Shown here: piece after piece, positions 1-64,000 of the stretch
Numbering within the stretch: the stretch's first letter is position 1
Layout of the letters: each line of letters opens with the position of its first letter
NCBI GenBank assembly: GCA_029243485.1
Contig: JAQWRY010000086.1
Span: forward strand, 310,001-374,000
Length of the DNA stretch: 64,000 nucleotides
Reading direction: 5' to 3'
Source: Candidatus Binatia bacterium
GTDB taxonomy: Bacteria; Desulfobacterota; Binatia; UBA12015
Position numbers and translations under genes: made by a program
Notes under the pieces: generated by a model
Seen by the model: only the letters and a program-made list of their open reading frames with translations
Told to the model about the DNA's origin: nothing
Database searches by the model: none

Positions 1-913
1 AGCCGTAGTCCTCGAGAGTCACCAGGACCGTGAACGTGTAGCAGTCGTAGAGTTCACAGAAGTCGATGTCGGAGAGGCCGACATCGGCCATGTCGAGTGC
101 CGCCTTCCCGGCCAGGACGGCACCGGACGAGAGGGTCTCGAGGGGATCACCACCCGGGTGCCCCTGCGCAATGCCCCGCACGTGCACCGGGGGTCGCTTC
201 AGGTCCTTCGCGCGGTCGGCGCTGGTGACGATCACCGCGACCCCACCGTTCGACACGAGACAGCAGTCGAGAAGGTGGAACGGCTCGGCCACCCAGCGAG
301 ACGCGTGGTAGTCCTCGATCGTCAGGGGCCTGCCACAGAACTGCGCGGACGGATTCCCCTGCGCGAAGGCGCGCTCGCTCACGGCGATCGCACCGAGCTG
401 ATCCTGCGTGGTCCCGTACTCGTGCATGTGGCGCTGGGCGACCAGCGCGTAGCGACCGTTCACGCCGAACATGCCGTACGCCGCCTCCAGGCCGCCGGAA
501 TGAGCGTACGCGCTCGCCGTTCCGCCGCTCTTCTTGCCCGACTGCGATTTCGGCGCCTTCAGAGGAGCGTCCGAGAAGACGCACGCGACGGTCGACGCCA
601 TCCCCGCCTCGATCGCGAGCGCGGCCTGCATGATCATGGCGCCGGCGCTGGCACCGCCCAGGCTGATCGATGCGCTGAGGCTCAGGTTCGAGAGTCCCAT
701 CGCCTGCTGGACGGCGAACGAGCCCATCGAACCGGAGAGGCCCCAGCTGAGGCCCGGGTTCACGAGGAGCCCGTCGAGGTCCACCGGTTCGAGACCCGCG
801 TCGTCGAGGGCGAGCCGAATCGCGTCGACGGCGAATCCAACAGCGCTTTTGCCGTAGACCTTGCCCTGGTCGGTGACACCGAGCCCGGCGATGGCCGTGT
901 GAGTCGGGAGCAT
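1..913 (-). CDS. Thiolase-like / lipid-transfer (SCP2-thiolase family) protein, 3' end outside window
   Basis: A thiolase-fold protein of the acetyl-CoA acetyltransferase/lipid-transfer group, probably acting on acyl-CoA or steroid side-chain substrates in the cytoplasm. About 304 residues are visible, starting MLPTHTAIAGLGVT at an ATG whose complement is 911-913. The C-terminus runs off base 1 with no stop. Visible family marks are the start of the N-terminal beta strand (AIAGLGVT), the segment SLGGASAGAM where true thiolases carry the nucleophilic Cys, DCCLVSNGG, and ELYDCYTF near the visible end. The Cys of degradative thiolases is replaced by a small residue, as in SCP2-like thiolases of unclear chemistry. 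It is divergent from the sigma-factor operon. The family is secure, the substrate is not. Confidence 0.85.
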   Translation of the reverse strand, partial: MLPTHTAIAGLGVTDQGKVYGKSAVGFAVDAIRLALDDAGLEPVDLDGLLVNPGLSWGLSGSMGSFAVQQAMGLSNLSLSASISLGGASAGAMIMQAALAIEAGMASTVACVFSDAPLKAPKSQSGKKSGGTASAYAHSGGLEAAYGMFGVNGRYALVAQRHMHEYGTTQDQLGAIAVSERAFAQGNPSAQFCGRPLTIEDYHASRWVAEPFHLLDCCLVSNGGVAVIVTSADRAKDLKRPPVHVRGIAQGHPGGDPLETLSSGAVLAGKAALDMADVGLSDIDFCELYDCYTFTVLVTLEDYG

Positions 914-1216
914 GGTTCGAACTGTTAGGGGTGGACCCCGAAACCGACAAGGTGCGGGAATCTGGGATTTCTGCATCCCGCCGCGACGGGTCTTGGCGCG
1001 CCGGCGGTGGAAGCAGGGCGAACGGAACACCGATCATGACGCCCCCACCCTCATTCCCCCTCACACCTGGTCGGCCGCCAGAGGGCGGCCGGTAGGTAGG
1101 CGACCCGTTTGGTTGCCTGGAAACCTCTGGCGCTGGATCCCCCCTCCCGCGCCTGGGCACGGCACGTCCATGCGAGTGGTTTGCGTGGGCGCGCCGTCGC
1201 CTCCAAGGATGCCGCG
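914..1216. other. Divergent intergenic region
   Basis: This 303-bp gap separates the leftward thiolase gene from the rightward sigma-factor operon and should hold both promoters. A GC hairpin is visible (GGCCGCC at 1073-1079 pairing with GGCGGCC at 1084-1090). GGAAC/GGAAA strings at about 1023 and 1120 resemble ECF -35 elements but no convincing -10 partner was found. No gene is supported here, although the sigma-factor frame stays open into it. Confidence 0.5.
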
Positions 1217-1789
1217 GTGGCGGAGCAGCGCGATAGCAACGAGCAGCTCATGGTCCGTGTCGGTCGGGGAGACCGCGACGCGTGCCGGCTTCTCGTGGAG
1301 CGCCACCTCGGCCGAATCCACGCGTTCACCACCCGCGTTCTCGGGAATCGCAGCGAGGGCGAAGACGTCGCGCAGGAGGTGTTCCTGCGACTGTGGAAGC
1401 ACGCTTCGCGCTGGCAACCGACCGGCGCCAAGCTCACGACCTGGCTCCACCGCATCGCACTCAATCTATGCTTGAACCTTAAGGAGCGCCGGCGTGAAAT
1501 CCCGAGCGAGCACGTCCCCGATGCCGCCGATCCCGGCCCCGGGCCGGCGGAGGCCGTCCGCCGCAAAGAAATGGAGCGGCACGTGAACGATGCACTCGCC
1601 GAACTTCCGACGAACCAGCGCGCCGCAATCACTCTGTGCCACTACCAGGGCATGCGTCAGGCGGCGGCCGCGGAGATCCTGGGCTTGAGCGTCGAGGCCC
1701 TGGAGTCTCTCCTCGCGCGCGGGCGCCGTGGCATGCGCTCCCGCCTGGCGGGCGTGGCGAAAGAGCTTCTCGAAGGAGGGACTCCGTGA
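1217..1789 (+). CDS. ECF-type RNA polymerase sigma factor (sigma-70 family)
   Basis: An extracytoplasmic-function-type sigma factor of 190 residues. Region 2 is visible as ACRLLVERHLGRIHAF followed by EDVAQEVFLRLWKHA. Region 4 is ALAELPTNQRAAITLCHYQG plus a helix-turn-helix ending SLLARGRRGMRSRL. The frame is open upstream to a TTG at 1109, but the GTG at 1217 has AAGGA eight bases before it and fits the family length, so it was chosen. It overlaps the next gene by four bases (GTGA), and that gene looks like its anti-sigma factor. The downstream Spy/CpxP-like gene suggests an envelope- or metal-stress regulon. The inducing signal cannot be read from the sequence. Confidence 0.9.
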   Translation: MAEQRDSNEQLMVRVGRGDRDACRLLVERHLGRIHAFTTRVLGNRSEGEDVAQEVFLRLWKHASRWQPTGAKLTTWLHRIALNLCLNLKERRREIPSEHVPDAADPGPGPAEAVRRKEMERHVNDALAELPTNQRAAITLCHYQGMRQAAAAEILGLSVEALESLLARGRRGMRSRLAGVAKELLEGGTP

Positions 1790-2283
1790 ACGACCGACTG
1801 GAAAGACTACACGAAGTCCTGGCCGCCTACGGCGCCTCCGAGGACTGCTGGCCGGTCGAAGATCGCGCAGCGCTGCTCACCCTGCTCGAAGAGTCCGAGC
1901 CCGCGAGAGCCTTGCGGGACGAAGCGGCAGACCTGGATTCGCTACTCGACCTCGGCGGTGCGATCGACGCGCCGACCCGAGCACTCAAAGACCGCATCCT
2001 CGATGCCGCGCCGGGCGGGCCGGCTCCCAAGCGGACCTGGCGCTGGGCACCTCTGGTTCCCATTGCGGCCGCAGCCGCCCTGGCACTGTGGATCGCAGCG
2101 GAGCCACGCGCTCCACAGGTGGCCGAGGCCCCCATCGAAATCGCCATAGCCGATCTCGGAATCTACACCACACCAACAGACGTCCTTCTCGCAACCGACG
2201 GATTCGATCCGCTCGCGAGTGTACCTGCATACGACTGCGAGGGGTCCGGGCTCGGTTGCCCGGAGCTGGACCTCGACGCCTGA
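1786..2283 (+). CDS. Putative anti-sigma factor, single-pass membrane protein
   Basis: A protein of 165 residues starting at a GTG that overlaps the sigma-factor stop (GTGA), with the SD AAGGAGGG at 1774-1781. Residues 1-80 are acidic and helical, residues about 86-104 form one membrane segment (APLVPIAAAAALALWIA), and about 60 residues follow outside the membrane. The layout (cytoplasmic sigma-binding part, one membrane helix, short periplasmic part) and the translational coupling match anti-sigma factors. The sequence itself carries no zinc-binding HXXXCXXC motif, so the assignment rests on context. It would hold the sigma factor at the membrane until an envelope signal arrives. Confidence 0.7.
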   Translation: MNDRLERLHEVLAAYGASEDCWPVEDRAALLTLLEESEPARALRDEAADLDSLLDLGGAIDAPTRALKDRILDAAPGGPAPKRTWRWAPLVPIAAAAALALWIAAEPRAPQVAEAPIEIAIADLGIYTTPTDVLLATDGFDPLASVPAYDCEGSGLGCPELDLDA

Positions 2284-2323
2284 GAACGACGACCGATGCA
2301 GGGGGTTCAAGGAGAATGAAGAC

Positions 2324-2857
2324 ATGAGAACCAAATTCTGGCTCGCGCTCACCGTGACCGTACTTCTCGTTCCGATGACCGCGGATGCCCAACCTTACGG
2401 CGGCCGCTCGGGCGGCATGGGAAGGAGCGGTGGCGGCATGCGCGGCCAGCCGACCTTCATGGCCGAGCTGTACCCGCCCGAAATCATCATGCGGAATCAG
2501 TCCGAACTCGGCCTGAGTGACTCGCAGAAGACGGGCATCATGGCCGCCACGCGGGAAACGCGAGACGCGCTCGACCCAATCCAATGGGAGCTTCAGGAAA
2601 AACAACAAAGCCTTACGGCCCTCGTCTCCGCGCCCACGATCGACGAGGCGGCCCTCCTCGCGCAGGCCGAAGAGGTGATGGGCCTCGAGATGCAATTGAA
2701 GAAGCAGCACCTCCTCCTGCTGGTGAGGATCAAGAACCAGCTGACCCCCGAGCAACAGCAAAAGGCGAAGAGTCTGCGCGGGAGCGGGCGACGAGGCAGC
2801 TCCGGTGGTGGGCACGGCGGGCGGCCCCGCGGTGGTCCGCCGGGCGGGCGACCCTGA
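2324..2857 (+). CDS. Spy/CpxP-like periplasmic protein
   Basis: A 177-residue secreted protein with a clean signal peptide (MRTKFWLALTVTVLLVPMTADA, cleavage near residue 22), a Gly/Met-rich segment, an all-helical middle and a Gly/Arg-rich tail. The middle carries two family marks, ELGLSDSQK and QLTPEQQQK, comparable to the paired LTxxQ motifs of Spy, CpxP and metal sensors such as CnrX/ZraP. The ATG at 2324 was chosen over upstream starts because it begins the signal peptide and has AAGGAG at about 2309. It follows the sigma and anti-sigma genes by 40 bases, so it may be the chaperone or metal-sensing arm of that circuit. Family confidence is good, the sensing role is inferred. Confidence 0.8.
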   Translation: MRTKFWLALTVTVLLVPMTADAQPYGGRSGGMGRSGGGMRGQPTFMAELYPPEIIMRNQSELGLSDSQKTGIMAATRETRDALDPIQWELQEKQQSLTALVSAPTIDEAALLAQAEEVMGLEMQLKKQHLLLLVRIKNQLTPEQQQKAKSLRGSGRRGSSGGGHGGRPRGGPPGGRP

Positions 2858-2925
2858 TCAACCGGTCAGCATGGACGTCGCAAAGGACCTTGCCTCTGAC
2901 GAGAGATTCCATCACCCAATGGTGA

Positions 2926-4887
2926 ATGCCCCTCCTCCAAATCGCGAGCGCGGCTTTCGGCCTGGCCTTGGCCATCGTCGTGTCGGGCTGCTCCGACACG
3001 ACGCTTGGGACGGACGCACAAGACGAGGCGACGCTGCAGCCGACCTCGACCGCGGAGTGGCGGACTTACGGCGGCAGTCTCGCGCGCACGTTCTTCCAGC
3101 CGGGTGACACGGGGATCACCGCCGAGAACGCCTCGCGTCTCGTGCCACTGTGGACGTTCACGACGGGCGCGGTCGTCACCGCATCCCCCATCGTCGCGAA
3201 CGTCGAGCTTCCGGGCGAGGGCTCGGTCCAGACGGTCTTCACACCGTCGTGGGACGGCCACCTCTACGCACTGCGCGGAGCGGACGGCAGCCTCGTGTGG
3301 TCCTACGAGTTCAAGCCGCACGCGGGCGGCAGCTACCCGCAAGCGGGTTCCGCTTCCGTCGACGAGATCGACGGTCGGCTCACCGTGTTCATCGCGAGCG
3401 GGATGACCCTGTACGCCCTCGACGCGGCGACCGGTGAGTTCCTCTGGGAGTTCGACGCGGGAACGGGGTGTACGGACTGCGACTTCCTCACCGAGCGCAA
3501 CGAAGTGATCTCCTCGCCGGGCGTGTTCGAGGGCGTGGTCTACTTCGGGATGGACGTGAACGACTTCGGAGACGGGAAGGGCGGCTTCTACGCGGTCGAC
3601 GCCCGTGACGGGACGCTGGTCTGGTACTTCGACGTCGTGACGGGCTCGTCCTGTCGCCCCAACCCCGGCGACCAGATCCATCGCTTCGACGGCTACCACT
3701 CGGCTGAGGAGCTCGGCCTCGCGGACGACTTCTTCGCGACGCGCGAAGGCTGCAACCACGACCGCAGCGGCGTGCGCTGCGGAAGCGTCTGGTCCTCGGG
3801 GGCGATCGATCCCAAGCGCCGGCTGATCTACTCGGCGTCAAGCAACTGCGACACCGACGACGACCCCGAAACCCGCGAGCCCCCGCCCCCGATGCCCCCT
3901 TACGACGAGGCTCTCTTCGCTCTCCACCTGGACACGGGCGAGGCCGCCTGGGTTTGGCGTCCCCGCGAGGTCGACAACGACGATCTCGCCTTCGGCGCCG
4001 TCCCAAACCTCTTCGAGATCGAAGCCGGTGGCGCGGCGCGAGAGGTCGTCGGGATCGGCGGCAAGGACGGCGTGTACTACACGCTCGACCGCGACGGGGT
4101 GAACGAGATCACCGACCGCATCGAGCCCTACTGGCAGACCAAGGTCGTCCCGGGCGGCGATATCGGCGGAATCATCGCGAGCGCGGCCGTCGGGGGTGGA
4201 CATGTGCACTTCAGCACGGCCATCGGCACCGATCTGTCGCAGATGCAGACCCCCGCCGCGTGGAGTCTCGACGCGACGACCGGCGGCGTGCGCTGGGCGA
4301 ACGAGGACGCCCTGCCGAGCTTCGCGCCGACCAGTGCGATTCCCGGCGTGGTGTTCATGGGCTCGATCGGCGGCACCATCTTTGTCTACGACGCCGAGAC
4401 CGGCGAGATCCTGAATCGCCTGAGTGTCGGCGGGCCGGCCTCTTCTCCGTCCACCGTCGTCGATGGGCGCGTCTTTGTGGGCGCGGGAACCGGAGCGCGC
4501 GGCGGCTCGCCCGCCGCGATCGCCTTCCAGACGTCCCTGCTACCGAGTCCGATCTCGGCGTTCTGCGTCGCCGGGACCGAGGGCTGCCCGGAGAACGGCA
4601 CCTGCGACGACGGCAACGAGTGCACCGCCGACGTCCGCACGAGTGACGGCCTCTGCGTGAACGACCGGATCGACAACGGCACGGCGTGTACCGTGGGTGC
4701 CTTCGAAGGCAGCTGCATCGACGGCGTCTGCCTCCTGAATCAGGCGCTCTGCGACGATCAGAACCAGTGCACGGACGACCAGACGACCCGAGGCGGATGC
4801 CGGTTCGAACCGGTCCCCGACGATACGCCCTGCGTCGTCCGCGACGATGCAGGAACGTGCTCCCGCGGTGTGTGCGTTTCCCTCTAA
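2926..4887 (+). CDS. PQQ-type beta-propeller lipoprotein with Cys-rich C-terminal repeats
   Basis: 653 residues. A lipoprotein signal with lipobox VVSGC puts the lipidated Cys at position 22. Residues about 40-540 contain repeated propeller blades of the quinoprotein type, with A-x-D-x-x-T/D-G-x-x-x-W motifs such as LYALDAATGEFLWEF, FYAVDARDGTLVWYF and WSLDATTGGVRW. The last 100 residues are a Cys-rich repeat (CDDGNECT, DGLCVND, GTACTVG, CDDQNQCTDD) of the kind common on secreted myxobacterial proteins. The fold fits a PQQ-dependent alcohol dehydrogenase-like or BamB-like protein. No CXXCH heme site was seen, so electron transfer would need a partner. Upstream is the sigma/Spy set, downstream by 17 bases is a rhomboid protease. 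Confidence 0.8.
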   Translation: MPLLQIASAAFGLALAIVVSGCSDTTLGTDAQDEATLQPTSTAEWRTYGGSLARTFFQPGDTGITAENASRLVPLWTFTTGAVVTASPIVANVELPGEGSVQTVFTPSWDGHLYALRGADGSLVWSYEFKPHAGGSYPQAGSASVDEIDGRLTVFIASGMTLYALDAATGEFLWEFDAGTGCTDCDFLTERNEVISSPGVFEGVVYFGMDVNDFGDGKGGFYAVDARDGTLVWYFDVVTGSSCRPNPGDQIHRFDGYHSAEELGLADDFFATREGCNHDRSGVRCGSVWSSGAIDPKRRLIYSASSNCDTDDDPETREPPPPMPPYDEALFALHLDTGEAAWVWRPREVDNDDLAFGAVPNLFEIEAGGAAREVVGIGGKDGVYYTLDRDGVNEITDRIEPYWQTKVVPGGDIGGIIASAAVGGGHVHFSTAIGTDLSQMQTPAAWSLDATTGGVRWANEDALPSFAPTSAIPGVVFMGSIGGTIFVYDAETGEILNRLSVGGPASSPSTVVDGRVFVGAGTGARGGSPAAIAFQTSLLPSPISAFCVAGTEGCPENGTCDDGNECTADVRTSDGLCVNDRIDNGTACTVGAFEGSCIDGVCLLNQALCDDQNQCTDDQTTRGGCRFEPVPDDTPCVVRDDAGTCSRGVCVSL

Positions 4888-4904
4888 GCGGGTAGAACCA
4901 TCCA

Positions 4905-5768
4905 ATGGACGAGGATCTCGACGATGGCCTCGTCGCCGTACTGCACGGCGTGCCCGAGAGCCGCCTCCTAGAGGTCCTGGCCCTTCTGGGCTCCGAGGGG
5001 ATCGAGGCCGACTACCGTGCCCGCGACGGCGCGATCCTGGTTGCGCCGCTGGACGAGAACGCGGCCCGCCGCACGCTCGTCGACGTCGACCTCTCGCCGC
5101 CTGAACCCGAGCCCGACAAGGACAGGGAACCGACCGTGGTCTGGTCCCGGCGCGGGACGAACGCTCTGTTCGCGGTCGTCCTCGTCTGCGCGGCGGTGTT
5201 CTGGAGCACTCACCTCTCGGGCGAGGCGGTGACCCGCGCCCGGATGCTCGCCCACGGCGCGATCTCCTGGAGCCTGGTCGAGAGCGGCGAGCTCTGGCGG
5301 CTCCTCGCAGCCGTGTTCATCCACTTCGACGGCGCCCACATCCTCACGAACATGCTGACGCTAGCCCTGATCGGGCCGCCCCTCTCCCACCATCTCGGTG
5401 CGGGCCGCTTCCTCATCGTCTTTGTGGTGTCCGGGGTCGCGGGCAACGTGCTGAGCCACTTCATGGTACCGACCGTCGGCCTCAAGGCGGGCGCCTCCGG
5501 CGCGGTCGCCGGGGTCCTCGGGGCCCTCGCGGGGCAGACGCTTCGACCCGAATTCCGGGGCCCGTTCCGCCGCTGGCAGGTCTTGGGGGCCCTGGGCGCC
5601 GTCTACGCGCTCCTGGTCGGCGCGGGGCCAGGGAAAGACAACGCGGCCCACGCGGGTGGACTCCTCGCAGGGCTCCTCCTGGGGCGACTCCTGACGCCTC
5701 TGGAAGCACGCTCGGAAAAGCCGCCCCCTGAGGGCGACGATCCGGTCCTCACGGGCCCCCCGGGCTGA
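4905..5768 (+). CDS. Rhomboid-family intramembrane serine protease
   Basis: 287 residues. Residues 1-75 form a soluble cytoplasmic domain related to the DUF2007-type signal-transducing fold (VLHGVPESRLLEVLALLGSEGIEADY). Six to seven membrane segments follow. The rhomboid site is complete: LKAGASGAVAGV gives the catalytic Ser198 in GASG, and DNAAHAGGLLAG gives His249. HILTNM around residues 145-150 corresponds to the conserved HxxxN oxyanion region. It would cleave transmembrane helices of membrane proteins. It lies 17 bases behind the PQQ-type lipoprotein in the same operon-like run, but no substrate is evident. Confidence 0.9.
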   Translation: MDEDLDDGLVAVLHGVPESRLLEVLALLGSEGIEADYRARDGAILVAPLDENAARRTLVDVDLSPPEPEPDKDREPTVVWSRRGTNALFAVVLVCAAVFWSTHLSGEAVTRARMLAHGAISWSLVESGELWRLLAAVFIHFDGAHILTNMLTLALIGPPLSHHLGAGRFLIVFVVSGVAGNVLSHFMVPTVGLKAGASGAVAGVLGALAGQTLRPEFRGPFRRWQVLGALGAVYALLVGAGPGKDNAAHAGGLLAGLLLGRLLTPLEARSEKPPPEGDDPVLTGPPG

Positions 5769-5806
5769 ACCTTTCAGGACTCCGGGCCTCCGGCCGATGA
5801 ACCCTC

Positions 5807-7825
5807 GTGGTGTCGGCGAGGGGAGAGGGGCGGACCAGGGTAGCGACGATCGCTGCGCTCGGCGCGGTGGTGGCTGTGGTCGCGTGGTTCCAAGCACCGT
5901 TCCTGCTCGACCGGGAGATCGTCGTCGAGCGTGACGCGCTCTCCTCCATCCTGCCGATCCGCGCCTTCCTCGCGCACGCGCTCCAGCAGGGCTCGTGGCC
6001 GATGTGGAATCCCGCGCCCGTCCTCGGCAAGCCGTTTCTTCCAGAATGGCAGACGGGGCTGTTCTACCCCCCGAGCCTGTTCCTGCTGGTCCCTCCGTTC
6101 TCGCGCGGGTTCAATCTGTTCTTTTCGTTCCACTACGTTTGGACGGCCGTGGGCGCCTTCCTGCTCCTCCGCGCGCTCGGCACGACCCGTCCGGCAGCGT
6201 GGCTCGGAGCTCTGGTCTGGACGCTCGGCGGTCCACTGGTTTCGCTCGGACATCTCTTGAACCACCTGATGGCGGTGTCGTGGTTGCCGTGGGTTTTGTG
6301 GGGATGGGCGCGCAGCGGCGACCTCCGGGCTCGAATCGTCACGTCGAGCGTCTTGCTCGCGATCGCGCTTCTGACGGGAAGCCCGGAGATGGCGCTGCTC
6401 ATCGCAGGTCTCCTCCTAGTCCTCGCGCGCGATGTCCGGGCCCTCTGGGTACCGCCGATCGCAGCGATGCTCGCAGCCATGCAGCTCGTGCCTGTCTGGC
6501 TCTACCTGGAAACGACGCATCGAGGTGCCCACGGCCTCTCGACCGAGAACGTTCTCGCCTTCTCCACGCCGATCTGGCGACTGGCCGAACTCGTCTACCC
6601 GGGTGATCCCGGCCCAGGCGCGTTCTTGCCATCACTCTACGTCGGTCCGATTCCGGTCCTGCTCGCGCTGGTCGGGCTACTGTTCGTGCCGACGCTCACT
6701 CGCTTGCTGGCGACCCTGGTCGCGTTGGTACTCCTCGGAATCGCGTTCGGTTCCAACGCGGCGATCCTGCCGTTCCTGCACGAGCACGTCTCCGGCATCG
6801 ATCTCCTTCGCTATCCCGAGAAGCTCCTCGTCGGCGTGCACGCCTTGCTCGCGCTCGGCGCGGCCTGGGGACTGTCCGGAATCGCGTCCCGGTGGCCCGG
6901 ACGGATCGGGGTCGCCGCGGCGGCGGCTCTCGCCCTTGTGGCGGTGGCAGACCTCGCCCGCGTGAACCGAAACGTCCTGTTCACGATGACGCCGCAGGCC
7001 CTGTTCGCTCCGCCCGACGCCGCGCGCGCCATGGGCGCTGCCACGGCCCCGACCGAGATGGTCCGCTACTACGCAAACTCCCGCGGCGCGCCGACCCCGG
7101 AGACGCTCGCCGAGGCGACGGAGATCGACCGCGAGCTTCTGTACGCGGCAACCGGCGAGCTGTATGGGCTCGCGAACGTCAACACGCCCGCGTCCCTCAA
7201 TCTGATTGAACACGAGCGTCTCAACCGAACACTCGAGAGCCTCCCGCAAGAGAAGGCTCTCGAGACGCTGCACGCTCTCGGCACTCGGTGGATCACGAGC
7301 TTCACTGAACTCCGGGGCGATCGGGTTCGTCCCATCTCCATCGGGGTGGACCGAGCCAAGCTCTACTCGCTCGGAAGCGACGCTCCCCGCGCCTTCGTCG
7401 CGCAACAGGTCGGCGTCGCCCTCGGCCCGGAGGCGGCGCTCGATCGATTCGCAAGGTCCGAAGTACCGCTCGGGATGGCCGTGGTCGAGGGCATCGGCGT
7501 CCACGACATTGCGTACCGTCCTCCGGACCGGTGGGAGGTCCAGTGGGTCGAAGCCGGGAACGACCGTCTCACCTTGGATGTCGCGGTCGACGCTCCCGGA
7601 CTCCTCGTGGTGAACGACAGCTTCCTCGAGGGCTGGCGTGCGTCCGTCGACGGCGCGCCCGCGGCGCTCGAACGGGTGAACGGCCTGGTCCGGGGCGTAT
7701 GGCTCGCCGCGGGCGAACATCGGGTGACGATGCGATACCGGCCGCCGGGCCTGGCGATCGGATGCGCACTCAGCCTCGCGACGCTCGTCGGCCTGTTGCT
7801 CGTCTCCTACCGCGGCGGAAAGTAG
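5807..7825 (+). CDS. YfhO-like multi-pass membrane protein
   Basis: 672 residues with about 11-13 hydrophobic segments, starting at GTG 5807. The N-terminal half resembles YfhO/GT-C-type membrane proteins, where the first loop has conserved acidic and aromatic residues (here FLLDREIVVERDAL and PMWNPAPVLGKPF). The C-terminal 150 residues form a beta-rich exposed part (LLVVNDSFLEGWRASVDG, a sequence typical of YfhO). The family is implicated in glycosylating lipoteichoic acid or cell-surface polymers, with substrates mostly unknown. It follows the rhomboid gene by 38 bases and overlaps the convergent carboxypeptidase gene by 19 bases, so the two transcripts collide at their ends. Confidence 0.8.
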   Translation: MVSARGEGRTRVATIAALGAVVAVVAWFQAPFLLDREIVVERDALSSILPIRAFLAHALQQGSWPMWNPAPVLGKPFLPEWQTGLFYPPSLFLLVPPFSRGFNLFFSFHYVWTAVGAFLLLRALGTTRPAAWLGALVWTLGGPLVSLGHLLNHLMAVSWLPWVLWGWARSGDLRARIVTSSVLLAIALLTGSPEMALLIAGLLLVLARDVRALWVPPIAAMLAAMQLVPVWLYLETTHRGAHGLSTENVLAFSTPIWRLAELVYPGDPGPGAFLPSLYVGPIPVLLALVGLLFVPTLTRLLATLVALVLLGIAFGSNAAILPFLHEHVSGIDLLRYPEKLLVGVHALLALGAAWGLSGIASRWPGRIGVAAAAALALVAVADLARVNRNVLFTMTPQALFAPPDAARAMGAATAPTEMVRYYANSRGAPTPETLAEATEIDRELLYAATGELYGLANVNTPASLNLIEHERLNRTLESLPQEKALETLHALGTRWITSFTELRGDRVRPISIGVDRAKLYSLGSDAPRAFVAQQVGVALGPEAALDRFARSEVPLGMAVVEGIGVHDIAYRPPDRWEVQWVEAGNDRLTLDVAVDAPGLLVVNDSFLEGWRASVDGAPAALERVNGLVRGVWLAAGEHRVTMRYRPPGLAIGCALSLATLVGLLLVSYRGGK

Positions 7826-9174
7826 CGCACGCCGCGAGCACAGCCCGATCCGGTGCACCCGCGCCGGACGTTGCCCTCGGGCCGGAACGACCGGACGTAG
7901 GCGGGCGGCTCCGTACTGCGATGAAGCGCGGCGACTCTCTGCGGAGACGGCGGGCGCGCCGTGAGTGCGGCCGAACGGGCGCGCGGCTGCGATCCCGTGA
8001 GCGCGGCCGAGCGCGGCCGGGTTGAGGCCGCGAGCGCGGCGGAACGCGGCCGCGGCGGAGGCTCGAGCGCCGCCGAGCGTGGCCGGTTAGACCTGGCACC
8101 GTATGCCGACGCGGGCTTGGACACACTGGCCGTCACGGTCGGTTTCGCGACGGTCTTCGGCGCGGCCTTGGCGACCACCTTCGGGGCCAGCTTGGGCGCA
8201 GGCTTCGGTGCAGCTTTCGCGACGAACTTGGGTGCGGGCTTCGGTGCGTCCTTGGAAACGACCTTCGGCTTGGCCGCAGGCTTCGGCGCAGATTTGCTCT
8301 TCGCGCTGGCGACCTGCACGCGTGGCCACTCGGCCTTGCCGTCGCCCTTGTGAGCCCACTGGACGAGCTTCTTGCTGTCGCCCCAGAGGTCCTTTGCGCC
8401 GAGCACGACGATGATGGCCTCGCGGCCCTCGTACGTGGCCGCGCCGGCAAAGCAGCGCCCAGCCGCGCGCGTGTAGCCCGTCTTGCCGATCACCGAAGCG
8501 AAGTAGCCCTTCAGCAGCCTGTTCTTGTTGTGGAGGGAGACGGTCTTCACCTTCGACCCCCGCACCCGGATCTTACGCGTCTGGGTGCCCGCAACGCGTC
8601 GAAAGCCCGGCACGTCGAGTGCCGCCCGCAGGATCTTTCCGAGATCCCGGGCGGTCGTGAGGTGTTGGGAATGGCTCAAGCCGGACGGGTTGCGGAACGT
8701 CGTCTTCTTGGCGCCGGCCTTTCGCGCCCGCGCCTCCATCAACTTCGCGAACTTCTCGACACTGCCGCCTAGCCCCTCGGCGACGACAACCGCGCCATCG
8801 TTGGCCGACTTCAGCATCAGGGAATACGTCAGGTCGCGCAGGGTGACCTTCTGGCCGGACCGGAGATGGAGCTTCGACGGAACCTGCTTCTGGGCCCGCT
8901 TGCTGACCTTGAAGGACTCGTCGAGCCGACCGCTCTCGAGCGCGAGCACCGTGGTGACGATCTTCGTGGTGCTGGCCGGGGCGCGTTTCTGGTCCGGATT
9001 CTTCGACCACAGGACCTCTCCGGTCTTCGCATCCATCACCAGCGCCGCCCGCGCGGTGACCTTGGGCCCCGCCGCTTGCGCCGTCGTGATCCCGAGGACC
9101 ACTCCTAGAGCCGCCACCGAGAGGACAACGCCCCTGGACCGGCGCTCCGCCGCTTTCCACACCTCCGTCACCAC
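7807..9174 (-). CDS. D-alanyl-D-alanine carboxypeptidase (class C-type low-molecular-weight PBP) with long repeat tail
   Basis: 455 residues, GTG start with a strong AAGGGGGG ribosome site. After a signal peptide (cleavage near TAQA at about residue 35) the S11-type penicillin-binding domain has all three motifs: S68-T-T-K71, S123-A-N125 and K231-T-G233. It would remove the terminal D-Ala from peptidoglycan pentapeptides in the periplasm. Residues about 290-455 replace the usual C-terminal domain with low-complexity sequence: Ala/Lys/Pro repeats (KPAPKFVAKAAPKPAPKLAP) and then four or five copies of RPRSAAL. The tail is strongly basic and may bind the wall or outer membrane. It is divergent from an L,D-transpeptidase gene 89 bases away. 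Confidence 0.88.
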   Translation of the reverse strand: MVTEVWKAAERRSRGVVLSVAALGVVLGITTAQAAGPKVTARAALVMDAKTGEVLWSKNPDQKRAPASTTKIVTTVLALESGRLDESFKVSKRAQKQVPSKLHLRSGQKVTLRDLTYSLMLKSANDGAVVVAEGLGGSVEKFAKLMEARARKAGAKKTTFRNPSGLSHSQHLTTARDLGKILRAALDVPGFRRVAGTQTRKIRVRGSKVKTVSLHNKNRLLKGYFASVIGKTGYTRAAGRCFAGAATYEGREAIIVVLGAKDLWGDSKKLVQWAHKGDGKAEWPRVQVASAKSKSAPKPAAKPKVVSKDAPKPAPKFVAKAAPKPAPKLAPKVVAKAAPKTVAKPTVTASVSKPASAYGARSNRPRSAALEPPPRPRSAALAASTRPRSAALTGSQPRARSAALTARPPSPQRVAALHRSTEPPAYVRSFRPEGNVRRGCTGSGCARGVRYFPPR

Positions 9175-9188
9175 AACCCCCCTTAAGT

Positions 9189-9194
9189 TTTATA
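9189..9194 (-). promoter_or_regulatory. Candidate -10 of the carboxypeptidase gene
   Basis: On the minus strand this reads TATAAA, 15 to 20 bases before the GTG start, with the AAGGGGGG SD between them. No good -35 hexamer is seen 16-18 bases upstream, so this is a weak call. Confidence 0.3.
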
Positions 9195-9263
9195 CGACAT
9201 TTGGAGGCGAGGAAAGTCGGCCGGCTTGTCTACCGAAAGTGGCGCCGATAGAACGGGAGCGCG

Positions 9264-10349
9264 GTGTGGCGGTGTAGGACACGGACGATCCTGCTGGGCC
9301 TGAGTCTCTTTCTCCTCTGCGCGTCGAGTTCGGCGGCGCGCGAATGGGTCGAAGAGGACTTCGGTCAGCTCCCCGTTGCCGTCTATAGTTTCGTGCCCCC
9401 CGGTGAGGCGCGTCCTGGCGAGGCACGGACGGTGATCGGCGAGCTCTCGCGCCACGAGCCCACGACGGGCGACACGTTCTACGACGTCGGCCGCTACTAC
9501 GGCCTGGGGCACAACGAGATGGTCGGGGCGAACCCGGACGTCGACGAGTGGATTCCCGCCCAGGGCGACGAGGACATCGTTCTGCCGACCCGGTGGATCC
9601 TGCCCTGCTGCCGGTACGAGGGCCTCGTCATCAACATCCCCGAGATGCGGCTGTACTACTATCCACCGCACAAGAAGGGGGAGCCCCGCACGGTGATCAC
9701 CCACGCTGTCGGCCTCGGCCGAACGCAGTGGCGGACGCCGCAGGGGGACTTCCGCATCACCGAGAAGACCGTCGACCCCACCTGGGTGATCCCCGAGTCG
9801 ATCCGAAAAGAACGGATCGAGGAGAAGGGGCTGCACGACAAGATGATCAAGGGCGGCACCCCCGAGAACCCGCTCGGCCGCTACCGCATGCGGCTCTCGA
9901 TCCCGCTCTACGCGATCCACGGCACCAACATTCCGTGGGGCGTGGGCATGTCCGTGAGTCACGGGTGCATCCGCATGTACCCCGAGGACATCGACCGGCT
10001 CTATCCGAAGACGCGGGTCGGGACGACCGGCGAGTTCGTCTACGAGACGGTGAAGGTCGGAGAGATGGGCGGCCGCATCTACGTCGAGGCCCACGAGGAC
10101 ATTTACGGCGAACAACCGGGGCGTTGGCGCCATGCGGTGTCCGTGCTCGAGGAGCGGGGTGTGCTGAACCTCGTCGACGAACAGAAGCTCCACACCGCCG
10201 TCACCGAAATGCGTGGGATCCCGATCGACGTCTCGCGGGACGACCTGGATCTCATCGATCCGCGGCCGGGAGCCTTCCGGCCCTTGGCCAGCAACGAGAT
10301 CGATGCCGACGATTCATATCCGCACCCAAAACCCGTCGCAGGTAGTTGA
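9264..10349 (+). CDS. L,D-transpeptidase (YkuD domain) with LysM-like N-terminal region
   Basis: 361 residues from a GTG with GGGAG upstream. A signal peptide (LLGLSLFLLCASSSAA) is followed at about 58-110 by a LysM-like segment (DTFYDVGRYYGLGHNEMVGANPDVD is partly visible as GLGHNEMVGANP) and then the YkuD catalytic domain. The active site is H219-G-T-N followed by SHGCIRM with Cys235. It would make 3-3 crosslinks in peptidoglycan or attach lipoproteins to it in the periplasm. The neighbouring divergent D,D-carboxypeptidase supplies the tetrapeptides such enzymes use as donors, so the pair makes functional sense. The 3' end overlaps a yjbQ remnant by 47 bases. Confidence 0.9.
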   Translation: MWRCRTRTILLGLSLFLLCASSSAAREWVEEDFGQLPVAVYSFVPPGEARPGEARTVIGELSRHEPTTGDTFYDVGRYYGLGHNEMVGANPDVDEWIPAQGDEDIVLPTRWILPCCRYEGLVINIPEMRLYYYPPHKKGEPRTVITHAVGLGRTQWRTPQGDFRITEKTVDPTWVIPESIRKERIEEKGLHDKMIKGGTPENPLGRYRMRLSIPLYAIHGTNIPWGVGMSVSHGCIRMYPEDIDRLYPKTRVGTTGEFVYETVKVGEMGGRIYVEAHEDIYGEQPGRWRHAVSVLEERGVLNLVDEQKLHTAVTEMRGIPIDVSRDDLDLIDPRPGAFRPLASNEIDADDSYPHPKPVAGS

Positions 10350-10497
10350 TGTCACCCACCAGGTCGCCGACCTGGTGGCAGACGGGGAGATCGAGGGCGG
10401 GCTCTGCCACGTCTTCGTACCGCATGCGACCGCCGCCATCATGCTCGTCGAACTCGATGGGCCACGGGATCGAACGATCCGCGTGACGCTGACTTAG
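10303..10497 (+). pseudogene. YjbQ/UPF0047 remnant with in-frame internal deletion
   Basis: 64 codons starting MPTIHIRTQNPSQVVDVT inside the end of the upstream transpeptidase gene. Residues 1-47 match the start of YjbQ-family proteins (DVT..V...V.....GLCHVFVPHATAAI). The last 15 residues (ELDGPRDRTIRVTL) match the family's C-terminal E..GPR.R.I.VTL segment. The usual 130-140-residue protein has about 70 residues between these parts, including the NEN and HxxxS active-site region. That middle is missing without breaking the frame. Family recognition is from memory of E. coli YjbQ, so the exact break point is approximate. It is unlikely to be active. Confidence 0.6.
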
Positions 10498-10521
10498 AAG
10501 GCGCCTTGGGTCCCAAACGCA

Positions 10522-10558
10522 ACGCGCCGGTCGCTCTTCCAGAGAGCGACCGGCGCGT
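10522..10558. terminator. Strong hairpin between convergent genes
   Basis: A perfect 16-bp stem (10522-10537 with 10543-10558) and a 5-base loop (TCCAG) lie between the plus-strand yjbQ remnant and the minus-strand gene ending at 10585. No long T-run follows on either strand, though the minus strand has TGCGTTT. It is a likely bidirectional terminator. Confidence 0.65.
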
Positions 10559-10584
10559 CGAACATCATCGATTGGCAGACATGA

Positions 10585-11004
10585 TCAGTGCGCGATGACC
10601 CCCTCCTGGGTCGGGCTCGGCGGCACCACAGCAGGTGCTTCTGCCGGCGCTTCCGCAGCTGTCACCGCCCTGTCATCGCGCCAGCGATGCAGCCCCTGGC
10701 GAATGTAGTCGGGATTCATGTCGACGATCTGGCAGATGTTCTCGAACGAGAACAGCCAGCGCGTATCCGGGGACATGATCCACTCATACGATTCGGCGAA
10801 GAGCTGCTTTCCGCGCAGATCATTCGTGTGCGCGTACTTTTGAAAACAATCGATGGCGTCCTCCAGCACCGCGAGCATCAAACGCCGCTCACGGTCGAAG
10901 CCCGCCTCCTTACGAAAGAACGAGAAGAACTGACCAGGCAGGAGAACGTCCGGTTCAAACAAACCACCCGACCTGTCCTGGATTGCGGCCCCACGAGTTC
11001 GCAT
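10585..11004 (-). CDS. Small conserved hypothetical protein, possible regulator
   Basis: 139 residues starting MRTRGAAIQ at the ATG complementary to 11002-11004, with AAGGGGG upstream on the minus strand. The central part reads FDRERRLMLAVLEDAIDCFQKY, then FAESYEWIMS, then FSFENICQIVDMNPDYIRQG. This last segment looks like a helix-turn-helix (a class where FSFENIC is followed by a recognition-like helix). The C-terminus is a disordered Ala/Pro/Glu stretch. Similar short proteins are familiar from deltaproteobacterial genomes, but I cannot name the family. It stands alone between a hairpin terminator and a divergent small membrane-protein gene. Confidence 0.7.
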   Translation of the reverse strand: MRTRGAAIQDRSGGLFEPDVLLPGQFFSFFRKEAGFDRERRLMLAVLEDAIDCFQKYAHTNDLRGKQLFAESYEWIMSPDTRWLFSFENICQIVDMNPDYIRQGLHRWRDDRAVTAAEAPAEAPAVVPPSPTQEGVIAH

Positions 11005-11130
11005 CTTACCCCCTTGCAGTGAACTCCAAATCAGCACTCGAAGCAGGCACGTACACCCCCTGTTTACGGCTCCCCCGAGGTCGCGAAAGCTAACGCGGTC
11101 TTACTGGCGCGACAAAATGATTTCTCCTGA

Positions 11131-11157
11131 TTTATAACATGATCTAAACTAATTCAA
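11131..11157 (-). promoter_or_regulatory. Candidate sigma-70-type promoter for the minus-strand gene at 10585-11004
   Basis: On the minus strand TTGAAT (11152-11157) is followed after 15 bases by TATAAA (11131-11136) in a locally AT-rich patch. The spacer is short. It would give a leader of roughly 120 nt. Confidence 0.35.
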
Positions 11158-11270
11158 GATTCCAAAGGCCCTGATGGCGTTGGGATCGCCGGGTTCGTGC
11201 GCTATACGCGGCGGAAGGTGCGCCTTGGGGCGCCGGCGAGACGCTTAAAACCAAGAGAAGAGGCATTCCA

Positions 11271-11708
11271 ATGGTCGATACCCCAGCACCGTCAAATCAA
11301 ACTTCAACGAACGCAGGCAGCACGACCGGCGCGATGATCGGCTGGGGACTCATTGGCGTCGCCACCCTCGGTTTCATCTGGTTCGTCGTCACGCAGATCG
11401 GCGCCGGCTGGGAAGGCCGTGAGACCGAAGCTCGGGAGATCGTCCAGAACTACAAGAGCCCTGAGATGCAGTACACGCTGAAGGACCAGCTGATCGAGTT
11501 CGGCAACAAGGCTCGGGAGAAGGGTCGCTTCATCGGCACATTCGCGTGGAGCACCACGCAGGACGAAGGCCCCATGTATCGCGTCTCGCTCGTCTGGAAG
11601 GACGACAGCGCTACCAAGAAGGCCACCTGGCTCGTCAATCTTCAGGACGGCTCGATCGACCCCGAAGGCGACGAAGCCAAGCAGTTCATGAAGCCCCCCG
11701 AGGTCTGA
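11271..11708 (+). CDS. Small membrane-anchored hypothetical protein
   Basis: 145 residues. A short Ser/Thr-rich cytoplasmic start is followed by one membrane segment at about 20-43 (MIGWGLIGVATLGFIWFVV) and about 100 residues that would be outside the membrane. The exposed part is charged and ends with a beta-rich piece (YRVSLVWKDDSATKKATWLV). The purine-rich AAGAGAAGAGG at about 11252-11262 lies just upstream of the start. I do not recognise the family. It lies between a divergent regulator-like gene and the convergent gshA gene, so no operon partner points to its role. Confidence 0.75.
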   Translation: MVDTPAPSNQTSTNAGSTTGAMIGWGLIGVATLGFIWFVVTQIGAGWEGRETEAREIVQNYKSPEMQYTLKDQLIEFGNKAREKGRFIGTFAWSTTQDEGPMYRVSLVWKDDSATKKATWLVNLQDGSIDPEGDEAKQFMKPPEV

Positions 11709-11720
11709 GGCGGGGCCGGG

Positions 11721-13109
11721 CTATTCCGCCGGGTTTCGGTAGGCGGAAGAGTCCATCAACCAACGGACGTCGTCGGCTTCGGCGTTGCGCTCCCAGTCGG
11801 CAAGGAAGCCCTCGGCGATCGTGATGCCGGTGTCCACGCGATCCCGAACCGAGTCCAGGTAGATCTCTTCGGTGTCGCCCGCTGCGTTCTTGCGGCCCTG
11901 ACGGCGAAGCCCCTCGGACGCGATGGCGACGAGCTCGCGGGCGAGGTCCCCGACCTTGTGATGTCCCGCCAAGGCGCGGAAGCCCTCGCGGTAGGTCCGG
12001 TGAAGGGTCTCGACCCGGTCCTCGAACGACCAGCCCTTCACCAGGTCCCAGGCGCCCTCCATGCAGTCGTCCTCGTAAAGGATCCCCTTGGAGAGGGCGG
12101 AGAGCGCCAGCATCGATTCGGGCGGCTGGCTATCGGCCATCCGCAGCTCGATGTACGTCTTGAGCCGCGTCTCCGGAAAGAGCGTGGAGAGGTGGAGGGC
12201 GAAGTCGCCCACTGTCGCGTGCAGGTCGCCCACGCCTTCCTTCCAGAACTGCCGGAACGGCACCCCGGTTAGGTCGTGGTAGTCACGCCCGCGCTTCACG
12301 AAGTACATCGGTGCGTCCAGGGCCCAATCGCAGTAGTCCTCAAAGCCCGCCTGCGGCGAAAAGAGGAAGGGCAGCATGCCGCATCGCGAAGCGTCCGTGT
12401 CCGTCCAAATCTGACCACGGAAGGACAGGAACCCGCTCGGGCGGCCGTCGCAGACCGGCGAGTTCGCGAAGATCGCGTTCATCACGGGCGCGAGCGCCGT
12501 CGAGATCCGCATCTTCTTCATGGCGTCCTGCTCGCTGTGGTAGTCGAGATTCACCTGGACGGTCGCCGTCTGCTTCATCATGCGCTGGCCGTAGCTCCCG
12601 ACCTTCTGCATGTACGGCGCCATGATCCGGTAGCGCCTTTTCGGAACCCACTCGATCTCGTCCAACTTAGAGAAGGGCTGGATGCCGAGGCCGAGGAACG
12701 CGACTCCCAGGGGCTCGGCCACGACGGTGATCTCGTTCACGTGCTCGTCCAGCTCGGCCTGGGCCTCGTGGAGCGTCTCGCACTCTCGGCCGGACAGCTC
12801 GATCTGCCCGCCCGGCTCGAGGGTGATCTCGCCGCCTGGGCGCGAGAGACCGATCACCCGGCCCGCTTCTTCCTGTGGCTCCCAACCGAAGCGATCCGCC
12901 AGGTCGCGGAGAATCCGCTCGACGCCGCGGTCCCCGCTAAACGGGATGGCCGCGCCGGTCTCCCGATCGACGGCGACCTTCTCGTACTCGGTGCCGATCC
13001 GGAAATCTTCGCGGGGCCGTGCGCCCCTCTCAAAGTGCTCGATGAGCTGATCGAGGCTCTCGATCGGCGCAGCGTCGGGACCGCTCAGGTCGGCGATGTA
13101 ATCACTCAT
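11721..13109 (-). CDS. gshA: Glutamate-cysteine ligase, plant/proteobacterial type
   Basis: 462 residues, the usual size for the plant-type (GCS2) family rather than E. coli GshA. It catalyses ATP-dependent joining of glutamate and cysteine, the first step of glutathione synthesis, in the cytoplasm. Visible family segments are FRIGTEYEKVAVD near residue 40 (the Glu ligand region), SRPGGEITLEPGGQIELSG, RYRIMAPYMQKVGSYGQRMM, QVNLDYHSE and LRMADSQPPE. The C-terminal part is continuous, with no frameshift. A hydroxyacylglutathione hydrolase is present at 53.6 kb, which fits a glutathione-using cell. The flanking genes are unrelated. Confidence 0.93.
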   Translation of the reverse strand: MSDYIADLSGPDAAPIESLDQLIEHFERGARPREDFRIGTEYEKVAVDRETGAAIPFSGDRGVERILRDLADRFGWEPQEEAGRVIGLSRPGGEITLEPGGQIELSGRECETLHEAQAELDEHVNEITVVAEPLGVAFLGLGIQPFSKLDEIEWVPKRRYRIMAPYMQKVGSYGQRMMKQTATVQVNLDYHSEQDAMKKMRISTALAPVMNAIFANSPVCDGRPSGFLSFRGQIWTDTDASRCGMLPFLFSPQAGFEDYCDWALDAPMYFVKRGRDYHDLTGVPFRQFWKEGVGDLHATVGDFALHLSTLFPETRLKTYIELRMADSQPPESMLALSALSKGILYEDDCMEGAWDLVKGWSFEDRVETLHRTYREGFRALAGHHKVGDLARELVAIASEGLRRQGRKNAAGDTEEIYLDSVRDRVDTGITIAEGFLADWERNAEADDVRWLMDSSAYRNPAE

Positions 13110-13202
13110 GGGGACGGTTCGGGCCCAAGTCCCCGGAACCGGCGAACCTCGACTCCCGGAACCGTAGAGGCCACCTCGGCCGGTCGCAAATAAGGCCGAT
13201 GC

Positions 13203-13832
13203 TCAGTCCTCGATGAGGACGAGCGTGCCCCGGGGGACGGTGGAGTAGATGTCGCGGACGTCTGCATCGAGCAGGGAGATGCAACCGTAGGTCCAATCCA
13301 CTCCGCCCTCGTTCAGGATCGGCTCGTCGCTGCCGTGGATCCCGATCTGACTCCCGGGCCCGTTGGTCACCAGCCCCTTCGCGGCGGCTGCGCGGTGCAC
13401 CTCGAGATCCCGCACGTTTGGATAGTCCAGCAGGATGAACCTCGACCACCGCGGATGCCGTCGCCGCCCGGCCATGCGGTAGAGCCCGAGCGGCGTCTTG
13501 CGGTCGCCCTCGTAGAGCTTGTCCCCGGCATTCCGGCCAAAGGACACGTGGTGATACGTCCGCACCCGCGCGCCGCGGCGGTAGACGGATACCGTGCGGC
13601 AGGTCCGCTTCACGAGAACGAACCAATCCTCCCCCCGGGCCCATTCGAGCGGCGCCCGCTCATCCGAGACGAGTGCCGGCTCGGGCACCGGCGTGGCGGA
13701 CTTCACCGGCAAGTGGCACGCCGACACCAAGAAGAGAGCGACCGCTCCCAGGGCCACACCGACCCTCCATCCACCCCAAACCTCCGCCACGAAGACCGTT
13801 ATCGGGCGCGGCAACGCGCGTTGCAACGGCAT
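13203..13832 (-). CDS. L,D-transpeptidase-family lipoprotein (YkuD domain)
   Basis: 209 residues. A lipobox FLVSAC puts the lipidated Cys at about 39. The YkuD domain runs from about residue 70. The catalytic region is IGIHGSDEPI with His166, then GVDWTYGCISL with Cys184. Thr replaces the usual Ser two residues before GC. Proteins of this shape include ErfK/YafK-like enzymes, some of which cleave rather than make peptidoglycan-lipoprotein links. The ATG at 13832 has no obvious SD, so a GTG at 13790 is an alternative start. It is divergent from the flavin reductase gene by 62 bases. Family is solid, direction of reaction uncertain. Confidence 0.85.
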   Translation of the reverse strand: MPLQRALPRPITVFVAEVWGGWRVGVALGAVALFLVSACHLPVKSATPVPEPALVSDERAPLEWARGEDWFVLVKRTCRTVSVYRRGARVRTYHHVSFGRNAGDKLYEGDRKTPLGLYRMAGRRRHPRWSRFILLDYPNVRDLEVHRAAAAKGLVTNGPGSQIGIHGSDEPILNEGGVDWTYGCISLLDADVRDIYSTVPRGTLVLIED

Positions 13833-13894
13833 TGGACAAGCGTTCCGTCGCAGTTAAAGAGACCCCGTTCCAGCGAACCAGGGGAGACAGCGAG

Positions 13895-14374
13895 ATGGCA
13901 GTCGATCAGCAAGAATTCCGCGGCGTCATGGGGCACTTCGCAACCGGAGTGACCGTGATCACCACCCACGACGGCAACGGCCAGATCTTCGGGCTGACGG
14001 CCAACGCAGTGAGCTCGGTCTCGCTGAACCCGCCGCTTCTACTGTGCTGCGTCGACAAGAAGGCCGAGAGCTACGGCGCCTTCGGCGCCTCGAAGGTCTT
14101 CGTCGTGAACATCCTGTCGAACGATCAGGAAGTTCTGTCGCGGAAGTTCTCAAAGTCTGGCGGCGACAAGTTCGAGGGCATCGGCTACAAGGTCGGCAAG
14201 ACCGGGGCACCCGTCCTGAACGACGTTCTGGCGCACCTCGAGTGCGCGGTCCGATACGACTTCGACGCCGGCGACCACACGATCTACGTCGGCGAGCCCG
14301 TCGACATCGCCATGGACCAGGAGACCGACCCGCTCCTGTACTTCCGCGGAGGGTACCGGAACCTGCGCGCATGA
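13895..14374 (+). CDS. Flavin reductase-family protein (FMN-binding split barrel)
   Basis: 159 residues from ATG 13895 with AGGGGAGA upstream. The fold is that of small NAD(P)H:FMN reductases serving two-component monooxygenases. Visible marks are MGHFATGVTVITTH near the start, FGLTANAVSSVSLNPPLLLCCV (flavin-binding region, shown in parts), FVVNILSNDQEVLSRKF, HLECAV and YFRGGYRNL at the end. The stop overlaps the ATG of the downstream binding-protein gene (ATGA), so the two are translationally coupled. No oxygenase partner is in the window, so the substrate pathway is unknown. Confidence 0.9.
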   Translation: MAVDQQEFRGVMGHFATGVTVITTHDGNGQIFGLTANAVSSVSLNPPLLLCCVDKKAESYGAFGASKVFVVNILSNDQEVLSRKFSKSGGDKFEGIGYKVGKTGAPVLNDVLAHLECAVRYDFDAGDHTIYVGEPVDIAMDQETDPLLYFRGGYRNLRA

Positions 14375-15354
14375 AGCAGCCCCAACAAACCGGGCTCCTT
14401 ACCCTACTCGGCGCACTGGCCCTCTTCGCGCTGAGCTGCGCCGAGGCCCCCAGCGGAGGCGGCAACGCTTTCAAGGTCGGCCTTCTCACCCCCGGCCCCG
14501 TCAGCGACGGCGGCTGGAACGCCGGCGCGTACGAGGCCCTGCAAGAGATCCACAAGCAGCTGGGCGCCGAGATCAGCAACCAGCAGGTCGCGACCCCGGC
14601 CGACTTCGAGCAGGGATTCCGCGGGTACGCCCAGCAGGGCTACGCGTTGGTCTTCGGGCACGGCTTCGAGTTCCAAGACCCGGCGATGCGCGCCGCGAAG
14701 GACTTCCCAGACACCGACTTCGTCGTAAGCTCGGGCAGCGTCTCGGCGAAGAACGTCGCATCCCTCCAGTTCGATCTCGACCAGGCGACCTATCTGGCCG
14801 GGATGCTCGCCGCGTCCTTGTCCAAGACCGGGCGGGCCGGATGCGTCGGGGGGATCGAGCTTCCGGTCATCAAGAAGACCTTCGATGGGTTCATCGCCGG
14901 TGCGAAGAGCGTCAATCCAGATTTCGTGGTTTCGACCGCCTATACCGGAAACTTCGAAGACGTCGCGGCCGCTCGGGCCGCCGCGAGCGCGATGATCGCG
15001 CAGGGCGCCGATTTCCTGCTGCACAACGCGGACGCCGCCGGTCTCGGGGTGTTCCAGGCCGCGAAGGATCACGGGGTCCTGGCGTTCGGATCGAACGGTG
15101 ACCAGAGCAGCGCCGCCCCCGATACCGTCCTCGCGAGCGCCGTGATTTCGATCCCCGCCGCGTTCCTCCAAATGGCTCGCGAGGCCAAGGAGAAGCGCTT
15201 CGAGGGGCGCGTCGCCCAAGAGGGGCTCGACGGTGGCGTGATCCAGTTGGTGTACAATCCGCGCCTCGAAGACCGGGTTCCGCCGGAGGTAAAGGCCAAG
15301 GTGGCCGAGGCCGAAGAGAGGATCCGCGAGGGGAAACTGCAGGTAAAGCCATGA
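14371..15354 (+). CDS. BMP-family (PnrA/TmpC-like) substrate-binding lipoprotein
   Basis: 327 residues. The lipobox ALSC gives the lipid-modified Cys at 23. The mature domain has the two-lobe BMP fold: FKVGLLTPGPVSDGGWN at the start (ligand-contact loop DGGWN), GYALVFGHGF, FDLDQATYLAGMLA, CVGGIELPVIKKTFDGFIAG and GVLAFGSNGDQ. BMP proteins bind purine nucleosides or related ligands for ABC importers. No permease or ATPase genes follow here. It overlaps the flavin reductase by four bases and glmU by four bases, so the three genes form a coupled unit with no obvious metabolic link. Confidence 0.9.
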   Translation: MKQPQQTGLLTLLGALALFALSCAEAPSGGGNAFKVGLLTPGPVSDGGWNAGAYEALQEIHKQLGAEISNQQVATPADFEQGFRGYAQQGYALVFGHGFEFQDPAMRAAKDFPDTDFVVSSGSVSAKNVASLQFDLDQATYLAGMLAASLSKTGRAGCVGGIELPVIKKTFDGFIAGAKSVNPDFVVSTAYTGNFEDVAAARAAASAMIAQGADFLLHNADAAGLGVFQAAKDHGVLAFGSNGDQSSAAPDTVLASAVISIPAAFLQMAREAKEKRFEGRVAQEGLDGGVIQLVYNPRLEDRVPPEVKAKVAEAEERIREGKLQVKP

Positions 15355-16757
15355 GCGAACCGCGAGATCTAGCCATCGTCATCCTCGCCGCCGGAAAGGG
15401 CACGCGGATGAAATCCGCGCACGCGAAGGTCCTTCACCCGCTCGGCGGCCGGGCCCTCGTGCGGCACGTGCTCGACACGTGCAGACCGCTCGGCGCCGGG
15501 CGCACAGTCGTGGTCGTGGGCCACCAGGCTGAGACCGTCGAGAAGGCCTGTGACGGCTACGGCGCGAAGTTCGCATTGCAGACTGAGCAGCGCGGTACGG
15601 GCCACGCGGTTCTGATCGCGCGAGACGCCGCCTTGGGCGCTTTTCGGGGCGACGTGGTCGTTCTCTACGGAGACGTGCCGCTCCTCACCGAGGGCACGAT
15701 CCGACGACTGCTGGCGAAGCACCGCTCGACCGGGTCCGCCGTGAGCCTGCTCACGTCGGTGCTGGAGAACCCGTTCGGCTACGGCCGAATCATCCGCGAC
15801 GACAGCGGTGCGCTCGTCCGGATCATCGAAGAAAAGGACGCAACGCCCGAGGAACGGCTGATCCAGGAGTCGAATCCGGGCATCTACTGCATCCAGTCCG
15901 AGTTCCTGTTCCAAGCGCTCGACCGTCTGAAGCCCAACAACGCTCAGGGCGAACTCTACCTCACCGACGTCATCGGACTCGCGGTGGACGACGGGAAGCC
16001 GGTCGCGACGGAACCGGTCGACGGCGACGAAGTCGTCGGGATCAACTCCCGCGCCGACCTCGCGGGTCTCGAAGGCGTGCTGCGCCAGATCACCGTCCGC
16101 CGCCATCTCGACGCCGGCGTGTCCTTCCTCGACCCGACCACGGTCTGGATCGAGGCCGATGTGACGATTGGGCCGGACACCGTGATCGGGCCCATGGTGC
16201 AGCTCCGCGGCCAGACGAAGATCGGCCGCGACTGCACGGTCGACGGAAACGCCTTCCTCGTCGACGCGGAAATCGACGACGAGGTCCACCTCCGCTCCAA
16301 CGTCGTGCTCTCCGAGTGCAAAGTCGCCAAGCGCTCCGTCGTCGGGCCGTTCTCGCACCTGCGGCCCGGGGCCGACCTGGGGCAGGACGTCCACGTCGGG
16401 AACTTCGTCGAAGTGAAGAAGTCCGTCGTGGGCAACGGCACCAAGGCCAATCACCTCGCCTACATTGGGGACGCCACCATCGGGACCGAGACGAACATCG
16501 GCGCCGGCACAATCACCTGCAATTACGACGGGTTCGTAAAGCACCCGACGATCATCGGCGACCGGGTCCAGATCGGCAGCGACAGCCAATTGGTCGCCCC
16601 GGTGACGATCGCAGATGACGCCTACGTGGCTACCGGTACGACCGTCCGCCACGACGTCGAGGCGGGCGCGCTGGCCTTCAATCCCAAGCCAGATCAACGC
16701 CGGGCCGGGTGGGTCGCACCCTTCCGGGAGCGGAAAAAGCGCGAGAAGAACGGCTGA
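15351..16757 (+). CDS. glmU: Bifunctional UDP-GlcNAc pyrophosphorylase / GlcN-1-P acetyltransferase
   Basis: 468 residues, the normal GlmU length. The N-terminal uridyltransferase has LAAGKGTRMKS at about residues 10-20, QTEQRGTGHAV and LYGDVPLLT. From about residue 255 a left-handed beta-helix of hexapeptide repeats forms the acetyltransferase, with FSHLRPGADLGQDVHVGNFVEVKKS and AHLAYIGDATIGTETNIGAGTITCNYDG-type segments. It makes UDP-GlcNAc for peptidoglycan and lipopolysaccharide. The start overlaps the BMP gene (ATGA). glmS follows 113 bases downstream on the same strand, so both ends of the amino-sugar pathway sit together. Confidence 0.97.
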   Translation: MSEPRDLAIVILAAGKGTRMKSAHAKVLHPLGGRALVRHVLDTCRPLGAGRTVVVVGHQAETVEKACDGYGAKFALQTEQRGTGHAVLIARDAALGAFRGDVVVLYGDVPLLTEGTIRRLLAKHRSTGSAVSLLTSVLENPFGYGRIIRDDSGALVRIIEEKDATPEERLIQESNPGIYCIQSEFLFQALDRLKPNNAQGELYLTDVIGLAVDDGKPVATEPVDGDEVVGINSRADLAGLEGVLRQITVRRHLDAGVSFLDPTTVWIEADVTIGPDTVIGPMVQLRGQTKIGRDCTVDGNAFLVDAEIDDEVHLRSNVVLSECKVAKRSVVGPFSHLRPGADLGQDVHVGNFVEVKKSVVGNGTKANHLAYIGDATIGTETNIGAGTITCNYDGFVKHPTIIGDRVQIGSDSQLVAPVTIADDAYVATGTTVRHDVEAGALAFNPKPDQRRAGWVAPFRERKKREKNG

Positions 16758-16870
16758 ATCCCCGACGGACCCGTTCGCCTCCCGCTAAAGAACCGCATTG
16801 CCCCGGACGATTTATCCACGATACAGTTGCGGATTCGCTGCCAGGCAGGCGGCGTGCGGAGTCGAATCAT

Positions 16871-18700
16871 ATGTGCGGAATCATGGGTTACATCGGTGAG
16901 CAGGAAGCGAGCCGGATTCTGGTCGGCGGCCTACGCCTGCTCGAGTATCGCGGCTATGACTCCGCGGGCGTCGCGACCCTGGTAGACGGGAACATCGAGG
17001 TCCGTCGGTCCGTCGGAAAGCTCGTGAACCTCGAAGGTCTGCTCGCCGAGACGCCCCTCACCGGCAACATCGGGATCGGCCACACCCGCTGGGCGACCCA
17101 CGGGCCGCCATCCGAAGAGAACGCCCACCCTCACCGCGCCGGGCAGGTCGTCGTGATCCACAACGGGATCATCGAGAACTACCTCGAGCTGAAGGAGGAC
17201 CTCGTCAAAAAGGGCCGCACCTTCCAGTCCGAGACGGACACCGAGGTCATCTCCCAGCTCATCGACGAGCACATGACCCAGGGGATGGACTTCACGACCG
17301 CGGCCCGGACCGCCGTAAAGCAGCTCGAAGGCTCGTTTGCGATCGTCACGTTCTGCCAAGGTGACAAGAACCGCCTGCTGACGTTCAAGACCGCGACGCC
17401 CATCGTGATCGGCCTGGGAGAGGGCGAGAACTTCGTCGCGTCCGACGTGCCCGCAATCCTCGAGCACACCCGCAACGTCCTCTTCCTCGAGGACGGCGAC
17501 ATGGCCGAGGTCACCCGCGAAGGCGTGACCGTCACCACGTTCGACGGCGAACCCGTAAAGAGGGAGCCCAAGCGCATCACCTGGGACCCGATCACAGCGC
17601 AGAAGGGCGGCTACAAGCACTTCTTGCTCAAGGAGATCAACGAGCAGCCGCAAGCTCTCATCGACACGATGCTCGGCCGCATTCGCCAAGAGGAGGGCAC
17701 CGTTTCCCTTCCGGAGCTCGACGAACTCGGAAGCGACTGGTCCAAGATCGACCGAATCTATCTCACGGCCTGCGGTACCGCGTGGCACTCGTGCCTGGTG
17801 GGCAAGTTCCTCTTGGAGGAGATGGCCCGCATCCCGGTCGACGTCGACTACGCGAGTGAGCTTCGATACCGAAAGCCGATCCTCGGCCCACGTTCCCTGC
17901 TGATAGCGGTCTCCCAGTCGGGCGAAACGGCGGACACGCTCGCCGCCGTCGAAGAAGCCGCGGCGTCGGGCTCCAAGGTACTGTCGATCTGCAACGTGGT
18001 CGACGCGTCGATTCCGAGGAAGGCCGACGCCGTCGTCTACACGCACGCCGGACCGGAAATCTCGGTCGCCAGCACCAAGGCGTTCACCACGCAGCTCACT
18101 TCGCTCTACCTCCTGTCGCTCCACGTCGGCCGCCAGCTCGGTCGGTTCGACGAAGGGAAAGGGCGCGCGCTCGTGCACGATCTCGTGAAGCTCCCGAGCC
18201 TCATCGAAGAGACCCTCACGCGCGGCAAACAAATCGAGAAGATCGCCAAGAAGTACGGCCACGCGAGCGACTTCCTGTTCCTCGGCCGCGGCATCAACTA
18301 CCCGATCGCGCTCGAGGGCGCGCTCAAGTTGAAGGAGATTTCCTACATCCACGCCGAGGGGTATCCCGCCGGCGAGATGAAGCACGGCCCCATTGCGCTC
18401 ATCGACGAGCAGCTTCCGGTCGTGGTGCTCCTGCCCCGTGACGAGATGTACTCCAAGACGCTGTCGAACCTCAAAGAGGTAGAGGCCCGCGGCGGGCGGA
18501 TCATTGCGATCACCGACTCTCCGAGCCCGGAGCTCGAGGAGATCGCCTGGGAGGTCGTGACGATCCCCGAGGTGAACCACCTCCTCACGCCGATTCTATT
18601 GTCGATCCCGCTGCAGCTGCTCGCGTACTACGTCGCGATGTACCGCGGCACCGACGTCGACCAGCCGCGCAATCTCGCAAAGAGCGTCACGGTCGAGTAG
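16871..18700 (+). CDS. glmS: Glutamine-fructose-6-phosphate aminotransferase
   Basis: 609 residues, typical of GlmS. The start at ATG 16871 gives MCGIMGYIG, and the N-terminal Cys2 becomes the amidotransferase nucleophile after Met removal. This rules out the longer upstream frame. The glutaminase half includes GHTRWATHG. The C-terminal SIS halves include TACGTAWHS, SQSGETADT and the LGRGINYPIALEGALKLKEISY region, ending RNLAKSVTVE as in the family. It converts fructose-6-P and Gln to GlcN-6-P, feeding GlmM and GlmU. Many genomes regulate glmS with a ribozyme, but the 113-bp leader here shows no recognisable one. Confidence 0.97.
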   Translation: MCGIMGYIGEQEASRILVGGLRLLEYRGYDSAGVATLVDGNIEVRRSVGKLVNLEGLLAETPLTGNIGIGHTRWATHGPPSEENAHPHRAGQVVVIHNGIIENYLELKEDLVKKGRTFQSETDTEVISQLIDEHMTQGMDFTTAARTAVKQLEGSFAIVTFCQGDKNRLLTFKTATPIVIGLGEGENFVASDVPAILEHTRNVLFLEDGDMAEVTREGVTVTTFDGEPVKREPKRITWDPITAQKGGYKHFLLKEINEQPQALIDTMLGRIRQEEGTVSLPELDELGSDWSKIDRIYLTACGTAWHSCLVGKFLLEEMARIPVDVDYASELRYRKPILGPRSLLIAVSQSGETADTLAAVEEAAASGSKVLSICNVVDASIPRKADAVVYTHAGPEISVASTKAFTTQLTSLYLLSLHVGRQLGRFDEGKGRALVHDLVKLPSLIEETLTRGKQIEKIAKKYGHASDFLFLGRGINYPIALEGALKLKEISYIHAEGYPAGEMKHGPIALIDEQLPVVVLLPRDEMYSKTLSNLKEVEARGGRIIAITDSPSPELEEIAWEVVTIPEVNHLLTPILLSIPLQLLAYYVAMYRGTDVDQPRNLAKSVTVE

Positions 18701-18715
18701 CCCGGCGGCGCGAGG

Positions 18716-19924
18716 TCACGGGATCGTCCCGTCCTCCTTCATGCCACCGATCTTCTCCCAGTCGTAGCCGAGTTCGAGGAGGACCTCCTCGGTGTTCTGG
18801 CCGACCTCGGGCGCGGTGCGTCCGGGGGCTCCCGGGGTGCCGAGAAAGTCGACCGGTGTGGCGAGTTGCTCCGGCTCACCGGCCGCGCCATCGAACGGCA
18901 CGACGCCCCCGCTCGCGCGAACCTGCGGATCGTCCGCGACCTCGTTCGCCGTCTGCACGGGGGCCCACCAGACGTTCTCACGCTCGAAGATATCCGCCCA
19001 TTCGTCACGGGTCTTCGTGGCGAAGATCTCGTCGAGGAGCCCGACGAGCCATCGTCCGTTCGTCCGCCGGGTGACGATGTTCATCGTACGCTCGTCGGCG
19101 ACAAGATCCGGGCGCTCGATCGCGCGGCAGACGTCGGGCCAGTGGCGATCGGCCTCGAGACAAATCAGCCAGAACCAGCGCCCGCAGGAGGCGCGATAGC
19201 CATTGGAGATCGGATTCGGCGCGGCTTCCCGCGGGCTGGGCGGCGCTACGTCTGCGCCGAAACGAAGCTTCGTCGCGACGTCCCAGCCAACGACGTACAT
19301 CCCTGTCCGCAGAAGCGACGTGGCGACGTGCTGGCCCTCGCCCGTGCGCCCGCGCGCGACCAGGGCGGCGCAGATGGCCGAAGACGCCGAGATCGCCGTC
19401 GTATGATCGCCCATGCCCCCCCGCTGCATCGGCGGGGTGCCGCCGGGCAGCGTGAGCATCCCGGCAACGCCTGCCCGGGACCAGAACGCGCCGATGTCGT
19501 AGGCCGCCCGATCCCGATCGGGCCCCTCGATGCCGTAACCGGTGACCGAACAGTACACGAGCTTGTGGTTGCGGCCCGACAGCGTCGCGTAGTCCAGGCC
19601 CATTCGCTCGAGCGCACCGGGGCGCAGATTGGAGAGGAACACATCCGCGCCATCGCAGAGCTCCCGCGCGATCTCCCGGCCTTCCTCCCGCTTTAAATCC
19701 AGCGCGATGGAGCGCTTCCCCCGATTGTCGAGCTCGAACGGGGGATTGAAGGGAAGGTCGATCCCCACGGCGGTGACGAAGACCCCGCGCATGGGGTCGC
19801 CGCCTTTGGGCGGCTCGATCTTCACGACGTCGGCCCCCCAGTCCGCCAGAATGCCGCCCGTCGCCGGCCCGGCGACCCAGAATCCCAGTTCTACGACTTT
19901 AATGCCCTCGAGTGGCCCTGCCAT
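18716..19924 (-). CDS. Class III CoA-transferase (CaiB/BaiF family)
   Basis: 402 residues starting [20 protein letters not shown] at the ATG complementary to 19922-19924. The frame stays open upstream, but that part is antisense to ribBX and was discarded. Family marks are the glycine-rich start, [38 protein letters not shown] and [12 protein letters not shown], where the Asp should be the residue that forms the acyl anhydride with the substrate. It moves CoA between carboxylic acids in the cytoplasm. It is convergent with glmS (15 bases apart) and divergent from ribBX. The substrate cannot be told. Confidence 0.9.
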
Positions 19925-20015
19925 GGCGGATTGGTCCGGCAACTCGGGCCACAACGCAAGCCGCTGGGAGGCGGGTTGCGCCGCCGAGAGCCCCGGCGCT
20001 ACGTTTTCCTTCGAA

Positions 20016-21197
20016 ATGTCCAGTATTTCCCCAAACGACGGCAGCCCCCAGGAAACCGAGTCCGGCTCGATCGCCACGATCGAAGAGGCGATCGCCGAGT
20101 ACCGCGCCGGCCGGATGGTCATCGTGCTCGACGACGAGGATCGAGAGAACGAGGGCGATCTCTGCATGGCCGCGGAGAAGGTCACGCCCGAGGCGATCAA
20201 CTTCATGGCGAAGGAGGGCCGCGGGCTGATCTGCCTGCCGGTCACCGGCCAAAAGCTCGCGGAGCTCGGCCTGCCGATGATGGTGTCCGAGAATACGGCG
20301 CCGCTGGGCACCGCCTTCACGGTCTCGATCGACGCCCGGCACGGCGTCGGCGCCGGCATTTCGGCGGCCGACCGCTCACAAACGATCCTCACGGCCATCC
20401 GCGACGGCGCCCTTCCGTCCGACATCCGCACGCCCGGGCACATCTTCCCGCTGCGCGCCCGCGATGGCGGGGTCCTGGTGAGGACCGGCCAGACCGAGGC
20501 CGCCGTCGACCTCGCCCGCCTAGCCGGCCTCAAGCCGGCCGGGGTGATCTGCGAGATCATGAAGACCGACGGCACGATGGCCCGCCTCCCCGATCTCAAG
20601 ATCTTCGCGAAGAAACACAACCTGAAGCTCGTCACGATCGCTGACCTGATCGGTTACCGGCTGAAGAACGACTCCCTGGTCCACCGGATCGCGGAGGCGC
20701 CGCTTCCAACCGCATTCGGTGGGGAGTTCAAGGCCTGCGTCTACCGAAGCGACGTCGACGGCGGCGAGCACCTGGCCCTCGTGAAGGGCGACGTCACCCC
20801 CGAGAAGCCGACCCTCGTGCGGGCCCACGCCGAGTACCTGCCGGGAGACGTCTTCGCCTCGGTGAAGCGCAACACGGGGGACCTCCTGCACCGCTCGATG
20901 AAGATGATCGCGGACGAGGGGTGCGGCGTCGTGCTCTACCTGAAAAGGGACCCCGGCTCGGAAATGTTCGCTCCGCGGGGCGACGCCTCGACCAAAGAAG
21001 ACGGCACCGACAAGGCCCGGCCGAGCACCATGTCGTCGGAGCGACTCAGCGAGTTCCGCGAGTACGGGATCGGCGCTCAGATCCTGCGCGACGTCGGCGT
21101 CGGGAAGATTCGGCTGCTCAGCAACTTCCGCCGTCGCCTGGTGAATCTGCCCGGCTACGCGCTGGAGATCGTCGAGACCGTCCCGCTGGACGTCTAG
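20016..21197 (+). CDS. ribBX: RibBX-type protein: DHBP synthase with degenerate GTP cyclohydrolase II-like domain
   Basis: 393 residues. The N-terminal domain (about 18-215) is a complete 3,4-dihydroxy-2-butanone-4-phosphate synthase, with [10 protein letters not shown] at 39-48 and [15 protein letters not shown] at about 139-153. It turns ribulose-5-P into the four-carbon riboflavin precursor. The C-terminal domain is GCHII-like by fold ([33 protein letters not shown]). All three zinc cysteines are gone: where active enzymes have SECLTGDVFGSLRCDCG this has [18 protein letters not shown]. Such RibBX variants are known in proteobacteria and a separate ribA is then expected elsewhere. The ATG at 20016 is the first sensible start. 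It is divergent from the CoA-transferase gene by 91 bases. Confidence 0.88.
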
Positions 21198-21202
21198 CCG
21201 GG

Positions 21203-21221
21203 CGAGGACACCGCGTCCTCG
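21203..21221 (+). terminator. Possible terminator after ribBX
   Basis: A perfect 7-bp stem (CGAGGAC/GTCCTCG) with loop ACCGC begins five bases after the ribBX stop. No U-tract follows, so the call is weak. The rest of the gap to 21463 holds only a 35-codon GTG frame at about 21282 that I do not support as a gene. Confidence 0.4.
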
Positions 21222-21463
21222 ACGAGTGCCGCGAAAAACGGCTGAGGTCAGGCCGAATCTGCCGCTAGAGGCCGGATCGACCGTGAGCACCGAGGCCTAC
21301 TTCGCACGCGTCAGGGGTTCACTAGAGGCCAAAGTCCCGTCGCACTGCACACTTAGTTTCTTGCATCGAGCAGACCTTAGCTTCCCTTAGCTTCGGCCTC
21401 GGAAATCGCGAGCTTCTTCAGGTGGGACCCCGGCCCACGAGCCTGAGGATTAAGCCGTGCCGG

Positions 21464-22045
21464 TCAGCGCTTCGGGAACGACTCGAGACCGATCAAGAAA
21501 AAATTCGTGTTGAGCCCCGCATTGGGGCCCTTGATCCCGGCGTTCGAAATGTGGCGGATGCGCCACGAGAGGGTCAGCGCGACCTGGTCGCTCAAAAACG
21601 TGTGGAGCCCCACGCCGACAAAGGAGGCGAACTCGAACGGCCCGGCCAGGTTGTGGCCCTGGAGGCCCGTGTACATCGCACCAACTCCGCCGATGCCGTA
21701 TGGAACAAATCGCTGCCCCGCATCGTAGTCCAACTTAAGAACGAGGGGAGCGATTCCAGCCTCAAAGGCGTCCCCCGGGGCGTCGAACACCCCGGCGATC
21801 CAGCCCTCCACGACCCATTTCAGGTTGAGGTCGTACTCGTGAAGGGGCTCGTCCACGGCGTCCGGCAGGAGCCAGGCGGCCCGACCGAACAGGGGCACCA
21901 GGAAGATGTCATCGTCCGATGGCCCGTAGCCCGAGAGCAGACCCCACTCCTGGACACCGGTCCGGTCCTCCCCGAGGGCCGGCAGCGCCCCGACCGAGGT
22001 CGCGGCAATCAAGATCGAGAGAAAGAGCCCAGAGATTCGTCGCAT
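21464..22045 (-). CDS. PagL-like lipid A deacylase / acyloxyacyl hydrolase
   Basis: 193 residues with a signal peptide (MRRISGLFLSILIAATSVGALPALG) and alternating beta strands that would form an eight-stranded outer-membrane barrel. The C-terminal segment RIRHISNAGIKGPNAGLN has the His-x-Ser arrangement of PagL catalytic sites, and the following Asn-rich stretch and the final strand FFLIGLESF fit the family. PagL removes the 3-O-acyl chain from lipid A at the outer membrane. Whether this one acts on lipid A is inferred. Its start codon is only 18 bases from that of the divergent dsbD gene, so the promoters must lie inside the opposite coding regions. Confidence 0.8.
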   Translation of the reverse strand: MRRISGLFLSILIAATSVGALPALGEDRTGVQEWGLLSGYGPSDDDIFLVPLFGRAAWLLPDAVDEPLHEYDLNLKWVVEGWIAGVFDAPGDAFEAGIAPLVLKLDYDAGQRFVPYGIGGVGAMYTGLQGHNLAGPFEFASFVGVGLHTFLSDQVALTLSWRIRHISNAGIKGPNAGLNTNFFLIGLESFPKR

Positions 22046-22063
22046 GCTAGCCTCGCCAGAAAG

Positions 22064-23914
22064 ATGAACATTCCCGAATTAACCCGAGACCCCAGGACCT
22101 GCAACCGCCCTGGCAACCGCCCTGGCAACCGCCCTGGCATCAGCCCTGGCGTCAGCGCAGGGGCCGGCTCGGCAACCGCGCTCGTGGTCTCCCTTGCCGT
22201 TCTACTCGCCGCCAGCGCGGCGCACGCGGGCCCTCCGGTCGTGAAGCTCGGCGGCCACATCGAAACCTCCGAGGCAGGGTCCGTGTCGGTTCGGGCGATC
22301 GTCGAGATCGCGTCGGGCTACCACATCAACGCGCACGTCCCCGACGAGCCGTTCCTAATCCCGACCGTCCTGACGCTGGGCGCAGACGGAATCGAGTTCG
22401 CGAAGCCCACCTACCCCGAGCCGGACTCGCAGGAATTCGAGTTCGCCCCCGACAAGCCGATGCTCGTGTACGACGGAACGATCGAGATCCTCGCCGGCGC
22501 GAGCCCGAAGCCCGACGGCCCCGTCCACGCCAAGCTCCGCTACCAGGCCTGCAACCACGAGCGATGCCTCCCGCCGACGACCGTCGAGGCCTTCCTCGGG
22601 AAGCGCAGCGCCGCCGCCGCCGGCGGGACCACGGCCCGTCTCGCCGGAACCGGTACGGACGACTCCTGGCTGTTCAGCTGGCTTCAGGGCGCGAGCCTGC
22701 CCGCCGCACTCGGCATGACGCTCCTGTTGGGCCTCACGCTGAACCTGACCCCGTGCGTCTACCCGCTGATCTCCGTCACTCTGGGCTTCTTCGGGACCCA
22801 GGCGAACGACGGCAAGAAACCCTGGCCCCTCGCGATCACCTACGTAATGGGCATCACCCTGAGCTTCGCCGCGTTGGGCGTGACGGCCTCGCTAGCCGGA
22901 GGCCTCTTCGGCGCTCCGCTCCAGCACCCGGCCGTCCTGGTGAGCCTGGCCCTCCTGCTGGGGACACTCTCGATGTCGAGCTTCGGGTTCTTCGAGCTCC
23001 GCGCCCCCAGCGCTCTCATGACCCGTTTCGGGGGCGCCTCCACCGGGCTCGGTGGGGCGTTCCTCATGGGGCTCACAATGGGGATCGTCGCGGCACCGTG
23101 CATCGGGCCGGTGGTGCTCGGGCTACTGGTCTACGTGGGGTCCGAGCGCGACGTCTGGAAGGGTTTCCTGCTGTTCTCGTCGATGGGGCTCGGTATGGGG
23201 TTGCCCTATGTTTTTCTGGCGTCGGCGGCCGGATCGCTCGACAAGCTGCCCCGCTCGGGTGAATGGCTCTCCTGGATGAACCGTCTCTTCGGCGTGCTGC
23301 TCCTGGGTATGGCTGTCTACTTCGTGTCGCCTCTTATCGGCCACGACTTCATGCAGATCTTCTTCCCTCTCTTCGTCGCCGCGGCGGCGGTCTACCTCGG
23401 CTTCCTGGAACCGTCCGGACGCAGCCTCCGTGGGTTCACGATGGGCCGGCGCCTCGCGGGCTGCGCGGCGCTCGTGTTCGCCGCCTGGATCGGGCTCTCG
23501 TCCGCGCAAGCCGGCCCGGGAATCCAGTGGCAGCCCCTCACGCCCAAGGCGCTCGGTCGGGCCCTCACGGCGCGACAGCCGGCTATCGTGGAATTCTCGG
23601 CCGAATGGTGCCTGCCGTGCGTCGAGATGGAGCACTCGACCTTCACCGACCCGAACGTGCTTCGGGATGCGCGCCGCTTCTCGATGCTGCAGGCCGACGT
23701 CACGGAATCGAGCGACGAGAACGACCACCTCCTGGAGGAATTCGGCGTTCTCGGCGTCCCCACGATCATCTTCTACGACAGCGCCGGCCACGAGGTGGAC
23801 CGGGTCGTCGGCTACGTCGACGCCCAGGAGTTCCGCACGCTCATGCGACAGGTCGGGGGCGCGTCCGCCCCGGCACCCAAACCGCTGCCGCCGAAGATCG
23901 CCGAACCCGCCTGA
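22064..23914 (+). CDS. dsbD: Thiol:disulfide interchange protein DsbD-like
   Basis: 616 residues. An unusual Asn-Arg-Pro-Gly-rich N-tail precedes the signal anchor (LVVSLAVLLAASAAHA, ending about residue 58). The DsbD alpha-like periplasmic domain follows, with its Cys pair in YQACNHERCLPP. The CcdA-like membrane domain has one Cys in NLTPCVYPL and the other in VAAPCIGPV. The C-terminal thioredoxin domain has EWCLPC. Electrons pass from thioredoxin through the membrane cysteines to periplasmic partners. The start at 22064 is the first ATG after the divergent gene. It lacks a clear SD, so a later start is possible. A 114-bp inverted-repeat element follows the stop. Confidence 0.9.
   Translation: MNIPELTRDPRTCNRPGNRPGNRPGISPGVSAGAGSATALVVSLAVLLAASAAHAGPPVVKLGGHIETSEAGSVSVRAIVEIASGYHINAHVPDEPFLIPTVLTLGADGIEFAKPTYPEPDSQEFEFAPDKPMLVYDGTIEILAGASPKPDGPVHAKLRYQACNHERCLPPTTVEAFLGKRSAAAAGGTTARLAGTGTDDSWLFSWLQGASLPAALGMTLLLGLTLNLTPCVYPLISVTLGFFGTQANDGKKPWPLAITYVMGITLSFAALGVTASLAGGLFGAPLQHPAVLVSLALLLGTLSMSSFGFFELRAPSALMTRFGGASTGLGGAFLMGLTMGIVAAPCIGPVVLGLLVYVGSERDVWKGFLLFSSMGLGMGLPYVFLASAAGSLDKLPRSGEWLSWMNRLFGVLLLGMAVYFVSPLIGHDFMQIFFPLFVAAAAVYLGFLEPSGRSLRGFTMGRRLAGCAALVFAAWIGLSSAQAGPGIQWQPLTPKALGRALTARQPAIVEFSAEWCLPCVEMEHSTFTDPNVLRDARRFSMLQADVTESSDENDHLLEEFGVLGVPTIIFYDSAGHEVDRVVGYVDAQEFRTLMRQVGGASAPAPKPLPPKIAEPA
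22102..22149 (+). repeat. 12-bp tandem repeat within the dsbD N-terminus
   Basis: Three identical copies of CAACCGCCCTGG and a fourth diverged copy (CATCAGCCCTGG). They encode NRPG-NRPG-NRPG-ISPG ahead of the signal segment. This is probably replication slippage. Confidence 0.85.
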
Positions 23915-23922
23915 ACCGCTCT

Positions 23923-24036
23923 AGGAGCCTGACCCAAGATGGGTCGCGGCGATCATCGCGGCGCGGTCGCGAGCCGCAGGCGACCCACGAAGCGAGCGCG
24001 GATGGGTCGGCGTGAGCCATCTTGGGTCAGGCTCCT
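23923..24036. repeat. 114-bp MITE-like inverted-repeat element
   Basis: The first and last 20 bases (23923-23942 and 24017-24036, AGGAGCCTGACCCAAGATGG and its exact complement) form a perfect inverted repeat around a 74-bp GC-rich core that contains its own palindrome (GCGATCATCGC at about 23949-23960). It lies in the gap between the convergent dsbD stop (23914) and the stop codon of the GNAT gene (24038), where it can also act as a bidirectional terminator. No coding capacity. Confidence 0.8.
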
Positions 24037-24037
24037 C

Positions 24038-24940
24038 CTAGCCCGACTCGGGAAACAGGGTCGGGATGTAGTAACCGCGAAACGGCTCGAAGTCGCCGCG
24101 GACCATGTAGGTGCACAGCGAGTGGACCTCGAAGCCGGCCTCGTACATCGCCGACAACAGGTCGTGATGCGAAGCCGGTATCAGGAGCCGCGTATCGGTT
24201 CGCAGAGGCAGGTCGCGGGTCGCGGCCTGGATGAGATCGAGCATCGTATCGAGATCGCGGGTGACCGCAGGTCCCAGCACGGCGACACCACCGCGGACGA
24301 GCCGCGCCAGACTGCCCTCGATCCCCGGCTCCCCGGCGATCAGGATGTCCCCCATCCGCAGGAAGAGGTCATGATCCTTCGGGCGATCGACCCCGACGAC
24401 CTCGCGCTCCAGGGCGACGATCGACCCGATCTCGGCCGGCGTCGCGCGACGCGTGGACGCTCGGCGGCCGACATCGGGCCGCGACCGGAAGCTCCCTCGA
24501 ACGAGGGTCTCCCGAGCCACGAAGTCCACCCGTCCGTAGAGGCAAAACGAGGTCTCGTTGAAGGCGTCCTGGATCAAGCGCAAAGAACGAACGCCCGCGT
24601 CGTCGGCGCGCGCACAGATCTCACGCATCAGCGTCAAGCCACAACCGGCCGACTGATGCGCGGGATCGATCGTGATCGGGCCTGCGCCCCCGGTCTCTCC
24701 CCGAACGTGCAGGAAGCCACTCCCGACGACACGGTCGCCGAGCACGACCACGAGGCAGTGCTCCGGGTCGAGCGAGCGATACGTCTCGGCGATGACCGCT
24801 CCCACCGCCTGGTCGGCGACGACGGGACCGAAGCCTCGTCGGCGGTACATTTCGTTGAACGCGCTGCGGAAGATCGTCGCGACGCGGGGCAAGTCTGCCG
24901 ACTCCATCGGCCGGACGCCCGCCTCAGATCCGTATGACAC
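24038..24940 (-). CDS. GNAT-family N-acetyltransferase, probably two tandem domains
   Basis: About 300 residues from the GTG at 24940, which has GGAG at a good distance and leaves a 76-bp gap to the divergent gene. A longer frame to 25027 is possible. The first half is a recognisable GNAT: VRPMESADLPRVATIFRSAF, ITIDPAHQSAGCGLTLMREI (acetyl-CoA pyrophosphate loop, the usual QxxGxG drifted to QSAGCG), and LIQDAFNETSFCLYGRVDFV. The second half (about 150 residues, ending FEVHSLCTYMVRGDF) resembles a degenerate second GNAT-like domain. The substrate is unknown. Its 3' end abuts the inverted-repeat element. Confidence 0.8.
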   Translation of the reverse strand: MSYGSEAGVRPMESADLPRVATIFRSAFNEMYRRRGFGPVVADQAVGAVIAETYRSLDPEHCLVVVLGDRVVGSGFLHVRGETGGAGPITIDPAHQSAGCGLTLMREICARADDAGVRSLRLIQDAFNETSFCLYGRVDFVARETLVRGSFRSRPDVGRRASTRRATPAEIGSIVALEREVVGVDRPKDHDLFLRMGDILIAGEPGIEGSLARLVRGGVAVLGPAVTRDLDTMLDLIQAATRDLPLRTDTRLLIPASHHDLLSAMYEAGFEVHSLCTYMVRGDFEPFRGYYIPTLFPESG

Positions 24941-25016
24941 CCGCCGCTCCGCCTGGCTCGCCCCGCACGAGTCTCCTATAGCACTTCTCGCCTGTAGCTC
25001 TGCTCGGGGGTGTGCC

Positions 25017-26672
25017 CTGCTCAGCAACTTCTATTTCCATGACGCGCGGCTGGACCTGGTGCCTACGGAGCACCTCGCGTCCGACGGCATCGACGGCGAC
25101 TTCGCCCGTGGCCTCGCAGCTCGGCCGAGCTGGTCCGAGGCGCACGTCAAGATGCTGGAACAGGGCGTCGCGCTGTATTGGACCCGCTACGACGAGCTCT
25201 CCGCGCGGGCGCCCTACCTGAGCCCGCCGCGCCTCCGGAGCCTCGGAATCGTGCTCGACGGAGCGGCGATCCGGCCGTACGCCCAGATCCTGAACGAGAG
25301 CGTCTGCAAACTGTATCTGGACGACCTGAACCCGGATCGCGGGCATCCCGAGTTCGTCGCGTACGCGCTGGCGCTGGAAGAACGGGCGGCCGAGACCGGC
25401 GAGCTGCTGCGCGCCGCCGTGCACCTCGCTCCGTGGTGGTTCGAGCGATCAGACGAGGAGTGCGCGGCGTTCGCTCACGCCGCGGACGGCTCGCAGCGGC
25501 CGGATGCGCTGCTCTACCGAGCCATCGCGGGCGCGCTCCCGTGGCTTCGTGAGGTCCGTCACAAGACCCTGCGGCCCGCGCGCAAAGGGGCGCCCTACCG
25601 GGAGATCCCCGGCACCGGGCTGCTGATTCCGCGCGCCTACGAGAGCGCCCCGGACGCGCTGATCGGCCAGGTCCAAGCCGCCGCGACGGACACGCTGCGG
25701 GCCTTCCACGCGCAGCACCGCCCACCGGCCGACGCGGCTCTCGACGGACTCGAGAAGTGGCTCCGAGACGAGCGCCCCGACCTGCTGGTGACGGACGAGA
25801 AGCGGGTCATCGTATGGGAGTCCGACCGCGCCGCGGACACGGGGGCGCTCCGGCGACGACTCGAACGGGCCGGCCCGGAAGTCGTCTCCCACCTGCGCGG
25901 CGACCTCGAGTGCATCGCCGAACACAGCCGACGTTTCACCGCCTCGGTCCGAACCCCGAACGAGCTGCCGCGGCCGGACGCCGACGCGGCGCTGGGTGGC
26001 TACACCTTTCTGCACCACGAGCGCGGTTTAATTGCGTACAATCTGGACGAGCCTGGGATCGAGCGCCTGCTCAGCCCCGGAATCCCTTACGCGCGCGCGA
26101 TGCTCGGGGCCCGCACCCTTCACGAGTGGGCCCACCTCGCGGTCGACGCGGGCTGGGTGCCGCGGTCCGTGGACTCGGCCGGATGGCTCGCCCTGCGCAA
26201 CCGGCTCGTCGCCCGGCTCACACAGACAATCGACGAACTCCCAAAGCCCGTGCGGCGGATCGTGGCACCCGACCTCGCGGAGCTCGGGCAGTACCGGCCC
26301 CCCGCGGAGAGCCTTGCCGACATCTTCGAGCGACGCCTCCCCGACTTCCAGGCGAACCTCCTCGCCACCCGGCACCAGAGCGACGTCGAGCGTGAGGCGT
26401 ACGTCCGTCAGAACATCCGGCCGCTACGAAGCGAGTTCCCTGCGGCCCAGGTTCTGAGGATGCTCGTTCGATACGTGTACGAGCTGCAGTACCTAGGCTT
26501 CAGTCAGATGGAAGACCCGCGAACGTACTTCTACGAGATGACGTGGTTCGAGGCGGACTTCTTCGACACGGGCATCCTCGACGAGTCCGCACTCGATGAG
26601 TTGTCCGCCGCCGCCGCCGCTCTGTGCCTTGCGCACCAGGTCGACGACAGCCGCTTCGTACGCACCACTTGA
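25017..26672 (+). CDS. Unrecognised HEXXH protein, possible zinc metallopeptidase
   Basis: About 551 residues, mostly helical and rich in Arg, Ala and Leu, with no signal peptide or membrane segment. At 26121-26135 it encodes LHEWAHLAVDAGW, a perfect HEXXH. A possible third ligand lies in the acidic stretch ADIFERRLPDFQ about 60 residues later. Other dense segments are LDLVPTEHLASDGIDGDF near the start, ALYRAIAGALPWLREVRHKTL-like text in the middle, and FYEMTWFEADFFD near the end. I do not recognise the family. The start is unclear: no ATG, GTG or TTG precedes the apparently conserved beginning, so a CTG at 25017 was used. A GTG at 25059 is the next in-frame option. It is divergent from the GNAT gene. 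Confidence 0.7.
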   Translation: MLSNFYFHDARLDLVPTEHLASDGIDGDFARGLAARPSWSEAHVKMLEQGVALYWTRYDELSARAPYLSPPRLRSLGIVLDGAAIRPYAQILNESVCKLYLDDLNPDRGHPEFVAYALALEERAAETGELLRAAVHLAPWWFERSDEECAAFAHAADGSQRPDALLYRAIAGALPWLREVRHKTLRPARKGAPYREIPGTGLLIPRAYESAPDALIGQVQAAATDTLRAFHAQHRPPADAALDGLEKWLRDERPDLLVTDEKRVIVWESDRAADTGALRRRLERAGPEVVSHLRGDLECIAEHSRRFTASVRTPNELPRPDADAALGGYTFLHHERGLIAYNLDEPGIERLLSPGIPYARAMLGARTLHEWAHLAVDAGWVPRSVDSAGWLALRNRLVARLTQTIDELPKPVRRIVAPDLAELGQYRPPAESLADIFERRLPDFQANLLATRHQSDVEREAYVRQNIRPLRSEFPAAQVLRMLVRYVYELQYLGFSQMEDPRTYFYEMTWFEADFFDTGILDESALDELSAAAAALCLAHQVDDSRFVRTT

Positions 26673-26704
26673 TTCCACCCGCAGCTACATAGATCAATCG
26701 TCCC

Positions 26705-27700
26705 ATGGGCATGACCGTTTTAGGAGCTGGTTCTTGGGGCACCGCACTCGCAATCCAGCTCTGCCGCGCCGGACATTCCGTGATGCTCTGGGGGCGAGAC
26801 CCCGAACACGCGAGAGAGATGGCCGAGACGCGGGAGAACCGACGCTACCTCTCCGGCTTCCATTTGCCGCCGCCTCTCGCGCCTACCGCCGATCTCGCGC
26901 AAGCCGTCCGCTCCGCGAACGAGCTGCTCGTCGTGGCCATTCCCTCGCATGGAGTTCGCGAGGCGATGGAGGCCGCGCGGGCACACATTCACGCGGAGGC
27001 GGTTATCTGCAGCGCCGCCAAGGGGATCGAAGAGGGCACTTCCAAGCGGATGAGCGAGGTCATCGCCGAGGCGTCGGGATGCGGCGACCGGGTCTCGGTC
27101 CTGACGGGCCCGAGTTTCGCACGCGAGGTCGCCGCGGAGAGGCCCACCGCGGTGATGGCGGCCGCTGCCAACGAGGAGACCTCGCAGTTCGTGCAGCACG
27201 CGTTCGCCTCTCCGATGTTCCGGGTCTACGCCTCCGAAGACCCGGTCGGAGCCGAGGTCGGTGCGGCCGTGAAGAACGTCATCGCGATCGCAGCCGGGGT
27301 GAGTGACGGGCTGGGTCTCGGTCACAACACCCGGGCCGCGATCATCACGCGCGGACTCGCCGAGGTGAACCGCCTTGCGATCAAGCTCGGCGCGGACCCC
27401 CTGACCGTCACCGGACTCGCCGGCATGGGCGACCTCGTCCTGACGTGCACGGGCGAGCTGTCGCGGAATCGCTCTGTCGGCATCAAGCTCGGCCAGGGCG
27501 AAAAGCTGAGCGAGATCCTCGAGAGCATGAGCCAGGTCGCCGAGGGCGTTCGGAACACGATCGCCGTGGACGAACTCGCGAAATCCGCCGGGGTCGAGAT
27601 GCCCATCACGACGCAGATGCGCTGCCTACTCTTCGAGGACAAAGCCCCGCGTGAGGCGATGGTCGCGCTCATGACCAGGCAGCTGAAGCACGAGTTCTAG
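26705..27700 (+). CDS. gpsA: Glycerol-3-phosphate dehydrogenase [NAD(P)+]
   Basis: 331 residues, the family norm. The Rossmann motif GAGSWGTALA follows the start. Downstream are AKGIEEGTSKRMSEV, LTGPSFAREVA, the catalytic-lysine helix AAVKNVIAIAAGVSDGLGLG, GHNTRAAIITRGLAEV, and GLAGMGDLVLTC. It reduces dihydroxyacetone phosphate to sn-glycerol-3-P for phospholipid synthesis. Two ATGs (26705 and 26711) are possible starts, the first was kept. It follows the HEXXH gene by 32 bases on the same strand, which may be an operon. Confidence 0.96.
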   Translation: MGMTVLGAGSWGTALAIQLCRAGHSVMLWGRDPEHAREMAETRENRRYLSGFHLPPPLAPTADLAQAVRSANELLVVAIPSHGVREAMEAARAHIHAEAVICSAAKGIEEGTSKRMSEVIAEASGCGDRVSVLTGPSFAREVAAERPTAVMAAAANEETSQFVQHAFASPMFRVYASEDPVGAEVGAAVKNVIAIAAGVSDGLGLGHNTRAAIITRGLAEVNRLAIKLGADPLTVTGLAGMGDLVLTCTGELSRNRSVGIKLGQGEKLSEILESMSQVAEGVRNTIAVDELAKSAGVEMPITTQMRCLLFEDKAPREAMVALMTRQLKHEF

Positions 27701-27774
27701 CTGGGCCGGGGCCGGGGCTTCCGACCGCCCCACGCCCGATGGATTCCCTCCCCGCCGTCCGTTACCAAGCCCGG

Positions 27775-28227
27775 ATGGCGAACAAGGGAACCTGTAAGGC
27801 CGACTCCTGCGAAAAAGACGTCGAGGGGAAGGGCTACTGCAAACAGCACTACCGCCTCTGGAAGCGCGGCGACATGCCGAAGGGGCGCTACGACACCTGT
27901 GTGGCAGAGGGCTGCCACAAAAAGGTGTCGAAGAGCATGCGCTGCGAGGAGCACCAGAAGATCAAGCCCGTCGAGCCCGCGGCCAAGCCGGCGACGCCAG
28001 CTCCCGCAGTAGAGGCACCGGCAGTAGAAGCACCAGCCGCAGAGGCACCGGCCGCAGAGGCACCAGCCGCAGAAGCACCGGCCGCAGAGGCACCCGCCGC
28101 AGAAGCACCCGCCGCCGCAGAGCCGGCACCGGCGGCAAAGACCGAGGCTGCTCCCGCAGCGGAAGCGGCTCCGGCCGAACCCGAAGGGGAAGACAAGGAC
28201 AAGCCCGAGGCGCCCGCCGGGGGCTGA
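27775..28227 (+). CDS. Small Cys-rich zinc-finger-like protein with Ala-Glu-Ala-Pro repeat tail
   Basis: 150 residues from ATG 27775. An in-frame ATG at 27739 is the alternative. Residues 1-65 contain two similar Cys/His modules: CKADSCEKDVEGKGYCKQHY and, after RLWKRGDMPKG, CVAEGCHKKVSKSMRCEEH, which look like paired C-x4-C-x(n)-C-x2-H zinc sites. The remaining 85 residues are an EAPAA repeat of 15-bp units, then acidic Lys/Glu. Comparable proteins occur in myxobacteria, sometimes called vegetative proteins, with no known job. Nucleic-acid binding is a guess from the fingers. It sits between gpsA and the rpmH promoter. Confidence 0.75.
   Translation: MANKGTCKADSCEKDVEGKGYCKQHYRLWKRGDMPKGRYDTCVAEGCHKKVSKSMRCEEHQKIKPVEPAAKPATPAPAVEAPAVEAPAAEAPAAEAPAAEAPAAEAPAAEAPAAAEPAPAAKTEAAPAAEAAPAEPEGEDKDKPEAPAGG
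27999..28128 (+). repeat. 15-bp tandem repeat coding for Ala/Val-Glu-Ala-Pro-Ala units
   Basis: About eight copies of a unit close to GCAGAGGCACCGGCC. The wobble bases differ between copies, so the repeat is not brand new. It lies wholly in the reading frame of the zinc-finger-like gene. Confidence 0.8.
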
Positions 28228-28250
28228 GCAACTCACCCTCGGGGTACCCG

Positions 28251-28279
28251 TTGACACCACGGGAGCCGAATGGTTTTCT
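28251..28279 (+). promoter_or_regulatory. Candidate promoter for the rpmH operon
   Basis: A perfect TTGACA (28251-28256) lies 17 bases before TTTTCT (28274-28279), a poor -10. The position about 60 bases ahead of rpmH and the consensus -35 support it. Confidence 0.5.
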
Positions 28280-28341
28280 CCAGGGTCGCCCTCTCTCGAC
28301 CGAGAGAGGCGCAATTCAACTTCTAGTGACAGGCGAGCGAG

Positions 28342-28500
28342 ATGAAACGGACGTATCAGCCCAGTAATCGGCGCAGGAAGCGCACCCACGGCTTCCGCGC
28401 GCGTATGGCCACCGCCGCAGGCCGGCAGGTGATCAAGCGCCGCCGACGCAAAGGCCGCAAGCGCCTCAGCGCCAGCATCCCGCCCAAGCAGCCCGGCTAA
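28342..28500 (+). CDS. rpmH: Ribosomal protein bL34
   Basis: 52 residues ([20 protein letters not shown] at the start), slightly longer than the usual 44-46 because of a C-terminal extension after the KGRKRLSA motif. It is a component of the large ribosomal subunit. ATG 28342 has GGCGAGCGAG upstream. It heads the classical rpmH-rnpA-yidD-yidC-mnmE block, normally found beside the chromosomal origin, and rnpA follows after 17 bases. Confidence 0.97.
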
Positions 28501-28517
28501 GCCGGTCGAGGCGGGAC

Positions 28518-28892
28518 TTGGGGGACACAACCACGAGCTCCCGCGCTCAAACGCTCCCGAAGGCGGCCCGTGTGCGCAAGCGCACGGACTACCTCTCGAT
28601 ACAGAACGGCGGAAAGCGGCTGTCTACGCGCCACTTTCTGGTGGTTTATCGGCCCGGGCGCAACACCGATGCCCGTCTGGGGATCACCGTGACAAAGAAG
28701 ATCGGCTGCGCCGTGATTCGAAACCGCGTGAAACGAGCCGTGCGGGAAACCTTCCGGCAGGCCCGACGGGACCTTCCTGCGGTCGATCTCGTCGTGATTG
28801 TACGAAAAGGTGCGGGGGCCCTGCGGATGCCGGAAGTCGCGGCCGAACTCGCGCCCGCGCTGAACCGGCTCCCCGGCGAGGCGACATCGTGA
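28518..28892 (+). CDS. rnpA: Ribonuclease P protein component
   Basis: 124 residues from a TTG start preceded by GAGGCGGGA. The family signature [13 protein letters not shown] is present, along with [12 protein letters not shown] near the start (the central cleft for the pre-tRNA leader) and [10 protein letters not shown]. It binds RNase P RNA and helps mature tRNA 5' ends. A GTG at 28570 inside the conserved N-terminus is too far in to be the start. The stop overlaps the GTG of yidD by four bases. Confidence 0.94.
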
Positions 28893-29164
28893 CGAACGCC
28901 GTCGTAGACCTCCTGCGAGCCTTCCTGCGGGCCTATCAGCTTCTCTTGTCGCCCTGGGTCGGGCCCGCCTGCCGCTTCGCTCCGAGCTGCTCCGAGTACG
29001 CTCGCGAGGCCCTTCTGCTCCACGGACCCCTGCGCGGCACCCTGCTCTCCGCTCGCCGTCTCGGAAAATGCCATCCCTGGCATGCCGGCGGCGTCGATCT
29101 CGTTCCACCCGTCGAATCCCCGCGTGCGGACGCGGACATCGTCAAAGCCCGGAGTCACGCCTGA
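28889..29164 (+). CDS. yidD: Membrane protein insertion efficiency factor YidD
   Basis: 91 residues with GTG start overlapping the rnpA stop. The family core is intact: [35 protein letters not shown] is read as [18 protein letters not shown] and [12 protein letters not shown]. YidD is a small amphipathic membrane-associated protein that assists YidC-dependent insertion. It overlaps yidC by one base (TGATG). Confidence 0.95.
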
Positions 29165-30831
29165 TGGATCGCCGCACTCTGCTCTTCGTCGCCATCTCGG
29201 TGTCGATCATCGTCCTTTACCAGGAGTTCGTCCTGAAGCGGTACGCGCCGACGCCGACCCCGGTGGACGCACCCATCACCGCCACCGACGGACCGGCGGA
29301 ATCGCCGAGCGGAGCCGCTCCGGCGGCTCAGGTGGCGGCCCAGGCTCCCGCCGTCGGAACGGATGACGTCGCCCCACTCCTGCCCGAGACGGTCACCAAG
29401 CCGATCGAGGGCCAGCGAATCCGGGTCGAGACGGACCTCTACATCGCCACGTTCACGACCGTCGGCGGACGCCTCGAAGACTTCCTACTCAAGAAATACC
29501 GGGAGACGAACGCTCCCGACAGTCCGCCGTTGTCTCTCGTCCTACCGGCGCCCGAGATCGAGTTGCCACTCGGGATCGAACTTCGCGGCGCCCGTGCATG
29601 GCGCGATTCCAATCAGGTCTACCAAGCGGATCGGAGATCTCTGTCCCTCGCGGGAAGCGACACCGGCACACTCACGCTGCGAACCACGTTCGACGGTCAG
29701 CCGATCGTAAAGCGCTTCACCTTCCGCGGGGACACCTACCCGATCGACATGGTCGTGGAGACGCCCCCCTCCGACGTGCTGCCGCCGGAAGTCACGCAAG
29801 CCACCCCGGACGGCAAGGCCGCCGCGGTTGCACTGCTCCTCACCCGAGCCCGCAAGAAGAACGAAGACGGTACGACGTTCGAGGGCCCGGCGGCCTTGGT
29901 CAACGACGAGATCGTTCAAACAGCGTTTGATGACCTCGAAGGTCCTGAGGTGATCGACGGGGCGGTCGAGTGGGCCGGCTTCGAGGATCACTACTTCCTA
30001 GTCGCGGCGGCTCCCGAGAGGGCCGTGGGCATTCGCATGCTCCCCAAGGGCAACGCCGTCGAAGAGAAGATTCTCACACCGCGCGCGGCGACCGGTCCGA
30101 CGAACCTCGCCTTCACACTGTACCTCGGCCCAAAGGACCGCCCCACCCTCGAAGCAGCCGGCCACGGCTTCGCCAAGGGGCTGCAGTTCGGCTGGTTCGC
30201 ACCCATCGCGCTCATTCTGCTCCAGGTGCTGGAGTACTCGCACGGGTTCACTGGGAACTGGGGCGTCGACATCATTCTGCTGACGCTTCTCGTCAAGATC
30301 TTATTTTGGCCCCTGACTCGGAAGAGCTTCGCGTCGATGCGGGACATGCAGAAGGTGCAGCCTGAGATGGCGCGCATCCGCGAGAAGTACAAGGACGATT
30401 CGCAGAAGATGAACACGGAAGTCATGGAGCTGTACAAGCGCCATGGCGTGAATCCACTGGGGGGCTGCCTGCCGATGGTGCTGCAGATCCCGGTCTTCAT
30501 CGGGCTCTACCAGCTCCTTCAGAACACCATCCAGCTCCGCCACGCGCCGTTCGCCTTTTGGATCACCGATCTGGCAGCCCCGGAAAGGCTACAGATTCTT
30601 GGATACGGCATCCCGGTCCTCACGCTGCTCCTCGGCGCCTCCATGTTCCTGCAGCAAAAGCTCTCGCCGCAGGCGGGGGATCCCAACCAGCAGAAGATCA
30701 TGATGTTCATGCCGGTCGTCTTTACATTTATGTTCATCGGATTCCCCGCGGGCCTCACGATCTACTGGCTGGTGAACAACCTCCTGACGATCGGCCAGCA
30801 GTGGTGGATGCTTCGCGCTGCGCCGACCTGA
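29164..30831 (+). CDS. yidC: Membrane protein insertase YidC/Oxa1
   Basis: 555 residues starting [20 protein letters not shown], an N-terminal membrane anchor followed by an Ala/Pro linker and a large periplasmic beta-sandwich domain (about 65-330). This is the Gram-negative long form. The insertase core begins near FGWFAPIALILLQVLEY and includes FWPLTRKSFASMRDMQ with the groove Arg, LYKRHGVNPLGGCLPMVLQIP, and later FPAGLTIYWLVNN. It inserts membrane proteins alone or with SecYEG, and F-ATPase subunit c is a classic client. The start was set at ATG 29164, one base into the yidD stop. Confidence 0.97.
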   Translation: MDRRTLLFVAISVSIIVLYQEFVLKRYAPTPTPVDAPITATDGPAESPSGAAPAAQVAAQAPAVGTDDVAPLLPETVTKPIEGQRIRVETDLYIATFTTVGGRLEDFLLKKYRETNAPDSPPLSLVLPAPEIELPLGIELRGARAWRDSNQVYQADRRSLSLAGSDTGTLTLRTTFDGQPIVKRFTFRGDTYPIDMVVETPPSDVLPPEVTQATPDGKAAAVALLLTRARKKNEDGTTFEGPAALVNDEIVQTAFDDLEGPEVIDGAVEWAGFEDHYFLVAAAPERAVGIRMLPKGNAVEEKILTPRAATGPTNLAFTLYLGPKDRPTLEAAGHGFAKGLQFGWFAPIALILLQVLEYSHGFTGNWGVDIILLTLLVKILFWPLTRKSFASMRDMQKVQPEMARIREKYKDDSQKMNTEVMELYKRHGVNPLGGCLPMVLQIPVFIGLYQLLQNTIQLRHAPFAFWITDLAAPERLQILGYGIPVLTLLLGASMFLQQKLSPQAGDPNQQKIMMFMPVVFTFMFIGFPAGLTIYWLVNNLLTIGQQWWMLRAAPT

Positions 30832-30923
30832 TCCACCCGTAAAGCGTAAAATTAAAAATCGTCGCTCGCCCTCCAGGTGGCAGCGCGACTCCGTCCGGAA
30901 GCTAGTAAGAAGGCCTGAAACCG

Positions 30924-32315
30924 ATGGCGGCCTATGTCGAAGACACGATCGCGGCCATCGCGACCGCGCCGGGACCCGGCGCGATCTCGATCCTGCGAGT
31001 GAGTGGGCGAGAGGCTCGTGCGGTGGCCGCGCGAATCCTGAGGGCGGGGGCAGGCCGCGCAGTCCCCCTTGAGTTGGCGGATTCCCACCGTGCCCGCACA
31101 GCCCGACTGGTCCGCGCTCCAGACGGTGATCCGATCGATGACGTTCTGGTCGTCCCGATGTTGGAGCCACGCAGCTACACGGGCGAGGACACAATCGAGA
31201 TCCACTGCCACGGCGGTCGCGTGATCGCCGATCTCGCGCTCCGCGCCGCCCTGACCGCGGGCGCGCGAAGTGCCCGGCCGGGGGAGTTCACCGAGCGGGC
31301 ATTCCTCAATGGCCGGCTAGACCTGTGTCAGGCGGAGGCCGTCGCAGACATGATCGCGGCGAACAGCGAAGCCGGCCTCGAGGCCGCCCGACGCCAGCTC
31401 GACGGAGAACTCTCGCGGAAGGTGGCCAGCGAGCGGGACCGCATTCTTGATACCCGCGCCCTGGTCGAGGCGCATCTGGACTTCCCCGAGGACGACCTGC
31501 CCCCCGGAGTCGAGGCGGAGCTTCAGGCGGACATCCAGGGGGTCCAGGGCGAACTCCGCGCCCTGGCAGAGACCTTTGCCCGCGGCCGGCTGGTCCGGGA
31601 CGGTCTTCGCGTGGTGCTGATCGGGAAACCGAACGTAGGCAAGTCGTCCCTCCTGAACGCACTCCTCGGGCGCGACCGGGCACTCGTGAGCGCCGAGCCC
31701 GGCACGACCCGGGACTACCTCGAGGAGCCGCTGGCGATCGGCCCCCTGCAGGTTCTCCTCTGCGACACTGCCGGGATCCGGGAAGCCGAAGGCGACGTGG
31801 AACGAGCTGGTGTCGAACGGAGCGCCGAGCGCTTGGCCGAGGCCGATGTGGTCGTTCTCGTGCTGGATGGATCCCGTGCCCTGGAGCCGGCCGACCAGGC
31901 GCTTTACGGGCGGATCGGTACGACGCCCGTGGTCGCCGTGAGGAACAAATCGGACCTGACGCCCGTGTGGGAACGTCCGGACGGCGGGTGGGGAGGGCTC
32001 TCCTTCCTTTCCGTATCCGCTACGACGGGCGAAGGTGTGGCCGAGCTGACAGCGGCCGTAGAGCGAGCCGCGCCGGAAATGGAGGGCCGCCAGGATGGGG
32101 TCCTGGTTACCAACGCCCGACACTACGAGCGACTGGAGCGGGCGACCACCGCCTTGGAGGAGGCCGCCGATCTTCTGCGCGGGGAGGAGGGGGAGCTCGA
32201 TCTGGTGGCGGCGGCGCTTCAACTCGCCTGCAGCGCCCTCGACGACCTCGTGGGCCGAACGGACAACGAGGATGTGCTAGACCGCGTGTTCAGCAGGTTC
32301 TGTCTGGGGAAGTGA
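30924..32315 (+). CDS. mnmE: tRNA modification GTPase MnmE
   Basis: 463 residues. The N-terminal folate-binding domain begins [20 protein letters not shown]. The G domain is inserted at about 215-380, with [16 protein letters not shown] (G1), DTAGIREA (G3, DTAG) and NKSD (G4). The C-terminus ends RFCLGK, the family's FCIGK-type zinc/potassium-independent Cys motif needed for tRNA modification. With MnmG it makes the cmnm5 group on wobble U34. It overlaps mnmG by one base (TGATG), so the partners are made together. Confidence 0.97.
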
Positions 32316-34180
32316 TGCACGACACAGATGTCATCGTCATTGGGGCCGGCCATGCCGGAATCGAGGCTGCTCTCGCAAGCGCCCGAATGGGCGCGCACAC
32401 GCTCCTCCTGACCCAGAACCTCGACCACATCGGGCAAATGTCCTGCAACCCGGCGATCGGCGGGGTGGGCAAGGGCCACCTGGTTCGTGAGATCGACGCG
32501 CTGGGCGGCGAGATGGGCCGCGCGATCGACGCCACTGGGATCCAGTTCCGGACGCTCAACACCCGCAAAGGCCCCGCGGTCCGCGCCACTCGAGCTCAAG
32601 CCGACAAGGCCGAGTACCGCCGCTACATGAAGAATGCGGTCGAGAACGTGCCGGGCCTCGGCGTCCGGCAAGGTTCCATCGAGCGCCTCCTGATCGAAGG
32701 AGAGCGAGTGGTGGGGGCCGAGACCGAGCTAGGCGAACGGTTCCTCGCAGCCGCTGTCATCGTCACCACGGGGACCTTCCTTCGGGGCCTGATTCACGTG
32801 GGAGATCGCAACCGGGCGGGCGGGCGGGCCGGCGATTCAGCGGCGATGGGCCTCAGCCCGCAGCTCGAAGAGCTGGGCTTCCAGGTGGGCCGGCTCAAGA
32901 CGGGCACGTGCCCACGGCTGGATGGGCGGACGATCGACTGGGACGGCCTCGAAGTACAACCGGGCGACGAGCCTGCACCCGCCTTCTCCTTCCGGACCCG
33001 TGCTATCGAGCAGACTCAGATCCCCTGCCACATCACGTGGACGACAAAGGCCACACACGACATCATCCGCCGAGGCCTGGATCGGTCCCCCATCTTCAGC
33101 GGCCGGATCAAGAGCCGAGGGCCGCGGTACTGCCCCTCGATCGAGGACAAGATCGTGCGCTTCGCGGACCGCGATCGCCACCAGATCTTCCTCGAGCCCG
33201 AAGGCCGCGACACGGTCGAGGTCTACCCCAACGGGCTTTCGACGGCGCTGCCCCTGGACGTGCAGCTGGAGATGGTGCGGACGATCCCAGGGCTCGAACG
33301 CGCGGAGATCATGCGGCCCGGCTATGCGATCGAGTACGACTTCGTGGACCCGCTGGAGCTCCGACCAAACCTTGAAACCAAGCGGATCAAGGGGCTGTTT
33401 CTCGCCGGCCAGATCAATGGCACCACCGGATATGAAGAGGCGGCCGCGCAGGGACTGATGGCAGGAATCAACGCGGCACGGGCCAGGGAGGAGAAGCCGG
33501 CCGTGATCCTGAAGCGCTCCGAGAGCTACATTGGCGTGCTCGTGGATGACCTCGTGACCAAGGGAGTGGGGGGCGAGCCGTACCGCATGTTCACCTCCCG
33601 GGCCGAACATCGGCTCCTGCTGCGGGAGGACAACGCGGACACCCGACTATCTTCGCTGGGCAACGAGATCGGCCTCCTGCCGGACGCCGAGATGTTTCAC
33701 GTGAAACATCGGCACGACGCCGCCGCTGAACTCCTTCGGGCTCTGGCCGCCCACAAGGTTCCTGCGAGCACCCACACCAACGCGCTCCTGGAGGCCAGGA
33801 GCACCACCCCACTGCGGCAAGGAACCAACGCGCTGGAACTCCTCCGCCGGCCCCAGATCGACTGGCAAGCGCTGTCGAGTCTTGGTGTGCCGACACCAGC
33901 CGACGGGCGAGTCGCAGAGTCGGTCCGCCTGAACATCCGCTACGAGGGCTACGTCGCGCAGCAGACGAGGCTGGTCGCCCGGTCGGCCAAGCTGGAGGAA
34001 ACGGCGATACCCGAGCACCTGGACTTCGCGGGGATCCACGGCCTGTCGACCGAGATCCGGGAGAAGCTCGCGAGCGTGCGTCCGGCGACACTGGGGCAGG
34101 CAGCCCGGATCCCCGGAGTGACGCCGGCGGCAATCACCATCCTCGGCGTACATCTCCGCCGGAAGTCCGGCGCCGCCTGA
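32315..34180 (+). CDS. mnmG: tRNA uridine 5-carboxymethylaminomethyl modification enzyme MnmG
   Basis: 621 residues, FAD-dependent partner of MnmE. The FAD motif is [14 protein letters not shown] at about 6-19. Further signatures are [40 protein letters not shown] (in parts) and [13 protein letters not shown]. The conserved Cys near [10 protein letters not shown] and [11 protein letters not shown] are visible. A perfect parS site is embedded in frame at 33693-33708, where it encodes MFHVKH. That piece lies in the less conserved linker before the C-terminal helical domain, so protein function can tolerate it. rsmG follows after three bases. Confidence 0.97.
33693..33708. promoter_or_regulatory. 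parS: parS centromere site 1 (inside mnmG)
   Basis: A perfect 16-bp palindrome TGTTTCACGTGAAACA, identical to the bacterial parS consensus, extended to 20 bp by flanking GA/TC. ParB would load here as a CTP-dependent clamp. It is the first of two perfect copies, 1.17 kb apart, in the parAB neighbourhood. Confidence 0.95.
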
Positions 34181-34183
34181 ACC

Positions 34184-34840
34184 GTGCCCCTTTCGCCGGA
34201 GGAGCGGCGGGCCCTCGAGGCCGGGGCCCGCGAGCTAAGCGTCGAACTCGACGAGGGGCAGGTCGCGGGCATCGGGCAGTACCTGGACCTCCTCGCCGGG
34301 TGGAACCTCCGGACCAATCTCCTCGCGACGAAGGATCGCGCAGGTCTCCTCGAACGCCACATCGTGGACTCCCTTGCTGCGGCGTCACTCGTGAGCGAGG
34401 CGGGGCCGGGCGCCAGGGTCCTCGACATCGGAAGCGGTGGTGGACTGCCCGGCGTGCCACTGGCGATCGCGTGCCCCGACGCGCGCATCACGCTTCTCGA
34501 GCCGCGCCGAAAGAAGGTGAGCTTCCTGCGGCAGGTCTCGCGACAAGGTTCGACGTGGAACATGTCGGTAGAGGGCTGCCGCACGGACGAGTTAGCGCAG
34601 AGAAGCGTCGAGCCGTTCGACGTAGCCGTGAGCCGCGCCGTGTTCGCGCCCGACGCGCTCCCGGCGGCCGCGGCCCCCCTGGTCCGAGCCGGAGGCCTGC
34701 TCGTCAGCTTCACGACGGGCCAGTCCGCGCCAGCTGCAACGGCCGTGGCGGGCTTCGAAGCGCCGGAGGTCCAGGAATACCGGTTGCCGGCGCATCCGGC
34801 AGCGTTTCAACTGGCGGCGTGGCGCCGCCGGAAAAATTGA
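34184..34840 (+). CDS. rsmG: 16S rRNA (guanine527-N7)-methyltransferase
   Basis: 218 residues from GTG 34184, three bases after mnmG. The SAM-binding loop VLDIGSGGGLPGVPLAIA is typical of RsmG, and NLLATKDRAGLLERHIVDSL precedes it. EPRRKKVSFLRQV and AVSRAVF also fit. It methylates G527 in the 530 loop of 16S rRNA; loss gives low-level streptomycin resistance in known species. The gene closes the mnmE-mnmG-rsmG run. A degenerate parS-like palindrome lies inside it at 34547-34562. Confidence 0.95.
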   Translation: MPLSPEERRALEAGARELSVELDEGQVAGIGQYLDLLAGWNLRTNLLATKDRAGLLERHIVDSLAAASLVSEAGPGARVLDIGSGGGLPGVPLAIACPDARITLLEPRRKKVSFLRQVSRQGSTWNMSVEGCRTDELAQRSVEPFDVAVSRAVFAPDALPAAAAPLVRAGGLLVSFTTGQSAPAATAVAGFEAPEVQEYRLPAHPAAFQLAAWRRRKN

Positions 34841-34861
34841 GTGTTTTCAGCACATCCGCGA

Positions 34862-34877
34862 TGTTTCACGTGAAACA
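34862..34877. promoter_or_regulatory. parS: parS centromere site 2 (upstream of parA)
   Basis: A second perfect TGTTTCACGTGAAACA, here in the 112-bp gap between rsmG and parA, with the palindrome extended by CGA/TCG on the sides. It is placed so that ParB spreading could also repress the parAB promoter. A separate palindrome TTTCGCGAAA lies 10 bases further on (34888-34897). Confidence 0.96.
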
Positions 34878-34952
34878 TCGCGACTAGTTTCGCGAAATTG
34901 GGCCCTAAACTTCACAACCTGCCCCCTCATCTGCTAACTCGGTGAGGCCACC

Positions 34953-35747
34953 ATGGGTAGAGTAATCGCGATCGTGAACCAGAAGGGTGGGGTCGGGAAA
35001 ACCACCACGGCCGTCAATCTCAGTGCTGGATTGGCCATGGCCGGCCATTCCGCTCTGCTGATCGACATGGACCCGCAGTGCAGCGCCACCAGCGGCGTCG
35101 GCATTCGGCTCACCCAGGAGGAGGCCTCGACCTACGACGTCCTCCTGGGACAGTCAACTGCAGAAAACGCTCTGAAGAAGACGATGCTGCCGAGCCTGCA
35201 GGCGATCGGAGCAAGCCAAGATTTGATCGGCGCCGAGATCGAACTCGTCAATGTAGAAAAACGAGAAGAGCGCCTCAAGAGCGCGCTCAGCTCGCTCCGC
35301 TGGCGTTACGAGTTCATCATCATCGACTGCCCCCCATCCCTGGGGCTCGTCACCCTGAACGCCCTTACGTCAGCTGACTCCCTGCTGATCCCGGTTCAGT
35401 GCGAGTACTACGCCCTCGAGGGCCTCACCGCTCTCATCTCCACGATCGGGCTGGTGCGAGAGCAGCTCAATCAGGAGATCGACATCGAGGGCTTGCTGCT
35501 CACAATGTACGACGGACGCAACACCCTTTGTCGGCAGGTCGCCGCCGACATCCGGGAACATTTCGCTAAAAAGGTGTTTGAAACCCTCATCCCGAGGAAT
35601 GTTCGCCTGAGCGAAAGCCCGAGCTACGGCCTTCCAGCCCTGCTCTACGATCCGGCTTCCAAGGGCGCAGTTGCATACGCTGAGCTCGCAAAAGAAGTCG
35701 CCGCGAAGCACGCCCCCAAGGCTCGCTCTGCTACAAACGATGTTTGA
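34953..35747 (+). CDS. parA: Chromosome-partitioning ATPase ParA/Soj
   Basis: 264 residues, small chromosomal type without an N-terminal HTH. The deviant Walker A KGGVGKTT lies at about 11-18 with the signature first Lys. Walker A' DMDPQ and Walker B-type IIIDCPPSLGLVT follow, and the C-terminus has NVRLSESPSYGLPALLYDP. It forms ATP-dependent dimers on nucleoid DNA and drives ParB-parS movement. parB follows after 16 bases and a perfect parS lies 75 bases upstream. Confidence 0.97.
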   Translation: MGRVIAIVNQKGGVGKTTTAVNLSAGLAMAGHSALLIDMDPQCSATSGVGIRLTQEEASTYDVLLGQSTAENALKKTMLPSLQAIGASQDLIGAEIELVNVEKREERLKSALSSLRWRYEFIIIDCPPSLGLVTLNALTSADSLLIPVQCEYYALEGLTALISTIGLVREQLNQEIDIEGLLLTMYDGRNTLCRQVAADIREHFAKKVFETLIPRNVRLSESPSYGLPALLYDPASKGAVAYAELAKEVAAKHAPKARSATNDV

Positions 35748-35763
35748 TTCTGAGGAGTAGGGC

Positions 35764-36693
35764 ATGGCTCAACCGCGGAAGGCACTCGGCAAAGGAATCG
35801 GCGCTCTCATTCCCTCGGCGGCACCAAGGCGGCAGCCGATGGCGCCTCCGCCCCAGCCCGCCGCCCCCGACGGGGATCGAGTCGAAAAGATCGCGCTGGA
35901 TGCGATCGAGCTGAATCCGAACCAGCCTCGCGTCCACTTCGGGGAGTCCGACCTCCAGGAACTGTCCGCCTCCATCGCCGAGCACGGGGTCCTACAGCCG
36001 ATCCTCGTTCGGCCGTTGCCCGAGGGACGCTATCAGCTCATCGCCGGTGAACGCCGCCTGCGCGCGAGCCTGCGCGCAGACCTCGCGGACATCCCGGCCC
36101 TCGTCAAGCCAATGAATGACGACGAGAGTCTGCTGGTCGCCATCATCGAGAATGTCCAGCGCGCAGACCTGAATCCGCTCGAAGAGGCGCAGGCGTTCCA
36201 AGTCCTCCTCACCGAGTTCGAACTGACCCAGGACGAAGTGGCGAAGCGCGTCGGTAAGAGCCGCCCGGCCATCGCCAACGCGCTACGGCTCCTCCACCTG
36301 CCCGAGGACACTCAGCAGGAGATCCGGGCCGGGCGAATCAGCGCCGGACACGCACGGGCCCTGCTCGGCCTCGAAGATCCGGGCGCTCGCGAGACGCTCA
36401 CCCGCCAGATCATCGATGGCAGCCTGTCTGTCCGCGAAGTGGAGAAGGCCGTCCAGGAGAAGCGGACGAAGCCGGCGAGCAAGCCCGCACCCAAGGCAGA
36501 TCCCGACGTCGCAATCATGGAAGCCGACCTGAGCCGGGCCCTCGGAACCAAGGTCTCCATCGCGACGACCCACTCCGAAGACGGACGAGGCCGTGTCGAA
36601 CTGAGCTTCTACTCTCACGACGACCTCGCCCGGCTCGTCGACCTTCTGCGAAGAGCGGCGCACGGCTCGAAAAGCCGCTCCGCCCGGGCCTGA
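35764..36693 (+). CDS. parB: Chromosome-partitioning protein ParB/Spo0J
   Basis: 309 residues. An N-terminal ParA-stimulating segment is rich in Arg/Lys (RKALGKGIGALIP). The CTP-binding domain begins IALDAIELNPNQPRVHF and includes LIAGERRLRAS with the GERR motif. The HTH is DEVAKRVGKSRPAIANALRLLHLP. The C-terminal dimerisation domain ends the protein (VELSFYSHDDLARLVDLL). It loads at parS, closes as a CTP clamp and slides. Both perfect parS sites are in this window. Confidence 0.97.
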   Translation: MAQPRKALGKGIGALIPSAAPRRQPMAPPPQPAAPDGDRVEKIALDAIELNPNQPRVHFGESDLQELSASIAEHGVLQPILVRPLPEGRYQLIAGERRLRASLRADLADIPALVKPMNDDESLLVAIIENVQRADLNPLEEAQAFQVLLTEFELTQDEVAKRVGKSRPAIANALRLLHLPEDTQQEIRAGRISAGHARALLGLEDPGARETLTRQIIDGSLSVREVEKAVQEKRTKPASKPAPKADPDVAIMEADLSRALGTKVSIATTHSEDGRGRVELSFYSHDDLARLVDLLRRAAHGSKSRSARA

Positions 36694-37209
36694 CCTCCCA
36701 GCGTTCCGCTACACCGCGCGCCCACACCTCGCACCACAGAGGTGCCTGAACCCCCCGGCCACGCCGACTTCGAGACGTGACCTGATCTGCACGATCGGGG
36801 CACGCGAGGCACTCCCACGCCCCGTAAGCCTCCAGACCGAAACCGGGGAGCACCGCCCCAAGAACGAAATGCTGCGCATGCCCCTGGGCCGAAGACCAAC
36901 CTTAAGGGGCGAGACTCGCTGTCGAAGCGGCGCGACTCCCGCGCCCGGCCGAGATAAGCAGAACCTCCCGTGCCCCCCGGAGACCAGGACGAACCACGGA
37001 CGAAACCCCCACCACGAACCGCCACAAGAGTGATGATCAAAGAAACCGCCGAGATTGATGAACGCCCCTGCCTCGCTGCTTCGGAGCCCAGACCGACTAC
37101 CATCCCGCTCTAAGAAAGATCCCTGCCTGAGACTTGCAGGATCGTGGGGAGTCCCGCCCCCGCGCGCCAAAACCAGCTATCGGCGCGCCTAATGGAGCGA
37201 CCCCCATTT
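36694..37209. other. Gene-free region between parB and the bactofilin promoter
   Basis: No supported gene in about 520 bp (650 bp to the bactofilin start). The plus strand is strongly C- and A-rich and poor in G, especially 36960-37090. Long minus-strand frames here are an effect of that bias and show no family features. Visible structures are a CACCTC/GAGGTG hairpin (about 36726-36745) and an imperfect stem ATCCCTGC...GCAGGAT at about 37109-37142. A structured RNA is possible, but no tmRNA, SRP, 6S or RNase P signature was found. Confidence 0.6.
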
Positions 37210-37239
37210 TTGACACCCGCGCTGTTCGTGTGGTACCAA
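37210..37239 (+). promoter_or_regulatory. Candidate promoter of the bactofilin gene
   Basis: Perfect TTGACA at 37210-37215, 18 bases, then TACCAA (37234-37239) with an extended -10 TGG just before it. The leader to the ATG at 37348 would be about 100 nt. Confidence 0.55.
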
Positions 37240-37347
37240 AGCGCGTTTGTGGCGCGACGCTGTGGCCGTGTCGGGTGGGCTCTTTTCTGACGCTTCACGG
37301 CCCTGGCTCTACACACGCTCACGAACACTCGTCGCACGGAACGATCG

Positions 37348-37941
37348 ATGGCTCTCTTCAAGAAGGACCGCGGGGATTCCGCCGGTCAAGGCTCCGACCC
37401 GCAAGCGGGTGGACGCACCGATGCGTCCGGAGCCCACGCTGAAGCAGCGCCGACGAAGGGGGAGGGGAACACGATGGCGGGGCAAGCAATCGGTGCAGAG
37501 AGAACACCCATGAGCGGCGCAGGAACGGAAAACGCCATGCTCGGTCGCGGTACCCGGGTTTCGGGCAAGATCACCTTCGAGGGCAAGGCCCGGATCGACG
37601 GCCAGGTCGAAGGAGAGATCGTGGCGGCAGACAACCTGGAGATCGGCGAATCCGCTCTCGTCAACGCTCAGATCAACGGCACCGTCATCATAGTTCAAGG
37701 AAAGGTCACGGGCGACCTCACGGCGAGCAAGAAACTCGAAATCCGCGCGCCCGGCCGACTCTACGGAAACGTTACGACTCCGAGCCTCGTCATCGAGGAA
37801 GGCGTCATCTTCGAGGGACACTGCTCCATGGGAGCGAAAGAGGGTCAGGCCGGCGATCGGGTGACTCTCCTGGCCAAGGAGGAAGGCTCCGGGACCGCAG
37901 CGCCGGCAGCACGCGCGGCGGCGGCCTCGAACAGCAAGTAG
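37348..37941 (+). CDS. Bactofilin-family cytoskeletal protein
   Basis: 197 residues. A disordered N-terminus (about 1-60) is followed by the bactofilin beta-helix at about 62-160, with short repeated turns such as VSGKITFEGKARIDGQVEGEI, LEIGESALVNAQINGTV and LEIRAPGRLYGNV. A low-complexity Ala-rich tail ends the protein. Bactofilins polymerise without nucleotides and scaffold cell-shape, stalk or chromosome functions. In myxobacteria a bactofilin set lies next to ParABS and positions ParB complexes, so the place beside parAB is suggestive. It has its own likely promoter. Confidence 0.92.
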   Translation: MALFKKDRGDSAGQGSDPQAGGRTDASGAHAEAAPTKGEGNTMAGQAIGAERTPMSGAGTENAMLGRGTRVSGKITFEGKARIDGQVEGEIVAADNLEIGESALVNAQINGTVIIVQGKVTGDLTASKKLEIRAPGRLYGNVTTPSLVIEEGVIFEGHCSMGAKEGQAGDRVTLLAKEEGSGTAAPAARAAAASNSK

Positions 37942-38019
37942 GAAAGGCCTCCCTCCCAGCCCGTTCATTCCAATTCCCCCTACGGATTCGATTCACACGA
38001 GTCCGGGCTCCTGGTGCGT

Positions 38020-38045
38020 CCCGTGTTGCGGATCCGCGACACGGG
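38020..38045. terminator. 26-bp near-perfect palindrome ahead of the atp operon
   Basis: The sequence CCCGTGTTGCGGATCCGCGACACGGG differs from its own complement at one base pair. It lies between the bactofilin stop and atpX. It could be a terminator for bactofilin or a regulator-binding site, and there is no T-run. Confidence 0.4.
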
Positions 38046-38072
38046 CAACCACTGCGAACCGAAAGCCAAGAA

Positions 38073-38510
38073 ATGCTCGAACTACCACCAAAGATTGGTT
38101 TTTACGTCTGGATCCCCATCTTCTTCGCGTTCATCTACGCGATGAAAGTAATGGTCCTCGAGCCGACCCAGAAGCTCCTCGATGAGCGCGCCAAGCGCAC
38201 GACCGGCGCCCAGGCCGACGCCGAGCAGATGCGCGACGCCGCCGCGGAGATGCAGGCCGAGTTTGACCGCAAGCTCGCCGAAGCCCGCATGGCCGGCAAC
38301 ACCGCCGGCGAGCAGGTCCGCCGCGAGGCCGAGGCCAGCGAGCACAACATTCTCGAGCAGGCACGTGGCGATGCCGCGCACCTCGTCGACGAGGTCCGCG
38401 GTCGCATCGAGGCCGAAACCGAGACCGCTCGAGGGGCCCTCCGGGCCGATGCGGATGCCCTCTCGAAGCTGGTCGCCGAGAAGGTCCTCGGCCGGGCGAT
38501 GAACTCATGA
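38073..38510 (+). CDS. atpX: F-type ATP synthase subunit b' (second b-type subunit)
   Basis: 145 residues. One N-terminal membrane helix (YVWIPIFFAFIYAMKVMVL) is followed by a long, charged, Ala-rich coiled coil that ends SKLVAEKVLGRAMNS. This is the b'/AtpX form that pairs with AtpF as a heterodimer in the peripheral stalk. The stop overlaps the ATG of atpF by four bases. It opens a run of seven subunit genes (b', b, delta, alpha, gamma, beta, epsilon) with tight spacing. Confidence 0.9.
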   Translation: MLELPPKIGFYVWIPIFFAFIYAMKVMVLEPTQKLLDERAKRTTGAQADAEQMRDAAAEMQAEFDRKLAEARMAGNTAGEQVRREAEASEHNILEQARGDAAHLVDEVRGRIEAETETARGALRADADALSKLVAEKVLGRAMNS

Positions 38511-39070
38511 TCCGTACGATCCTGACAGCGCTCCTCGTCGCAATCCCCGCCTTGGCGCTCGCCGCCGGCGGTGAGGGCGGACACGAGCCGAGATGGTCCC
38601 TCACGCTCTGGGGCTTCGCCAACTTTGCGATTTACTGCTTCATCATGAAGCGGTTCGCCTGGCCTCTGATCAAGGATTACCTGCAGGATCGCCGCGACAG
38701 CGTCGTCGAGGCTCTCGACGCCGCCGATCGGGCCAAGCAGGAAGCCGAGCTTCTGAAGTCCGAGTTCGAGATGCGGATGAAGACGCTCGAAGGCGAGGCC
38801 GCGAAGGCCCGTGCGGAGATCCTCGAGATCGCCCAGAACGAGGCCACCAAGATCCTCGCGCTGGCGGAGAAGACCGCCGAGCACATCCGCCGGGACGCCC
38901 AGCTCGTCGCCGACCAGGAAGTCGCTCGCGCCCGCCGCGCTCTGCAGGAAGAATCGGCCGAGCTCGTCACCCAGATGGCCACCACCCTCGTCTCGGCGCA
39001 GATGAAGCCCGAAGATCAGGACCGCTTCGTGAAGGACTTCCTGACTGAGGCCAGCGAGGAAACGCGATGA
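38507..39070 (+). CDS. atpF: F-type ATP synthase subunit b with N-terminal extension
   Basis: 187 residues. Before the usual membrane anchor (LTLWGFANFAIYCFIMKRFAW) is a signal-peptide-like stretch MIRTILTALLVAIPALALAAGG. This leader is common on deltaproteobacterial b subunits. The remainder is a long coiled coil (KQEAELLKSEFEMRMKTLEGEA and onward) forming the peripheral stalk. ATGA overlaps link it to atpX upstream and atpH downstream. Confidence 0.92.
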   Translation: MIRTILTALLVAIPALALAAGGEGGHEPRWSLTLWGFANFAIYCFIMKRFAWPLIKDYLQDRRDSVVEALDAADRAKQEAELLKSEFEMRMKTLEGEAAKARAEILEIAQNEATKILALAEKTAEHIRRDAQLVADQEVARARRALQEESAELVTQMATTLVSAQMKPEDQDRFVKDFLTEASEETR

Positions 39071-39615
39071 CCGGCGGACTGGCAAAGCGTTACGCACGAG
39101 CCCTGTTGAGCGTCGCGAAGGAAGAGAACCGCCTGGAAGAGGTCGCAAGCGAGCTCGAGAGCATTTCCTCGTGGCTCGCCGACGAGGAGCTGTCCGACGC
39201 TCTGACCTCGCCGGCCCTGACCCACGAGAACCGACAGGCTCTGGTCGCTCAGATGACCGAGTCCCTCGGCCTCTCCGATCTCACCAAGAACTTTCTCGGC
39301 CTCGTCACCGAGCAGCACCGCCTCGATCACTTCACGGCGATGCAGCAAGCTTACGGCGACCTGGTCGATCGGGAGCTGAACCGGCTGCGGGCGCATCTGC
39401 GTTCCGCCCAGCCCGTCTCCGACGCCCAGCAAGCCGAGATCGGTTCGGCGCTGGAGGCGCAGCACGGCAAGAAGATCCTGCTGTCCGTCGAGGTCGATCC
39501 ATCCCTCGTTGCCGGCATCACGGTCGAAATCGAAGGAAAGACCTACGACGGGAGCGCTCGGACCCAGCTCGCTAACGTCGCCCAAACCATGTCCCGTCAA
39601 GGCTCCGCCGGCTGA
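39067..39615 (+). CDS. atpH: F-type ATP synthase subunit delta
   Basis: 182 residues, family norm. It begins LAKRYARALLSVAKEENRLE, the helical domain that caps the alpha3beta3 hexamer, and ends with the segment LVAGITVEIEGKTYDGSARTQLANV (read in parts), the conserved C-terminal motif. It joins the F1 head to the b/b' stalk. It overlaps atpF by four bases; atpA follows after 60 bases with its own strong SD. Confidence 0.94.
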   Translation: MTGGLAKRYARALLSVAKEENRLEEVASELESISSWLADEELSDALTSPALTHENRQALVAQMTESLGLSDLTKNFLGLVTEQHRLDHFTAMQQAYGDLVDRELNRLRAHLRSAQPVSDAQQAEIGSALEAQHGKKILLSVEVDPSLVAGITVEIEGKTYDGSARTQLANVAQTMSRQGSAG

Positions 39616-39675
39616 GTTTGAGCCGAGCCTGCCCGTCCGACCGCGCACTTAGGAAGACCGAAGGAGAATCACGAG

Positions 39676-41184
39676 ATGGCGATTCGCGCCGCAGAAATCA
39701 GCGACATCATCCGCCAGCAGCTCAAGGACTACACCAAGACGCTGGAAGTCCGGGAGACCGGCAAGGTGCTCTCGACGGGTGATGGTATCGCCCGCATCTA
39801 CGGCCTCGAGAAGGCCGCCATTGGTGAGCTCCTCGAGTTCCCGAACAACATCTTCGGCATGGTGCTGAACCTCGACGAAGACAACGTCGGCGCCGCGCTG
39901 TTCGGTGAAGCCCACTTGATCGGTGAAGGCGACGAGGTCAAGCGGACCGGTCGCATCGCCGAGGTCCCCGTCGGCCCCGAGCTCCTCGGCCGCGTGGTCA
40001 ACGGACTCGGCCAGCCGATCGACGGCAAGGGCGACATCGGCGCCAAAGAGAATCGCCGCGTCGAGCTGAAAGCGCCCGGCATCGTCGAGCGTCAGGGCGT
40101 CAAAGAGCCCATGCAGACGGGCCTCAAGGCGATCGACGCGCTCATCCCGATCGGTCGTGGCCAGCGAGAGCTGATCATCGGCGATCGCCAGACGGGCAAG
40201 ACCGCGATCGCGATCGATACGATCATCAACCAGAAGGGCGGCGACGTGAAGTGCATTTACGTCGCCATCGGGCAGAAGCGCTCGACGGTCGCGCAGGTAG
40301 CCGAGCGTCTCACCCGCGCTGGCGCCATGGAGTACACGACGATCGTTGCCGCAACGGCATCGGAGTCGGCACCACTCCAGTTCATCGCCCCCTACGCGGG
40401 CTGCGCCATCGGTGAGTACTTCCGCGACAACGGGCAGCACGCCCTGATCATCTACGATGATCTCTCCAAGCAGGCTGTCGCCTATCGGCAGCTCTCCCTG
40501 CTCCTTCGCCGCCCGCCGGGCCGCGAGGCGTATCCGGGTGACGTCTTCTACGTCCACTCGCGGTTGCTCGAGCGCGCGGCCAAGATGTCCGACGCCCGCG
40601 GCGGTGGGTCGCTCACCGCACTGCCGATCATCGAAACCCAGGCCGGTGACGTCTCGGCGTACATTCCGACAAACGTCATCTCGATCACCGACGGTCAGAT
40701 CTTCCTCGAGACCGATCTGTTCAACTCCGGTGTCCGACCCGCGGTGAACCCGGGTATCTCGGTCTCCCGCGTTGGTGGCTCGGCCCAGGTCAAGGCGATG
40801 CGTCAGGTCGCCGGTTCGCTTCGACTCGATCTCGCGCAGTACCGCGAGCTGCAGGCGTTCTCGCAGTTCGGATCGGACCTCGATCCGGCCACGCAGGCAC
40901 AGCTCTCACGCGGTAGTCGCCTCGTCGAGATCCTGAAGCAGAAGCAGTACGAGCCGCTCGCGGTCGAGCGGCAGGTCGTGATCATCTTCGCGGCCACCAA
41001 GGGTCACCTCGACGACCTCGACGAGTCTTCACTCGCAAAGTTCGAGGTGGACCTCTTCGCCTATCTCGAGACGAAGCACTCCGCTTTGTTCTCCGAGATT
41101 TCCGAACAGAAAAAGATCTCCGACGAGATGGAAGGCCAGCTGGCCAGCATCATCGAAGAGTTCAAGCAGGTCTTCGTGAAGTAA
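39676..41184 (+). CDS. atpA: F-type ATP synthase subunit alpha
   Basis: 502 residues, normal length. The non-catalytic nucleotide site has the P-loop [10 protein letters not shown] at about 169-178. Other signatures are [27 protein letters not shown] and the [17 protein letters not shown] family signature near residue 360. AAGGAGAATCACGAG precedes the ATG. It regulates and shares the catalytic interfaces of F1. The stop overlaps the atpG ATG by one base (TAATG). Confidence 0.98.
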
Positions 41185-42047
41185 TGCCCAGCCTCAAGGC
41201 CATTCGAACACGGATCAGCTCGGTCAAAAACACCCAGCAGATCACCAAGGCGATGAAGATGGTCGCCGCGTCCAAGTTGCGTCGAGCGCAAGAGGCCGCC
41301 GTCCAGGCGCGCCCGTACTCCGAGAAGCTCGAGGGTATGGTCGCGCACCTCCTTCAGCGCGTGGATCCCGCCTTCAACCCCCTCATGAAGATTCCGGAAA
41401 GCCAGGAACGTTGTCTGGTTCTCGTGGTCTCGAGCGATAAGGGCCTCTGCGGTGGGTACAACGCGAACCTTCTGCGCGAAGCCGAGGAGTTCGTGGCGGA
41501 CCAACCCGGCGAGTTCGTCTTCATGACGGTCGGTAGCAAGGGCTACGACCACTTGAAGCGTCGCGAGTACGACATCGAGGGGAAGAACCCGATGCCGGCG
41601 GCGAAGGACGCGGCGGCTCTGGCTCGCGAGCTCTCCCGAGCCCTTCAGCGCAGCTATCTCGCTGGCGAGGTAGACCGAGTCGTGGTCGCGTACAGCGCGT
41701 TCAAGTCCACGATGACCCAGATTCCGACCATCGAGCAGCTCCTTCCGCTCCAGCACCACGACGAGCCCGAAGGACACGCCGAGGGTCACGAGTACGTCTT
41801 CGAACCCAATCCCATCGAGATCATCGGATCTCTCCTCCCGCGCCTAGTCGAAGTCCGAATCCTGCACGCACTCCTCGAAGCCGGGGCGAGCGAGCTGGCG
41901 TCCCGTATGACCGCCATGGACTCCGCAACGCGGAACGCATCCGAGATGATCGATCGCCTGACTCTGCAGATGAACCGAGCCCGCCAGGCTCAGATCACCA
42001 CGGAGCTCATGGAGATCATCAGCGGCGCAGAAGCGCTGAACCAGTAG
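41184..42047 (+). CDS. atpG: F-type ATP synthase subunit gamma
   Basis: 287 residues. The central-rotor helices are recognisable at both ends: IRTRISSVKNTQQITKAMKMVAASKLRRAQ at the start (read in parts) and MTAMDSATRNASEMIDRLTLQMNRARQAQIT, ELMEIISGAEAL at the end. The middle Rossmann-like domain has SSDKGLCGGYN. A charged loop with EPEGHAEGHEY is an insert of the kind that varies between species. atpD starts 12 bases later. Confidence 0.96.
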   Translation: MPSLKAIRTRISSVKNTQQITKAMKMVAASKLRRAQEAAVQARPYSEKLEGMVAHLLQRVDPAFNPLMKIPESQERCLVLVVSSDKGLCGGYNANLLREAEEFVADQPGEFVFMTVGSKGYDHLKRREYDIEGKNPMPAAKDAAALARELSRALQRSYLAGEVDRVVVAYSAFKSTMTQIPTIEQLLPLQHHDEPEGHAEGHEYVFEPNPIEIIGSLLPRLVEVRILHALLEAGASELASRMTAMDSATRNASEMIDRLTLQMNRARQAQITTELMEIISGAEALNQ

Positions 42048-43478
<1,431 letters not shown>

Positions 43479-43484
43479 TCAGCC

Positions 43485-43880
43485 GTGCGTCTCCAACTCG
43501 TCACACCCGACCGTCAGATCCTCGATACCGAGATCGACGAAGTCTATGCCCCGGGCACGCGCGGCCAGTTCGGCGTGCTCCCCGAGCACGTGAACTTCCT
43601 GACCGCGCTCGACACCGGCGAGCTGCGTTACCGCGTCGACGGCAAAGACCACTGGGTCGCCGTGAGCGGTGGTGTTGCCGAGGTCCTCGGTGAGGCCGTG
43701 ACGATCCTCGCCGACAGCGCCGAGCTTGCCGACGAGATTGACGGAGATGCCGCCAAGGCTTCTGCCTCGCAGGCCGAAGCGGCGTTGAAAGACGCAGCGG
43801 CCGGAACTCCTGAAGCGGCGGATCTCGAAGCCGAGCTCGCGTGGGCCGAGGCCCGCCAGGCGGTCGCCGCCCGGAACTAG
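43485..43880 (+). CDS. atpC: F-type ATP synthase subunit epsilon
   Basis: 131 residues from a GTG start six bases after atpD. The N-terminal beta sandwich is recognisable as LVTPDRQILDTEIDEVYAPG and GQFGVLPEHVNFLTAL, GELRYR. The C-terminal helical hairpin (about 85-131) is Ala-rich and fits the inhibitory arm. It closes the F1 operon. The F0 a and c subunits (atpB, atpE) are absent from the window. Confidence 0.94.
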   Translation: MRLQLVTPDRQILDTEIDEVYAPGTRGQFGVLPEHVNFLTALDTGELRYRVDGKDHWVAVSGGVAEVLGEAVTILADSAELADEIDGDAAKASASQAEAALKDAAAGTPEAADLEAELAWAEARQAVAARN

Positions 43881-43922
43881 CACACCGCCGCCCGCTGCGG
43901 CCGCGCACAGGAGACCAGCTCC

Positions 43923-44168
43923 ATGAAGAACAGCGTCTGGGTCATTTGGATCGGTAGCCTCCTCTCGATGTTGCTTGGAAGCGGCTGGGTCATGACGACC
44001 GGTCAGGTCGTCTTCGGGCTGACCTTCGGTGCCCACCTCATCGAGTTCTTCGTGAATCGCTCGCTGTTCGAAAAGGCCGGCGGTTCCATGGGGAACCACT
44101 TCATCCAGACGATGATCTACGGGATGTTATACTGGCAGCCGATCAAAGAGCGCCTCGCGTCGGAGTAA
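43923..44168 (+). CDS. Small two-helix membrane protein
   Basis: 81 residues with AGGAGA nine bases before the ATG. Two membrane segments (VWVIWIGSLLSMLLGSGWVM and VVFGLTFGAHLIEFFV) are joined by a short loop. The segment FGAHLIEFFVNRSLFEKAGGS and the closing HFIQTMIYGMLYWQP look conserved, with a His/Glu pair in the second helix. I do not recognise a named family with certainty. It follows atpC by 42 bases on the same strand, so it may be co-transcribed with the ATP synthase. Confidence 0.7.
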   Translation: MKNSVWVIWIGSLLSMLLGSGWVMTTGQVVFGLTFGAHLIEFFVNRSLFEKAGGSMGNHFIQTMIYGMLYWQPIKERLASE

Positions 44169-44316
44169 CGTCCGACCCCGCGCCTCGCGGCGCAGCCCCA
44201 GTGGCGAACACACATTGATCACCAGCTGAGGTCCCTGCCATGATCCGAGCATTCGGACTCGCGCTTCACGCGGGCCCCGCTACCGCGCAAGCACCCGCGC
44301 CCCTTGGCCCCGCGTT

Positions 44317-44580
44317 CTAGATCATAAGCAACGTCCCGTTCGGGGCGTACCCGAAGGTGGCCGACGGTGACTTCGTGGTCGGACGAGTACGAAGGCGTTG
44401 GTGTCCGCCCGGATGCTCGTCGACCCAATCCAACGCGCTTCCCCTGGAGTAGGCGCGCTCGAAAACGGTGCCGCGCGCCGCGAGCTCGTCGATGAACGGG
44501 GAGGTAGCCCGCTCTTCGCCGCAGGTCCCGAGATGATCGAGACGAAGCGTGCCGACCGAGATCAGGATCGGGTTTGCGGG
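44317..44580 (-). pseudogene. Sulfatase N-terminal remnant
   Basis: On the minus strand 44446-44580 encodes NPILISVGTLRLDHLGTCG, then EERATSPFIDELAARGTVFERAYS. This closely matches the start of type I sulfatases/alkaline-phosphatase-superfamily proteins (NVLLISIDTLRADHLG..G..RATSPNLDALAARG..F..AYS). After this point the sequence stops resembling the family, the catalytic C/S-x-P-x-R segment is missing, and the frame ends at 44317. The metal-binding Asp of the IDTLR motif is Gly. It is a decayed fragment. The gap from 44169 to here holds only a 26-codon frame starting at about 44240. Confidence 0.65.
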
Positions 44581-44600
44581 CCCCGGTCTCCGTGCTCGAT

Positions 44601-45737
44601 TCAGCCCGCGGTCGCGACGAGCGGACGGGGCGACGAAAGTACGAACTGCACCTCGTCCGAGTCTGCCGGCCAATCGACCTCGACCGTCTCGCCACCCTCG
44701 AGTTGTCCCGAAGCGACCAGACGCGCGAGCGGGAATACCAAACGCTGTTCGAGAACTCTCTTCAGCGGACGGGCCCCGTGCTCGAGATCCGTACCCTCGT
44801 CGAGAAGCCGCGAGCAAAGCTGCTCGGTGTAATCCAACTCGATCGGGTCGCCGCGGCGGGCGAGGCGTCGCTCGACGTTCGCCAGCTCGATCGACAGGAT
44901 GCGCTCGAGCTCTGTGCGCAGCAGGCGCTGGAAGACCACCTTGTGATCGATTCGATTCAGGAATTCCGGCGCGAAAGTCCGCTTCGCGGTCCAGAGCACG
45001 GCGTCCTCGATCCGACGATGCACGCGGTCTTCGGGCTCGTTCGTTCCGTGCACGAAGCCCATCGAAGGAGAGAGGATATCACTCACTGCTCGGCTTCCGA
45101 CGTTGCTCGTCAGGAAGATCAGGCAGCTCGAGAGATCGACTTCCTTGTTGTTGCCCAGCGTCAGGCGAGCCTTGTCGAGGATTCCGAGCAAGAGCTGCCA
45201 GAGCGAATCGTTCGCCTTCTCGATCTCGTCGAACAGCAGAAGCGTGAACGGATTCTCCGCCGTCTGGTAGCGCGTGATGTTCGCCGACGAGAGATACGGG
45301 CTCGTTTCCTGGTGTCCCAGGTACCCCGGAGGGGACCCGATCAACCGAGCGATCTCGTGACTGTGGCTGAACTCGGCGCAATCGATCTTGAGCATCGCGC
45401 GGCGGTCACCAAACGTCGACTCGGCGATCGCCTCGACGAGGTTCGTCTTGCCGGTTCCCGTCGGGCCCAGAAACAAGAACGACCCGAGCGGCCGATCCGG
45501 ACTGGCCAGACCGGAATGATAGATCTGGAAGGCCTGGAGAGCCGCGTCCACCGCCTGGCTCTGACCAATCACGCGCTCCGACAACGAGCGCCGCAATTGC
45601 TCTACCTCCGACCCGAGACGATCTGGCACCAGCAACCGCGAACTGCGCGAGGCTGCTGAACTCCGCCCACCCTCTGCGATCGCGCGCCGTTTCCGGCTGC
45701 CCGAACCGCCCCCCTCGACGAGTGCAACTTCTTTCAC
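44601..45737 (-). CDS. Single-module Clp/Hsp100-type AAA+ ATPase
   Basis: 378 residues. It corresponds to one Clp D2-type module with no N-domain, no D1 and no ClpX zinc domain. Residues about 50-60 begin with the ClpA/B D2 lead-in (LSERVIGQSQAVDAA). Walker A is GPTGTGKT at about 91-98, the pore loop is GSPPGYLGHQE, Walker B is LLLFDEIEKA, sensor 1 is FLTSNVG, and EFLNRIDHKVVF plus GARPLKRVLEQ (sensor 2, small domain) close it. It is a likely hexameric unfoldase or remodeller. No IGF/IGL loop for ClpP was noticed. A RodZ-like HTH membrane protein gene lies 61 bases upstream on the same strand. Confidence 0.85.
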   Translation of the reverse strand: MKEVALVEGGGSGSRKRRAIAEGGRSSAASRSSRLLVPDRLGSEVEQLRRSLSERVIGQSQAVDAALQAFQIYHSGLASPDRPLGSFLFLGPTGTGKTNLVEAIAESTFGDRRAMLKIDCAEFSHSHEIARLIGSPPGYLGHQETSPYLSSANITRYQTAENPFTLLLFDEIEKANDSLWQLLLGILDKARLTLGNNKEVDLSSCLIFLTSNVGSRAVSDILSPSMGFVHGTNEPEDRVHRRIEDAVLWTAKRTFAPEFLNRIDHKVVFQRLLRTELERILSIELANVERRLARRGDPIELDYTEQLCSRLLDEGTDLEHGARPLKRVLEQRLVFPLARLVASGQLEGGETVEVDWPADSDEVQFVLSSPRPLVATAG

Positions 45738-45798
45738 GGGATGATCTATCGGCCCCGAGCAGGCGTCTCTTGAGTCATGGTCTGAAGAGCCCGAATTC

Positions 45799-46152
45799 TC
45801 AGAGCAAAACGAACCAAGCGACGGCGACCGCCGCGACCGCCGCTACGGCTCCCCCGACCAGCCAACCCGCGGGGACCGAAGGCGGGCTTTCCACCCGTCG
45901 AGACGGCTGTTTCTCCTTGCGGACCACGTCGGCGAGGTACCGCGACACGCAGGTCGCCGGTTCCTTTCCGAGGAATTCCGCGTACCGGCGCAGGAACGGA
46001 ACGACGTAGAACGAGTCGGCAACGAGGGGCGAATCCGCGCCCTCCATCGCCTCGAGGTAGTGCAGGGGCACACCAAGCGATTGCTGGACGTCTTCCAGCG
46101 ATAGGCCCTTGGCCTCCCGTTCCTCTCGAAGCTCCTCACCCTGACTTGCCAC
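45799..46152 (-). CDS. RodZ-like HTH protein with C-terminal membrane anchor
   Basis: 117 residues from a GTG at 46152 with GGAGGG eight bases upstream. A longer frame to 46209 lacks such a site. Residues about 5-75 form a Cro/RodZ-type HTH (EELREEREAKGLSLEDVQQSLGVPLHYLEAMEG, read in parts, then SFYVVPFLRRYAEFLG). One membrane helix is at the C-terminus (GWLVGGAVAAVAAVAVAWFVLL). The periplasmic domain of true RodZ is missing. RodZ links MreB to the wall machinery. A shortened form may act as a membrane adaptor. It may be in an operon with the Clp-type ATPase gene. Confidence 0.78.
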   Translation of the reverse strand: MASQGEELREEREAKGLSLEDVQQSLGVPLHYLEAMEGADSPLVADSFYVVPFLRRYAEFLGKEPATCVSRYLADVVRKEKQPSRRVESPPSVPAGWLVGGAVAAVAAVAVAWFVLL

Positions 46153-46295
46153 AGTCCGTCCCTCCGAAGAGCACCGCGAACGCCAAAACAGGCTCCTCCG
46201 CGAACTCAAGGAATACGAGGGGTGGGCGTCTCCTTCAAGCCTGGAAACCCTTTATTTTCAGGCAATCTGGACTCCGTTGACCCCCTCAGAGACAC

Positions 46296-46313
46296 ATACT
46301 AAACGTTTAGTAT
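46296..46313. promoter_or_regulatory. 18-bp perfect palindrome, likely TetR operator
   Basis: ATACTAAACGTTTAGTAT is a perfect inverted repeat 15 bases before the TetR ATG. TTGACC at 46277-46282 could be a -35, with the operator covering the -10 zone. Autoregulation of the TetR and the two acyl-CoA dehydrogenases behind it is the simplest reading. Confidence 0.75.
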
Positions 46314-46327
46314 TACAGCTTCCGAAC

Positions 46328-46923
46328 ATGGCAGAGCCCGCAGAGCAGAGCCCGGGCGAGGGGGCATTCTGCTCACCGCGGTCGACTGCTTTTCCCGCTA
46401 CGGCTACGCCGGTACCTCCATCGATCGGATCGCCCGAGCCGCCGGGGTGACCAAAGGCGCGCTCTACTACCACTGGAAAGACAAGGAGCAGCTGCTCTTC
46501 GAGGCCGTGACCGAGCGAATCGAGGCCTTCGAGAAATTCGTGCTCGAGCAGATCGAACGCGAGGGTGGGCCGGCCGAGCGGCTTCGCGCCGTCACGCGCC
46601 TGTGCGCCGAGAACGCAATCGCGGACAATCACCGCCGGTTCATCCTGACCCTCATGGTCGAAGCCATCGACACCAACCCCACACTCTCCCGACAGTTTCA
46701 GGAGATGCTCCGACGGTTCCGGGGCTTCCATCGCCACCTCATCCGACAGGGGCAGGAAGCCGGGCTCTTCCGAACCGACATCGACCTGGCCAGAGCGGCC
46801 GAGACCTTTGTCGCCGGAATCCTCGGCGCGGAAATCCAATTCTACCAGGACCCTGAGTCCACCGACCTCCGGCAAAGCTGCGACATGCACGCCGATCAGT
46901 TCCTCGCCTGGATCTCAGTCTGA
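46328..46923 (+). CDS. TetR-family transcriptional regulator with apparent frameshift in the start region
   Basis: The frame from about 46366 gives ILLTAVDCFSRYGYAGTSID, RIARAAGVTKGALYYHWKDKEQLL, an intact TetR HTH, and a ligand-binding domain to 46923. That frame has no ATG, GTG or TTG between its upstream stop at about 46301 and the GTG at 46447, which is in the middle of the HTH. An ATG at 46328 begins MAEPAEQSPGEG in another frame. One extra G in the GGGGG run at 46360-46364 would join the two and give a normal N-terminus. So the gene has either a 1-base sequencing error or a real frameshift. The two acyl-CoA dehydrogenase genes follow 40 bases later. Confidence 0.75.
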
Positions 46924-46963
46924 CCAACGGACGCCCCTGGCGAGCCTCGAGAGGAAACCTGAA

Positions 46964-48055
46964 ATGTTCGACCTAGAGTTGACCGAAGAGCAGCAGTTGG
47001 TGCGCGACACCGTCTCCAGCTTCGCTGAGAACGAAATCCGACCCATCGCTCGCGACAGCGACGAGAGCGGCTCGATCCCGCAAAGCGTGGTCGACCAGGG
47101 CTTCGACCTCGGATTGATCCACTCGGCGCTCCCCGAAGCGCAGGGCGGCTACGGCGAGATCCGGTCCTCCGTGACCGGGTCGATCGTCGCCGAAGAGCTC
47201 GCGTGGGGAGACGCCTCGATCGCGATGCACCTCCTGACTCCTCGTCTCGTGGCGTACCCCGTCCTCGACGGCGGCACCGACGCGCAGCGCGAGAAGATCC
47301 TGCCGCGCTTCACGGAGAAATTCCACGCCGCGACGGCCGCCATGGTCGAACCCCGATTCGACTTCGACACGAACCGCTTCGACACCACCGCGAAGCGCGA
47401 GAACGGCTCGTACATCCTGGACGGGCACAAATGCTTCGTACCGCTCGCAGACGAGTCGGACCTGATCCTGGTTCTCGCTCAGGAAGGCGACGAGCGCGCC
47501 GGGTTCCTCGTCGAGCGCGCCGCCCAAGGCCTGACGGTGCTCGAGCGCGAGCAGAACATGGGCTTCAAGCCGCTCTCGACCAACGAGGTGAAGCTCGACG
47601 GTGTGAAGGTGTCCGCCGACGCCCGCCTCGGCGGCGAAGACGGGTTCGACGTCGAACGCATGGTGAACCTGAGCCGCATCGGTATCGCGAGCCTCGCTGT
47701 GGGCGTCGCGCGAGGTGCCTACGAGTTCGCACGCGAGTACGCCAAGGAGCGCACCGCGTTCGGCGTGCCCATCGCACAGAAGCAAGCCATTGCGTTCATC
47801 CTCGCCGAGATGGCGATCGAGGTCGATGCGTCCCGCCTCCTCACATGGGAAGCCGCCGCCAAACTCGATAAGGGTGAGGACGCGACGCGCGAGGCCTACT
47901 TGGCCAAGCGCTACGCAGGCAATGCGGCACTCAAGATTGCGGACAACGCCGTGCAGGTTCTCGGCGGCCACGGCTACGTGCGGGACTTCCCCGTCGAGCT
48001 CTGGTTCCGCAACGCCCGAGCATTCGCTTCCTTCGACGGCATGACGATCGTTTGA
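46964..48055 (+). CDS. Acyl-CoA dehydrogenase-family protein (short, Asp at usual catalytic Glu)
   Basis: 363 residues from ATG 46964 with GAGGAAAC upstream. The three acyl-CoA dehydrogenase domains are recognisable: helical start (LTEEQQLVRDTVSSFAENEIRP), beta middle (YILDGHKCFVPLADESDLILV), and C-terminal bundle (ERTAFGVPIAQKQAIAFILAEM, QVLGGHGYVRDFPVELWFRNAR). It would transfer electrons to ETF through FAD. At the position of the usual catalytic Glu (xEGT) it reads ASFDGMTIV and then stops, so Asp replaces Glu and the last helix is missing. The alternative Glu position of isovaleryl-type enzymes is Ser here. Activity is uncertain. Confidence 0.88.
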   Translation: MFDLELTEEQQLVRDTVSSFAENEIRPIARDSDESGSIPQSVVDQGFDLGLIHSALPEAQGGYGEIRSSVTGSIVAEELAWGDASIAMHLLTPRLVAYPVLDGGTDAQREKILPRFTEKFHAATAAMVEPRFDFDTNRFDTTAKRENGSYILDGHKCFVPLADESDLILVLAQEGDERAGFLVERAAQGLTVLEREQNMGFKPLSTNEVKLDGVKVSADARLGGEDGFDVERMVNLSRIGIASLAVGVARGAYEFAREYAKERTAFGVPIAQKQAIAFILAEMAIEVDASRLLTWEAAAKLDKGEDATREAYLAKRYAGNAALKIADNAVQVLGGHGYVRDFPVELWFRNARAFASFDGMTIV

Positions 48056-48077
48056 CCGGCAGGCAAGGAGAACAACA

Positions 48078-49310
48078 ATGATCGATTTCGACCTTTCCCC
48101 GAAAGTCCAGGAACAGAAGGAACTGATCCGCGCCGTCGCCGAAGGAGCGATGCGGCCGATAGCCCGCGAGTACGACGAGCGCGAGCACGAGAAGCCCTGG
48201 GACTTCTTCAAGATGATGTGGGAGGTGTCCGGCGGCCGCACGATGACCGGCGAGGACTCCAACGAGGACCCCACCGCCCAAGCGAAGAAAGGCCCGCGTG
48301 AGAACACCCTCACTGCGGCCATCACCATCGAGGAGCTCTCGTGGGGTGACGCCGGGCTCTACCTCACGATCCCGAACCCGGGACTCGGCGGCGCAGCGGT
48401 CCAGGCGGCGGGAACGCCGGAGCAGAAGAAGCGCTTCCTCGCACCGTTCCAGGGCGGCGAGCCGAAGTGGGCCGCGATGGCCATCACCGAGCCGCACTGC
48501 GGTTCGGACTCCGCCGCCCTGCAGACGACGGCCGTCCGCGATGGCGACGACTGGGTCCTAAACGGCACCAAGATCTTCTGTACCTCCGGGCAGATGGCCA
48601 CCGAGAAGTCCGATGGCTTCGTCGTGGTCTGGGCCACGATCGACAAGACGGCAGGCCGCGGCGGCATCAAGTCGTTCGTCGTCCCGGCGCACACTCCGGG
48701 CATGAAGGTCATCAAAGTCGAGAACAAGCTCGGCATCCGAGCGTCCGACACGGCAATGATCGTGTTCGAGGACTGCCACATCCCGGCCGACAACATTCTC
48801 GGCTCGGCCGAGGTCGCGAAATCGACCGAAGGCTTCAAGGGTGCGATGGCGACGTTCGACGCGACGCGTCCTCTGGTCGCGGCGAGCGCACTCGGGATCG
48901 GCCAGGCCGCACTCGATCTAGCGCGCGAGGAACTCGAGAAGCGCGGCCGCCAGATCCGCTATGGCGTCTCGGACGCGAACCTCACCACGATCGAAAGTGA
49001 TTTCATCCAGGCCGAGAGTGATCTCCAAGCCGCACGCCTCCTCACGTGGCGCGCCGCCTGGATGATGGACCGCGGGCAACGCAACAGCCTCGAGGCTTCG
49101 ATGGCGAAGGCCAAAGCTGGGCTCGCCGTCACCATCGCCACCCAGAAGACGGTCGAGCTGATGGGACCTCTGGGCTATTCGCGCAAGATGCTCCTCGAGA
49201 AGTGGATGCGCGACGCGAAGATCAACGACATCTTCGAAGGCACGCAGCAGATCAACCTGCTGATCGTCGCCCGTCGAATCCTCGGATACTCGAGCAAAGA
49301 GCTCAGCTGA
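48078..49310 (+). CDS. Acyl-CoA dehydrogenase
   Basis: 410 residues, AAGGAGA at a good distance before ATG 48078. Complete family architecture: LSPKVQEQKELIRAVAEGAM at the start, AITEPHCGSDSAALQTTA (FAD and substrate loop), VLNGTKIFCTSGQMA, NKLGIRASDTAMIVFEDCHIP, RGRQIRYGV-type helices, and LGYSRKMLLEKWMRDAKINDIFEGTQQI with the catalytic Glu in FEGT. It oxidises acyl-CoA to enoyl-CoA. The upstream partner lacks that Glu, so the two proteins may work as a pair with only this one catalytic. Both are probably under the TetR operator. Confidence 0.93.
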   Translation: MIDFDLSPKVQEQKELIRAVAEGAMRPIAREYDEREHEKPWDFFKMMWEVSGGRTMTGEDSNEDPTAQAKKGPRENTLTAAITIEELSWGDAGLYLTIPNPGLGGAAVQAAGTPEQKKRFLAPFQGGEPKWAAMAITEPHCGSDSAALQTTAVRDGDDWVLNGTKIFCTSGQMATEKSDGFVVVWATIDKTAGRGGIKSFVVPAHTPGMKVIKVENKLGIRASDTAMIVFEDCHIPADNILGSAEVAKSTEGFKGAMATFDATRPLVAASALGIGQAALDLAREELEKRGRQIRYGVSDANLTTIESDFIQAESDLQAARLLTWRAAWMMDRGQRNSLEASMAKAKAGLAVTIATQKTVELMGPLGYSRKMLLEKWMRDAKINDIFEGTQQINLLIVARRILGYSSKELS

Positions 49311-49331
49311 TTCCGTTGTCCATCGCTGGTT

Positions 49332-49356
49332 GCCGGTGACAAATCACGTCACCGGC
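49332..49356 (+). terminator. Hairpin after the acyl-CoA dehydrogenase genes
   Basis: A 9-bp perfect stem GCCGGTGAC/GTCACCGGC (loop AAATCAC) 21 bases after the stop. Just beyond it a TGACAC...GTGTCA inverted repeat (about 49372-49394) precedes the small gene at 49567. No clear T-run. Confidence 0.45.
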
Positions 49357-49566
49357 GACCGGCAACTTTCTGACACTCATTTGGATGGTGTCAAGATTTT
49401 GCCGGTCGACCCGGGCTTCTCTTCCGCCTCGAAATCCCGATAGCGTTTGCTGCCTCAAGAAAAGGGGAGTCTTTCGGCGCTTCTCGGACATTGCTGCGTT
49501 TTTCAGCATCCCGAGCGCGAGTGGCACCCAGCTTGCATAGATCACAGGACAGCCAAGGAGGCTGCC

Positions 49567-49728
49567 ATGAAGCTCACAGTGACTATGCGCGATCTGATTT
49601 CTGCCGTTTCCGAATACGCCGAAGACGAGAACGAACTCGTCGCAACGGTCGTCCACCTAGTGCAGAGCGGTCGAGTCAAATTGGTCGGCGGCTCGTGGTC
49701 GGACGACTTCACCGAGTCTCCGGCCTGA
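49567..49728 (+). CDS. Small conserved hypothetical protein (53 residues)
   Basis: ATG 49567 is preceded by a near-perfect SD (AAGGAGG at 49555-49561), which strongly supports expression. The protein MKLTVTMRDLISAVSEYAED continues with ELVATVVHLVQSGRVKLVGG, a compact alpha/beta or winged-helix-like sequence with no membrane segment. Its composition matches short proteins I have seen in deltaproteobacteria but I have no family name. A second small frame follows after 16 bases. Confidence 0.7.
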   Translation: MKLTVTMRDLISAVSEYAEDENELVATVVHLVQSGRVKLVGGSWSDDFTESPA

Positions 49729-49744
49729 ACCGCGGTCGATTCCG

Positions 49745-49972
49745 ATGGAACCGAGAGTCGAAACGACTCGGCAGAGCGGCGACCGCCGTTTCTACTACGT
49801 CTCCGGCGAGCCCGTAGAGCTGTGGGAGGATCCGGAGAAACCGTTCGGGTGGGGGGCGGATGAGATGTCCGCGTACGCCGCCGACGGCTACTGGGACCTG
49901 CTCTTCAACGCACTGGTCCTCTCGTCGCTCCTCGACCAGGACGCCGAGACCGGAGAGCCCGAACTCCTCTGA
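49745..49972 (+). CDS. Small acidic hypothetical protein (75 residues)
   Basis: Reads MEPRVETTRQSGDRRFYYVSGEP and then a Trp/Tyr-rich stretch (VELWEDPEKPFGWGADEMSAY, YWDLLFNALVLSSLL), ending acidic. The codon use matches neighbours, but the SD is weak, so existence is less certain than for the gene before it, from which it is 16 bases away. No family recognised. Confidence 0.5.
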   Translation: MEPRVETTRQSGDRRFYYVSGEPVELWEDPEKPFGWGADEMSAYAADGYWDLLFNALVLSSLLDQDAETGEPELL

Positions 49973-50089
49973 GCAACCGCGGTCGCACCGAGCGACCGCC
50001 CCGATTCGACCGGCACGCGTGCGGAATCTGCACGTGGAGACCGGCCCGGCGCTCATGCACACGCCAGCGACAGCGGCTAGCCTGCACTC

Positions 50090-52180
50090 ATGGCAAAGCC
50101 CAATCGCCTGGCCGCAGAGCAGAGCCCGTACCTACGTCAGCACGCGCTGAATCCCGTCGATTGGTATCCGTGGGGGCCCGAAGCCCTCGAGCGAGCGCGT
50201 AACGAGAACCGTCCGATTCTTCTCTCGGTCGGCTACTCCGCCTGCCACTGGTGCCACGTGATGGAGCGCGAGTCGTTCGAAGACGACTCGATCGCGGCCG
50301 TCATGAACGAGGGCTTCGTGAACATCAAGGTAGATCGCGAAGAGCGCCCCGACGTCGACGCGATCTACATGAACACCGTGCAGATGCTGACCGGCTCCGG
50401 CGGCTGGCCGCTCACCGTGTTCCTCTCCCCGGACGGGAAACCCTTCTACGGAGGCACCTATTACCCACCGGAAGATCGCTACGGTCGGCCCGGCTTCCCG
50501 CGCGTTCTGGAGGCGGTTCTCCAGGCCTTCAACGACAAGCCCTCCGAGCTGACCCGCACGACCGAGCAGCTTCTCGAGGGCCTCACCAAGCTCTCCCAGT
50601 TTCAGACGAACGCCGGAGCACTCTCGCGAGCCACGATCACGAGCGCGGCGGAGAAACTCTTCGGCGCCCGCGATGTGACCCACGGCGGACTCGGAGACGC
50701 GCCGAAGTTCCCGAACGCCCCGGCGTTCCAGCTTTTTCTTCGCCAGCACTCCGCGGCCGGTCGAGGCGACATGCTCGAAGCCTTCGAGCAGACCCTCACC
50801 GCAATGGCCCGCGGTGGCATGTACGACCAGCTCGGGGGGGGGTTCCACCGCTACTCGGTCGATGCTCATTGGCTCGTCCCGCACTTCGAGAAGATGCTGT
50901 ACGACAACGCCCAACTCGTACCTCTGTACCTCGACGGGTTCGCGGCGACCGGAGAGCCGTTGTACCGCCGCATCGCAACGGAGACGTTGGACTACCTTCT
51001 GCGCGAGATGACCGATCCGGAAGGCGGTTTCTACTCGACCCAGGACGCCGACACCGAAGGCGAAGAGGGCCTCACGTATCTGTGGCGCCTCGAGGAGATC
51101 GAGAGCCTCCTCGACGAGAAACATGCCCGGGTCCTCACGCGCTACTACCAGGTCGACGAGGTCGGAAATTTCGCGGAGCCGGGTCAGACCGAGCGCCGCA
51201 GCATCCTGCACGTGAAACTCTCCATCGACGAGATAGCGAAGCTCCAACAAAAGGAGCCCCGGGAGATCGAGACTCTGCTCGCTGAAGGGCAGGCCACCCT
51301 CCTCGCCGCGCGCGAGAAGCGCCCCCAACCCGGTCGGGACGAAAAGGTGCTCACGAGTTGGAACGCTCTGGCCATCCGCGCCTTCGTCCGCGGTGCCTGC
51401 GTCCTGGAGGAGCCCCGCTATCTCGACGCCGCCCGGCGCGCGGCTGCCTTCATCGATAGCAAGCTGCGAGATGAGAACGGGCGCCTCTTGCGGACCACCA
51501 AGGATGGCGTCGCGCGCTATCACGCCTACCTCGACGATCACGCCTTCCTTGCGGCGTCGCTGCTCGATCTCTTCGAGGCCACCGGGACCAAGAGCTACCT
51601 CGACCGGGCCCGGGAGCTCGCCGACATCCTAGTTCGGGAGTTCCTCGACGCCGATGTCGGCGGCTTTTTCTTCACCTCTACCGATCACGAGGAACTGATC
51701 GACCGGCCCAAGATCGCCTTCGACAGTTCGATTCCGGCCGGAAACGCGGTCGCGACGGAGACTTTTCTACGCCTCGCCCACCTCGCCGGAGAGGATCGCT
51801 ACCGCGAGATCGGCGAACAGGCACTCGCACTGTTCGGCGATCTTCTAGAGAAGCAGCCCTTCGGACTCGCCTACCTCCTCGGCGTGCTCGACGACCATCT
51901 CCGCGGGCCCCGTGAAGTCGTGATCGTCGGCAAGCGCGATCTGCCGGAGACGGCCGCGCTGGTCCGCGCCGCCCACACGACTTACGCACCGGGGCAATCG
52001 GTCTTCGTCGTCGATCCGAACGAGCCCGACGCCTTCGTGCCCGTCCCTGCTCGCGGAAAAACGCAGACGCTGGGCGCCCCGGCGGCGTACGTCTGCGAAT
52101 CGTTTACCTGCTCTGCGCCCGTCATGGAGCCCGACGACCTTCGTACAATCCTCAAGCGGCGGCCGCTTCCCGATTCCTGA
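50090..52180 (+). CDS. YyaL/DUF255 thioredoxin-domain protein
   Basis: 696 residues. The N-terminal thioredoxin-like domain begins [25 protein letters not shown], a signature of the DUF255/YyaL (spermatogenesis-associated 20-like) family, with [16 protein letters not shown] providing the CxxC at about residue 50 and [19 protein letters not shown] after it. The long C-terminal part is an (alpha/alpha)6-barrel similar to N-acylglucosamine epimerases ([27 protein letters not shown], read in parts, and [16 protein letters not shown]). Biochemical role is not established. It is convergent with the CoA-transferase-family gene, 13 bases apart. Confidence 0.93.
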
Positions 52181-52193
52181 AGGGACGGCGCCG

Positions 52194-53432
52194 CTAGAGC
52201 CCGGCGCGCATCTCCGGGGCGGCGATCGCGCGCAACGCCGCGGCGCGCTCCTCCAGATCGCAGCCGGTGAGACGCGCGACGCCTTGCTCCGTCACGACGA
52301 AGTCCACGGTGAAGTTCGGAAGTGAAACCGCGTTTCCTTCCGGCAAGCGCGGCACGATTCGCGAATGCGCCTTTGCCTTCGACCGCATCGCGACGACGGA
52401 AAAGCCGCCAGGCGAGTACCGCGCGCCCTCGACGAAATCGAGACTACCGCCGACACCGCTCACGCAGTGGCCCCCGATCGTCGCACCGTTCACCTGTCCG
52501 GTCAGATCGACTTCGATCGCCGAGTTGATCGATACGAAGCGCTCGATGCCGGCGAGGTAGGGCAGGCTGTGGGTGACGGTGGTCGGCTGGAGCGACACCC
52601 TTGGATCGGCGACGGCCTGCCGGTACATCTCGACCGAACCCGACACTTCTCCAGTCACGACCTTCGCATTCGGCTGGCGATCGAGGAATTCGAGCAGCGG
52701 GTCGCTGTACATCCCGGAATGCAGGTTGATTCCGGACCGCTCCGACAGGGCGAGTAGAACCGCTTCCGGAATCGTACCCACGCCGAGCTGGACCCAGGCG
52801 TCGTCCGGGATCAGCTCGAGGACATGGTCGACGATCGCGCGATCGATGTCGTCGCAGGATGCACGCGGGAGAGTGCCGAGCGGTCCGGTCGCGTCGACGG
52901 CGAAATCGATCGCATCGACGGGAATCTCGGTCGTTCCATCCGACCAGGGCATGTCCGGGTGGATCTCGGCGATGACGAGCTTCGCCGCCTCGACCATCGC
53001 CGGATAGATCGCGCACGCACTGCCGAGACTCACGCGCCCGGCGCGCGGCGGCGTGCACTGAATGACGGCAACCTCGGCGGACAGAAACCCACCCCGCCCG
53101 AACAGTCGCGGGATATCGCCGAAGCGCAGGGGAAGGAACCCGATCCGGCCACTACGGGCGATCCGGCGAATCGCTCCACCGACCTGCCAAGTCACGTAGC
53201 GATAGCCCGGTCCGAGCCCGCCCGTCTCGTGGTCGGTCGCATCGAGATCACCCAGGAACCGGTAGCGCCCGAACTGGAGTCCCGAGTACAGACGCGTCGG
53301 GTTCGCCGGATCTCCGCGTGACGCGGCGATTGCGTCGAACACCGACCACGGCTCGATGCAGCCCTGCGGTAGAACGACGCGCGCCCCGGCCGGGATCTCA
53401 GAGACGGCTTTGTCGGCCCGAACGCGCTCCAC
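52194..53432 (-). CDS. Acetyl-CoA hydrolase/CoA-transferase-family protein (class I-like), catalytic Glu not seen
   Basis: 412 residues from a GTG. The two-domain family I CoA-transferase fold is clear: PQGCIEPWSVFDAIAAS, FLPLRFGDIPRLF, VQLGVGTIPEAVLLAL, NLHSGMYSDPLLEFL, INSAIEVDLTGQVNG and VVTEQGVARLTG. In 4-hydroxybutyrate CoA-transferases and acetyl-CoA hydrolases the second-domain motif is GIHTEM..D, whose Glu carries the CoA thioester. Here it is LHSGMYSD, with Gly at that site. This subtype may be a hydrolase or a non-covalent form. An inverted-repeat element lies right before its start. Confidence 0.88.
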   Translation of the reverse strand: MERVRADKAVSEIPAGARVVLPQGCIEPWSVFDAIAASRGDPANPTRLYSGLQFGRYRFLGDLDATDHETGGLGPGYRYVTWQVGGAIRRIARSGRIGFLPLRFGDIPRLFGRGGFLSAEVAVIQCTPPRAGRVSLGSACAIYPAMVEAAKLVIAEIHPDMPWSDGTTEIPVDAIDFAVDATGPLGTLPRASCDDIDRAIVDHVLELIPDDAWVQLGVGTIPEAVLLALSERSGINLHSGMYSDPLLEFLDRQPNAKVVTGEVSGSVEMYRQAVADPRVSLQPTTVTHSLPYLAGIERFVSINSAIEVDLTGQVNGATIGGHCVSGVGGSLDFVEGARYSPGGFSVVAMRSKAKAHSRIVPRLPEGNAVSLPNFTVDFVVTEQGVARLTGCDLEERAAALRAIAAPEMRAGL

Positions 53433-53435
53433 GCG

Positions 53436-53600
53436 CTAGTGCATCGCCGTCGACATCGGGTTCATGGATTGGCGTCGATCGGCGTTCGTCGCAAGAAACG
53501 GCAACGCGGGAAAATCGGCAATCTTCCGAGGAGACGAGATGTCGCGAGGGACGTCGAGGGGCGGCAAGGCATACGCCCGATGTCGACGGCGATGCACTAG
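53436..53600. repeat. 165-bp MITE-like element with perfect 25-bp inverted ends
   Basis: Bases 53436-53460 and 53576-53600 are exact inverted copies (CTAGTGCATCGCCGTCGACA at the left end), enclosing about 115 bp without a supported gene. Both outer ends carry CTAG. The right arm includes the stop codon of gloB and the left arm begins four bases before the start of the CoA-transferase-family gene, both on the minus strand. It separates the two genes and probably affects read-through. Confidence 0.85.
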
Positions 53601-54370
53601 AACCCGTCTTTCAAACGGCGTGTCGCTCCGAAGATCTCGACCTCGTCCTCGCCCACGTCCGGGAAGCGCTCCTGGATCGACTCGCGCAGTTCCTGGCTGC
53701 GCGTCCGCAGGAAGGGATTCGTCGTGCGTTCCGACCCGATCGTGCTCGGAACCGTCGGCTGACGTTCGCGCCGCCTGGCCTGGGCCCAAGCGAGCTTGTC
53801 GGTGATCGCCTTGTTCTTGGGCTCGAGCGTGCTCGCGAACTCCAGGTTCTTCACGGTGTACTCGTGACCGCAATACACCTTCGTGTTGTCGGGGAGCGCG
53901 TTCAGCTTCGCGAGCGAACCCATCATCTGTTCGGGATCGCCCTCAAAGAGACGTCCACACCCGGCGGCAAACAGTGTATCGCCAGTGAACACCGACCGGT
54001 GCTGCTCGAAGTAATAGGCCATGTGTCCGCTCGTGTGAGCCGGCACCAGGATCGGTCGCGCGGTGATCGTGCCGACGTGCACGGTGTCACCCTCTCGCAC
54101 CCCGTCGGTGAGCGCCGGGATGCGTCCGTCGTCATCCGCGTTTCCGTAAACCCGAACCGAGATCTTACCCGCGATCTCTTCGTTCCCGCCCACGTGATCG
54201 TAGTGGTGGTGGGTCGACAAAACGGTCGTGATCGTGACGCCTTCGGCCTGCGCCGCGGCGAGCATCGGTTCGACCTGGGCGCAATCAACCACGGCCGCAA
54301 CGTTCTCGGTCTCGTCGATCACCAGATAGCTGTAATTGTCCTGCAGGACGGGGACGGGTACGACGCGCAC
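53597..54370 (-). CDS. gloB: Hydroxyacylglutathione hydrolase (glyoxalase II)
   Basis: 257 residues from the GTG at 54370 behind AGGAGGT; the long upstream frame belongs to the previous gene. The metallo-beta-lactamase site is complete: THHHYDHVGG, PAHTSGHMAYY, FTGDTLFAAGCGRLFEG and CGHEYT, the last being the glyoxalase II substrate-lid lead-in. It hydrolyses S-lactoylglutathione in methylglyoxal detoxification, fitting gshA in this window. It starts two bases after the stop of the FIST-domain gene, so both are one transcript. Its stop lies in the arm of the inverted-repeat element. Confidence 0.94.
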   Translation of the reverse strand: MRVVPVPVLQDNYSYLVIDETENVAAVVDCAQVEPMLAAAQAEGVTITTVLSTHHHYDHVGGNEEIAGKISVRVYGNADDDGRIPALTDGVREGDTVHVGTITARPILVPAHTSGHMAYYFEQHRSVFTGDTLFAAGCGRLFEGDPEQMMGSLAKLNALPDNTKVYCGHEYTVKNLEFASTLEPKNKAITDKLAWAQARRRERQPTVPSTIGSERTTNPFLRTRSQELRESIQERFPDVGEDEVEIFGATRRLKDGF

Positions 54371-54372
54371 GA

Positions 54373-55578
54373 TTACCTCCTCGTGGGTTTGCCAGCGTTG
54401 GGATCTTCTTCGCTGATCGAGCCGTCCGGCGCCAGCCCGGCAAGGAGGCCGGTGAAATGGTGGAACCGGTTCCGGCCCAGATGGGGGGCGAACGTGACGT
54501 AGCTCCCGAAGCCCGCGATCGGCGTCTCTGCGAGGTCCCGTCTGAGGTAGGCCGTATCGAGATCCGGCAAGCCGTAGGGTGCAGAGTCCCCGAGCGCACT
54601 GTGAAAATACAGGACGGCGGACAAGGACGGCATCGCGGACAGCTTCGCCACGCTCGAATCGAGGCGCTCTCGCGCCACTGCCGGGTCCCGGGCGGCGAGG
54701 GCAAACCGCATCCCCGGGACGACCTCGTCCCCGATGAGAAGGGCGTCCCCATGCGCGTCGGCACCTACGATCGGTCGCAGGAGGGGAGCGTCTGTGGATT
54801 GCACTGAATCCGATTCGGCGAGGGCCACCTGGATGAATCCGAGTGCCTCGTCTGGATTTTCGCGCAGGCTCGGCGGAAGCGCTTCGAGAACGCACTCGAG
54901 CGCCGGCCGGCCGTCGAGTCGCTCGACGCGATTGGCTTCCGCCTGCGTGATGGTCCACCAGCGACCGATCGGGCTGAACACCGGGCTTCGAATCGGCGCC
55001 ACCGAAACGCCGCGAAGAACCAGACCCGCCACCGCATTCGTCGAGCTGGTCCCGTGTCCCACCACCGCAGTCTGGCCGACCGCCCCGCTTTCCGTTGCCC
55101 CCGCACCGATGACCGACGCGTCGCCGGCCGTTTCGGCGATGCCACTCAAGAGCTCCTCGGGGGCGAGATTGTAGCTGTCGGCGAGCAAGAGAATCGTCGC
55201 CGGCGCAGCGTCGTCACCCGCTGCGAGCCGCCCGATCTCCCGGCCGTACTGTTCGGAGCGACCACGGAGCCCCTGGATGAAAAACCGCTCGACGCCGGTC
55301 AGACCGCCGACGGCGAGGGCCGAGATTCCCCGCGCTGAAGGCGCCGGATCCCGCGAGATCACGCTCCCCGCCGAGCAACCAATCACCGACCCGATGCCTG
55401 CCCGGGTCGATACCAGCCGGGAGATCCTCTCGAAGGCCGGCCCATAGTCGTCGGTCGCGAAAAACACCGCGGCGCGTGACGAATCCGCCCCACCGAGCCC
55501 GGCCAGCCCGTCGGCGACCTCCCGGGCCGCTGCGTCCGGATCGGCCTTGCGGGAGGCACTGCTTCTGGCGACCAGCAT
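54373..55578 (-). CDS. FIST-domain sensory protein
   Basis: 401 residues from the ATG at 55578, no membrane segment or output domain. The N-terminal FIST domain is visible as AAVFFATDDYGPAFERIS, GSVIGCSAGSVISRD and ILLLADSYNLAPEELLSGI. The FIST_C part has PIRSPVFSPIGRWWTIT, FHSALGDSAPYGLPDLD and PIAGFGSYVTFAP. FIST domains are predicted to bind small ligands such as amino acids. It is directly upstream of gloB (2 bases apart), a rare pairing that suggests a link to thiol or aldehyde sensing. It is divergent from the dus gene, 78 bases away. Confidence 0.88.
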   Translation of the reverse strand: MLVARSSASRKADPDAAAREVADGLAGLGGADSSRAAVFFATDDYGPAFERISRLVSTRAGIGSVIGCSAGSVISRDPAPSARGISALAVGGLTGVERFFIQGLRGRSEQYGREIGRLAAGDDAAPATILLLADSYNLAPEELLSGIAETAGDASVIGAGATESGAVGQTAVVGHGTSSTNAVAGLVLRGVSVAPIRSPVFSPIGRWWTITQAEANRVERLDGRPALECVLEALPPSLRENPDEALGFIQVALAESDSVQSTDAPLLRPIVGADAHGDALLIGDEVVPGMRFALAARDPAVARERLDSSVAKLSAMPSLSAVLYFHSALGDSAPYGLPDLDTAYLRRDLAETPIAGFGSYVTFAPHLGRNRFHHFTGLLAGLAPDGSISEEDPNAGKPTRR

Positions 55579-55656
55579 CCAGCCGAGTCTGCCGTCGTTC
55601 GGGCCCCCGGGGCAACGGCCCTTGCGCCGGTCCGCGCCGTCCGGGAACCTTTTCTC

Positions 55657-56754
55657 ATGCAGGGGCTTCGAACGAGCCCGGCTGGGGTCGCTCCGCCGCT
55701 GGAGCGATGGAACACCCTGGCCGCGCGCGGAGTTCGGGTCGACTTCCCGTTCTTCTTGGCGCCCATGGTGGGTCTCTCCCACGTGGCGCTGCGAATGACC
55801 GCTCGCAGCTACTTCCCGCGCGACACGAACAGCCTCCTGTTCACCGAGATGCTGTCCTCGCGGAGGCTGCCCGCAGAACGCATGGGCGACCGACCGGAAA
55901 CCGCGACATTCGCTGAAGAGACCAACCTGGTCCCGCAGCTGCTCGGCAACGAAGAGCGCTTCATCGCGGCGTCCCTCGACAAGCTCCAGAGCATGCGACC
56001 GGCCGCAGTCGACATCAACATGGGGTGCCCGGTCACTCAGGCTCTGAAACACAACTGGGGGGTCGCGTTGATGGGCGACCCGGCGTACGCAGAGGAAGTC
56101 GTGCGCACGACAGTTCGTCTCTCTCGTTGGCCGGTCTCGGTGAAGCTCCGGACCGGGCTCGACGACGACCTCGAATACCTCCTCGATTTCTGTCGGATGC
56201 TCGAGGAAGCCGGCGCCGCATGGATCACGCTCCATCCGCGAATCGCCCGACAGCAGCGGCGTGGCTCCGCGAACTGGGACTACATCGCGCGTGTTCGAGA
56301 CACCGTTTCAATTCCGGTCGTAGGCAACGGTGACGTTCAGACGACGGAAGACGCGTTGTCCCTTCTGAGTCGAACTGGATGCGACGGCGTCATGATCGGC
56401 CGCGCCGCCGTCGCGCGGCCGTGGATCTTCTGGCAGATCGGCGAGGCCATGGGGCTGCCCCCACCGCCCGGACGTGAGGGAGACGAGGCGCCTGCGGATG
56501 GGTACGAGGAGGGGGCCGAGTTCCACAGCGCCTTCAAGCGCTTCGTCGACATCGCCGAGCCACACTTCCCGGCACGCGACGCGCGAAAGCGCGTGAACTT
56601 CTTCGTGCATTGGGGCGCACGCTGGCTCGATTTCGGCCACGAGCTGTGGCGGCGAATCTCTTCGGCACCGGACATGCAGGAAACCCGCGCACGCGCGGCC
56701 GCTTTCTTCACGAAGCCGCAACGTATGACGGCGCGAACGGTCCTGCGGGGCTGA
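55657..56754 (+). CDS. tRNA-dihydrouridine synthase family protein
   Basis: 365 residues. FMN TIM barrel of the Dus family: FFLAPMVGLSHVALRMTAR at the start, FTEMLSS, VDINMGCPVTQALKHNWG with the catalytic Cys in GCP, WPVSVKLRTG with the Lys of the FMN/RNA site, LHPRIARQQRRGSANW, VVGNGDVQT and DGVMIGRAAVARPWIFW. The C-terminal helical RNA-binding domain follows (KRFVDIAEPHFPARDARKRVNFF, in parts). It reduces a uridine in the tRNA D loop. Which position cannot be assigned. It is convergent with gyrA; a small GTGACGTCAC palindrome lies in the 142-bp gap. Confidence 0.92.
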   Translation: MQGLRTSPAGVAPPLERWNTLAARGVRVDFPFFLAPMVGLSHVALRMTARSYFPRDTNSLLFTEMLSSRRLPAERMGDRPETATFAEETNLVPQLLGNEERFIAASLDKLQSMRPAAVDINMGCPVTQALKHNWGVALMGDPAYAEEVVRTTVRLSRWPVSVKLRTGLDDDLEYLLDFCRMLEEAGAAWITLHPRIARQQRRGSANWDYIARVRDTVSIPVVGNGDVQTTEDALSLLSRTGCDGVMIGRAAVARPWIFWQIGEAMGLPPPPGREGDEAPADGYEEGAEFHSAFKRFVDIAEPHFPARDARKRVNFFVHWGARWLDFGHELWRRISSAPDMQETRARAAAFFTKPQRMTARTVLRG

Positions 56755-56896
56755 CTGGGTTCACCGCACGATCGGGTCACGGGCGCCGCTAGCGGGGCCG
56801 CGAACTGGATTGCCGATCCCAAATCCGATCGCTCTACGGGGAGCAGGTGACGTCACGCTCCACCCGCTTCCGCACGGTTTGAATTGCGTGTTCCAC

Positions 56897-59407
<2,511 letters not shown>

Positions 59408-59443
59408 CTTCGTTCAGACCACCCTAACTGCGGACCGCATGGG

Positions 59444-61894
<2,451 letters not shown>

Positions 61895-61918
61895 TTAAAG
61901 GATTGCTTTAACCCCAGT

Positions 61919-61927
61919 ATTCTAGCA
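61919..61927 (-). promoter_or_regulatory. Candidate extended -10 of gyrB
   Basis: Minus strand TGCTAGAAT, an extended -10, lies about 40 bases before the gyrB ATG in an AT-rich leader. No consensus -35 partner is seen, as is common with extended -10 promoters. Confidence 0.4.
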
Positions 61928-62010
61928 GACGCAGGACCAGTTAGACAGGCCGTTCTACGCATGGATGCAGCGTTTTTTCGCCCTCGATGTGGGCGAGGTG
62001 AAGACCGCGC

Positions 62011-63123
62011 TCAGAGGCGCATGGGCATGACGACGTAGCTGTACGTGTCGTCGTCTTCCGTGCGGATGACACCGGGGCTCACGTCGTCGATCAATCCGAT
62101 CTCGATCTTTGAATCATCCGGCAGAACGGCCAGGACGTCGGTCAGATACCGAGAGTTGAACCCGACTGTCATGTCGTCTCCGTCGTACGAGACTTCGAGA
62201 TCCTCGCTGGCTTCGCCGAAGTCGGGGCTGCTCGCGGAGACCGTCAGCTGGTTGGCCGAGACGGCGAGGCGAACACCGCGCGAACGATCGCTCGCAACGA
62301 CCGAAACGCGCTTCAAGGCCGACAGGAGATCGTCCTTGGGAACGGCGGCCCGGAACTTCACTTCACCCGGGATCACCTGCTCGTAGTTCGGGAACTCACC
62401 ATCGATGAGCCGCATCACCAAGGCAACGTCGGCCAACTCCACTCGAACGACGTTTCCGCCAATGCTGAGCGAGGCGTCTCCGTCTTTGCCGTCGAGAAGC
62501 CGGCGCAGTTCCGCCAGGCCCTTCCGAGGCAGGATGATGCCCTTTTCCGGCGCGCTCGCACCCGGCACCGGCTCGTTCACCAGCGCGAGACGGTGGCCAT
62601 CCGTGCCGACCAGGCGCAGTGTTTCGTCGCTGCCGTTGAGGAAGACCCCACCCAGGTGGGCGCGTGTATCGTCCGTCGAGACTGCGAACAGCGTACGGTC
62701 GATCATCCGAGAAAGCGCTTCCACGTTCACCGTGAACTTCGAGACGGCCTCGTTGTCGGCTTGCGGGAACGTCGGGAAATCCTCTGCTGGAAGGCCCACG
62801 AGACGGACCCGCGAACGACCGGAAACGACCTCGACGAAGTGATTTTCGAGCAACCGAATCGTGACATCACCGGGGCGAAGCTCGCGAACGAGCTCGTAGA
62901 ACTTGCGCGCGCCGACGGTGGCGGCACCGGCCTGGGTGACCTTGGCTCCACAACGCCGTTTGATGTGAACTTCGAGGTCCGTGGCAGCGATCGAGAGATC
63001 CTCGCCGGCCTCGAGCAACACGTTGGCGAGGATGGGCATCGTGTTGCGTCTTTCGACGACGCCCTGCGTGAGTGCCAATGCCTGCGTGAACTCACCTCGA
63101 TCGATCGAGAACTCCATCTGCAT
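62011..63123 (-). CDS. dnaN: DNA polymerase III beta subunit (sliding clamp)
   Basis: 370 residues, normal for the family, with three clamp domains in sequence. The start is MEFSIDRGEFTQALALTQGVVERRNTMPILANVLLEA (read in parts). Further marks are VRLVGLPAEDFPTFP, RTLFAVSTDDTRAHLGGVFL, LVGTDGHRLALV and the ending SYVVMPMRL, which is the classic C-terminal groove for clamp-binding peptides. It lies directly after dnaA, separated by the candidate oriC, on the same strand. Confidence 0.98.
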   Translation of the reverse strand: MQMEFSIDRGEFTQALALTQGVVERRNTMPILANVLLEAGEDLSIAATDLEVHIKRRCGAKVTQAGAATVGARKFYELVRELRPGDVTIRLLENHFVEVVSGRSRVRLVGLPAEDFPTFPQADNEAVSKFTVNVEALSRMIDRTLFAVSTDDTRAHLGGVFLNGSDETLRLVGTDGHRLALVNEPVPGASAPEKGIILPRKGLAELRRLLDGKDGDASLSIGGNVVRVELADVALVMRLIDGEFPNYEQVIPGEVKFRAAVPKDDLLSALKRVSVVASDRSRGVRLAVSANQLTVSASSPDFGEASEDLEVSYDGDDMTVGFNSRYLTDVLAVLPDDSKIEIGLIDDVSPGVIRTEDDDTYSYVVMPMRL

Positions 63124-63393
63124 CGCTCTTTCGGTCTATAGGACCTTGGTCCGCTCCCTATTCTCTCTTTAGGATATTAAAAGAATAGTAGTAGTAGGGG
63201 CTGCTGAAAACGGGGACAACTACTCCAACACCTTGTTATTTCTAATAAATCGACTGTGCACGAAGAGCGGAGAGTAATCCGGAGAAACGACGCGAGCGCC
63301 GGATTTGTCCGAAAGATCGCAGCTTGTCCGAAGCCGCTCCACAGCCCATCCACAGGGTCGTAACGATGGAGCTTTTGGCTTCGAGACGCAACA
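63124..63393. other. oriC: Candidate origin of replication (dnaA-dnaN intergenic region)
   Basis: 270 bp without a gene and more AT-rich than the surroundings near 63165-63255. On the minus strand CCCC is followed by CTACTACTACTA (TAG x4 on the plus strand, 63186-63197) and then TTCTTTTAATATCC. This is the GC-cluster, DnaA-trio, AT-rich order of bacterial unwinding elements. Degenerate DnaA boxes are CCATCCACA (63346-63354, 7 of 9 to TTATCCACA) and two copies of TTGTCCGAA (63305-63313, 63324-63332) spaced 19 bases apart. No perfect box is present. The call rests mostly on position and the trio run. Confidence 0.6.
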
Positions 63394-64000
63394 TCAAGCC
63401 CGCCCTCGGGTGAGCTGTGCCTCGAGAGTTTCGAGAGTGGAGGCGAGGCCCGGATCGTTCTGAATTCGGCGTGCGACGCTCTCGGCCGCGTGCATGACGG
63501 TGGAATGGTGCCGCTTGCCGAAGTTCTCACCGATGACCGGAAACGAGGAACTCGTGAGTTTGCGACACAGGTACATCGCGCACTGACGCACGGGTGCGAT
63601 GTGCTGCGTGCGACGCTTCGAGTTCATCTCGATGAGGGTTACGCCGTAGTGCTCGCACACGAGCTTCTTGACCTCGTCGATCGTGAGTTCGCGCGGGCGG
63701 GAACGGAAGTGCGGCTTCAATACGTCTTGCGCAAACGCGACCGTGATCTCGCATCCTTGCAAGGATGCGCTCGCGTTGAGTCGCGTGAGTGCACCTTCGA
63801 GCTCGCGCACATTGTCGCCGATTGCACTGGCGATGAAGTTCGCGACATCGGGCGATAGTGCGAGACCGGCCGCCTCCGCCTTCTTCTGCGCGATCGCCGT
63901 TCGCGTTTCTATCTCAGGGGACTGGATGTCGGCCGTGAGACCGGACTCGAAGCGGTTCCGCAGGCGTTCTTCGAGTCCGGAAATGTCCTTCGGGAACTTG
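63394..64000 (-). CDS. dnaA: Chromosomal replication initiator DnaA, C-terminal part (5' end outside window)
   Basis: About 202 residues visible, ending TLEAQLTRGRA. They include the end of the AAA+ domain (LEERLRNRFESGLTADIQSPEIETRTAI, in parts, then DNVRELEGALTRL, the sensor 2 Arg region) and the whole DNA-binding domain IV (FRSRPRELTIDEVKKLVCEHYGV, in parts, RRTQHIAPVRQCAMYLCR). The signature that contacts DnaA boxes reads GKRHHSTVMHA where most proteins have GRDHSTV, so Asp is replaced by His. The rest of the gene lies beyond base 64000. It is followed by the candidate oriC and dnaN. Confidence 0.96.
   Translation of the reverse strand, partial: KFPKDISGLEERLRNRFESGLTADIQSPEIETRTAIAQKKAEAAGLALSPDVANFIASAIGDNVRELEGALTRLNASASLQGCEITVAFAQDVLKPHFRSRPRELTIDEVKKLVCEHYGVTLIEMNSKRRTQHIAPVRQCAMYLCRKLTSSSFPVIGENFGKRHHSTVMHAAESVARRIQNDPGLASTLETLEAQLTRGRA

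Follow-up and report, generated by a model that had tools for sequence, protein, structure and literature searches.

A non-standard start codon is expected in infC (IF3). Among enzymes with an HEXXH motif, those that depend on 2-oxoglutarate have a fold described as zincin-like (PMC12636437). For DUF1501 and DUF1800 the papers that we found contain no demonstrated function for either, and the partner reported for them elsewhere is chitin synthase (PMC5122149). The gene analysed here is related to each of these systems in part. It lies in the window, a 64,000-nucleotide stretch of the genome of a Candidatus Binatia bacterium (contig JAQWRY010000086.1, positions 310,001 to 374,000), whose relevant features are collected in Table 1.

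An HEXXH family restricted to one class

The ORF is intact and encodes a protein with LHEWAHLAVDAGW (H369, E370, H373), in agreement with the initial annotation, which had described a 551-residue HEXXH protein. It is not a chance ORF, because 28 further genomes of the window's class carry homologues that align over its whole length at 31–65% identity. A whole-genome search found the family in 29 of the 148 genomes of this class. When 297 genomes were sampled from the whole phylum, only two were carriers, both of this class, and none of those sampled from elsewhere in the phylum had the family. No relatives were found in plasmid or viral collections, and the public records of five relatives are those of MAGs. 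The early impression that the protein fits no recognised family is borne out: it has no Pfam or NCBIfam match, even at E 10, and the family has no PDB sequence match, nothing usable in PHROGs and no significant Foldseek match, apart from stray matches such as the one to SolJ (E 0.0013 in three members). These proteins are a real, previously unnamed family of probable metal-dependent enzymes from one group of uncultured bacteria.

The two histidines and the glutamate of the motif are invariant in all 27 aligned members and in 29 of 29 members overall. W371, R57 and the RPDA stretch at residues 161–164 are equally invariant in the 27-row alignment, as is the C-terminal cluster, in which D443, E458, E460 and E489 are candidate Glu/Asp third ligands of the gluzincin type. 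In the AlphaFold2 model (pTM 0.90) the motif sits on a single helix with a pLDDT of about 97, with two β hairpins before it, and the C-terminal part that comes after it is helical. Both histidines are therefore conserved and predicted to be on one helix, so that the model does not show the arrangement that the initial annotation had named as a refutation. The gluzincin-type site proposed at first is a possible reading; the matches to zincins are weak and none of the fold matches is significant. Foldseek against the PDB and viral models gave no match at E 0.001, either for the full-length model or for residues 207–551 alone, with the best E-values at 0.22–0.45. In a second look with VIA-align the top match of the whole model was Zmp1 (Z 4.5, rmsd 6.0, 183 residues aligned) and that of domain 207–551 was 4l7a (Z 3.9, rmsd 5.0, 176 aligned). 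These weak matches are enriched in zincins: over the HEXXH-bearing domain they include members of different, unrelated zincin families (M13 Zmp1, M4, M34, M48, M1 and 4l7a) at Z 2.6–4.5, all of them below Z 5, and such values can also be reached by unrelated helical proteins. A zincin reading, based on the motif together with these weak structural matches, is plausible.

The divergent arrangement with a GNAT-type enzyme, pointed out from the sequence, holds with a Pfam match for the latter. In the window's lineage the HEXXH gene has moved to a position between DsbD with the divergent GNAT gene on one side and gpsA on the other. This DsbD/GNAT/HEXXH/gpsA synteny is kept in genera g1, g2 and g6, and in g3 it is found without GNAT. 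Beyond gpsA, the gene at 27739–28227 (+) encodes a small protein without a Pfam match, which has a pair of short Cys/His clusters and a long tail of APAAE repeats.

Table 1. Features around the HEXXH gene, in window coordinates.
Feature	Position	Strand	Basis
DsbD-type thiol:disulfide interchange gene, start provisional	21422..23914	+	PF02683; synteny
GNAT-type gene, divergent from HEXXH gene; start GTG 24940 or ATG 24907	24038..24940	-	PF00583, E 5e-8; synteny in g1, g2, g6
TATAGC, -10-like element conserved as TCCTATAnCA in each of the four congeners; lies between GNAT and CTG start	24977..24982	+	alignment A3
Shine-Dalgarno-like GGGGG (GGAGG in G103, G104), 6 nt before CTG	25006..25010	+	congener alignment
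CTG start codon	25017..25019	+	aligned with ATG of congener G102, CTG of G103 and G104; codon-like substitution begins here
HEXXH-family gene, 551 codons + stop	25017..26672	+	ORF; 29-genome family; AlphaFold2 model, pLDDT 94.1
HEWAH, the HEXXH motif (H369, E370, H373), predicted helix 359–377	26121..26135	+	invariant in alignment A1; DSSP of model
C-terminal invariant cluster R440, D443, N447, E458, E460, Y462, N466, R485, E489 (nine polar residues)	26334..26486	+	27-row alignment; contains candidate third ligands
gpsA, 32 nt downstream of HEXXH gene	26705..27700	+	PF07479/PF01210; HEXXH-gpsA order kept in g1, g2, g3, g6

The CTG start and the recurrent loss of standard start codons

The initial annotation had found no ATG, GTG or TTG at the apparent N-terminus and had left a choice between a CTG start and an N-terminal frameshift. 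The reading frame is open upstream to 24672, and over this distance the only in-frame standard codons are GTG at codon −115, ATG at −75 and TTG at −54, while the first one downstream is GTG at codon 15 (25059). An alignment of homologues, which had been suggested as a way to fix the start, places it at CTG 25017 when the four congeners are compared, as three of the four carry CTG at this codon (the window, G103 and G104) and G102 carries ATG. Homologues in the family begin with MLxxFYFxDPRxxLVPIEHL. Relative to G103 and G104, the window has a 16-nt insertion downstream of the TATA element and upstream of the Shine-Dalgarno-like sequence. Substitutions among the four congeners number 14/3/32 at codon positions 1/2/3 over codons 5–15, compared to 34/20/19 in the leader upstream of the CTG; this bias towards the third position after the CTG, absent from the leader, indicates that coding begins there. 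As judged by comparison of sequences, then, CTG 25017 is the start of the HEXXH gene. A consensus promoter scan of this region gave nothing over threshold, despite TATAGC, and the terminator scan was also empty; RNA folding of the start region revealed no structure beyond that of shuffled sequences and so no evidence of a start-hiding hairpin.

That the true N-terminus lies elsewhere, at an upstream standard codon, at the GTG of codon 15 or behind a frameshift, is very improbable, even though the frame is open and that GTG is available. The upstream codons all fall inside the antisense GNAT gene and ahead of the conserved TATA element, in a leader without a codon pattern. The GTG at codon 15 is missing in G103 and G104 and the residues that precede it are conserved, while an out-of-frame GTG within the Shine-Dalgarno-like sequence is missing from G102. 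An upstream start, the codon-15 GTG and a frameshift were all rejected on account of the GNAT overlap, the leader pattern, the absence of the GTG in two congeners and the conserved residues, and with a supported CTG start the frameshift is needless.

Missing standard starts recur in the family. Eight of 28 HEXXH genes, from six genera, have none; six of these come from an automatic scan to 40 codons upstream, to which we added G104 and G103, where the only upstream standard codons (−32 and −28) precede the TATA element. A CTG is found at the aligned start, or at most two codons from it, with no standard codon nearby, in G058 (L016), G097 (L028) and G099 (L033), and in G099 it overlaps the stop codon of the DUF1501 gene as CTGA. 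In G070 (L019) no start can be recognised, and the gene of G064 (L030) lacks one and is also frame-broken. Broken members are two in all: in G064 (L030/L098) the frame changes just past the HEXXH region, and in G071 (L034) there is an internal stop; relatives have intact copies. As controls from the same class, gpsA (0 of 30), DUF1501 (0 of 18) and DUF1800 (0 of 15) never lack a standard start, and the difference between 8/28 and 0/63 is significant (Fisher p 4e-5, or 1e-3 when the window's genus is counted once and the two broken genes are dropped). The positive control, infC from the same class (L099–L128), has ATA, ATT or ATC in the start region, differing by family, and in many genomes of the class no usable standard codon.

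In vitro, initiation complexes formed on CUG have a lower stability than those on AUG, GUG or UUG (PMC11497404), and a low level of the HEXXH protein is expected for this reason. In the functional reading proposed below, the weak start would keep the protein scarce; it counts against that reading that initiation at CTG may be so inefficient as to yield little of it. There is, however, close to an even chance that the standard starts were lost by neutral drift, CTG being tolerated where little protein is needed and carrying no regulatory meaning. The losses are scattered, close relatives retain ATG (G102) or GTG (L024), and the two broken genes (L030 and L034) suggest that constraint is loose in places. 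Against drift, CTG and the Shine-Dalgarno-like sequence are retained in three congeners despite proteins that differ by 35–41% from that of the window, and none of the 63 control genes has suffered a loss of this kind.

Linkage to DUF1501 and DUF1800

In 15 genomes the HEXXH gene immediately follows a DUF1501 gene of the same strand, and in four more the two are adjacent and convergent, which makes 19 adjacent cases in total. In the operon, the gene for a Sec-signal protein bearing a CX4CH motif precedes DUF1800, which is followed by DUF1501 with a Tat signal and then by HEXXH; the DUF1501 protein ends in NFDLGFLP or a similar sequence. A full-length DUF1501 of this type, defined at 250 bits or more, is present in 29 of 29 carriers of the HEXXH family versus 7 of 119 other genomes (p 2e-24, ignoring phylogeny). 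On this comparison of genomes, the HEXXH family is linked to one DUF1501 type. In the genus of the window itself, in g2, g3 and g6 and in G078 the HEXXH gene has lost this operon linkage, which counts against the functional reading proposed below; the window's genome still carries DUF1501 and DUF1800 at other loci.

Several features of the partners are worth recording in their own right. One DUF1501 copy in the window's genome (G000:C1:316778-318169) is interrupted by an in-frame TAA. In genus g39 (G071, G072 and G073; L061, L062 and L064) a convergent HEXXH gene lies next to two DUF1800/DUF1501 pairs arranged in tandem. The motif of the Sec-signal partner (L049:3549-4520 and relatives), QSCAVSGCH, is unusual, and this protein has no Pfam or NCBIfam match; the motif is possibly a variant haem site.

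Possible function and relation to known systems

What could such a protein do? We propose, tentatively and at somewhat less than even probability, that it is a cytosolic zincin-like metallohydrolase of a new lineage-restricted family, most likely a peptidase, which serves the DUF1501/DUF1800/CX4CH module and is weakly translated from CTG. It would work together with the Tat-signal DUF1501, the DUF1800 and the Sec-signal CX4CH proteins, and its likeliest role would be to process the DUF1501/DUF1800 partners, or to control their quality, in the cytosol ahead of their export, since the HEXXH protein has no export signal and the partners are either exported or made in the cytosol. Translation would be aided by the Shine-Dalgarno-like sequence and, in one relative, by the stop-codon overlap. 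Metal binding, catalysis, what the enzyme would act on and why its start is weak are what we infer here.

An assembly or maturation factor for the Tat-exported DUF1501, handling a metal or cofactor or acting as a chaperone, would use the HEXXH site for binding metal and not for hydrolysis. A cytosolic protein encoded alongside a Tat-signal partner would suit such a role, as would the large conserved N-terminal domain, which has the invariant RPDA stretch and belongs to no known family, and the lack of a clear protease fold match. We nevertheless consider it rather unlikely, as the putative catalytic Glu370 is invariant, a constraint not expected of a site that only carries metal. An Fe(II)/2-oxoglutarate oxygenase of the HEXXH type (as ChlB, PflC and PosC), hydroxylating or cleaving a partner protein, would share the zincin-like core and the motif with those enzymes (PMC12636437), and 2-oxoglutarate could be bound by Arg440 and Arg485, both of which are invariant. 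This is quite improbable, however, because none of the 27 members has an NCBIfam match of that type at E 10, the 8s5f structural match spans model residues 2–221, outside the HEXXH helix, and no RiPP genes are found nearby. The most far-reaching reading is improbable: a new metalloenzyme class with its own fold would mature a Tat-exported DUF1501/DUF1800 complex, selection favouring non-canonical starts would keep its level low, and it would be, beside infC, the second bacterial gene family in which non-AUG starts recur.

For DUF1501 and DUF1800, widespread families without a known function, the family would supply an intracellular partner with a putative active site that can be tested. Because members of the family have CTG, GTG or ATG at the same conserved start position, where these codons can be compared, the natural use of poor starts in bacteria also becomes testable. 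Annotation pipelines restricted to ATG, GTG and TTG will overlook such HEXXH genes or give them a wrong start.

Compared to known systems, the family resembles gluzincin-like zincins (M13 Zmp1, M4, M34 and M48) in the model, where the HEXXH helix likewise follows β hairpins and leads into a helical C-terminal part, but differs from them in having no sequence match, structural Z-scores all below 5, third ligands that are candidates only and a large N-terminal domain of its own. With the 2-oxoglutarate HEXXH enzymes (IPR026337; ChlB, PflC and PosC) it has the motif in common, and possibly the fold, which in those enzymes is described as zincin-like (PMC12636437), whereas it lacks a profile match and a RiPP context, and its HEXXH region is not aligned. 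The DUF1501/DUF1800 gene pair is the usual genomic partner of the family, to which the HEXXH protein adds a third or fourth component of its own, one that is not exported and is present only with one DUF1501 type. Similarly to infC, this is a conserved gene that recurrently goes without ATG, GTG or TTG; in contrast to infC, it uses CTG, the type of start varies among relatives, and it has no link to the translation machinery.
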